Virus record (IMG/VR): IMGVR_UViG_3300006923_000078 | Coordinates: 1-33,087 of that record | Source of the DNA: a virus | Length of the DNA: 33,087 bases | Direction: 5' to 3' (one strand) | Shown here: positions 1 to 33,087 of the stretch, one piece after another | How positions within the stretch are numbered: the stretch's first letter is position 1 | Layout: each line of letters starts with the position of its first letter | Translations under genes and position numbers: made by a program | Notes under the pieces: generated by a model | What the model was told of the DNA's origin: nothing | Databases searched by the model: none | Seen by the model: the letters and a program-made list of their open reading frames with translations, nothing else

Positions 1-377
1 AACTGAAGCTCCTCTTCATTCAGGTCTTCGGGTAGGGGTTTGCCCAGCACTAGGGCCTCGAGTGCATCGTGGACCGCCGTACCCCTGACCCCCGCCTTTT
101 CCTTCTGGGATTCAGGCGAGCCTTTAAGGAGCTTGATCGCATCCTCTTTGGTGAGCTTGGTCCACATCTCCTGATGCTCCCAGGCAAACTCGGCGACTAC
201 CTTCTTACCCCAAGGGTACAACGCGTCTTTTGGGATACCATTGAGCAGTGTCGTAACCCGCCGAAACTTCTCGCCGTCTACCTGATATCCAAATCGATTG
301 CGAGTCACCTGTACGGCAGGGGCATCAGCCACTAGCTCTCCTAGCTTCGATATGAAGTCACTCTGTGTCGGTGTCAT
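1..377 (-). CDS. PD-(D/E)XK (RecB/Cas4-like) nuclease, partial
   Basis: The minus strand is open from an ATG at 377-375 to the window edge, giving 125 residues with the C-terminus missing. The start is supported by AAAGGAG 8 nt upstream, inside the end of the preceding gene (20-nt overlap). The visible part has a small N-terminal domain, then 'PWGKKVVAEFAWEH' and later 'GVRGTAVHDALEAL'. The pattern of a helical segment followed by G-T-x-VH-x-xLE matches the N-terminal half of phage Cas4/RecB-type exonucleases, where the histidine precedes the metal-binding D...ExK residues. Those residues would lie beyond the window, so catalytic competence cannot be judged. In phages such enzymes process DNA ends in replication or recombination. 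Family call by pattern recognition; moderately sure. Confidence 0.62.
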   Translation of the reverse strand, partial: MTPTQSDFISKLGELVADAPAVQVTRNRFGYQVDGEKFRRVTTLLNGIPKDALYPWGKKVVAEFAWEHQEMWTKLTKEDAIKLLKGSPESQKEKAGVRGTAVHDALEALVLGKPLPEDLNEEELQ

Positions 378-594
378 TGTTATTCTCCTTTGTTAGGGCT
401 TCCCCGTGTGGCTTGTAAACAAAAATGATAGGCGTAAAAATTTCTACCATATCGTCAAACAATGCTGGGTTGTGTTCTCTGTTACAGAACACTCTCAGGC
501 CATCGCCGATATCGACGATAAGCATCTCGCCGTTAAGGGTGGCCTTAAGGTGATCGCCCGACTGGATGTGGGCGGTAGTTCTAATGATGGCCAT
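358..594 (-). CDS. Small hypothetical protein
   Basis: A 78-residue protein that I do not recognise. The N-terminal half is beta-rich ('AIIRTTAHIQSGDHLKATLNGEMLIVDIGDG' spans a small barrel-like segment) and the tail is acidic (NNNDTDTE). The start overlaps the end of the membrane-protein gene upstream by 14 nt and has an AAGGGGGG purine run as its ribosome binding site. Its own end overlaps the nuclease gene by 20 nt. With gene 581-904 and the nuclease it forms a tight overlapping trio in which no ribozyme intervenes. Confidence 0.7.
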   Translation of the reverse strand: MAIIRTTAHIQSGDHLKATLNGEMLIVDIGDGLRVFCNREHNPALFDDMVEIFTPIIFVYKPHGEALTKENNNDTDTE

Positions 595-904
595 GAGGGC
601 CCCCCTTTAGGTGCCTTAGCGAAGGAGCTTCGCGTTCAACTGTTTCCTGTGTTGAACCACCTTGGGGGGGCGTAACTCTTGGATCTAGCACATCGGCTAT
701 CGCTTCAAAACTCAACCATAAAACCATTGAGAGAAGCCATAACACTATAATCGTGAGTATCGGGCCGAAGATCACCAAAGTCAACGCCATATTCACAACA
801 AGCAAATAAACCAGGTGAAAGGCAAAGGCTCCGACAAAGAGGGCTAGAGCTATCTCTCCCCACTGCTTGCCTGTAATGCTTTTAAGGAAATGTACAATTC
901 TCAT
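581..904 (-). CDS. Small membrane protein, two transmembrane segments
   Basis: A 107-residue protein with a short basic N-terminus (RIVHFLKSITGKQ), then two long hydrophobic stretches at about residues 18-38 and 41-66, and a polar histidine-rich C-terminus ending GPHGHH. The start ATG at 904 has AAAGGAG 8 nt upstream. No family is recognised. A two-helix inner-membrane protein in an early arm could be a superinfection-exclusion or holin-like protein, but nothing in the sequence decides this. It is the first gene after promoter-like site P3. Confidence 0.75.
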   Translation of the reverse strand: MRIVHFLKSITGKQWGEIALALFVGAFAFHLVYLLVVNMALTLVIFGPILTIIVLWLLSMVLWLSFEAIADVLDPRVTPPQGGSTQETVEREAPSLRHLKGGPHGHH

Positions 905-1011
905 ATCTCAGTCTCCTTTTGAGGAATAAAAGTGGCGAACCTGCTCTTTTAAGGTGTGCCTAGCCCGACTCGCCAAAAACTAGGGGCCACCTACTCCATG
1001 AATCGTCCTGC

Positions 1012-1040
1012 AAGCTAGCGGGCATTTGTCTAGAGGTCAA
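1012..1040 (-). promoter_or_regulatory. Promoter-like site P3 in the 905-1078 leader
   Basis: On the minus strand, TTGACC at 1040-1035, a 17-nt spacer and TAGCTT at 1017-1012. The block CTTGAC-C-TCT...ATGCCCG-TA strongly resembles P1 at 6102-6074. The spacer palindrome is only half conserved (ATGCCC). It would transcribe 581-904, 358-594 and the nuclease. The rest of the gap (905-1011) is a leader with a possible long-range stem (TGGCGA at 933-938 with TCGCCA at 970-975) and CCTAG/CTAGG arms; no gene is seen there. Confidence 0.45.
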
Positions 1041-1078
1041 GGCCCTGACCTCAGGTGCTTTTGATGTCTCAGATTTTA

Positions 1079-1133
1079 TTAGCATACTGGGACCGAAGTC
1101 CCAGTTTCACGATTACTCGATCTTCAGTGCTAA
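1079..1133 (-). ncRNA. Hammerhead ribozyme HHR1 (type I)
   Basis: Minus strand, 5' to 3': stem I arm UUAGCA (1133-1128); core CUGAAGA (1127-1121); stem II CGA/UCG with GUAA loop and a U-U pair at its base; GAAA; stem III ACUGGGAC/GUCCCAGU capped by UUCG; cleavage A17 at 1085; stem I return arm UGCUAA (1084-1079), a perfect 6-bp match. The stop codon of gene 1130-1777 (UAG at 1132-1130) lies in stem I. Cleavage is predicted between 1085 and 1084. This is the only copy with GUA instead of GUC and has the weakest stem II. Promoter-like P3 lies just downstream. Confidence 0.85.
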
Positions 1134-1777
1134 GGAAGTTTAGACACGTCCCGCTCAATAATGGTGTCTAGCTCACCGCCTGGGTTAAAGATTATGCACT
1201 GCCCATACCTGCGGGCATCGTTTACCCCCATCACAAAGGCATCCTTCTCCGCCTCTGTATCGAAGAAGTATGTATGCACATAGTGCATCTTTGTCTCGTC
1301 CCTGGTGGTAAGGAAGACTTCCTCTTGGGTAGCTAGGTCCTCTCCATAGGGGGCGTCACTTGCATTTTCCCAGTAGAGCTTCACTACCCATTTCTTACTT
1401 ACTTCTGGGATAGCATAATGTTCTGCTTCCATGAATGTTAACCAGGCTTCCTGCCAGTTAGACTCATCGTAAGTGAGGGAGCTACCTGCTTCACTCCTGT
1501 CACGATTGATCTCTGCTATGATTTTTGCGACAGTCCACTGTGCCTCACTTTTTACTAGTCCACTGTCATAGTCCAAAGTGTAAACCAAATAGGTTCGCTC
1601 ATCTTCGTCGGCTTCGGCGTAATAGAAGGCAACCCGCTGGCCTTCTATCGTGACGATGTCAGCCACCTGATCCAAGCCCACTTTTTCAAAGTCGCTCAGG
1701 GTGTCTACACAGGCCCAGTTAGTGTGGCCATGTATCTCCTGGCACATATCGTCAATTCTTTCGGTGATGTCTTTCAT
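1130..1777 (-). CDS. Acidic hypothetical protein
   Basis: A 215-residue acidic protein with no recognised family. It mixes helices and beta segments, with clusters such as 'AEADEDERTYLVYTLDYDSG' and aromatic-rich 'WVVKLYWENASDAPYGEDLATQEEVFLTTRDETK'. The N-terminal half (residues 1-60) contains C12 and C23 and an IHGHTNW motif but no clear metal site. The start at 1777 has GAAGGAG 8 nt upstream, in the AU-rich leader left after predicted HHR2 cleavage. Acidity and position in the early arm fit a host-takeover or DNA-mimic role, but that is conjecture. Confidence 0.75.
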   Translation of the reverse strand: MKDITERIDDMCQEIHGHTNWACVDTLSDFEKVGLDQVADIVTIEGQRVAFYYAEADEDERTYLVYTLDYDSGLVKSEAQWTVAKIIAEINRDRSEAGSSLTYDESNWQEAWLTFMEAEHYAIPEVSKKWVVKLYWENASDAPYGEDLATQEEVFLTTRDETKMHYVHTYFFDTEAEKDAFVMGVNDARRYGQCIIFNPGGELDTIIERDVSKLP

Positions 1778-1808
1778 TTTTTTCTCCTTCTTAAGTGATT
1801 AAATTTTA

Positions 1809-1863
1809 TAAGCTGACCAGGACCGAAGTCCTGGTTTCGGGGTTACCCCCTCGTCAGAGCTTA
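1809..1863 (-). ncRNA. Hammerhead ribozyme HHR2 (type I)
   Basis: Minus strand: stem I UAAGCU (1863-1858); core CUGACGA (1857-1851); stem II GGGG-GUAA-CCCC; GAAA; stem III ACCAGGAC/GUCCUGGU with UUCG loop; C17 at 1815; return arm AGCUUA (1814-1809). All core residues fit the consensus and every stem pairs perfectly. Cleavage is predicted between 1815 and 1814. It starts 2 nt after the stop of gene 1866-2366 and leaves a 37-nt leader with GAAGGAG for gene 1130-1777. Confidence 0.93.
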
Positions 1864-1865
1864 GG

Positions 1866-2366
1866 TTATCCCTTGTGGTCTTCCCCCTCGCTCATGGCCA
1901 ACGCGTAGTCCTCTCTGGATAGGAGCATGGCTTCTGCTGGGTGGTCGGCCATAAGGTTCTCAGGCCAACGCTTTAGTACTTTTTGGTAGAAGTGCGTTGT
2001 CTTCGTCTTGAGTGCTTCTTCAGCAGACAGGCCTGTTATAAACTCAAACACGTCGTGGCTAGCCTGTCTCAGAAAACCTATTTCGCCGACACCCCAAGTA
2101 CTCCTTCTGGCAATGTCCCTCAGCGATTGAATTAGGTCCCCAGACAAAATCCCATAGCCCAAGGAGTGCCACAAAATTTCCCGCATCTTCTGACGACTCT
2201 CTAAGTCCATGTACTCAAACTGTTGCTTTTGGATGCGGTCATGCCACTCGCTTAGGTAGTAGTCGGCCCTATGGTTCTCACCGAAAACCCCGACAAACCA
2301 GACGTCGGTCAGGAACCCCAAGTAGCTCTTTGCAGACGGCGTTAAATCTTCGTAAGTCTTTGACAT
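1866..2366 (-). CDS. Hypothetical protein, helical
   Basis: A 166-residue, mostly helical soluble protein. It has an N-terminal TYEDLTPSAKSYLGFL segment, an aromatic central region (WHDRIQKQQFEYMDL, MREILWHSLGYGIL) and a C-terminal EDYALAMSEGEDHKG tail. No family or catalytic motif is recognised. The start at 2366 follows GAAGGAG in the leader downstream of HHR3. It stands alone between two predicted ribozymes and would therefore be expressed as its own short mRNA if both cut. Confidence 0.75.
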   Translation of the reverse strand: MSKTYEDLTPSAKSYLGFLTDVWFVGVFGENHRADYYLSEWHDRIQKQQFEYMDLESRQKMREILWHSLGYGILSGDLIQSLRDIARRSTWGVGEIGFLRQASHDVFEFITGLSAEEALKTKTTHFYQKVLKRWPENLMADHPAEAMLLSREDYALAMSEGEDHKG

Positions 2367-2404
2367 TTTTTTTCTCCTTCTAAGATGATTAAAAATTTTA
2401 CTTG

Positions 2405-2463
2405 CTAACCGACTGGGGGTTGCCCCCCAGTTTCGGCTCCTTCAGAGCCATCGTCAGGGTTAG
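2405..2463 (-). ncRNA. Hammerhead ribozyme HHR3 (type I)
   Basis: Minus strand: stem I CUAACC (2463-2458); core CUGACGA (2457-2451); one extra U; stem II GGCUC-UGAAG-GAGCC; GAAA; stem III ACUGGGGG/CCCCCAGU with GCAA loop; C17 at 2411; return arm GGUUAG (2410-2405). The stop UAA of gene 2460-2804 lies in stem I. The extra U between A9 and stem II is unusual but recurs in HHR5 and HHR6. Cleavage leaves a 44-nt leader with GAAGGAG for gene 1866-2366. Confidence 0.9.
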
Positions 2464-2804
2464 TTAAAAGTGGCACGCCACTCTTCGATCTCCGCCTCGA
2501 GTTCGTCGATCTGCTCAGAGATAGAGTCCTGGTCCCAAGTCTGTTGCTCGACGAACCAGTTATCTTCAAATTGACTGCTGTTTCTTGCGATAGCATTGAT
2601 GATGCCACCTCTCTCCTCAAACAACTCCTCAAACTGCTCAGTCGCGTCCTCTTCGGACGTGGCCTGGTACTCCACCTCACCTTTCCACTTGTAGTAGACC
2701 CTGTAGGTCTCGAGGCCTTCCTTTTCCTGCTCCCGCAACTCGTCGATTTTAATCTGGAGTGGCAGGATGATTTCGTTGAGGTCTCTCGTTTCTGTAGCGG
2801 TCAT
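2460..2804 (-). CDS. Acidic coiled-coil protein
   Basis: A 114-residue, strongly acidic, mostly helical protein. N-terminal residues 8-35 (LNEIILPLQIKIDELREQEKEG) and C-terminal residues 95-110 (ISEQIDELEAEIEEW) look like coiled-coil segments. A middle part has a Y-K-W-K-G-E-V-E-Y-Q-A-T-S-E-E-D-A strand-helix pattern seen in many small phage and plasmid proteins. I do not recognise a named family. The start at 2804 has GAAGGAG 8 nt upstream. A small acidic protein next to ArdC could be a DNA mimic; this is only suggestive. Confidence 0.74.
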   Translation of the reverse strand: MTATETRDLNEIILPLQIKIDELREQEKEGLETYRVYYKWKGEVEYQATSEEDATEQFEELFEERGGIINAIARNSSQFEDNWFVEQQTWDQDSISEQIDELEAEIEEWRATFN

Positions 2805-2840
2805 AATTTTCTCCTTCGCTTTTAAGTGATTTAAATTTTA

Positions 2841-2891
2841 CTAGCTGACGCCCTTGCGGGCGTTTCGGCCTGACGGCCTCTTCAGAGCTAG
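2841..2891 (-). ncRNA. Hammerhead ribozyme HHR4 (type I)
   Basis: Minus strand: stem I CUAGCU (2891-2886); core CUGAAGA (2885-2879); stem II GGCC-GUCA-GGCC; GAAA; stem III ACGCCC/GGGCGU with GCAA loop; C17 at 2847; return arm AGCUAG (2846-2841). This is the most compact copy (51 nt) and matches the consensus exactly. The UAG stop of the ArdC gene (2890-2888) lies in stem I. Predicted cleavage between 2847 and 2846 leaves a 42-nt leader for gene 2460-2804. Confidence 0.94.
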
Positions 2892-3739
2892 GCTACTTTT
2901 TTCTGGGACTCCTTTGCTGAAGGTTTAAGGATTAGATCGCAGGCCTTCTGGGCCTTCGTAGAGGCGTCGAAGATGAACCGCTCATCGCTCTCGAGAGCTT
3001 TGATCCAAGAGCCGATGTAGGACTCATGCTGAAGCTCCCCATCGATCCTCGCCTCAGCACAGAGGAAGGCTGATCCCATTTCCGCCACTAGCTCCTCTTT
3101 GGCGTAGAGCTTATCGCCGAAGACCTCGCCCTTCACGCGGTCCAGGCGTTTGTGACTGCCAGTCCAATGCACAAGCTCGTGGAAGGCTGTGGCGTAGAAT
3201 CCAGCAGGGGTTGCGAAGCTCTCGCGGACTGGGATTGAGATCCTGTCTAGATCCCTGTGGTAGCAGGCCCGATCACCGCCGTAGCGGATCTCTGCTCCAG
3301 TGCTTTCCACGATCTCTTCGGCCCTGGCGTGTCTCTCAAATTCTGGGGCCTCTTCAACTTCGACTTCTGGCAGGCCTTCGCACTGGTCTACGTTGAAGAC
3401 TGAGTAGAACCTCATCAGCATGAAGGTGTCATCGGTCTCTTTGCCGTTAGCATCCTTCTTGGGAATGACGTTGTAGAAAATTATTTTGGTGGACTTTTCG
3501 CCCTCGCGGACAGACCCGCCAAGAGCCTTGGCCTGCTTGAATGTCAGCCACTCATTGCTCCAGCCCTGCTCCATGCTGGCAAGGTTCAAGATCCAGATGT
3601 TGATGCCCCTGTAGCTCTTGCCAGTCTTGCGGTTGGCTGGAGAGCCTGTAGCAGTCCAAGGCCTGACCCAAGGTGCGACGCCAGCCTTGAGGGCCTTGAG
3701 AATCCTGTCGGTGACCTGCTTGCGAATCTTTGCTTGCAT
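2888..3739 (-). CDS. ardC: ArdC-type antirestriction protein
   Basis: A 283-residue protein with the two-domain ArdC layout. The N-terminal ssDNA-binding domain (about residues 1-125) carries APWVRPW, the NRKTGKSYRGIN segment and WLTFKQAKALGGSVREGEKS. The C-terminal zincin-like metallopeptidase domain (about 140-275) carries H187-E188-L-V-H191 followed by WTGSHKRL and KEELVAEMG, where a glutamate is expected as the third metal ligand. ArdC family proteins enter cells with plasmids or phages and protect incoming DNA from restriction. Length is normal for the family. The start at 3739 has AGGAG upstream, and promoter-like P2 lies about 50 nt before it. Its stop codon is inside HHR4. Confidence 0.9.
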   Translation of the reverse strand: MQAKIRKQVTDRILKALKAGVAPWVRPWTATGSPANRKTGKSYRGINIWILNLASMEQGWSNEWLTFKQAKALGGSVREGEKSTKIIFYNVIPKKDANGKETDDTFMLMRFYSVFNVDQCEGLPEVEVEEAPEFERHARAEEIVESTGAEIRYGGDRACYHRDLDRISIPVRESFATPAGFYATAFHELVHWTGSHKRLDRVKGEVFGDKLYAKEELVAEMGSAFLCAEARIDGELQHESYIGSWIKALESDERFIFDASTKAQKACDLILKPSAKESQKKVA

Positions 3740-3784
3740 TTTTAACTCCTGTTTCAGATAAGGATTTAACTAATTACTCTGACT

Positions 3785-3813
3785 AAGGTAGGGCCACCGC
3801 CCTCTCTTGTCAA
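3785..3813 (-). promoter_or_regulatory. Promoter-like site P2 with internal palindrome
   Basis: On the minus strand: TTGACA (3813-3808), a 17-nt spacer, TACCTT (3790-3785). The spacer contains GGGC-GGTG-GCCC at 3802-3791, directly next to the -10, exactly where P1 has GGGC-ATAT-GCCC. Downstream text (GTAATTAGTTAA) also resembles that after P1 (GTAATTAATTAA). It would drive ArdC and the genes after it. The -35 begins 6 nt beyond the end of HHR5, so a promoter directly follows a ribozyme. Confidence 0.65.
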
Positions 3814-3819
3814 GTTTCG

Positions 3820-3883
3820 CTAATCGACTAGGAGTCTGCCTGCCCCCTAGTTTCGGCCTCTTCAAGGCCATCATCAGGATTAG
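3820..3883 (-). ncRNA. Hammerhead ribozyme HHR5 (type I)
   Basis: Minus strand: stem I CUAAUC (3883-3878); core CUGAUGA (3877-3871); extra U; stem II GGCCU-UGAAG-AGGCC; GAAA; stem III ACUAGG/CCUAGU with an enlarged purine-rich loop; C17 at 3826; return arm GAUUAG (3825-3820). The stop UAA of gene 3880-4347 is in stem I. Stem II uses the same loop and extra U as HHR3 but different, still complementary, pairs. The large stem III loop is the only such case and may slow folding. Confidence 0.88.
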
Positions 3884-4347
3884 TTAGTAACGTCGAAATA
3901 CTCCAGGGCGTTTCTGCCCACTTTGCGGTCGAAAGTCCCCTGTATGCCAGCGGTCAAACAATCATACATGACCTGGGCGTCCTCGCGGTCTAGCACCAGG
4001 CAATCGCCGAAGGTGTCCGCGAGCCTATCCCTATCCCCTTCGCAGTCCGCGTACTCTTCGCTGTTCATCTCTCTCTGTGCCACCAGGCCAGCACTGGTGC
4101 AATTTTCATTGTACACCAGCACGAGATTGGGCGGGGTCTCAGCTACCCCTGCCAGCTTCGCCTTTGTCGCTCTGTCTGCATCTCGCCAGATCAGGAATAA
4201 AGTGTCGTCCTCTAGCCAGACTTTTTTGATAAAGATTTCAGTCTGATCTTCATCTTTCCACAAATGCACATCTATGGAAATAGTCAGGTCACCCATGTCC
4301 GCTTTTTCTAGCAGGGCATTCAATGTCGCTCTCTCTAAATCTTGCAT
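3880..4347 (-). CDS. Acidic hypothetical protein
   Basis: A 155-residue acidic protein without a recognised family. It opens with a helix (DLERATLNALLEKADMG) followed by beta-strand-like segments (DLTISIDVHLWKDEDQTEIFIKKVWLEDDTLFLIW), then a cysteine-containing acidic part (EYADCEGDRDRLADTFGDCLVLDREDAQVMYDC). Three scattered cysteines do not form an obvious zinc site. The start at 4347 is preceded by GAAGGAG in the leader following HHR6. It is the last gene before promoter P2. Confidence 0.73.
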   Translation of the reverse strand: MQDLERATLNALLEKADMGDLTISIDVHLWKDEDQTEIFIKKVWLEDDTLFLIWRDADRATKAKLAGVAETPPNLVLVYNENCTSAGLVAQREMNSEEYADCEGDRDRLADTFGDCLVLDREDAQVMYDCLTAGIQGTFDRKVGRNALEYFDVTN

Positions 4348-4373
4348 TTTTTACTCCTTCGCTAAAGTTTGTT

Positions 4374-4437
4374 TGGCTTGCCATCATCAGTGAGTCGGGA
4401 GCCACCCGAAACAGACGCCCCGCAGGGCGTTTCGGCA
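4374..4437 (-). ncRNA. Hammerhead ribozyme HHR6 (type II)
   Basis: A permuted order relative to HHR1-5. Minus strand: stem II arm UGCC (4437-4434); GAAA; stem III ACGCCC/GGGCGU with UGCG loop; C17 at 4414; stem I hairpin (4413-4391: UG/CA, small internal loop, UCGGG/CCCGA, loop UGGCU); core CUGAUGA (4390-4384); extra U; stem II return arm GGCA (4382-4379). The loop UGGCU (4404-4400) is perfectly complementary to AGCCA (4378-4374) directly after stem II, a probable pseudoknot. The stop of gene 4439-4906 is 1 nt upstream. Cleavage leaves a 66-nt leader starting with the stem I hairpin. Confidence 0.87.
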
Positions 4438-4438
4438 G

Positions 4439-4906
4439 TTACCCCGAGACCTTAAGTGGATACAAATCGTTCACACTCAGCAGGCCTCTATTGATCTCCT
4501 CTAAATGTTCCCCTACTGAGTCATAGGTATGAATCGTGCCACAAGGGAAGAAATCCCAAAAATGCCCCATGTCAGTCCAGCCCCAGATATCACAGAAGTG
4601 CAGGTGGCCAGTGTCATTATCAATCGCTAAATCGCCTACCGACAAAGAGGTGTGCCACAGGCCCAATTCTTTGATGAAAGGCTGGACTGTTAATTCCCTG
4701 CCACCACTGCTCCAGTTTTCGCCTTGCATAATCATGTAAATATCGTCGATGCTATCGACGCGAATCGTGGCCAGAGCAACGTGAGTCAATAGGCCTGTCC
4801 GCAGTTTTTCATATAACTCTTCGCTGTGTTCCCTAAAGAACTCCAAACCCACGCCAAGGTATCTGCTGGACTCTGAGTTCGCGTAAAGGATTGTGAAGTC
4901 TTTCAT
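4439..4906 (-). CDS. Hypothetical protein with a HTSLSVGD motif
   Basis: A 155-residue protein. The C-terminal half has 'LGLWHTSLSVGDLAIDNDTG' then FCDIWGW, resembling the hTS-x-SVGD-(V/L)-x-V...GF/GW signature of small phage and plasmid proteins of unknown function; the central 'LATIRVDSIDDIYMIMQGENWS' also fits that pattern (ladV...slDd.f...q...nW). The similarity is by eye only and no biochemical role follows from it. The start at 4906 has AAAGGAG 9 nt upstream, after HHR7. Its stop abuts HHR6. Confidence 0.74.
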   Translation of the reverse strand: MKDFTILYANSESSRYLGVGLEFFREHSEELYEKLRTGLLTHVALATIRVDSIDDIYMIMQGENWSSGGRELTVQPFIKELGLWHTSLSVGDLAIDNDTGHLHFCDIWGWTDMGHFWDFFPCGTIHTYDSVGEHLEEINRGLLSVNDLYPLKVSG

Positions 4907-4939
4907 TTGAATCTCCTTTCTAAGTGATTAAAAATTTTA

Positions 4940-4994
4940 CTAGTTGACTGGACCCGAAGGTCCAGTTTCGGGGTGACCCCCTCTTCAGAACTAG
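4940..4994 (-). ncRNA. Hammerhead ribozyme HHR7 (type I)
   Basis: Minus strand: stem I CUAGUU (4994-4989); core CUGAAGA (4988-4982); stem II GGGG-GUCA-CCCC; GAAA; stem III ACUGGACC/GGUCCAGU with UUCG loop; C17 at 4946; return arm AACUAG (4945-4940). All core positions and pairs are consensus. It begins 4 nt after the stop of gene 4999-5463. Cleavage between 4946 and 4945 leaves a 39-nt AU-rich leader with AAAGGAG for gene 4439-4906. Confidence 0.94.
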
Positions 4995-4998
4995 AGTG

Positions 4999-5463
4999 CT
5001 AGTCTCTCTCCTTTGGGCATCGGGCATCTAATTTTTCAGCTATGTGCAAAATGTTATCAACGAGATCCCCTAGTGTTGTCATTGCATCCAGGTCTTCCTG
5101 ACATTTGGGTATGTCACGTAGCCTCATGTCATCGGGGTAGTTGTCGGCATCGTAGCCGTCAATCGTTTGCTTTAAGTCAACCGCATCAAAGTACAACTCT
5201 GCAATTTCTTCGTCTGGCTTCACCTCGATTAGGATCTTGTCTAGAGCCTCCTGGTTTGCTACAGCGAGGTCCAGCCTGAGTGTGGCCACCTCACGGGCTG
5301 AATAGGTGAGTGCTTTGTCCCGCTTCTTGAGTTCAGCTATTAGCTCGTCCTCGCGGTTGCCCTGCTTCACGCCATCCCTGTAAGCGGTGGCGGAAAGGGT
5401 GCAGAGGTAGAGCGGAATCGTGACTGCGAAGAACACTGCTGTGAGAATGATTGCTGATTCCAT
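4999..5463 (-). CDS. Membrane-anchored coiled-coil hypothetical protein
   Basis: The chosen start is the ATG at 5463-5461 (MESAIILTAVFF), preceded by AAAAGGAG. An in-frame extension to 5550 would translate straight through HHR8 and is rejected. The 154-residue protein has an N-terminal transmembrane segment or uncleaved signal anchor (residues 3-24), then a charged helical region (about 30-80, EDELIAELKKRDKALTYSAREVATLRLDLAVANQ) that looks like a coiled coil, and an acidic C-terminal part. No family recognised. Topology suggests an inner-membrane protein with a soluble helical domain. Confidence 0.78.
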   Translation of the reverse strand: MESAIILTAVFFAVTIPLYLCTLSATAYRDGVKQGNREDELIAELKKRDKALTYSAREVATLRLDLAVANQEALDKILIEVKPDEEIAELYFDAVDLKQTIDGYDADNYPDDMRLRDIPKCQEDLDAMTTLGDLVDNILHIAEKLDARCPKERD

Positions 5464-5485
5464 TTTTAAATCTCCTTTTAAGTTT

Positions 5486-5550
5486 TGGCTTGTCTCTTCA
5501 GCAGGGCTGGAGCCACCAGCACCTGGACGCCCTTTCGGGCGTTTCGACAA
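5486..5550 (-). ncRNA. Hammerhead ribozyme HHR8 (type II)
   Basis: Minus strand: stem II arm UUGUC (5550-5546) immediately after the UAA stop of gene 5551-6027; GAAA; stem III ACGCCC/GGGCGU with GAAA loop; C17 at 5526; stem I hairpin (5525-5502: CAGG/CCUG, a bulged U, GCUGG/CCAGC, loop UGGCU); core CUGAAGA (5501-5495); stem II return arm GACAA (5494-5490). Loop UGGCU (5515-5511) can pair with AGCCA (5490-5486), as in HHR6, competing only for A5490. Cleavage between 5526 and 5525 leaves a 62-nt leader for gene 4999-5463. Confidence 0.92.
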
Positions 5551-6027
5551 TTAGTCCTTCGGGAGCCTCTCAGGGCCATCAGGGCAGACACACCAGTCGA
5601 AGTCAGCATCAGCATTCAGCATTGCTTCACGAATGCAGAGCCTGGTGTGAACCCCTCTGAGTCCGCCGATTCTCCATTGTTCCTGCCACTCGATAGGGCG
5701 GTGGCGGTCTTGGCGTAGGGCGTCTTTAAGAGTGGTGCTAAAGGGGGTTGGCACTGGTCTCCCGTCTCTCACATACTTGCTCCAAAATTTGTCAGCACTC
5801 AGGCGTTCCGCTTCGGCTACCAGAAAATCCACATTGCGACTCGTGAACCAGAGGTCAGCATTGCTTCGGAGTTGGTAGCTTCCCTTGCCATCGGAAGCCA
5901 AGTCAAATCCCAACGCCCTAACCTTGCGTCCAGCGAAGTAGTCGTGGGTGAGGTCCGAAAAGAGAAGGTAGGAAGGGAAGAGGATTAGGGTTCCCAAGTA
6001 GATGATGTCGAGGGCGAAATTTTCCAT
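5551..6027 (-). CDS. Membrane-anchored hypothetical protein, first gene of the leftward arm
   Basis: A 158-residue protein with an N-terminal hydrophobic segment (residues 5-25, LDIIYLGTLILFPSYLLFSDL), then a soluble, basic and tryptophan-rich domain ('RSNADLWFTSRNVDFLVAEAERLSADKFWSKYV', 'PIEWQEQWRIGGLRGVHTRL') and three cysteines near the C-terminus (C131 and the WCVC pair). No family recognised. The start at 6027 has AGGAG upstream and follows promoter-like P1. It is separated from the next gene by HHR8. Confidence 0.77.
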   Translation of the reverse strand: MENFALDIIYLGTLILFPSYLLFSDLTHDYFAGRKVRALGFDLASDGKGSYQLRSNADLWFTSRNVDFLVAEAERLSADKFWSKYVRDGRPVPTPFSTTLKDALRQDRHRPIEWQEQWRIGGLRGVHTRLCIREAMLNADADFDWCVCPDGPERLPKD

Positions 6028-6073
6028 TTTTAAATCTCCTGCTAAGGCGTTAATTAATTACTATCGCTGAGAC

Positions 6074-6102
6074 AGTATCGGGCATATGCCCTGAGATGTC
6101 AA
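6074..6102 (-). promoter_or_regulatory. Promoter-like site P1 with palindromic operator
   Basis: On the minus strand: TTGACA (6102-6097), a 17-nt spacer, GATACT (6079-6074). The spacer holds a perfect 12-bp palindrome GGGCATATGCCC (6080-6091) directly beside the -10. A repressor bound there would block polymerase. Consensus -35, optimal spacing and repetition at P2 and partly P3 support a sigma70-type early promoter for the leftward arm. The palindrome as an operator is inference. Confidence 0.7.
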
Positions 6103-6253
6103 GGGCATCTGTGAAATTGGTTTCTCGCGTGGTATGTTTTTATCGTGGCCCAGGTGGCCAGATTTGACTAGAGAATCTGGTGCGTATGACCGCCGAAGGT
6201 GCCTAGAACACTGAAGCACCGAAGCCACTCTTACAATCTTTCTAGGAGATTAA
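6103..6253 (+). promoter_or_regulatory. Divergent control region before the rightward arm
   Basis: No gene is seen. It contains an inverted repeat CCAGATT (6158-6164) / AATCTGG (6174-6180), a TGGCC-CAGG-TGGCCA block just before it, and TTGACT at 6164-6169 followed by TATGAC (15-nt spacer), a weak rightward promoter candidate. AGGAG at 6243-6247 serves the gene at 6254. A rightward promoter must lie somewhere here if the arms are transcribed divergently, but I cannot place it firmly. Confidence 0.35.
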
Positions 6254-6925
6254 ATGAAAATCAGCATCAAAAATTGGAGCAAGTTTCAACACTACCAGAA
6301 CCGCCGTCCGCCCTGGATCAAACTCCACCGCGAGTTGCTTGAAAACCGACAGTGGTTTTTATGCTCGCAAGGTGCTAGCAAGTTGCTAGTGGAGTTATGG
6401 CTGGTTGCTAGCGACAATGAGGACGGCACGATTGATCAAGAGCTTGGAGATTTAGCCTTCCGACTACGGCGGGAAAACTCCACCATGCAGTCACTGCTCC
6501 AAGAGCTTGCAGGTCAAGGGTTTATAGAGATAGACGAAGAGGGTGCTAGCGAGGTGCTAGCAGATAGCTTGCAGGATGCTATACCAGAGACAGAGAGAGA
6601 GACAGAGAAAGAGGCAAAGACAAAGAAGAGAAAAGTGCCTGCTTACACCAAGGAATTTGAAGAGGTGTGGAGTCTCCATAGAAGGGGACCAAAGGCTAAG
6701 GCCTTCGCAGAATATAAGAAGGCAATCTCTGGAGATGTCAGCCACCAGGAAATCGTCGAAGGTATCATAGCATACGTCGCGAGCTTAGATGAGAACTTCA
6801 AAGGGTCCCACCTATTCCGCTGGATAGCTGATGCGAGATGGGAAGAGGATACAGGCGTCAAGACAGTGAAACGAAATCCAGTCTTGACTAATTGGTCACC
6901 ACCAGCACTAGGAGACGTGCAATGA
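6254..6925 (+). CDS. Phage replication initiator (winged-helix, DnaD/O-like)
   Basis: A 223-residue protein. Residues 1-95 form the winged-helix domain typical of phage replication proteins: 'KNWSKFQHYQNRRPPWIKLHRELL', then 'LLVELWLVASDNEDGTI' and 'LLQELAGQGFIEIDEEG'. A charged low-complexity linker (about 110-130, ETERETEKEAKTKKRK) leads to a C-terminal helical module ('EFEEVWSLHRRGPKAKAFAEYKKAI...FKGSHLFRWIADARW') of the kind that loads helicase. Proteins of this layout bind the phage origin and recruit the replicative helicase. GCTAGC-centred repeats lie inside the gene. The stop overlaps the next start (ATGA). Confidence 0.8.
   Translation: MKISIKNWSKFQHYQNRRPPWIKLHRELLENRQWFLCSQGASKLLVELWLVASDNEDGTIDQELGDLAFRLRRENSTMQSLLQELAGQGFIEIDEEGASEVLADSLQDAIPETERETEKEAKTKKRKVPAYTKEFEEVWSLHRRGPKAKAFAEYKKAISGDVSHQEIVEGIIAYVASLDENFKGSHLFRWIADARWEEDTGVKTVKRNPVLTNWSPPALGDVQ
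6371..6562 (+). repeat. Iteron-like GGTGCTAGC repeats inside the initiator gene
   Basis: Five near-identical 9-10 bp units: GGTGCTAGCA (6371-6380), AGTTGCTAGT (6381-6390), GGTTGCTAGC (6403-6412), GGTGCTAGCG (6542-6551), GGTGCTAGCA (6553-6562). Two pairs are spaced 10-11 bp, one helical turn. A purine-only-like run rich in AGAGAC/AAAG follows (about 6585-6635). Repeats within an initiator gene recall the lambda O/ori arrangement, so this may be the replication origin; that is inference. Confidence 0.5.
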
Positions 6926-7275
6926 GAATCGAGATCAAAATTACAGGTAATGGGCTAGGACCAGTCGAGGACATGGTTTCCAGAATTTTGGAGTGTGCCA
7001 ACAGTGCTGGGCTAAGGGATGCTCGTGCAGACTATTCCTACGGCAGAGTTGAGTCCTGCCCGCCGATGTTTTACACAGGGGATTCAGAGGAGAATTTAGT
7101 GAGTGATAATGATGCTGTTGAGATGTCTGTAAACTTCGCGAGTATCGTGTCTGCTAGACTGGCTGATGATCATAATCTAGACGTCTCAGATTTTGAGGAT
7201 GTCGAGCCTAGCGGGAAACGTGGATTTACAGTCGATGACGTGCTGAGTTTGATTAGAAATACTGGTGCAGTCTAA
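6922..7275 (+). CDS. Hypothetical protein
   Basis: A 117-residue acidic protein, start chosen at the ATG overlapping the previous stop (ATGA); an upstream TTG in frame lacks a ribosome binding site and would overlap more. It has a beta-strand start (RIEIKITGNG), a helix (VEDMVSRILECANSAG), a variable middle and a C-terminal helix with 'GFTVDDVLSLIRN'. No family recognised. Translational coupling to the replication initiator suggests a replication or early role. Confidence 0.7.
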   Translation: MRIEIKITGNGLGPVEDMVSRILECANSAGLRDARADYSYGRVESCPPMFYTGDSEENLVSDNDAVEMSVNFASIVSARLADDHNLDVSDFEDVEPSGKRGFTVDDVLSLIRNTGAV

Positions 7276-7395
7276 GAGCTATTTTTAAAAGAGTGAGAGT
7301 GGAAACTTCGGTGCCTTCGGCAACTTCCGATAATGTATATTATACAAACCACGATTTGGCTTACCTACGCCATTCTACGAGCAACAGAGGTGATA
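7276..7395 (+). promoter_or_regulatory. Intergenic region before terminase genes, with palindrome
   Basis: A 120-nt gap at the switch from replication to packaging genes. It holds TGCC-TTC-GGCA (7312-7322) inside GGAA/TTCC arms and the 11-bp palindrome GTATA-T-TATAC (7335-7345), which also looks like a -10 element. GAGGTGAT at 7387-7394 is the ribosome binding site for the small terminase gene. A late promoter here is plausible, but no good -35 is seen. Confidence 0.35.
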
Positions 7396-7794
7396 ATGAG
7401 TCCAAGAGCTAAAAAGAAGGGCGTGATCCAGCAGGAAGTCGAGCTTATACGCCAGCCACACGGCGGGGCGTTACAACGCGGAAATCCAGGCAATTCTGGG
7501 GGTGGCACTCTAACCAAGAATATCCGCGAAGCCTTCAGGTTAGATCTCGAGACAGCAAGGGTGCGACTGCTCGAGATCATGGCAGACCCAGAGGCCGACA
7601 CTAGAGACCTAATTTCGATCTTCGATAAGCTTGCCAAATACAGTGTCGGGGAGAAGCGAGATGGGGTGATTGTGGACTCCGAATTGTTGAACGATTTCTT
7701 CGCCGTTATAGAACGCTATATCATCGACGAGTCCCAGCTAAAAGTGATACGCGATGAGTGGCTCAGTCTTCTCGCCAGAAAGCTTAAATCCTGA
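7396..7794 (+). CDS. Putative small terminase subunit
   Basis: A 132-residue protein; the start is the ATG with GAGGTGAT upstream (an upstream in-frame start without a binding site is rejected). The N-terminus is basic (SPRAKKKG) followed by a glycine-rich 'GGALQRGNPGNSGGGTLTKNIREAF' stretch, the pattern seen in many small terminase-like proteins, then helices (about 50-130). The small subunit recognises phage DNA and recruits the large subunit for packaging. The call rests on position, size, and its 41-nt overlap with the large terminase gene more than on a firm motif. Confidence 0.65.
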   Translation: MSPRAKKKGVIQQEVELIRQPHGGALQRGNPGNSGGGTLTKNIREAFRLDLETARVRLLEIMADPEADTRDLISIFDKLAKYSVGEKRDGVIVDSELLNDFFAVIERYIIDESQLKVIRDEWLSLLARKLKS

Positions 7795-9448
7795 CCGCCT
7801 AAGGACCCACGCCGTCCTAGATGAGTACAGGTCTTTTGGTCACACTGAAGAGGTCATAGCTCACGTCGAATATCAGCACGATCCAATCGGCTGGATGAGG
7901 GACAAACTTGGGGTCCCAGAGCATACCCTGACCTGGTCCCTCAATGATGGCTATGAAGACCATAAGTGGGATGGTGATATCAATCCGCTAGCACTTGTTT
8001 GCAGGGAGCTAGCAGACTGGAAGGACGTTGGAGTTGAGTCGGGAACAGGTACGGGGAAGACCTTCTTGGGAGCCTGTATCGTGCTGTGGTTTCTGGCGGT
8101 CTATGAGGACTCCATAGTCGTCACTGTAGCCCCGAAGCTCAACCAGCTAACCAAGCACCTCTGGAAGGAGATTGGAAGCCTCTGGCCACAGTTCCAAAGA
8201 AGCTTCCCACAGGCAGAGCTTCTAGCCTCTGGAGTGATCCGAATGAAGCCCGCCGTAGAGGACCGCGAGATATGGGGAGCGACAGCCTTCGGGACAGGCG
8301 TTGGAGCAGAGGAGCAGAGTGCAACGAAGGCCCAAGGATGGCACGCCGAACATATGCTCATATTGACCGAAGAAACCCCAGGGGTCCACCCCGCTATCAT
8401 GGTAGCTTTTGAGAACACTTGTAGCAGTCCCCACAACCTCAGATTAGCCTTCGGAAACCCCGACTACGAAGAGGACGAACTACACCAGTTTTGCCTATCT
8501 CCAAACGTGACCCATGTGAGGGTCTCAGCACTGGATCATCCCAACGTGGTAGCCGATGATTCGTCGGTAGTCCCAGGTGCCGTGAGTGTCTCTGCTATCG
8601 AGAGGCGGAAAGAGCTTTATGCCCACATCCCTTCAATGTATGAAAGTCGGGTCAGGGGCATCAGTCCCAAGCAGGCTACTGGAGTCACATTGGCCTTCGT
8701 CGATAGTGACCATATGGAGACCTTCGATGTGACCACGATGCAGGACCAGAACTGGCCTATGTTCGGAGGCATCGACTTCGGTGCTTGGAGGTTCTCCTTC
8801 ATACTGGCAACAGCAGATAGGGCCAAGAGGCTCCACGTCATAGACGAGCTATTCAGTCAGCAAGAAACCCTGACCGCTAGGGCCAAGTCCATAGACGCCC
8901 TACTGACCAAGTACGATGCTCCAAGTACAACCCCGATATGGGGTGACTCCGCTAACCCTCAAGACATCCTAGAGATCAACCAGGCGTTCCGAAATCTCAA
9001 GTCCAGGTACAGGGTCAGGGCCGTGTCCAAGACCTCTGGAGAGAGCAAGCCATACAGACGTGCTTGTGTCGAGAGGTTGCAGGACCTGTTGGGCAGAAGG
9101 GCGTTGCTGTTCAATCGAGGAATGGGCAGAGGAATGACGTGGTACAAAGGTGCCTCAGTAGCGAGTCAAGGAAAGCAGATGACAGGCTCCAGGCTAATGT
9201 GGGAAATCCGCCAATGGAGATACCCAGAAAAGCGAGATGGCAAGGCCCAGGTCCAAGACCCCGATGACGATACGGCAGATGGAGCAGATGCCATAGCGGG
9301 ACTTAGGTACTTAGTCATGTCGTGGTGGAAAGGTGCTAGATACGAAGCCCCAGAGGACCAGCCTACAAGAAACCGCGATACAGGACTCGAGGAAGCACTC
9401 GAGCGTATCGCCGAACAACAACAAAAAATTCATAGGTACCCATTTTGA
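7754..9448 (+). CDS. terL: Terminase large subunit
   Basis: A 564-residue packaging ATPase-nuclease of normal length. The ATPase domain shows Walker A S96-GTGTGKT-103 and Walker B MLILTEE at 201-207, with a coupling-type motif near 'NTCSSPHNLRLAFGNP' (221-235). The nuclease domain (RNase H fold) begins near 335: D341 in 'GGIDFGAWRF', a second acidic site near D398 ('PIWGDSANP'), and D509/D512 in 'DTADGADAIAGLRYL'. It docks on the portal, drives DNA into the capsid and cuts it. The start overlaps the small subunit gene. Confidence 0.95.
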   Translation: MSGSVFSPESLNPDRLRTHAVLDEYRSFGHTEEVIAHVEYQHDPIGWMRDKLGVPEHTLTWSLNDGYEDHKWDGDINPLALVCRELADWKDVGVESGTGTGKTFLGACIVLWFLAVYEDSIVVTVAPKLNQLTKHLWKEIGSLWPQFQRSFPQAELLASGVIRMKPAVEDREIWGATAFGTGVGAEEQSATKAQGWHAEHMLILTEETPGVHPAIMVAFENTCSSPHNLRLAFGNPDYEEDELHQFCLSPNVTHVRVSALDHPNVVADDSSVVPGAVSVSAIERRKELYAHIPSMYESRVRGISPKQATGVTLAFVDSDHMETFDVTTMQDQNWPMFGGIDFGAWRFSFILATADRAKRLHVIDELFSQQETLTARAKSIDALLTKYDAPSTTPIWGDSANPQDILEINQAFRNLKSRYRVRAVSKTSGESKPYRRACVERLQDLLGRRALLFNRGMGRGMTWYKGASVASQGKQMTGSRLMWEIRQWRYPEKRDGKAQVQDPDDDTADGADAIAGLRYLVMSWWKGARYEAPEDQPTRNRDTGLEEALERIAEQQQKIHRYPF

Positions 9449-9783
9449 ACAAATCAGAAAAGCAAAGCCGAGGCACGAAACGTAGGTTAGCTAGGGAAGT
9501 AGCTTACGAAAAAAAATTGACCACTATAAATGACGTAAAAGTCGTCTTGGACAGATACCACACGTTGATGGTAGACCCACGCATCCAGTTCCTAGAGGAG
9601 TATGTGTTCTATAAAAAAATGAAGCCCTGGGAAAAAATTTACTACCACTGGCTGAACCTCAAAGGCTGGTGCAAGGCACGCTACAGGGCTGTTGAGCGTG
9701 TTGTGTACTCCCGCAGGTGGGACAAAGAGAACAAAGATGTACTGGACCGTATGTCCAAAGGAGAGACTATTGAAAATGACTGA
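9445..9783 (+). CDS. Basic hypothetical protein
   Basis: A 112-residue basic, helical protein starting at a TTG that overlaps the terL stop (TTGA); AGG about 9 nt upstream is a modest binding site, so the start is uncertain (an ATG at Met42 is the alternative). It is rich in K/R/Y/W ('FLEEYVFYKKMKPWEKIYYHWLNLKGWCKARYRAV'). No family recognised. Position between terminase and a membrane coiled-coil gene fits a packaging or lysis module. Confidence 0.6.
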   Translation: MNKSEKQSRGTKRRLAREVAYEKKLTTINDVKVVLDRYHTLMVDPRIQFLEEYVFYKKMKPWEKIYYHWLNLKGWCKARYRAVERVVYSRRWDKENKDVLDRMSKGETIEND

Positions 9784-10063
9784 AGGCATCAGCAAGAATA
9801 GCAACCTGCCCACCATCACCATAGGCTTTGCCCTAGCTGTGTTGACAGCTACATGGGTTACATCGGCAAAATTCTCCGATATACAGGACAGCATCGGGGC
9901 GAATCAGGTGGAATTGCAGGACCTGGGCGACAGAAGCTCCAAGTACATCGGGGTGTCAGGCCTGCTCACCAGGCGTTTGGACGAGTTGGAGGCAAGGGTC
10001 ACCAAGCTAGAGCTTGATATGGCTGTATTGCAGTCCCAACTCGATGCGGTGTTATCCAGATGA
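9776..10063 (+). CDS. Membrane-anchored coiled-coil protein, spanin- or holin-like
   Basis: A 95-residue protein, ATG with AAAGGAG upstream, overlapping the previous gene by 8 nt. Residues 12-31 form one transmembrane segment (PTITIGFALAVLTATWVTSA) and residues 35-93 a long coiled coil (LDELEARVTKLELDMAVLQSQLDAVL). N-terminal anchor plus periplasmic coiled coil is the layout of i-spanins, which fuse inner and outer membranes at lysis; T7-like phages keep such a gene near terminase. No outer-membrane partner or endolysin is seen, so the role stays open. Confidence 0.6.
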   Translation: MTEGISKNSNLPTITIGFALAVLTATWVTSAKFSDIQDSIGANQVELQDLGDRSSKYIGVSGLLTRRLDELEARVTKLELDMAVLQSQLDAVLSR

Positions 10064-10284
10064 AGGCAAAAATACACGTTAATCAGCACAAGATCAGGAG
10101 AAATGCTAAAACGGGAGAACGAGAGCCTGTTATTACGGTTAAAACGTACAAGAGCAATGAGTACGCAACGTACTTGACGATTGACGGCCCATCAAAAGTC
10201 GTGTATTCGCCAGACAAGCCACTGTCATGCGGTGCCAAGGTGTGGATAGAGGCCGAGTACGAAGACGTGGAGATGGAACCATGA
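10060..10284 (+). CDS. Conserved small phage protein (IHVNQHKIRRNAKTGE type)
   Basis: A 74-residue beta-rich protein coupled by an ATGA overlap to the gene before and after. It has the motif K-I-H-V-N-Q-H-x-I-R-x-N-x-K-T-G-E-R-x-P-x-I-T-V-K, a central 'VVYSPDKPLSCGAKVWIEAE'. I recognise this as a small protein of unknown function found in many environmental tailed phages. No function is known to me. Its high conservation between phages and position beside terminase make it a useful marker of the lineage. Confidence 0.72.
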   Translation: MKAKIHVNQHKIRRNAKTGEREPVITVKTYKSNEYATYLTIDGPSKVVYSPDKPLSCGAKVWIEAEYEDVEMEP

Positions 10285-10592
10285 TGTGGCCGTGGGTGAG
10301 TAGGTTGGCTTATAACCTCCTAGTCGAGGAACGCGACCGACTGCGGGCAAAGAACGACAGTTGGGAGGATCATGTACGGAGAATAGACCGCAAGGAGAAG
10401 GGTATGACAGAATTGCCAGCACAAAAGAAGGATAAGCCAGAGCCGATACCGCCTGACCTGGCATATGTCATCGACAAATTTTCAAGCGAAACAACTAGAC
10501 AGTTGTTACGCAACCAAGCGAGGATCGCCCATCAACGTGAGAACAAAAAATGGAGCGAGATACAAGCAGAATTGGAGGCTAGCCTTGGCTAA
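10281..10592 (+). CDS. Hypothetical protein, helical
   Basis: A 103-residue charged helical protein; ATG overlaps the preceding stop. The N-terminus 'MMWPWVSRLAYNLLVEERDRLRAKND' is mildly amphipathic, then a lysine/proline linker (AQKKDKPEPIPPD), then a C-terminal helix pair 'ETTRQLLRNQARIAHQRENKKWSEIQAEL' that looks like part of a DNA-binding or HTH-like segment. Not recognised. Translationally coupled to the HTH gene that follows, so the two may work together. Confidence 0.65.
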   Translation: MMWPWVSRLAYNLLVEERDRLRAKNDSWEDHVRRIDRKEKGMTELPAQKKDKPEPIPPDLAYVIDKFSSETTRQLLRNQARIAHQRENKKWSEIQAELEASLG

Positions 10593-10818
10593 AATTCATC
10601 TATCTCCGAGAGAGTGGCAGGTGGTGGTATTGATAGGTGAAGATGGCATGACATATGCCGAGGCAGGGAGCCATGTTGATATCTCAGAGCGAACCGTAGA
10701 AAGCTATGTCAACCGCATTCTCCAGCGATACCCGTCTAGCAAGAGACCTAGAGACGCAATTACCGAGATGTACTACGAGGTTGTAAGGGATTTCCCCAGC
10801 AGGGATAACACTGACTAA
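10585..10818 (+). CDS. Stand-alone LuxR/GerE-type HTH protein
   Basis: A 77-residue protein starting at TTG 10585, preceded by GGAGG 6 nt upstream and overlapping the previous gene by 8 nt. Residues 5-55 match the LuxR/GerE DNA-binding domain: LSPREWQVVVLI, then 'GMTYAEAGSHVDISERTVESYVNRIL', the classic recognition helix with T-V-E-S-Y-V. There is no receiver or ligand domain. It probably binds DNA as a dimer and may regulate late genes or act in packaging (its neighbours are terminase and portal). HTH call is firm; the role is not. Confidence 0.8.
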   Translation: MAKIHLSPREWQVVVLIGEDGMTYAEAGSHVDISERTVESYVNRILQRYPSSKRPRDAITEMYYEVVRDFPSRDNTD

Positions 10819-10852
10819 CGGAAATATACATGAATAACGTATCTTAATAACT

Positions 10853-13114
10853 ATGGAATCCATAATAAATACCACAATTACGTCCAGCGGGCATCACGGT
10901 GGCGAAGGTGTTCCTAGTCAGCAGGACAATCATGCTGACATGGGAGCTATCAATCCACAGAAACTCGCACAGGAGATCGCTGATTTCCATAAAAACGGAC
11001 TAGAGCGGAAACGGTTTCACGACCTAACCGCCGAAAAGTATCTAATACATATCGACGGTGAGGGCGATAATCAATGGGCCGACATCTATAACGGTGAACG
11101 CATCCAGATCCCTCACAACCTAAGTGGTATTCCAAGGGCACAAAACAATCTACTAAGGCCCATTGTAGATAACATGGTAGCGTATCACAGTACACTGCCG
11201 TTTAGGTTCGTGGTGGACGCTAGGCCCGACAGGGAGGCACGAGAGTCAGCAGCGATTGACCAGGCGTTTGCGAACTACATGGCGTCGCTGACCAACCTAA
11301 ATAGCCTGTTTTCTGAAGCCTTGTATATGGCAGCAGCTTATGGGCATTGCCCAGTACACGCACTCTGGAGAGATGACCCGCGATTCGATGCATACCAGCC
11401 CGTACACGCATTAGGTATGCAGGGGCCACAAAGAGGTACGATTGACTGCTTTGTGGGAGACCCATTCGATACAGTGTACGCAACTGGAAGTAAGCGGGGT
11501 CAAGTAGAACGATTGTCGTATGGAAGAGTTGTAGGTGCTCACGGAGTCAGACAAGCCTTCCCACACATACCTAATTTAGAAGGTTCAACGAAGCTGAACT
11601 CCGCCAGCCGCTTCCAACGCACGGTACGCAAATGGTTACAAGCAGGAAGCTCTGTGCATGGCACGGCAGCACAGATGGACGGACAAGACGGCGAAGAATT
11701 AATAGCCTTGATATATAGAGAGATAGCTCCAGGTGTGGATATGGATCACCCGCTAGGAAGACTGTCAATCGTAGCTTTAAATGGAAGTGCCTCCACAGAC
11801 TCAGCAGATGCTTCTGGCGGTGGAGGTCACTCGTATGGCAACGCAGTGTTGCTACATGATGGCCCACTCCCTGGTGGAGTATTTAGTTGCGTGCAGGTCT
11901 ACGCGACCAACAGGTTTGACGACGTTATGGGTAAACCCTTTGTCGCAGACCTTGACGAGGACCAAGTACAGCTAAACCAGCTAGAAACGCTGGTTAACGA
12001 GTTTGTCAGAAGGAGTGTAAGGGCTCCTTTGATTACGTCAGGTGTGATCGCAGATGACAGTGCCGCGTACCTGGACGACGGGGAGATCGAGATCGACCCA
12101 GGCTCGCAGTTTATACCCAGCTACCTAGAGCTTCCATATAGGCACATACCCCTACTAGAGAATAAGATACGAAGACTGGAAGAAGGGTTGTTTAGGAAGG
12201 GTGGCTGGCAGGCCGCCTCCAGGGGTGAGTCCAGGTCAGGAGATGCCGCCGCCAAGGTGGTGGCACTCGCTCGAGCAGACGACACGATTCACGGGCCGAC
12301 CAACCAAGCGTTCAAGAGAGCAGCAGAGCAGTTCATGGGCGTCTGTTGGAGACTAATGAAAGAATACGGTGACGTGCCGTGGATGATCGACGTTGCTGGA
12401 GACGAGATATCACACCTGCTCAAGCCTTACATAGACAGGGGTCAACTGTCGGAGCAGCCACCGATGTACCGACTAACCTCGGGATTCGGTGCTACTCAAG
12501 AGACTAAAGCACAGCAGCTAATGCAGTTGTGGAATATGTATGACCCACTAACAGGCGAAAGAGCGATTTCAACGAAACAGTTTAAGAAGCAATTCCCTGA
12601 CAGGAGCCTGTGGCCAGATGAATTAGATCCCGAAGAAATGCGGGAGCGTAGGGCTAAGGTGATCAACCAGGGGATCAGAGAAGCAACAGCAGAGCTAAGA
12701 AAGACGTATCAGCTTGACCCAGCACAGGTCAACAGCATGAGCGATCCAATGGTACTGCAAGCAGCCACAATGGTGTGGCAGTTTATAGACAAAGAATATC
12801 CGATGATGATGGACGACGACATAGAGGCGAACCTCGAGGCGTTGTCTACCATAACGCAAGACGAAAGTGAAGACTCAGTTGTGAGACGCGTAGCAATGTT
12901 GCGACAGGACCAATTCTTCCGATGGCTTAGTGGTAAGCAAGAGGCGACCGCTGAAGCAGAAGGAGAAGGAGGAGGTTCCACTGCGACCGAAGCAGAGGAG
13001 ACTCAAGGGCAAGGTCCCTCTCCTGTCGGGGGCACTGTTACGTCTGAAGCAATGACAACCTCGCCTAAAGAGGTGCGAGGATTAACTACCGCAGCCCAGC
13101 AGGGTGCGGCATAA
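10853..13114 (+). CDS. Portal protein
   Basis: A 753-residue protein in the portal position between terminase and scaffold/capsid genes. 'IPRAQNNLLRPIVDNMVAYHSTLPFRFVV' (about residues 90-120), 'FSEALYMAAAYGHCPVHALWRDD' and later 'LPYRHIPLLENKIRRLEEGLF' and 'SGDAAAKVVALARADDTIHGPTNQAF' are typical of podovirus-like portals of this size. It forms the dodecameric ring through which DNA is packaged and ejected. The C-terminus (from about 700) is a Glu/Gly/Thr-rich disordered tail. No clear Shine-Dalgarno precedes the ATG; a start at the internal Met near residue 30 is possible. Confidence 0.9.
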   Translation: MESIINTTITSSGHHGGEGVPSQQDNHADMGAINPQKLAQEIADFHKNGLERKRFHDLTAEKYLIHIDGEGDNQWADIYNGERIQIPHNLSGIPRAQNNLLRPIVDNMVAYHSTLPFRFVVDARPDREARESAAIDQAFANYMASLTNLNSLFSEALYMAAAYGHCPVHALWRDDPRFDAYQPVHALGMQGPQRGTIDCFVGDPFDTVYATGSKRGQVERLSYGRVVGAHGVRQAFPHIPNLEGSTKLNSASRFQRTVRKWLQAGSSVHGTAAQMDGQDGEELIALIYREIAPGVDMDHPLGRLSIVALNGSASTDSADASGGGGHSYGNAVLLHDGPLPGGVFSCVQVYATNRFDDVMGKPFVADLDEDQVQLNQLETLVNEFVRRSVRAPLITSGVIADDSAAYLDDGEIEIDPGSQFIPSYLELPYRHIPLLENKIRRLEEGLFRKGGWQAASRGESRSGDAAAKVVALARADDTIHGPTNQAFKRAAEQFMGVCWRLMKEYGDVPWMIDVAGDEISHLLKPYIDRGQLSEQPPMYRLTSGFGATQETKAQQLMQLWNMYDPLTGERAISTKQFKKQFPDRSLWPDELDPEEMRERRAKVINQGIREATAELRKTYQLDPAQVNSMSDPMVLQAATMVWQFIDKEYPMMMDDDIEANLEALSTITQDESEDSVVRRVAMLRQDQFFRWLSGKQEATAEAEGEGGGSTATEAEETQGQGPSPVGGTVTSEAMTTSPKEVRGLTTAAQQGAA

Positions 13115-13129
13115 AGTGGAGATACGATT

Positions 13130-14434
13130 ATGAGTGAGACAAGCGTCGCCGTAGAGGCCCCGCAGGTCCCTGTAGAATCGACGGAATCTGTTGATACAAG
13201 TCAGGCATCTGAGCAGGCTACACCAGAGACCAAGACTGTCAGCGACATCAAGATGGGTGCACGCCAGCGTCTAGCTGAAAAGTTTAACGAAGCAATGGCG
13301 GAGCAAGGTTCCGAGGAAACAGACACAACGACAGCTACTGACCGCATGAGGCAACCGAAAGGATCGCCCAAGGGCGGGCAGTTTATGAAGCAAGAAGAAA
13401 CTGAAGAAGCGTCAGAAGAAACGCCGCCCGAAAGCTCGGCGTCAGATGCTTCAGAAGAAGTCCCCGAGACCGAAACCGCTAGTGCTTCTGAGGCGGTAGA
13501 GGAAGGGGCCGCAGAAACCGAACAGGCCATAACCACCCCTGAAGGTACTGTGACAGTCCCCGTTGCAGACGATCACCCTCTGCGACAAAGGGGCCGCGAG
13601 GCTTTTAAGGTGTCGCCTGAAGACGAAAGAGATATTCGGGCACTCCTAAATAGCCATACCCGTAGGTCAGAATTAGATGCGATGGAAAACCAGTTGCATG
13701 ACACTAATGCCCAACTTTTAGAGTCCCGTGCTAGTGCAGAATACTGGAAAGAACGAGCAAGCTCAGGAGGACTGCTTACTAAAGAGCAGGAGCAAGCTTA
13801 CCAAGACATCCTGGGTACCTACGGAGAAGCTGATGCTGAAAATTACCGCAATGGCATTATGGCAAATCTTCAGACCGAAGGATTGGACCAGAAGGTACAA
13901 GAGGCACGTCTCACACATAGCCAGCAGGTAGCCGCAGATAAAGCGGCCAAGTTTGCTAGAGACGCGATCAATGACGCGATGGTCGGAAATCCGACAAACA
14001 ACGTCAAGGCTCAGTATCCATTATGGTCAGAGACTGAAGTCAGGCAAGCGTTATCAGGTTACGGTGCACTGTGCCAAGCACAGAACGCCATGCCTACCCC
14101 CAACGGCTGGTATAAGTATGCAGATGCAGTTTATAACAGCAACGAAAGGGTGCGTACAGAAACCGAGATGCGAAAAGCCACGGAGAACAGCCGCATAGCC
14201 AAAACGGCAAAGGCAAAGGCTACAGAGGAAGCGAGGGCTGCCGAGGAGCAACGTCTCCAAGAAGCAGCTAATCGTCATAGTACGAGGCCGAAAGGCGTAG
14301 CCAGCACTTTAACTGCGGGAGTGAGAGATAAAGGCACTTCCGACCAGAACGAGTCGCTGAGATTTATGTCTCCAGGCCAACAGAAACGAGCACGAAGGTC
14401 CCGCGTAAGGACGTGGGGTCAGAACGCTCAATAA
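13130..14434 (+). CDS. Capsid scaffolding protein
   Basis: A 434-residue, very acidic protein directly between portal and major capsid genes. Residues 1-150 are low-complexity Glu/Thr/Ser with a short basic patch (RQPKGSPKGGQF); residues 165-270 form a helical region (RSELDAMENQLHDTNAQLLESRASAEYWKER); the C-terminus (about 350-434) is a charged helix ending in basic RARRSRVRTW, the usual capsid-binding tail of scaffolds. It guides coat assembly and then leaves the head. GGAG upstream of the ATG. Call from position and composition. Confidence 0.78.
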   Translation: MSETSVAVEAPQVPVESTESVDTSQASEQATPETKTVSDIKMGARQRLAEKFNEAMAEQGSEETDTTTATDRMRQPKGSPKGGQFMKQEETEEASEETPPESSASDASEEVPETETASASEAVEEGAAETEQAITTPEGTVTVPVADDHPLRQRGREAFKVSPEDERDIRALLNSHTRRSELDAMENQLHDTNAQLLESRASAEYWKERASSGGLLTKEQEQAYQDILGTYGEADAENYRNGIMANLQTEGLDQKVQEARLTHSQQVAADKAAKFARDAINDAMVGNPTNNVKAQYPLWSETEVRQALSGYGALCQAQNAMPTPNGWYKYADAVYNSNERVRTETEMRKATENSRIAKTAKAKATEEARAAEEQRLQEAANRHSTRPKGVASTLTAGVRDKGTSDQNESLRFMSPGQQKRARRSRVRTWGQNAQ

Positions 14435-14453
14435 TTAAAAAGGTGTTTGACTT

Positions 14454-15779
14454 ATGGCATTAGGCTCACAGGTCTCAAATCTTGAGGCCATCACCAATCT
14501 TACGGGATTGGTGCACGAGATTTATGCTGGCGAAGTCAAGCCAAACGTGTCCGCATGGTCACCTACCAGCCAGCTTTTCCAAGAGGCTGGAGCAGGTGAT
14601 TATCGCATCGATGGCGAGAAGCTAGTCTTCTCAGCCGACCTGACTTATGCAGGCGGTGCACAGGGTACTGACGGTAACCTTCCTGATCATCAATACATCG
14701 ATGCGGTGGAAGGACAAACAACGCCAGCAAGGCTCTACGTCCGTAGGGCTATAGACAACTTTATTGAAAAAAGAGCACAGAAGGGTCCAGGTGCTTTCGG
14801 GGATCTCCTCGGTCGGATGTTCGACCAGATGTGGGATGCTTTCGGAAGAGCCCAGATTCGTCATGCTGTAGGAACCTCGACAGGAACACTGTGCAAGGTT
14901 TCTTCACGCACAAGCTCGACGGTCTTTGTTGTCAAAGACGGTTACGGACACGCGTCCACACCTCCTCTGATGCACTTAGAGGTTGGTATGATTATTGGAT
15001 GGGTAGACGTCAACGACAGTAACAACGTCGCAGGTGCAGGCACTATTACCGCCATCACCTATTCTACAAACACGGTAACCGTCACGACTGCGGGTACTTG
15101 GGAGCCTGGAAATAACCTGGCCGCCAATGACCTAATCGTTATGGCTACTACACCAAATATCGCAACTGACTACTTCACGTCAGAGTACACCAATGCACCT
15201 AACGGTCTAATGAACATCGTAGACCCAGATGCAGATGCGAGCACGGTGTTTAACATTGCCGAGGGTACTTACCCACGGTGGAAGCCCTTTAGAAAGGCTT
15301 CCTCGAGCTTCGATCACATCGAAGTCACGGAACACTTCCGTAAACTGAGAGCTAAGAGCACCTCGCCAGTAGGGCCAAGCACGCACGTTTGCGTGGCTCA
15401 GGGTGCAGTTGTTGCTGAGTTGGCCAGAACCTTGGTCGGATTCCAGCAGCAGACTCAGCTTGGACGCACATTTGAAGGCGGTTATCAGGCCGTCCGCATT
15501 GCCAATATGGACTTCATTGAAGACGACTGGCAGTTGCATGATGTGCTGTACACACTCTCCGTAGAAGACCTCTTTACTGTCGATCTCGACGGTGAGGCCG
15601 ACTACTTCGCTGAAGATGGAAGCCAGTTCTCAAGACTGGCCGACTTCGACGGTAAGGAGTGGTACGTCAAGTCGTATATGCAGTCGTTCAGTGACAGGCG
15701 TAACAGGCACGCCGCACTGACAGGCATTAGTCTTGCTAACGTAACGGCGGCTGACTTCAGCCCGACGCCTGACTATTAA
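14454..15779 (+). CDS. Major capsid protein (HK97 fold, with beta insertion)
   Basis: A 441-residue coat protein. N-arm and E-loop region (1-95) contains 'AGEVKPNVSAWSPTSQLFQEA' and 'DGEKLVFSADLTYAGGAQGTDGNLPD'; spine helix near 105-135 ('NFIEKRAQKGPGAFGDLLGRMFDQMW'). Residues about 150-245 are a beta-rich inserted domain ('GMIIGWVDVNDSNNVAGAGTITAITYSTNTVTVT' pattern), then the P-domain continues with 'VCVAQGAVVAELARTL' and C-terminal 'WYVKSYMQSFSDRRNRHAALTGI'. Builds the icosahedral head. Upstream AAAAGGTG. Followed by a strong hairpin, as expected for a highly expressed gene. Confidence 0.9.
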   Translation: MALGSQVSNLEAITNLTGLVHEIYAGEVKPNVSAWSPTSQLFQEAGAGDYRIDGEKLVFSADLTYAGGAQGTDGNLPDHQYIDAVEGQTTPARLYVRRAIDNFIEKRAQKGPGAFGDLLGRMFDQMWDAFGRAQIRHAVGTSTGTLCKVSSRTSSTVFVVKDGYGHASTPPLMHLEVGMIIGWVDVNDSNNVAGAGTITAITYSTNTVTVTTAGTWEPGNNLAANDLIVMATTPNIATDYFTSEYTNAPNGLMNIVDPDADASTVFNIAEGTYPRWKPFRKASSSFDHIEVTEHFRKLRAKSTSPVGPSTHVCVAQGAVVAELARTLVGFQQQTQLGRTFEGGYQAVRIANMDFIEDDWQLHDVLYTLSVEDLFTVDLDGEADYFAEDGSQFSRLADFDGKEWYVKSYMQSFSDRRNRHAALTGISLANVTAADFSPTPDY

Positions 15780-15804
15780 TAGTTAGGGACTGATGTGGAT
15801 TGTG

Positions 15805-15842
15805 GTGCGGGGGTCTAGCGACCTCCACCAGGGCCCCCGCAC
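15805..15842 (+). terminator. Terminator-like hairpin after the capsid gene
   Basis: Nine-bp GC-rich stem GTGCGGGGG (15805-15813) / CCCCCGCAC (15834-15842), with a loop of about 20 nt and only a weak T-rich tail. It lies 25 nt after the capsid stop. It may be a partial terminator or an mRNA-stabilising 3' structure that boosts capsid protein yield. Confidence 0.55.
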
Positions 15843-15871
15843 TTCAATCAACAAATTTGAGTGAAAAAAGA

Positions 15872-15888
15872 TTGCACACCGTGTGCAA
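15872..15888. promoter_or_regulatory. Perfect 17-bp inverted repeat, operator-like
   Basis: TTGCACAC-C-GTGTGCAA is a perfect 8-bp-arm palindrome with one central base. It sits between the capsid terminator hairpin and the next gene, with AGTGA (15860-15864) and TCACT (15895-15899) as outer matching arms. It has the size and symmetry of a dimeric repressor site. In RNA it would form a six-bp hairpin. A second small stem CCCC/GGGG (15911-15924) and GAGAGGATAA before the next ATG complete the 162-nt gap. Confidence 0.45.
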
Positions 15889-15941
15889 GACTTCTCACTG
15901 CTGTAGACTGCCCCTGAAGGCGGGGGTGAGAGGATAAAAAG

Positions 15942-16505
15942 ATGGCAACAATTAAGATGCAAGGAGCACTGTATGAGACGGTGCGAAAGCTTGCAAATCA
16001 GGTTAACGACCTGAGCACCGCATTAAAGACACGGTGTGTTACGCCGCCTAATTTTGAGATTAGAAGCAACTTCGATATCCAAAACGGAGATGCGTTTGAA
16101 ATTGAAGCAGGCGGTATACAGAAGACAGTAGCCACAGATCAAGCATTTGATACTGGTACGTCTACTGTGATAGCAACCAACGCTTACTGGGCGGCTGGAC
16201 TCCTATCGATCAACATTGATGGGACAACTGCTTATGTGAACTGGGGTGCCGAGGCCTCTACCGAGGCTTTAGCTAAGGCTAATTTGGCTGACGTAACCGC
16301 TACTGGAACCGTTACCTGTGGCTATGTCACAGTGCAAGCGGCTTCAGGGCAAGACTGGGTTGCGGGTACAGATGCACTGCAAGGTGGGTCTGGTGGCCAG
16401 GTCTCACAGGACACCAACTACTACAACGATCAGTATGTTGGAGCGGCTGGTAAGGCTGTGTTGGCTGACAACCAGTTGTCGTTCAGCGGGGTAGGAACTC
16501 CGTAA
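15942..16505 (+). CDS. Putative virion structural protein
   Basis: A 187-residue protein. A short N-terminal helix (YETVRKLANQVNDLSTAL) is followed by beta-rich sequence of Gly/Thr/Asn/Ala composition ('GDAFEIEAGGIQKTVATDQAFDTGTSTVIATNAYWAAGLLSINIDGTTAYVNWG'), like head-fibre or decoration proteins. It is the first gene of the TAATG-coupled run after the capsid gene, so it may be a minor head protein or decoration. Not a named family. Confidence 0.7.
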   Translation: MATIKMQGALYETVRKLANQVNDLSTALKTRCVTPPNFEIRSNFDIQNGDAFEIEAGGIQKTVATDQAFDTGTSTVIATNAYWAAGLLSINIDGTTAYVNWGAEASTEALAKANLADVTATGTVTCGYVTVQAASGQDWVAGTDALQGGSGGQVSQDTNYYNDQYVGAAGKAVLADNQLSFSGVGTP

Positions 16506-17059
16506 TGGCATTAATATCAACGATAGGTGGGGCACGGCGGGAACGCCGTGCTCCCCTAGAGTTTCAGGATGCAGTCGAACTGCATTTTAGGAAGAGCGGT
16601 AGACACGCGAAAATCGTGTGGATTCCAGAGCCTGTCTGTCAGTGGCAAGTACGAATCACACTCAGGCCTGATGATCCAGCGTTGCGGTCTTTCCAAGCGG
16701 GAGAAGCAGAGGAAGAGCCCATTGAGACGGTCGAGATCACTTACTTTGACGAGCAAACAGGCCTGTATGTGGGGCATGAACTCGACGAACTAGGTGTAAG
16801 CGGGTTAGTCGAAATGCTCGAGAAGGGAGATATGTGGAGCGGTCAGGGCAGGTTTAGCTCGATACAAGACGCCATGACCTGGCAGGTAGAGACACAGCGA
16901 AACATGAGAGAAAAGTTGAAAAACGCCATGCGAGACGAAGCGATGGCGGTAGCAAGGGACGTTCAGAAACGAGTTTTGGACGAACCCGTCTTACCAGTAG
17001 GAATCAGTTTTAACCAGTCCCCCCCAGATAAGGGGCCGACAAAGGAACCAGAGCTATGA
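16505..17059 (+). CDS. Hypothetical protein, probable head-tail module
   Basis: A 184-residue protein starting inside the preceding stop (TAATG). The N-terminal half is beta-rich with 'RHAKIVWIPEPVCQWQVRITLRPDDPALRSFQ' and the C-terminal half is helical ('TQRNMREKLKNAMRDEAMAVARDVQKRVL'). No family recognised. Conserved gene order in marine podovirus-like genomes places such proteins between capsid and head-tail adaptor genes, so a virion or assembly role is likely but unproven. Confidence 0.68.
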   Translation: MALISTIGGARRERRAPLEFQDAVELHFRKSGRHAKIVWIPEPVCQWQVRITLRPDDPALRSFQAGEAEEEPIETVEITYFDEQTGLYVGHELDELGVSGLVEMLEKGDMWSGQGRFSSIQDAMTWQVETQRNMREKLKNAMRDEAMAVARDVQKRVLDEPVLPVGISFNQSPPDKGPTKEPEL

Positions 17060-17520
17060 GACAGAGATTAAACAGTATTCGTGGATTGCAGCCAAGGACC
17101 GTCCTTAGCGACAACGAGCAGATTATCGATACCCACACCGATGGGCGTCCTATTATCCAGCGGACGTTCACGAAGGAAGTGCGTGTGCCTGTGCTAGATA
17201 AAGACGGCGAGCAGGTGTGGAAAATGAACCAGTTAGGTATCAAGACAGTGCCTGTATTCCAACTGGTTCCCGAAGAGGTCACTGAGATATACGTCTACGA
17301 CGAGCTTAAGACTGGGCACAACATGAGGAACTACCACTTCAGAGAAGATAAAGCTGAAGTCGAAGCAAGAGCGAAAAGAGCCCGTGTCAACAAGTTGCAG
17401 GACGAGTTTTTTGCGGTAGCAGAAGACAGGGGCTTGTCAGCCGCTGAGATCGCAGACTTTGTAGCCGAAGGGAAAGAAGAGAAGGTAAAACCAAAACCCA
17501 AAAGTAAGGCGAAGGCGTAA
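17056..17520 (+). CDS. Hypothetical protein, probable head-tail module
   Basis: A 154-residue basic protein coupled by ATGA upstream and TAATG downstream. The first 90 residues look beta-rich ('TVLSDNEQIIDTHTDGRPIIQRTFTKEVRVPVLDKDGEQVW'), then 'YDELKTGHNMRNYHFREDKAEVEARAKRARVNKLQDEFFAVA' is helical, and the tail is Lys/Pro-rich (KVKPKPKSKAKA). Not recognised. The close coupling to its neighbours points to stoichiometric structural use. Confidence 0.67.
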   Translation: MRQRLNSIRGLQPRTVLSDNEQIIDTHTDGRPIIQRTFTKEVRVPVLDKDGEQVWKMNQLGIKTVPVFQLVPEEVTEIYVYDELKTGHNMRNYHFREDKAEVEARAKRARVNKLQDEFFAVAEDRGLSAAEIADFVAEGKEEKVKPKPKSKAKA

Positions 17521-18218
17521 TGGCGGTACTCACCAACCTAGCGAGTTTGCAGAGGGCTTTTTATAGACTAACAGATACATCGTCAGACGATGACAGTCTG
17601 ATCGAGCATGATTCCTCTACACTAGAGGCTGTGAACCAGTTTCTGCAATACGGGCTGAATGATGCTCAGGACTATCTGATGGACTGCGGCTTGTCGGACA
17701 GGTGGGTAAAGCAAGCGACAGCAATAACTTCGTGGAGTGGGACAGAAGCAGCGGACGGCGGACGGTATAAGCCCCTCGAGAGCGACTTCTTCCGCCTAGC
17801 GGGAGACAATATGACTAGTGCTCTTCGTAAGGTGGACGGCACACGCTGGGGTCATTTGATAGACTTTAGGGATAGGTTCAGGGTCAGGGGAGACCGTTAC
17901 TGGCTCCAAGGAACGAATCTATGGATAGCCAGGGGTGCAAACCCACCTACCAGCCTGATCTATGACTACCATTACAGGCTTCCCACGTTGTCGTCAGACA
18001 CGGTGGACTTCCCAACGGAAGACAGGCCTTTGATTGTGGCATACGCCGCAGAGCGGGCGATGGAAGATAGTTGGCTACCTGGGGGACCAGAGATGGAAGC
18101 CAAGATCAGGAATAAAGTCCAAACTTGCGAAAGGAGAGCGTTTAGGCGGTCTCGACGCAGTAGGACGCAAAGGAAACTTAGACCGAAGCCAACTATTGGC
18201 ACTCACTACTTCACATAG
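17520..18218 (+). CDS. Putative head-tail adaptor protein
   Basis: A 232-residue protein whose start overlaps the previous stop. It opens with a helical segment ('VLTNLASLQRAFYRLTDTSSDDDSLIEHDSSTLEAVNQFLQYGLNDAQDYL'), continues with a beta domain around 'DRFRVRGDRYWLQGTNLWIARGANPPTSLIYDYHYRLP', then 'DFPTEDRPLIVAYAAERAMED' and a basic C-terminus with many Arg. This helix, beta region, helix order with a D(R)PL...AA motif is the usual pattern of connector/adaptor proteins that seal portal to tail. Family assignment by eye. Confidence 0.65.
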   Translation: MAVLTNLASLQRAFYRLTDTSSDDDSLIEHDSSTLEAVNQFLQYGLNDAQDYLMDCGLSDRWVKQATAITSWSGTEAADGGRYKPLESDFFRLAGDNMTSALRKVDGTRWGHLIDFRDRFRVRGDRYWLQGTNLWIARGANPPTSLIYDYHYRLPTLSSDTVDFPTEDRPLIVAYAAERAMEDSWLPGGPEMEAKIRNKVQTCERRAFRRSRRSRTQRKLRPKPTIGTHYFT

Positions 18219-18227
18219 GAACAAATT

Positions 18228-18539
18228 ATGCTGGGAATGAACGCAACTCAATACGTTAGGGTGGTCGCAACAGGAGAGAGGGCTGGAGCCACCTCTGCTA
18301 CGCAGCTACCAGACATAACTGCTAAGTGTGTAAACATCAAAGCGGTGGCAAATAACTCTGGAAACGTCTATGTCGGCTTTGCAGGAGTCACTGTGGTAGA
18401 TGGTACCACAGACACTACCTCGGGCTGGGAGTTGGACGCCAAAGAAGAGACGGGGTGGATACCAGTAGGAAACCTAAACGAGCTATACATCATCTGTGAC
18501 AACGCAGGCGACGACATCGTTTACATGATCGGACGGTAA
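18228..18539 (+). CDS. Small beta-rich structural protein
   Basis: A 103-residue protein, start ATG 18228 with AGGA upstream (a second ATG at 18237 is possible). Composition and strand pattern ('CVNIKAVANNSGNVYVGFAGVTVVDGTTDTTSGWELDAKEETGWIPVGNLNELYIICDNAGDDIVYMIG') match small beta-sandwich proteins common in phage heads and fibres. It immediately precedes the fibre gene, 3 nt away. Role not known. Confidence 0.68.
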   Translation: MLGMNATQYVRVVATGERAGATSATQLPDITAKCVNIKAVANNSGNVYVGFAGVTVVDGTTDTTSGWELDAKEETGWIPVGNLNELYIICDNAGDDIVYMIGR

Positions 18540-18542
18540 AAA

Positions 18543-20159
18543 ATGGCAGCATTCGGAATTAAGGCTATACAGCCACAGGACAACGAACACATTTTTGGTT
18601 TTGCCACAGCCCGTGGTACGGCAGATGACTCGTTGTTGGAAGTGTGGAATGGTCCGACGCAATCGGATTTAAGGTTCACTATAGACAAAGAAGGTCAGTT
18701 GCAGGGGCGAGATGGCTCTGCGGCAAGGCCGACGTATAGCTTTGAGACCGACAAGGACACTGGTAGGTATCTATCAGGTGCTGCCTCAATGCTTGACGTG
18801 GTGTCAGGAACTGCTGTAGGAACATGGACGGCGGGTAAGCTGACCTTGGTTGAGCTACAGGTGGATAATATCAACATCAATGGCAACACCATTAGTAGTA
18901 CCGCAGGCACAGACCTCCTGATCACGCCCCTAGCGGGTCAACAGATCGTCCTAGATGGCACAATCATCATAGATGCTGGAGTCGTAACAGGGGCCACATC
19001 AATCACTAGTAGCTCCTTCGTTGGGGCACTGACAGGCAACGCTGACTCGGCTACTACAGCCACTACGGCCACAAACGTCACAGCTAGTGCTAATAACTCA
19101 AGCGACGAGACCGTATATCCGACGTTTGTGGATGGAGCCACAGGTGCCCAAGGAATAGAGACCGATACTGGACTAACGTATAATCCGAGTACGGGGGTGC
19201 TTACGGCAACCACCTTTACTGGGGCTTTGACGGGTGCTGCTAGTACGATAGTGGTAGTGGATAGCAGTGATTCCACTGCATTCCCCGCTTTCTTTGACAG
19301 TGCCACAGGGTCATTGGCGATCAAAACGGACGCCTCAGGGCTGACGTATAATGCGTCAACAGGGATGCTGTCTTGCAACCTCACTGGAGATGTCACTGGT
19401 ACAGCATCGGTAGCTACTACCGTGACAATCACGGATAACGAGAGCACTGACGAAGACAACGCACTGATATTCACGGCTGGGGGAGATGTTGATGGCGGGA
19501 ACCTCGGCCTGGAATCAGATGGAACGCTGACTTACAACCCCAGCACTGGAAAGATTACGGCCACTGGCTTTATCGGAGCGTTAACTGGAAATGCAGATAC
19601 CGCCACCGTGGGAACCAATGTTACAGCTAGTGCCAACAACTCAAGCGACGAGACCGTGTACCCCACTTTTGTAGACGGGGCCACTGGGACTCAGGGGATA
19701 GAGACTGATACAGGGTTAACGTACAACCCCAGTAGTGGGATACTTACCACAACCCAAGTGACTGGAAACCTAGTCGGCAACGTGACTGGGAATGTTACTG
19801 GTTCATCTGGTTCTTGCACTGGAAATGCTGCTACAGCTACAACATCCACTAACGTCACTGTCACCGACAACGAAAATGCAAGTGAAAACGACCTGATCCC
19901 ATTTGTAGCGGGTGCGGCAACAGCTACGGGTAGTCATGGGTTGGAGATGGACGGAGACTTCCACTACAACCCCTCTACAGGTACAGTAACCGCAACTGCT
20001 TTTGCTGGGGTAGCCTCATCAGCCACAGTAGCGAGTACGGTTGTAGTGGTAGATAGTACCGATACCACATCCTTTATTGCCATGTTCGACGATGCCACGG
20101 GTTCACTGGCAGCCAAGACGGATGGGGCCTCAAGTACAACGCAGGCACGGGCAACCTAG
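18543..20159 (+). CDS. Tail fibre, N-terminal part (ends at a frameshift)
   Basis: 538 residues. The N-terminal part (1-160) resembles fibre attachment and shaft sequence ('KAIQPQDNEHIFGFATARGTADDSLLEVW'; 'TYSFETDKDTGRYLSGAASMLDVVSGTAV', a motif common in environmental phage fibres). From about 177 the protein is six repeats of 55-75 residues, each with '...LTYNPSTGxLTATxFxGALTG...'. The sixth repeat breaks off after AAKTDG: the frame runs into nonsense and a stop at 20157. Reading -1 at the GGGG run (20124-20127) restores GLKYNAGTGNLES and joins the next part. One lost G (real or sequencing) explains it. Confidence 0.85.
   Translation: MAAFGIKAIQPQDNEHIFGFATARGTADDSLLEVWNGPTQSDLRFTIDKEGQLQGRDGSAARPTYSFETDKDTGRYLSGAASMLDVVSGTAVGTWTAGKLTLVELQVDNININGNTISSTAGTDLLITPLAGQQIVLDGTIIIDAGVVTGATSITSSSFVGALTGNADSATTATTATNVTASANNSSDETVYPTFVDGATGAQGIETDTGLTYNPSTGVLTATTFTGALTGAASTIVVVDSSDSTAFPAFFDSATGSLAIKTDASGLTYNASTGMLSCNLTGDVTGTASVATTVTITDNESTDEDNALIFTAGGDVDGGNLGLESDGTLTYNPSTGKITATGFIGALTGNADTATVGTNVTASANNSSDETVYPTFVDGATGTQGIETDTGLTYNPSSGILTTTQVTGNLVGNVTGNVTGSSGSCTGNAATATTSTNVTVTDNENASENDLIPFVAGAATATGSHGLEMDGDFHYNPSTGTVTATAFAGVASSATVASTVVVVDSTDTTSFIAMFDDATGSLAAKTDGASSTTQARAT
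19072..20155 (+). repeat. Six protein-level repeats in the tail fibre
   Basis: Units begin near 19072, 19240, 19420, 19612, 19840 and 20030, each ending with a LTYN-x-STG-type hairpin and a G-x-x-TG linker. Units 1 and 4 are nearly identical over more than 100 bp (NVTASANNSSDETVYPTFVDG), suggesting recent duplication or gene conversion. Unit 6 needs the frameshift correction to be complete. Such triple-helical or beta-prism repeats set fibre length. Confidence 0.7.
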
Positions 20160-21502
20160 AATCAACAATTATAACGGCAACCACGTCCATCGTACCCGAC
20201 GAGTCAGATGGGGCCACACTAGGCACGGCCTCATTAGAGTGGGCGGACCTGTTTTTGGCAGACGGTGCCCAGATAGCGTTTGGTGACGACCAAGAGGTAA
20301 CTCTTACCCATGTAGCAGATACTGGACTGTTGCTCAGTGATGATTCTGGCATAGGCACGACACAGCTACAGTTTGGTGACTCCGCTTCATACATAGCACA
20401 GTCGTCGGACGGCGTGTTGCGAATTGACGGCGAAGTAACGATTGACCTTAACGCTTCGACCGCCGTTACGGTGTCAAACGATTTAAAGTTGGATTCAGAT
20501 GCGGCAGTGCTTGGGTTTGGTGTAGACAACGATGTAACGCTGACGCACGTTGCTGATACAGGACTACTGTTGAATGGTGCGATGGCCCTTCAGTTCAGCG
20601 ATGCATCTCAATACATCAATGCCCCTTCGGCTACAGTACTAGACATCAACGCCACCGATGAGATAGAACTGAATGCCACGGCAGTAGACCTAAATGGTAC
20701 ACTGGATGTCAGTGGGACATCTACCTTAACAGGTAATGTGTCTGCTGGTGCTGACATTATCATCGGTGCTACCGACAAATTACGGCTAGATGGATCTGCG
20801 TCAGGAAACACATATTTCTCAGAATCTTCAGCGGATGTGGTAACCCTGACCACCGAAGGTGAGGATTCTTTCCATCTGGCTACAGGTGGGGGAAATCCAT
20901 ACATCAAGCTAAATGCGTTAAACACTGGAATCGGAAGCATCCAATACTGGGAAGAGAACGGAAGTGGAACTAGTGAATTTAAGTGGCAAGCATCGGTAAG
21001 GGGATCTGACAATAATTACTATATCAGTGACCAAACTAGTGGCATCGAAAGCAACTATGCTCTGATGTGCACTGGTAGCAGGGCTGTCGCCATCGGAGGA
21101 GATCTGACCGCTCCCAGTGCATCTTTTAGCGGACAGATCGATACAACAAATATGGTAGGAATTGGCACGACTAGCCCAGGTTCTTACTACACTACTGATC
21201 TAGTCATAGCAGACACGGCTTCTGGTCATACTGCGGGGCTAACTATAGCCAACGCCAACGATGGCCAGGGTCGGATTGACTTCGCGGATGGAACGTCTGG
21301 AGACGCACGGTATCGAGGAACGATCTCGTATAACCATGACTCCACTCCTGCGAATGGGTATATGAGGTTTGTGGCGGGAGGGGCTGAAGCGTTAAGGCTA
21401 GGAAGCAATTACATCTTAATGGCAAACCTTCCAACGTCTGATCCTGGTGTGGCTAACAGCCTGTACAACGATTCTGGAACTCTAAAAATAAGTGCAGGAT
21501 AA
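20126..21502 (+). CDS. Tail fibre, C-terminal part (continues from the frameshift)
   Basis: The frame is open from GGC at 20126 without an independent ribosome binding site, so it is best read as the second part of the fibre (18543-21502, about 986 residues if repaired), not as a separate gene. It has 'SLEWADLFLADGAQIAFGDDQEVTLTHVADTGLLL' and a second copy (LGFGVDNDVTLTHVADTGLLL), a motif widespread in marine phage fibres, a globular region and a C-terminal 'LPTSDPGVANSLYNDSGTLKISAG' end typical of fibre tips. No S74 peptidase chaperone domain is seen. Receptor binding is the expected role. Confidence 0.82.
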   Translation, partial: GLKYNAGTGNLESTIITATTSIVPDESDGATLGTASLEWADLFLADGAQIAFGDDQEVTLTHVADTGLLLSDDSGIGTTQLQFGDSASYIAQSSDGVLRIDGEVTIDLNASTAVTVSNDLKLDSDAAVLGFGVDNDVTLTHVADTGLLLNGAMALQFSDASQYINAPSATVLDINATDEIELNATAVDLNGTLDVSGTSTLTGNVSAGADIIIGATDKLRLDGSASGNTYFSESSADVVTLTTEGEDSFHLATGGGNPYIKLNALNTGIGSIQYWEENGSGTSEFKWQASVRGSDNNYYISDQTSGIESNYALMCTGSRAVAIGGDLTAPSASFSGQIDTTNMVGIGTTSPGSYYTTDLVIADTASGHTAGLTIANANDGQGRIDFADGTSGDARYRGTISYNHDSTPANGYMRFVAGGAEALRLGSNYILMANLPTSDPGVANSLYNDSGTLKISAG

Positions 21503-21503
21503 T

Positions 21504-21869
21504 ATGACAATAACATGGCAAGTAGACACGATGAAGGTAACCTACACAGAGGGCACTTTGTCGGACGTAGTCACCTCGGTGGCCTGGAGGGCAACCGCTA
21601 CTGATGGCACCTTCGTTGATCCAGACGGAGTGACGAGACCATTGTCTTCTACAACTGTCGGATCGATTCAGGTGACACCGCCTGATCCAGATAGCTTCAC
21701 GCCCTATTCAGACGTTACTGAAGCACAAGCTCTTGGGTGGGCCAAGGATGCTCTAGGTGATGAACGGGTGTCAGAAATTGCAGGACAGGTGAGTGCTTCT
21801 GTTCAAGAGAAAAAGACACCAACGAGTGGCACTCCACCACTACCTTGGAGCGAAGATGATGGAGAGTAG
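21504..21869 (+). CDS. Small fibre-associated protein ending in PPLPW
   Basis: A 121-residue protein starting one base after the fibre stop, with AGGAT upstream. 'MTITWQVDTMKVTYTEG...VTSVAWRATATDG' forms a small beta domain; 'FTPYSDVTEAQALGWAKDALG' a helical part; the end is PPLPWSEDDGE. Small proteins with M-T-I-T-W, T-E-x-Q-x-L-G-W and PPLPW signatures are common next to fibre genes in marine phages and have no defined role. It may be an adaptor or assembly factor for the fibre. Confidence 0.7.
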   Translation: MTITWQVDTMKVTYTEGTLSDVVTSVAWRATATDGTFVDPDGVTRPLSSTTVGSIQVTPPDPDSFTPYSDVTEAQALGWAKDALGDERVSEIAGQVSASVQEKKTPTSGTPPLPWSEDDGE

Positions 21870-21881
21870 GACAATTAACCA

Positions 21882-21911
21882 CTTTGACCCGTGCGGAGAC
21901 ATCCGTCAAAG
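21882..21911 (+). promoter_or_regulatory. Hairpin overlapping a ribosome binding site
   Basis: Arms CTTTGAC (21882-21888) and GTCAAAG (21905-21911) pair perfectly around a 16-nt loop. The 3' arm overlaps AAAGGAG (21908-21914), the Shine-Dalgarno of the gene starting at 21922. The hairpin could partly hide the binding site. This 52-nt gap is one of the few non-coupled gaps in the rightward arm. Confidence 0.4.
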
Positions 21912-21921
21912 GAGTATGTAA

Positions 21922-22368
21922 ATGCCGAGTAATGGAAGAATCGCGATAATGAACAAGGAGTTAGGTGCCTTACAGGCTGCACTAAGAGAGTGTGGTGGCA
22001 CCAGGATTCCTATGCACGTTGCCCTGAACATCGTAGAGGTGCAAAGGCAGATACAAGCACGAATTGATGACGTAAACGATATCAATAAAGGCTTGGTGGA
22101 ACAGCATGGGACCCCTGCCGAAGGCGAGGAAACGGCGACTCGAGTAAGCGATGACATGGAAGGCTGGACTGAGTATGTGATCGAGTTTAACGAGCTTATG
22201 GAAGCAGAAATGTACTTCGACAAGCCGTTAACCCTTTACGAAAGAGAGGACTCCTACGGGTGGACGCCAGACGGCAATACGTCCATAGAATTGACTGCAA
22301 ACACCATATTTGATATGGGCGAAATGTTGGCGGTAAAAAAGAAAGAGGAACCTGAAGAGAACGAATAA
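21922..22368 (+). CDS. Hypothetical phage protein (DUF1617-like pattern)
   Basis: A 148-residue acidic protein. 'AIMNKELGALQAALRECGGTRIPMHVALNIVEVQRQIQARIDDVNDINKGLVEQHG' resembles the 'conserved leading helix, P-(M/V)-x-x-A...L..v...I...L...n...L...yg' pattern of DUF1617-type phage proteins, found in tail regions. C-terminal part contains a 'TLYEREDSYGWTPDGNTSIELTANTI' strand segment. Start chosen at the ATG with AAAGGAG. It is coupled to the nozzle gene by TAATG. Confidence 0.65.
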   Translation: MPSNGRIAIMNKELGALQAALRECGGTRIPMHVALNIVEVQRQIQARIDDVNDINKGLVEQHGTPAEGEETATRVSDDMEGWTEYVIEFNELMEAEMYFDKPLTLYEREDSYGWTPDGNTSIELTANTIFDMGEMLAVKKKEEPEENE

Positions 22369-24032
22369 TGGCTGTAATCGCACAAGAAACCCAAGTTACA
22401 TTCGCACGCGGAATGAACGATACTGCTGCACCGTCAGAGTATCTTCCTGACGAGTGCGAGCTATTGCTTAATGGCAGGGTTTCTTTCGACGGCCAAACCG
22501 TAGAACGCAGGGGCGGCTCGGAGAAACTGCACGCCAGTGCATTGGATAGCGGCTCTGACATCTACGGTGCGATAGAATACCACAAGGCCAATGGGACACA
22601 GCAGCTTGTGGTATTCGCTGGGGACAAGATGCTCACCTCAGAGAACGGTGGAGCAACCTGGACCCAACGTGCTTCTGGCTTGACAGAAGCGTACTGGTCA
22701 TTAGTGATCATGCGAGAGGGTGCTAATAATGTGCTGTGCTGTGCCAATGGGGGCACAAGCTCCTACCAGTGGGATGGCACTACATGGGCCGTAATCTCCA
22801 ATATACCGAATAACGTCAAATACTTAGCTGTGTTCGGTAATAGGCTGTATGCCACAGGACATAGTGGAATAGATGTCGTGGCATCAAAGGTGGGAGATAT
22901 CGACACATGGGCCACGCCAGATGGGTTGCTCGTAAAAGCTCAGACGCACGATGGCGATCCAGAGATTACGGGCCTGTTTCAATTAGGGTCCGTGTTGCTT
23001 GTGTTCAAAAGAGAAAGCACGGGCTACATCGAAGGTTATGGGTTTAATACTCTAGAGGTTGAGGCGGGAGCGAGAGGTATTTCCCGCTCAGTGGGATGTG
23101 TGGCTCACCGCACAATCAAGGCGGTCGGTGACCAGGGTGTATGCTGGTTGAGCAAGAGGGGCATCGAGCACTATCAGATAGGCGGGCAGATCACGCTCGT
23201 GACACGGCCTATACAGAATTTTATGGACGGGATTAATTGGTCAGCCTTGAATGGCTCTCCTGGCCTGCCAACGGCTTTGTACTGGCCCCAGAAGCATGAG
23301 TACATCTGTGCTGTACCAGTAGCGACTAACATAAACGACTACATGATAGGCTATCGTCCGCCGTCTGCGGAAAGGCCACCAGCACTGATGTTGCATCAGT
23401 ACATAGCCTCGGACGATGACACCCTATTTATAGACAGCAGTAATGGCTATCTAGACCATAGTGCTACAGGCGACAAGGATCAGGGCGACACGTTGTTTGG
23501 CTATTTAAGCACGTCGCCGACTGGTGGTCAGTATATGCAGATCGACAGTTCAGGGCATTTAGATTTTGCAACTGCACAAGAAGGGAATGCTGCGACGTTG
23601 TTTGTCGCTGACCTGAGCGGGGCGTCGTTAGTGGCTACCCCCATCAGTTGCGGTTACGACGGATTTGTCCGTCAACTAGAGACGGGAGACAAAGATAACG
23701 CGGCGGCAGGTGGATCGGGCGGCTCCGTAATCAGCTTCAAGCTAGTAACCAGGCCTTTCTTGTTCCAGCAACCGCTAAGAGATAAAAAAGCACGGGTTAT
23801 ACGCGTATCGTCCCAGCAAAGAAGCAGTAGCACTGTGTCGGTAAGAGTGAGTGCGGATGGTGCGGACCAGACAGTGCACACTTTGACGTATCCCATTGCC
23901 GCCAAGCCCACAGTGAAGAAGGCTCGTGTTGGTGGCAAAGGAATATCTCTGCCCGTAGAGATTACCTCAAACGACAATATTAAAGTAGGGTCAGTTGAGT
24001 TAGCAGCAGCGATGCAAAGAGAGGCTTGGTAA
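22368..24032 (+). CDS. Tail nozzle-like beta-propeller protein
   Basis: A 554-residue protein. The start 'QETQVTFARGMNDTAAPSEYLPDECELLLNGRVS' followed by an Asn/Gly-rich series of blades ('NGTQQLVVFAGDKMLTSENGGATWTQ', 'YQWDGTTWAVISNIPNNVKYLAVFGNRLYATG', 'QLGSVLLVFKRESTGYIEGYG') fits the beta-propeller nozzle/stabiliser proteins at the tip of podovirus tails (T7 gp12 / P22 gp10 class by architecture). It would close the tail channel and hold packaged DNA until ejection. Specific subfamily is not clear. Confidence 0.7.
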   Translation: MAVIAQETQVTFARGMNDTAAPSEYLPDECELLLNGRVSFDGQTVERRGGSEKLHASALDSGSDIYGAIEYHKANGTQQLVVFAGDKMLTSENGGATWTQRASGLTEAYWSLVIMREGANNVLCCANGGTSSYQWDGTTWAVISNIPNNVKYLAVFGNRLYATGHSGIDVVASKVGDIDTWATPDGLLVKAQTHDGDPEITGLFQLGSVLLVFKRESTGYIEGYGFNTLEVEAGARGISRSVGCVAHRTIKAVGDQGVCWLSKRGIEHYQIGGQITLVTRPIQNFMDGINWSALNGSPGLPTALYWPQKHEYICAVPVATNINDYMIGYRPPSAERPPALMLHQYIASDDDTLFIDSSNGYLDHSATGDKDQGDTLFGYLSTSPTGGQYMQIDSSGHLDFATAQEGNAATLFVADLSGASLVATPISCGYDGFVRQLETGDKDNAAAGGSGGSVISFKLVTRPFLFQQPLRDKKARVIRVSSQQRSSSTVSVRVSADGADQTVHTLTYPIAAKPTVKKARVGGKGISLPVEITSNDNIKVGSVELAAAMQREAW

Positions 24033-24457
24033 TGTCTGGGCCTTATGGAATACCCCTTGGATTGCCGCCAGAACTAGATGGCTTATTGCGGGGTCTTTTG
24101 TCGATTGAAGACAACCAGCAGAGAGTCCAGCTAACTGGCCATTTGGATACTGGGGCTGGAACGGATGCCAAGATCAGATTTAAGGCGTCTAGGGCTACCT
24201 TGTTTGTACAGGCACACGTCCAGAGCACCGCTACGAGTAAGGGCGGAGCAACGTATAGCACTAGCAATTACGTCAGCACCACTAGGGTGGACTGTCGGTC
24301 GAATAGACAGCAGGACGTAACGATAGCTAGGAATGGAACGAACCAATATTTCTTATGGCTGATACCCGTATTCCTAGAGGGGGACGGGTCAACCTACACA
24401 AAATTTGATGGAGTCACAGGGGCTGATCACATGGTATTTGCAAATCTGGGTACATAA
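24032..24457 (+). CDS. Hypothetical tail-region protein
   Basis: A 141-residue protein, ATG inside TAATG of the nozzle gene. It is beta-rich with many Ser/Thr/Asn ('RATLFVQAHVQSTATSKGGATYSTSNYVSTTRVDCRS') and a short helical N-terminus (PYGIPLGLPPELDGLLRGLL). No family recognised. Its coupling to the nozzle gene suggests a stoichiometric tail protein. Confidence 0.65.
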   Translation: MSGPYGIPLGLPPELDGLLRGLLSIEDNQQRVQLTGHLDTGAGTDAKIRFKASRATLFVQAHVQSTATSKGGATYSTSNYVSTTRVDCRSNRQQDVTIARNGTNQYFLWLIPVFLEGDGSTYTKFDGVTGADHMVFANLGT

Positions 24458-24459
24458 TT

Positions 24460-26283
24460 ATGGCTATTGATACTTCTACACCGACTATTCGTCCCCCTAA
24501 AGCTAGGGATATGCTGGATGACGACTTTGCTGCTGGTACGGCACCTCGTCCAAAATACGAAACACCTGATGAGGTGTTCAGGGCGGAAGCTGTGGCACAG
24601 CCGATTCAGGATTTTGCTATGGAAGGTCTTGAGACCCCTGGTAGGTTCGATTCCCAGTTAGTACAGGACATTACCAGCCAAATAGACGCAGAGCTAGCGA
24701 ACAAAAGGGTTCAAGCTGGCTCAGAGTTGGACGAATTTATGTCTCAGCGGGGGTTGGTAGGGAGTAGTGTAGAAGGAGAGCTTCGCAGAGGGCTATATGG
24801 CGACCTGGAAAGACAGCGTGCGGAGAGGCTCAACGAGCTAAACCTACAAGCAGCGAACACTTTCGCGGGAGATAGGGCAGCAGCGGCAGATACAGCATTC
24901 CGCTCTGGTGAGCTTGAACGCTCTTTGGGTGGAGACCGTGAAAACGTAGAGCGGTTCCGCTCAGAGTTTGAGCAAGGTCAATACGAGTCGGACAGAGAAT
25001 ATCAGACAAACACCCTCATCCAAGAAAGAGCCTTAGACTTGCAAGAGAAGGGCATGGACCTCGAGAACGCGAGAGAACAGGCAAGGTTGGAAATACAGCA
25101 AGAACAATTCAAGTCCGAGCAGGAGCAGCAGAAAGAAATGTTTGACGTGACGATGACAGAAACACGTCAACAGAGGCTGCAAGACCTTGGGGTCACACAG
25201 CAAGACTTTGATTTGAGGGTCCAACAGCTACAGCAAGAGGCCATAGAGTCTGGTCGCACACTAGACCTGGCCGAGGCACAGTTTGAAGCGGACCGCGACC
25301 TGAGAGTAGAACAACTGGAGCAAGAGGCCCGTAACGCAGACAGGGCGTTCAATATGGACGACGCCAGGTTGCGAGCCGAACAAGAGCAGTACCAGCAGGA
25401 CCACAGGTTAAGGCAAGAGGAGTTGGCACAACGGGCAGACTTGGATCAGAAGCTATACCGCGAACAGGTAGAGACGAGACAGGCTGAATACCGTGATCGC
25501 CAAGAGGCCAGAGTAGCTGAAATGGCACTACAGAACGACGCACAAGGCTATGACCGTGAAATGCAGGCAATGAACAGGGTTCTCGAGGAAAGAGCCTTGC
25601 AAATGCAAGAAGACGGCATGGATAACGAGGCCGCTTGGCGTGAGGCTGACAGGGCGTTGACGGAAGAGCTAGAGACGAAGGCACTTGAGTTGCAAGAAAG
25701 GTCTCTGTCCGCTGATGAGGCATTGCGTTACGCCGAGATAGAAGCCAGCAGAGAGTTGGCAGCGGCAGAACGTCAACTAGAAAAAGACCTGCAACAACTC
25801 CAACTAGAATTTGCTGGCGAAGAGCTTTCGGAAAGGACGGCTGAAAGAGAAGCACGATTTGAGGAGTTGAAGCTACAGCGGTTAAGCACAGAAACAATCC
25901 AAACAGAAGCGAACAGAATAGCTCAAGATGGAATCACCAAAGAAGCCGCCTGGAGGGAAGCAGCGAACACGCTAGAAAGGGATATGCAGTCAGAAAACCG
26001 CAAGCTCGCCAGAGAGGAAATGGCTATGAAGAAGTGGGCGACGGAAGAAGACCTGCAAATGCGTGAGCGAGAGTTTAAGGTAGCCACAGACTCCGACAGA
26101 CTCAGGATGATCTTGCAAGCATTGTCCACAGAGAATGTTGATGAGGACGTTTTAGAAGAATGGATAACAAAATACAGCGAGACGCGACCCGACGGGACGT
26201 ATGACCCTGGCCCCAGCAGTGGTGGTGGGGACGGGACAAACGGCGACGGGACAAACGGCGAGGGCGAAGACGACCAAGCTTGA
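24460..26283 (+). CDS. Long coiled-coil internal (ejection-type) virion protein
   Basis: 607 residues, nearly all charged helix from about residue 60 to 560, rich in Glu, Gln, Arg and Ala, with repeated motifs: 'IQERALDLQEKGMDLENAREQARLE' (about 187), 'EERALQMQEDGMDNEAAWREADRAL' (about 374), and 'RIAQDGITKEAAWREAANTLERDMQ' (about 487). The first 60 residues are Pro-rich and the C-terminus is a short GDGTNGDGTNGEGEDD repeat (15-bp DNA repeat, 26230-26259). Such helical proteins in the tail/ejection position usually line the head interior and leave with the DNA. No enzymatic domain seen. Confidence 0.65.
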   Translation: MAIDTSTPTIRPPKARDMLDDDFAAGTAPRPKYETPDEVFRAEAVAQPIQDFAMEGLETPGRFDSQLVQDITSQIDAELANKRVQAGSELDEFMSQRGLVGSSVEGELRRGLYGDLERQRAERLNELNLQAANTFAGDRAAAADTAFRSGELERSLGGDRENVERFRSEFEQGQYESDREYQTNTLIQERALDLQEKGMDLENAREQARLEIQQEQFKSEQEQQKEMFDVTMTETRQQRLQDLGVTQQDFDLRVQQLQQEAIESGRTLDLAEAQFEADRDLRVEQLEQEARNADRAFNMDDARLRAEQEQYQQDHRLRQEELAQRADLDQKLYREQVETRQAEYRDRQEARVAEMALQNDAQGYDREMQAMNRVLEERALQMQEDGMDNEAAWREADRALTEELETKALELQERSLSADEALRYAEIEASRELAAAERQLEKDLQQLQLEFAGEELSERTAEREARFEELKLQRLSTETIQTEANRIAQDGITKEAAWREAANTLERDMQSENRKLAREEMAMKKWATEEDLQMREREFKVATDSDRLRMILQALSTENVDEDVLEEWITKYSETRPDGTYDPGPSSGGGDGTNGDGTNGEGEDDQA

Positions 26284-26319
26284 CGGCAATAGGACATAAA
26301 GAAAAAGAGAGGCAATGAT

Positions 26320-27228
26320 ATGGGTTTCTGGTCAAGAGCAGCAGACGTAGCGGAGTTCCTAATAGACCCTAAAAACATAGGCACAGCGGCAGGGTTCGCT
26401 ATCGGCGGGCCCATGGGTGCTGCCGCTGGTAGGGGGATAGGCGGAATGTTTCCTGGTATAGACATAGATTCGGATGACGATATCTATGGCCAGGAGAAGC
26501 GAGATTCCGTCTTGGCCGATGGTATAACAAAAGAAGATTTCGCTAGGCTCGGAAAAGACGCTATCACGGGCTACACCGTGGGCAAAATCGGCCAACAAGT
26601 ACCAGGAATCCGAAACCTGGAAGGGGCGTTTGCTGGCGGCGGAGCAGCCGCTACGGAAACTGCTACAACAGCAGCGGTGAATATGCCCGAAGTGGGGTCA
26701 GAGGCAGTACAACAGGTTCTCCCCGAAGTAGGGTCAGAAGCAGTACAACAGGTTCTCCCTGAGGTAGGCGGGGGTGCGACAAACCTAAACCTTACAAACT
26801 TTTCAGACGGTGGCCCAGGCATAGGGCTTGGAACGGCAGACCAGACCGCTGGCCTACCGAATGTATTCCAACAGGGAATGGAAGACCGAATGCAAATCCC
26901 TGACCTGACAGCAAAATACGCTACACCTGGCGTTCCCCCAGTCTCAGCAGCCTCAGCGGGCGACTCTGCTAATGAGGCCCTACTAGAATTTATAAAATCA
27001 CAACAAAACCAGGGTGACAGTCTTACGGATGCATACATGAAAGTCCAACTAGCATCGAGTGGGGCCCAGGCTTTAGGTAGTCTTTTTGATGACCGTCCCC
27101 ATGGAAGCAAAGCAGCCGCCAGAATCTTTGGTGGCGAGCTAGGTAGGGCTGACGCAAGGAGACGTAGGCTTCCTAGCACATTTACTCCGTTCAATCAGTC
27201 ACGTTACGCAACAACGAGGACAGGCTGA
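26320..27228 (+). CDS. Glycine-rich ejection-type protein
   Basis: 302 residues. A hydrophobic Gly/Ala-rich N-terminal stretch (residues 15-55, 'IGTAAGFAIGGPMGAAAGRGIGGMFPG') and a second (105-125, 'LEGAFAGGGAAATETATTAAV') could insert in a membrane. Residues about 123-150 hold a duplicated EVGSEAVQQVLP unit (36-bp DNA repeat). The C-terminal part is soluble with 'LLEFIKSQQNQGDSLTDAYMKVQLASSGAQALGSLFDD'. No named family. Position between coiled-coil proteins points to the DNA-ejection apparatus. Confidence 0.62.
   Translation: MGFWSRAADVAEFLIDPKNIGTAAGFAIGGPMGAAAGRGIGGMFPGIDIDSDDDIYGQEKRDSVLADGITKEDFARLGKDAITGYTVGKIGQQVPGIRNLEGAFAGGGAAATETATTAAVNMPEVGSEAVQQVLPEVGSEAVQQVLPEVGGGATNLNLTNFSDGGPGIGLGTADQTAGLPNVFQQGMEDRMQIPDLTAKYATPGVPPVSAASAGDSANEALLEFIKSQQNQGDSLTDAYMKVQLASSGAQALGSLFDDRPHGSKAAARIFGGELGRADARRRRLPSTFTPFNQSRYATTRTG
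26686..26757 (+). repeat. 36-bp tandem repeat, two copies plus part
   Basis: Units 26686-26721 and 26722-26757 differ at only two positions and encode PEVGSEAVQQVL twice; a partial third unit (CCTGAGGTAGG) follows at 26758. The in-frame repeat can vary in number without breaking the gene. Confidence 0.85.
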
Positions 27229-28271
27229 TGGCTAGAACCAGGGACGTACTGTCAAATATAGGTCAGGCTGGGGCTCAGGTAGGGGAGGCACTCCTCAAGA
27301 TTGCTACCATAAAAGACCAGCGAGAAAGGGCAGCGGTAAGCAATGCCATAAATATGGCACAACTAGATCAAGCAAATCGCCGTATAGAGCTAGACCATGA
27401 GCGACTAAACACCAGCATAGCCCAACACGCTGATAACAAAGCAGCGAATCAGGGAACAGCTATGCGTTCAGAAGCGGGGATTTTACGACAGGACCTAGAT
27501 AATGGTCTAGACCTGGGCGAGATGTCTTTTAATGAGGCACTCAATAAAAGAGTGCGGGGAGAGGCGGTAGGTTCGTGGGGTGACTTCAACGACAGCCGAG
27601 CGGCTCTCAAGGAGAGACAGATTGCTGCAATCAATGTAGAGGCAAACATAAATCAAGCACAACAGCTTAGCGACCTGGGCTTCACTTCAAGTGGTCAACC
27701 GCACAGCACTCCAGGCTTAACTCCAGAGCAACAGGCTCAACACGATATGCGTTGGATCGATGCAGGCGGAACTACGTTTATGAGTTCGGTGCATCCAGAC
27801 TGGACGCCCGCAGAAGGTGAAAGATTGCTCAACCATGTTCAAGATATGGACCTAGCGACACTCAACGACGCCGAAAGAATGAAAATAGCTTTCACTGAAA
27901 ATGCCTTGGCGAATATAAACTTTGGTACGCGTGGTGCGGGTGGAAGACAGCCATTTAACCCTGTTGCTGCTGCTCCTGCGGACACAGTCAACCTCACACC
28001 TGGTAGCGACGGCATGGGCGGTGCGAGAGAAGGCCAGGAAGATTCCTTATTATTGGCACAGCCTTCTTCTACGGCAGTGGGAGGATCGGACACTCTTCTT
28101 ACAGGAGCATTCCAGGGAGCCCAGGGAGCAGAAAGCTCCGAGGATGCTGAGTTGAGGCAACAAGCACAACAAATTATGTCCATAAGGGGCGAAGACGGTC
28201 TCCCACCAATAGAAATTCGGGATATGACTGAAGACGAGGTAATGGAGTGGATTAGAAGGAACTCGTCATAA
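27228..28271 (+). CDS. Internal virion protein-like, helical
   Basis: 347 residues. The ATG overlaps the previous stop (TGATG). N-terminal half is helical ('VGEALLKIATIKDQRERAAVSNAINMAQLDQANRRIELDHERLNTSIAQHADNKAANQGT'), the middle has 'YSxxxx'-free polar linkers, and the C-terminus is acidic and flexible ('SSEDAELRQQAQQIMSIRGEDG'). No family recognised. Tight coupling to the giant gene downstream (TAATG) suggests it works with that protein. Confidence 0.63.
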   Translation: MARTRDVLSNIGQAGAQVGEALLKIATIKDQRERAAVSNAINMAQLDQANRRIELDHERLNTSIAQHADNKAANQGTAMRSEAGILRQDLDNGLDLGEMSFNEALNKRVRGEAVGSWGDFNDSRAALKERQIAAINVEANINQAQQLSDLGFTSSGQPHSTPGLTPEQQAQHDMRWIDAGGTTFMSSVHPDWTPAEGERLLNHVQDMDLATLNDAERMKIAFTENALANINFGTRGAGGRQPFNPVAAAPADTVNLTPGSDGMGGAREGQEDSLLLAQPSSTAVGGSDTLLTGAFQGAQGAESSEDAELRQQAQQIMSIRGEDGLPPIEIRDMTEDEVMEWIRRNSS

Positions 28272-31200
28272 TGGACCCAAGGACCCCAGCAGAGCTATTA
28301 AGGATAGCACGATCTAGAAGGCGGCCAGAGCAATCATTTATAGGTCCGCCAGCGATTGATAGTCCTTCCGTAGTGCCGCCACCACCAGAAAGGTCTCCAG
28401 ACGAGCTATTACAGCTTGCTAGGGCTGAGGCGGTAAGGCAAGCAGACGAGCACAGAGCTAGGGTAAGAGAGGGTGCGGGGATATCTACGTCGGTGGGAAA
28501 AGGTGACTTCGGGCTACCCGAGCTTCAGTTTCGGAGCACAGGCGAAACCTTGCCAGAATGGATGTTCAGCGGCATGGAAGCGGATGAGCCAATAAGAAAT
28601 TTTGTTCGCGGTGCGACAAGAACAACAGCAGAAACAGCACTGGGTTTCGTAGGTGGGTTCGGAGAGGCTCTAGGAAAAGCGGTTCGATGGGGTGCGGATG
28701 AGGGTAGCCTTCGGGACAGAATCGGAGACGAGCTTTTTGAAGCAGGCGGGACATACTACTCCATGCGAGATGCTATTCGACAGTCAACACAGGCAGAAAT
28801 GTATGACGATGAAGGCACTCGGTATACCGCACCTGGGTTCACGGCGGGATCTGTTGTTGGAGGGTTCGGCTCAGAGGCTGCAAAATATGTAGGAGGCGGC
28901 AGCGTCGTCAGGAGTGCTGTTGGTGGGGCACTGAAGGCGGCACCAGCCGTTACGAGGGTAGGCTCAAACGTAGCCAGTAGACTTCCTGGTACAGTCAGAA
29001 CATTACTCGGCTCGGCACCAGTAAAAGACGTATTAGCATTCCTTCCTGTGGACTATATCACAACTCAACGTGACGAAGACTCTGTGGCTTACATGGCAGA
29101 GATGTTTAGCAACGAAGAGTTTAGACAATCACTTAAAGACGACCCAGATCAGGCGTTTGGGTTGTTCGCTGGAGATAGGGGACAAAGGGCCTTAGAACTG
29201 ATAAACGTCGCCGCTTCCAAGGCGATGCAAACCGAAGCAGGAAAGCTAGCCTTTGAGGGGACCTTTGGCTTCGCGGCAGACTTGGGACTCAGGACCCTTG
29301 GAAAAGGTTTTGCGGCTACGAAGAGAGGGGCAGGAATGGTCGCGGATGCGGCACGAGACCCTGCTGGTGTTAGTGGACTCGATCCTGAATCCTTAATTAG
29401 GTCAACAGAGGAGAAGGCCGATGTTAACATCACAGAATCAGCAGACGAGGCGGTAGAGGAGAACACCGCGGCAAGCCACCGCATGGAGGATCTTGAGCAA
29501 ACATTTATTCGGTTCGGTTCGGGAGAAGAGTTAGATGAGTTTTACCGAATTGATGTTGAAGATTTCGGGGATTACCAGGAGTCCAAGTTCCGACGCAATG
29601 ATTACTCGGGTACACAATGTACTGGGTACGCTTGTGAGATCCAGGAACAACTTGGCGAAGACCGCGTGAAAGTTGTCGGGTTCTCAGATTCCGACAATCC
29701 TGGCACAATCTTTGACGGTAGCGATGCCACGTTAAGACCAGCGGCAGACGGGCATGACTTTGCCGTCGTGGACGACCGCTACATCGTTGATCCGTGGCTA
29801 ACTGAGTTCACAGAGTCACCTCGAGGCGTCTTTGACCTCCAGGACCCTGCTGACGCAGAAATGATCGCTCGTGTGTACGGCGATCCTGAGGTTTGGACCC
29901 CTTCTGGTGGAGATACTCGCGCCGTAAATCTTGAGGCACCGAGCCCGACCCTCGAGGCACCGAACATCAATGTCGCGACAGGGGCTAGAACAGTGGACCC
30001 GAGCACCCTGAATATGGGTGTTCCGCCGACAAAGGAAACGCCACTGCCGTCGGCTAAAGATAGACCAGCAAAAACTCCCAAGGACACAACGATTCATAGT
30101 CTGATAGACGATAGCGAGTCACTGATAGATGCGGAGGGCGAGCAGATAAGACAGGGATCAAATCATTTAATATCAGCCGTTGGCCACGCGTTAAAGGAGA
30201 GAGCGGAGAAGCTGTTTGGGGGAAGGACACTAGATATCTCCCACGATGGTAAGACTAGAAAGTTTACAAACGAAGATGACGTAGACTTGGTTGTGGAGAT
30301 GGGGATAAAGGAGATTGTGCGTGCGTTAAGCAAGGAAGGTAACGCAGCAGAGTGGTATCAAGCCGACCTGGACGAAGCCTACGAGATAACAATGAGGGGC
30401 TTGCACGAAAAGCACGGCGACGCAGTACTCAGAAATGGAGAAGCTGACCCCGAAATCGCAGAAAGCTTGCGAGTTGCTTTAGCTATCATGTCAGACGGGC
30501 AGGGTCCGAGAGAAAATCTTGATCACGCCGTCAAGCAGATGGACCACTATATAGAAAACGGCGTGTTTTCAGTAGAGCTAGGTGCTGGAAACAATGCCTC
30601 AAAAATGAACGACAATTTCGCCGTAGTTAACCAAATGGTGGAGCGTTTTGGCACGGACAACGCCTACAGGTTCCTGAACAGCGAAGTCACCATCAAGCAA
30701 TTAAAAGATGCTGGCTATGATGCGGGAGGCGAGCTAATGACTCAAGCGGTGAAAGCCAGTGCCATATTCGGACCCAAGGTCGGTGGCGGCTTTTTCCCCA
30801 ATGTAGGTGGAGACCTCGATCCGCTCACAATGGACAGGTGGTTTATGAGGTGGCTAGGCCGACTGACTGGGGACATTATGGTGGACCCGACTGATGCGAC
30901 ACAAAAGAGCGGTCGAGAAGCGTTACTCAAGGCTTTGCGTGACGAAGGAATTGATTTTAATCCAAAGGTGGATGCAGACGGAAAGAAATTGGGCGAAGCC
31001 GAGCAAATAGAAAGGATTACGGCAAAAGCTCGCGAAATCCGCAAAGAGTGGGAAGCAAAGTGGCGTGAGTCAGAGAAAGACAATAGACCTACGAAGCCCG
31101 AGTCCGCCAAAAAAGCCGAGACCCATATCGGCCATGTAGACGGGATGTTAAGGGATTCTCCTAAGAATGCAGGGGATAGGGCGGGCCATAGAAAGATTAT

Positions 31201-33087
31201 GAGGAGAATCCAAGAGGGTTTAGAGGTTGGTGGACATGGACGACACGAAATTTCGACGCTACAAGCACTTGTGTGGTTCCCAGAGAAGGAATTATATGGT
31301 AAATTAGGAGTGCCAGGGAAAAAAGATTGGACATTTTCCAGTGCCGCCAAGGAAATCTTTGGCGAATTAGAAGGCATCCCTATAAAACAGGAGACGTTAG
31401 ATGGCACAGCCAGAGAAGTTGACGGTACTAGAAGTGTTGATGAGGCTACCCAAATCCGAGAAGAGTCGTTTCGTGGACTCGCTGGAAAAAGGGGAACTCC
31501 GTTTAGAGAAGGGCTCGAGGAACAACAACTCAGGGGCATCCTCACTGAGTCCGCAATCGCACACAGACGCGAAGCCTCTATACGATTCAGAGAGTCGCAA
31601 GGGCTGGAAGGAAATTTCGATGGAAAGGTGGGAAGCACTCCTAAGAGATTACTAGGAGCAGGGGAAAAAGGGGGAGAGGCCCAGATATGGAAGGCGAGCA
31701 AGGCGGTTGAAAAGGTCTTCGGGCGGCTTGTTGATAGGCCAGCACTATACGAAATAACGGACGGTCAAGTATTCCACGACATGATAAAGGGTGCTATGAA
31801 AGAGCATCCCACAGGAGTGTCCGTGGAGGTGTACAAGCCCGAGGAATACAACGGTATGCGGCTCTTCCTCACGCAAGACGGCAAGGCTGGCTACGCCTTA
31901 AAAGACGACGAGATCGTGTCCGTGTTCAAGGCAACAGGGGCAAAAGGGAAACGAGGTTGGTCCGCTTACGCGTTGACACACGCTGTGGAGATGGGCGGCA
32001 GAAGGCTTGACGCGTTTGACACAGACCTTCCTGAGCTATACGCGATGGCTGGCTTTGAGACGACTGGACGCGTAGCCTTTAATGATGCAGTCGATGAGAA
32101 AACGGGTGAGTATTTATATGCCCCAACAGACTGGGACCCCAAGCAATATTCTCAATTTAGAGGCTTGCACGGAGAAGCTGGTAAGCCCGACATCGTCGCA
32201 ATGGTGTACAACCCAAAGTCACTGGGTAAATACAAACGTAGTGACGGCCAGGTATTTGACGACTACGGTGATATGATCGCGGATGCCGCTGAGAAAGCAG
32301 GGGGCGGACAAGCAGAGATAAAACTAGACGACGCCAGGGTGAATGTGGGGGCAAGGGAAGACTGGATGTTGCACTCTGCTAGACCGATTGGTGGGGCACT
32401 GGGGGGTGCTGCGTTAGGTGCCACGAGTACCGACGACCCCGAAGAGAGGGGCCGTAGAATGTTAACGTGGGGTGCCGCTGGGGCTGGGGTAGTGTATGGA
32501 TTTGGCAGGCTTAAGGGGTATCAGGAGAAGCATGGGAAAGGAGCTAAATTCGACCTAGAGGCCGAACAAGAAGCCAAGACGACGGCGTCCGATGAGTTTA
32601 TCGCGGCAATTAAAAGAGAGATGGACGCGGAAAACGTAACAATAGAAACAGGCAGGAAAACAGAGACACCGACCAAGGACACAACACCCGTCCTGCCGTC
32701 AACATTGAACAAGGCTGCACCAAGGTATCGGTCTGCCTCTCTGAAGTTTGAGAGCGACATAGACAGGGCTGCTTATATCGTTAGAAACAGAGACAAGCGG
32801 TCTCAGGGCGACCAGAAGTATGTAGAGTGGCTGGAAGCGAATGGGGTCAGTGAGGCTGAGGCGGTACAGCTTGGCAACAAGATCGCTAATAACCTGAAAG
32901 GCCTATACGAAGACGGTGCAGAAGAGATCGTGGTTGCTGCTGACGCCGACATGAACGCTCGCTTCCGACCACCCCCTAGCTCAACCAAGCCTGTTGACGC
33001 AAGAGACGCAGAGGATATAGACCCGAATGAGTTTGTTAACATCTCAAAGATCGTAGGAGATGGGTCTGAACGCCTTCAAGCACGCCT
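28271..33087 (+). CDS. Giant polyvalent ejected protein, partial (papain-like and GNAT-like domains)
   Basis: Open from ATG 28271 (TAATG overlap) to the window end: at least 1,605 residues. Order: Pro-rich N-terminus with repeated 'ELLxLAR'; Gly-rich membrane-prone stretches (about 105-260); a papain-like peptidase candidate at about 445-515 with C450 (QCTGYA), H495 (DGHDFAVV) and D507 (YIVDPW); a helical region with 'GPKVGGGFFPNVGGD' (834-848) and MDRWFMRWLGRLTG (about 854-867); a GNAT-like domain at about 1159-1315 (GYALKDDEIVSVFKATG, RRLDAFDTDLPELYAMAGFE, PDIVAMVYNP); a Gly-rich hairpin at about 1370-1415; and an 'LPSTLNKAAPRY...FESDIDRAAYIVRN' region from about 1474. This modular make-up is that of polyvalent proteins ejected with phage DNA. 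No stop seen in any codon. Confidence 0.85.
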   Translation, partial: MDPRTPAELLRIARSRRRPEQSFIGPPAIDSPSVVPPPPERSPDELLQLARAEAVRQADEHRARVREGAGISTSVGKGDFGLPELQFRSTGETLPEWMFSGMEADEPIRNFVRGATRTTAETALGFVGGFGEALGKAVRWGADEGSLRDRIGDELFEAGGTYYSMRDAIRQSTQAEMYDDEGTRYTAPGFTAGSVVGGFGSEAAKYVGGGSVVRSAVGGALKAAPAVTRVGSNVASRLPGTVRTLLGSAPVKDVLAFLPVDYITTQRDEDSVAYMAEMFSNEEFRQSLKDDPDQAFGLFAGDRGQRALELINVAASKAMQTEAGKLAFEGTFGFAADLGLRTLGKGFAATKRGAGMVADAARDPAGVSGLDPESLIRSTEEKADVNITESADEAVEENTAASHRMEDLEQTFIRFGSGEELDEFYRIDVEDFGDYQESKFRRNDYSGTQCTGYACEIQEQLGEDRVKVVGFSDSDNPGTIFDGSDATLRPAADGHDFAVVDDRYIVDPWLTEFTESPRGVFDLQDPADAEMIARVYGDPEVWTPSGGDTRAVNLEAPSPTLEAPNINVATGARTVDPSTLNMGVPPTKETPLPSAKDRPAKTPKDTTIHSLIDDSESLIDAEGEQIRQGSNHLISAVGHALKERAEKLFGGRTLDISHDGKTRKFTNEDDVDLVVEMGIKEIVRALSKEGNAAEWYQADLDEAYEITMRGLHEKHGDAVLRNGEADPEIAESLRVALAIMSDGQGPRENLDHAVKQMDHYIENGVFSVELGAGNNASKMNDNFAVVNQMVERFGTDNAYRFLNSEVTIKQLKDAGYDAGGELMTQAVKASAIFGPKVGGGFFPNVGGDLDPLTMDRWFMRWLGRLTGDIMVDPTDATQKSGREALLKALRDEGIDFNPKVDADGKKLGEAEQIERITAKAREIRKEWEAKWRESEKDNRPTKPESAKKAETHIGHVDGMLRDSPKNAGDRAGHRKIMRRIQEGLEVGGHGRHEISTLQALVWFPEKELYGKLGVPGKKDWTFSSAAKEIFGELEGIPIKQETLDGTAREVDGTRSVDEATQIREESFRGLAGKRGTPFREGLEEQQLRGILTESAIAHRREASIRFRESQGLEGNFDGKVGSTPKRLLGAGEKGGEAQIWKASKAVEKVFGRLVDRPALYEITDGQVFHDMIKGAMKEHPTGVSVEVYKPEEYNGMRLFLTQDGKAGYALKDDEIVSVFKATGAKGKRGWSAYALTHAVEMGGRRLDAFDTDLPELYAMAGFETTGRVAFNDAVDEKTGEYLYAPTDWDPKQYSQFRGLHGEAGKPDIVAMVYNPKSLGKYKRSDGQVFDDYGDMIADAAEKAGGGQAEIKLDDARVNVGAREDWMLHSARPIGGALGGAALGATSTDDPEERGRRMLTWGAAGAGVVYGFGRLKGYQEKHGKGAKFDLEAEQEAKTTASDEFIAAIKREMDAENVTIETGRKTETPTKDTTPVLPSTLNKAAPRYRSASLKFESDIDRAAYIVRNRDKRSQGDQKYVEWLEANGVSEAEAVQLGNKIANNLKGLYEDGAEEIVVAADADMNARFRPPPSSTKPVDARDAEDIDPNEFVNISKIVGDGSERLQAR

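Follow-up and report, generated by a model that had tools for sequence, protein, structure and literature searches.

Hammerhead ribozymes at every gene boundary of a phage operon, and their possible role in producing single-gene mRNAs

Introduction

In the viral genome record examined here (IMG/VR IMGVR_UViG_3300006923_000078; "the window" denotes the whole stretch of 33,087 nucleotides), each of the eight intergenic gaps in a leftward operon of nine minus-strand genes (5551-6027 to 581-904) has a hammerhead ribozyme on the coding strand, six of type I and two of type II, the latter with an open stem II (Table 1). Judged from sequence analysis, it is probable that these elements cleave themselves co-transcriptionally, so that each gene obtains its own mRNA, with a 5'-OH leader and a hairpin at the 3' end, which would insulate exchangeable accessory genes.

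Clustered hammerheads flanking single genes have been described in prophages, among them three around ardA in Agrobacterium tumefaciens; cleavage was shown for tandem sets in vitro and, in E. coli, for a set of three, and processing into single-gene mRNAs was proposed (Perreault et al., 2011; PMC3088659). It has also been reported that 4 of 18 consensus-matching hammerheads were inactive, and that the 5' end of a halovirus transcript maps to a hammerhead site (PMC3088659). The suspicion of the initial annotation that no such array had been described was wrong, since clusters, their activity and the same processing were all reported in 2011. Like those prophage clusters, the window array has several hammerheads on one strand that flank single phage genes, with an antirestriction gene nearby; unlike them, it fills eight of eight consecutive gaps and is dominated by compact type I forms with a 6-bp stem I. 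The complete gap coverage, the length of the array and two compact type I sub-forms seem not to have been described before. The purpose that clustered self-cleaving ribozymes serve in bacteria and phages has been described as unknown (PMC10085705).

Results

Detection of the array

All eight sites carry CUGANGA, GAA, the A15.1-U16.1 pair and H17 round a three-stem junction, and the departures leave the strictly conserved bases untouched: in S3, S5 and S6 an additional U follows CUGANGA (A9) before stem II, and S1 has U.U at pair 10.1/11.1, a variant found in nature and capable of cleavage (PMC3088659). These four sites may cut slowly. A descriptor scan recovered seven of the eight, missing S6, which is nevertheless the best Rfam match, and the same scan gave no hammerhead in 60 dinucleotide shuffles of the window. 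A covariance model (R1), trained on 61 elements all taken from other phages, ranked the six type I sites above every other match in the window (E 1.6e-8 to 3.4e-4). The hammerhead is the minimum-energy fold at each of these six sites (z -2.1 to -4.5), and at the two type II sites the hairpins form in the minimum-energy fold, the complete junction not being given by a nested fold. A chance origin is ruled out by the shuffles and the independently trained model, and a simple tandem repeat of one element by the presence of two permuted types and several loop forms.

The initial annotation had placed a hammerhead in each of these minus-strand gaps, which is confirmed, at the positions that it gave, by the sequence core, the descriptor scan, the Rfam type II matches, R1 and the shuffles; the GUA cleavage triplet that it had read at one of them (S1) is seen here too. 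Nothing comparable was found in the rest of the window beyond the eight gaps; the next two gene boundaries downstream of the array (594/581 and 377/358) have no gap, because the genes overlap there.

Table 1. Features of the leftward operon, listed in the direction of transcription; cuts are predicted
Feature	Position	Strand	Remarks
P1, promoter-like site	6074..6102	-	TTGACA-17-GATACT; palindrome GGGC-N4-GCCC between hexamers; conserved in L024, L025, L028
Gene 1, no family	5551..6027	-	75% identity in L024, 54% in L025
S8, type II	5483..5550	-	cut 5526 (C17)/5525; possible pseudoknot of loop I UGGCU with AGCCA after stem II; site also kept in L024 and L025
Gene 2, no family	4999..5463	-	relative in L162 without ribozyme, stop region overlapping next start (ATGA)
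S7, type I	4940..4994	-	loop II GUCA; stem III loop UUCG; cut 4946/4945; R1 34.5 bits
Gene 3, no family	4439..4906	-	
S6, type II	4371..4437	-	extra U after CUGAUGA; cut 4414/4413; possible pseudoknot UGGCU/AGCCA; RF02276 36.3 bits
Gene 4, no family	3880..4347	-	stop codon within S5 stem I
S5, type I	3820..3883	-	extra U after CUGAUGA; cut 3826/3825; R1 25.8 bits
P2, promoter-like site upstream of ardC, inside operon	3785..3813	-	TTGACA-17-TACCTT; GGGC-N4-GCCC palindrome as in P1; counterpart upstream of ardC in L028 (1606)
Gene 5, ArdC-like antirestriction protein (ArdcN + MPTase-PolyVal)	2888..3739	-	stop codon within S4 stem I
S4, type I	2841..2891	-	downstream of ardC; loop II GUCA; cut 2847/2846; R1 43.0 bits; orthologue L028:605-657
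Gene 6, no family	2460..2804	-	stop codon within S3 stem I
S3, type I	2405..2463	-	extra U after CUGACGA; cut 2411/2410; R1 31.0 bits
Gene 7, no family	1866..2366	-	
S2, type I	1809..1863	-	loop II GUAA; stem III loop UUCG; cut 1815/1814; R1 38.6 bits
Gene 8, no family	1130..1777	-	stop codon within S1 stem I
S1, type I	1079..1133	-	cleavage triplet GUA; U.U at 10.1/11.1; cut 1085/1084; R1 30.1 bits
Gene 9, no family	581..904	-	homologue in L029 and L030, both without array

Relation to the Rfam families

In covariance scoring, as proposed in the initial annotation, R1 finds the six type I sites, while no site reaches the thresholds of the Rfam models. RF00163 (type I) matches nothing in the window, even with the E limit raised to 5, and similar type I elements of other phages reach 25-30 bits against a gathering score of 34. 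S1-S5 and S7 share with this family an open stem I, closed stems II and III and the catalytic core, and differ from it in a stem I of only 6 bp, where the presumed contact uses bases flanking stem I. RF02276 (type II) matches S6 just under its gathering score of 37 (36.3 bits, E 5.3e-4) and S8 well under it (27.3 bits). Both share with that family the open stem II, the core and, by sequence, a potential 5-bp pseudoknot between loop I and the tail after stem II. An Rfam scan of the relatives L023-L029 likewise gave no match over threshold.

Conservation among relatives

No deposited phage matches the virus record closely, and no near-identical phage was found in the annotated collection. Related phages retain the fold at orthologous gaps, even where other genes have been exchanged. 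In L025, S8 keeps all fixed core bases and both pseudoknot segments though the flanking protein is only 54% identical, the changes within the ribozyme being confined to the variable position N7, a G-C pair of stem I that has become G-U, and a re-paired stem III. The pseudoknot segments are unchanged in both L024 and L025 and so carry no covariation signal. Between S4 and its L028 orthologue all three stems have been rewritten with pairing kept, so that compensatory change is seen in the orthologues of S8 and S4 alike. Three hammerheads are kept in L028 although its other operon genes have no similarity to those of the window. Among the 61 phage elements, double changes occur in 14 of 16 pairs, a figure that is partly circular since the set was chosen by pairing. 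No hammerheads were found in the ArdC relatives L003-L022, and the ribozyme is therefore not tied to the ardC family.

Arrays in other phages

The array in the window is not unique, as same-strand hammerhead clusters occur in many phages, and one Aliivibrio-MAG contig also has eight hammerheads in succession. All copies lie on one strand in 109 of 109 multi-hammerhead loci, and the stop of a sense ORF lies at the 5' edge of the ribozyme in 338 of 427 elements, against 58 for antisense ORFs. A single gene occupies the interval between ribozymes in 38 of 75 cases in other phages, compared with 8% of random intervals, and in seven of seven in the window. Hammerhead clusters in phages turn out to be long, common and under clear selection.

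Two type I designs can be distinguished among these elements, one in which loop II is UNANU and the base flanking stem I is A, and one in which loop II is GNNA and the flank is U. The correlation between loop II class and flanking base is almost perfect (58/0 against 3/41 loci) and holds inside mixed arrays as well (9/9), which suggests a tertiary contact, a match of the kind expected of extended, fast hammerheads.

Discussion

We propose that the leftward operon is transcribed as a long RNA from P1, probably with a further start at P2 before ardC, and that a hammerhead folding at each gene boundary would cut this RNA after GUC or GUA. With type I elements the ribozyme body would stay with the upstream mRNA, and with type II elements a hairpin would be left on both pieces. 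The upstream mRNA would have as its 3' terminus the G+C-rich hairpin of stem III and two further nucleotides, UC (or UA), with a 2',3'-cyclic phosphate; the downstream mRNA would have a 5'-OH, then a short leader that carries a Shine-Dalgarno sequence of its own. Ends like these are expected to withstand 3' exonucleases and RNases that depend on a 5'-monophosphate, so that every gene would have a self-contained mRNA whatever its neighbours, an arrangement that would suit a hypervariable accessory region with gene exchange. The explanation is founded on sequence, fold, conservation, placement and the parallel arrays of other phages, and from these we infer cleavage in the cell, mRNA stability and insulation.

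RiboJ-type synthetic insulators place a hammerhead before the ribosome-binding site and give each gene a uniform 5'-OH leader. These are engineered, whereas the window array is natural and present at every boundary, and the likeness is one of action only.

The single-gene-mRNA reading offered in the initial annotation gains from the covariance, the conservation at orthologous sites, the strand and stop-codon placement and the parallel arrays. Its premise of one transcript may not hold fully, given the second promoter-like site, P2, which would also be an alternative source of a separate 5' end for ardC. No known RNA family was found in the long leader before gene 9.

Stop codons in or beside the ribozymes may mean that ribosomes keep some of them unfolded, and from this an alternative can be drawn, in which the ribozymes cut mainly to regulate: a ribosome terminating at the upstream stop would block folding, and cleavage would report translation of the upstream gene. 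Of the operon genes, four have their stop codons inside stem I (Table 1) and the others end 0-4 nt before the ribozyme, and most hammerheads of other phages are equally close to stops; but such overlap is also expected from compact phage genomes, no aptamer-like domain is attached, and the placement fits regulated and constitutive cutting alike. We regard regulation as the main purpose as unlikely. Less probable still is that the elements are recombination or mobility modules, cassette exchange being promoted by the likeness of ribozyme-leader sequences between genes, with self-cleavage as a by-product. It would accommodate the likeness of post-ribozyme leaders within a genome and the persistence of ribozymes in L028 next to operon genes that differ from those of the window. 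However, the array of the window is no repeat of a single element but combines types I and II with several loop forms, the stems show compensatory changes at orthologous sites, the co-variation of loop II and flank keeps a property of the RNA rather than identity of the DNA, and every copy lies on the coding strand.

It is very improbable that the elements simply serve as terminators or as hairpins at mRNA 3' ends and resemble hammerheads by accident or as decayed remnants. Exonucleases could be stopped by the strong G+C hairpins of stem III, several of which have UUCG or GNRA loops, even if no cleavage took place, yet the catalytic core is retained in eight of eight sites and in orthologues, and shuffling yields no hammerheads. 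Terminator-like sites (a G+C hairpin followed by a U tract) were absent from the gaps on the coding strand, and intrinsic terminators were rejected for want of U tracts. Self-cleavage into single-gene mRNAs is the reading that we prefer.

A broader possibility, which we consider nearly as likely as not, is that ribozyme-punctuated operons are a widespread phage strategy, in which exchangeable accessory genes move as cassettes, each with a self-cleaving 3' end of its own, so that any insert would become an independent, doubly end-protected mRNA; the ribozymes would then be of the two compact type I designs (UNANU/A and GNNA/U), largely under Rfam thresholds. The purpose of these clusters can be tested directly here, where every gap of an operon has a ribozyme, relatives have lost or swapped genes, and a homologous gene (in L162) lacks a ribozyme; the question is whether cutting sets the abundance and stability of single-gene mRNAs. 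The rule linking loop II to the flank of stem I points to a tertiary contact that can be tested, and many phage ribozymes that are now missed would come to light with better covariance models.

The array and its recognition

In the right part of the 33,087-base viral record, genes for terminase, portal-like and head proteins lie on the plus strand, and no close relative was found among deposited phages. The leftward operon has nine genes, beginning past the promoter-like site P1 and ending at 581, of which only ardC belongs to a known family. As the initial annotation had stated, a hammerhead is found on the minus strand in each gap of this operon (8/8, by descriptor scan and Rfam), and since the genes past the ninth overlap one another, no gap is left without one. 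The six type I elements have a stem I of 6 bp, while the two type II elements have, by sequence, a potential 5-bp pseudoknot.

Predicted hammerheads, promoter-like sites and selected features of the leftward operon
Feature	Position	Strand	Description
P1	6074-6102	minus	Promoter-like, ahead of gene 1; TTGACA at 6102 to GATACT at 6074
S8	5483-5550	minus	Type II
S7	4940-4994	minus	Type I, GNNA-U design
S6	4371-4437	minus	Type II
S5	3820-3883	minus	Type I
P2	3785-3813	minus	Promoter-like, ahead of ardC
ardC (gene 5)	2888-3739		Known family
S4	2841-2891	minus	Type I, GNNA-U design
S3	2405-2463	minus	Type I
S2	1809-1863	minus	Type I, GNNA-U design
S1	1079-1133	minus	Type I, GNNA-U design
Gene 9 leader	934-991	minus	Possible pseudoknot

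A strict descriptor recovers seven of the eight sites and no hammerheads in 60 dinucleotide shuffles of the window; the best Rfam match in the window is the eighth site, outside those seven. Covariance-model scoring, proposed in the initial annotation, bore out the type I sites: a model built from type I hammerheads of other phages, collected with a DNA pattern in IMG/VR (61 aligned among the matches listed), ranks the six type I sites as its top six (E values 1.6e-8 to 3.4e-4), below which come only partial matches to the type II sites and a single match at chance level. The minimum-energy fold is a hammerhead in all six. Base-pair counts over the 61 elements look overwhelming, yet they are in part circular, since only elements that showed the pairing had been collected; the independent-model match and the orthologue comparison are free of this circularity.

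Conservation in relatives

Relatives were gathered via terminase. S8 is retained in L024 and L025; in the latter, where the adjoining protein is 54% identical to that of the window, the ribozyme differs at N7 (the single free core position of the hammerhead), by a G-U for a G-C in stem I, and in a re-paired stem III. A third relative, L028, has an ardC 58% identical to that of the window, followed at the equivalent position by a hammerhead with pairing kept and all three stems rewritten, and two more hammerheads adjoining genes without detectable similarity to window genes. In L029 and L030 the flanking genes are present (replication protein; gene 9 onward) with a single gene between them, and no hammerheads were found, while the relative of gene 2 in L162 has no ribozyme and an ATGA overlap with its neighbour. 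The ribozymes are thus tied to the operon type, not to any single gene family, and the operon region acts as an exchangeable accessory island.

Two other structures were observed near the array's end. The matching gap of L029 (6480-6545, minus strand) contains a tandem pair of hairpins that have a bulged U and share the UGGGCUUUCGUCC core. The gene 9 leader of the window has a CCUAG/CUAGG stem whose loop GGCGA could pair with a downstream UCGCC, and in the L162 copy (about 7880-7943) these pairings become CCUAA/UUAGG and GGCGG/CCGCC, which amounts to two compensatory changes; the window leader has no Rfam match, and its nested fold is not significant.

Arrays in other phages

Type I elements of this kind are common in viral contigs, as all three pattern searches (two for type I, one for GNNA loops) gave at least the matches listed, to which the following counts refer. 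All copies lie on one strand in 109 of 109 loci with at least two hammerheads, and a sense ORF stops at the 5' edge of 338 of 427 distinct elements, against 58 in the antisense control. One gene spans at least three quarters of the inter-ribozyme interval in 38 of 75 cases, compared with 8% of random intervals and 7/7 in the window. In whole-record searches the copies are grouped in one place; one record of 82.7 kb, for example, has seven of them inside a 5-kb stretch. L166, a contig of 5.8 kb assigned by binning to Aliivibrio sp., has eight consecutive type I hammerheads (L166:534-4570), mostly at gene ends. When bacterial and archaeal genomes totalling 257 billion bases were searched, the specific pattern was found in ten contigs only, whereas viral contigs gave at least the full number of matches listed, and thus this hammerhead form is mostly viral.

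Other arrays differ in make-up. Each of seven hammerheads in L101:6226-11139 is followed by a very similar leader of about 38 nt (aaaagtcaggtgcagactataacaggca...) ahead of the next gene. One array is of type II only (L053:1649-2597) and another of types II and III (L128:3115-3913), and therefore several permutations serve the same placement.

A loop-flank rule

Loop II has two main designs, U-N-A-N-U, which goes with an A 3' of stem I, and a G-N-N-A tetraloop, which goes with U or another non-A (A/non-A 58/0 and 3/41, respectively, one count per locus among the matches listed). Common descent of whole phages does not explain this association, as nine loci among the matches listed hold both designs within single arrays, and in these every element obeys the rule (9/9). 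The simplest reading is that loop II would contact the end of stem I; loop-stem contacts of this kind generally make natural hammerheads fast at low Mg2+ (PMC3088659). S3 and S5, with an extra U and a different loop, are the least certain type I sites. Such an insertion of one U after CUGANGA, ahead of stem II, is present in the window at 3820, 2405 and 4371 and recurs in hammerheads of unrelated phages (L087, L101 and L116).

Proposed processing and transcription starts

Cleavage would leave each upstream mRNA with a 3' end of stem III plus UC (or UA) bearing a cyclic phosphate, and each downstream mRNA would start with a 5'-OH, followed by a leader carrying the Shine-Dalgarno. Since 3' exonucleases depend on a single-stranded tail, and 5'-monophosphate ends are the preferred substrates of RNase E or J, both mRNA ends should be protected. 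In both P1 and P2 the -35 and -10 hexamers enclose the palindrome GGGC-N4-GCCC; a promoter-like site with this palindrome has counterparts in L024, L025 and L028. Because the palindrome is identical and both sites have counterparts in L028, the operon probably has two transcription starts under one repressor. The gap ahead of ardC holds both a promoter-like site and a ribozyme in the window and only the former in L028, which fits the idea that a gene with its own start needs no cut.

Relation to known hammerhead clusters

The initial annotation knew of no such array; however, clustered hammerheads flanking single prophage genes were described by Perreault et al. (2011; PMC3088659), who tested tandem sets, reported a halovirus transcript end falling at a hammerhead, and already proposed processing into single-gene mRNAs, so that clustered phage hammerheads are of a kind already known. 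Later work from the field states that ribozymes tend to lie close to other ribozymes and to phage genes, and calls the reason unknown (PMC10085705), and no later account of long hammerhead arrays was found in the openly licensed literature. What is new, as far as checked, is the presence of a hammerhead in all eight gaps, together with the abundance of long arrays, the exchange of cassettes and the loop-flank rule. The array is real and conserved, and the predicted ribozymes are very probably functional; it stands as a striking example, and an extension, of a known, unexplained phenomenon.
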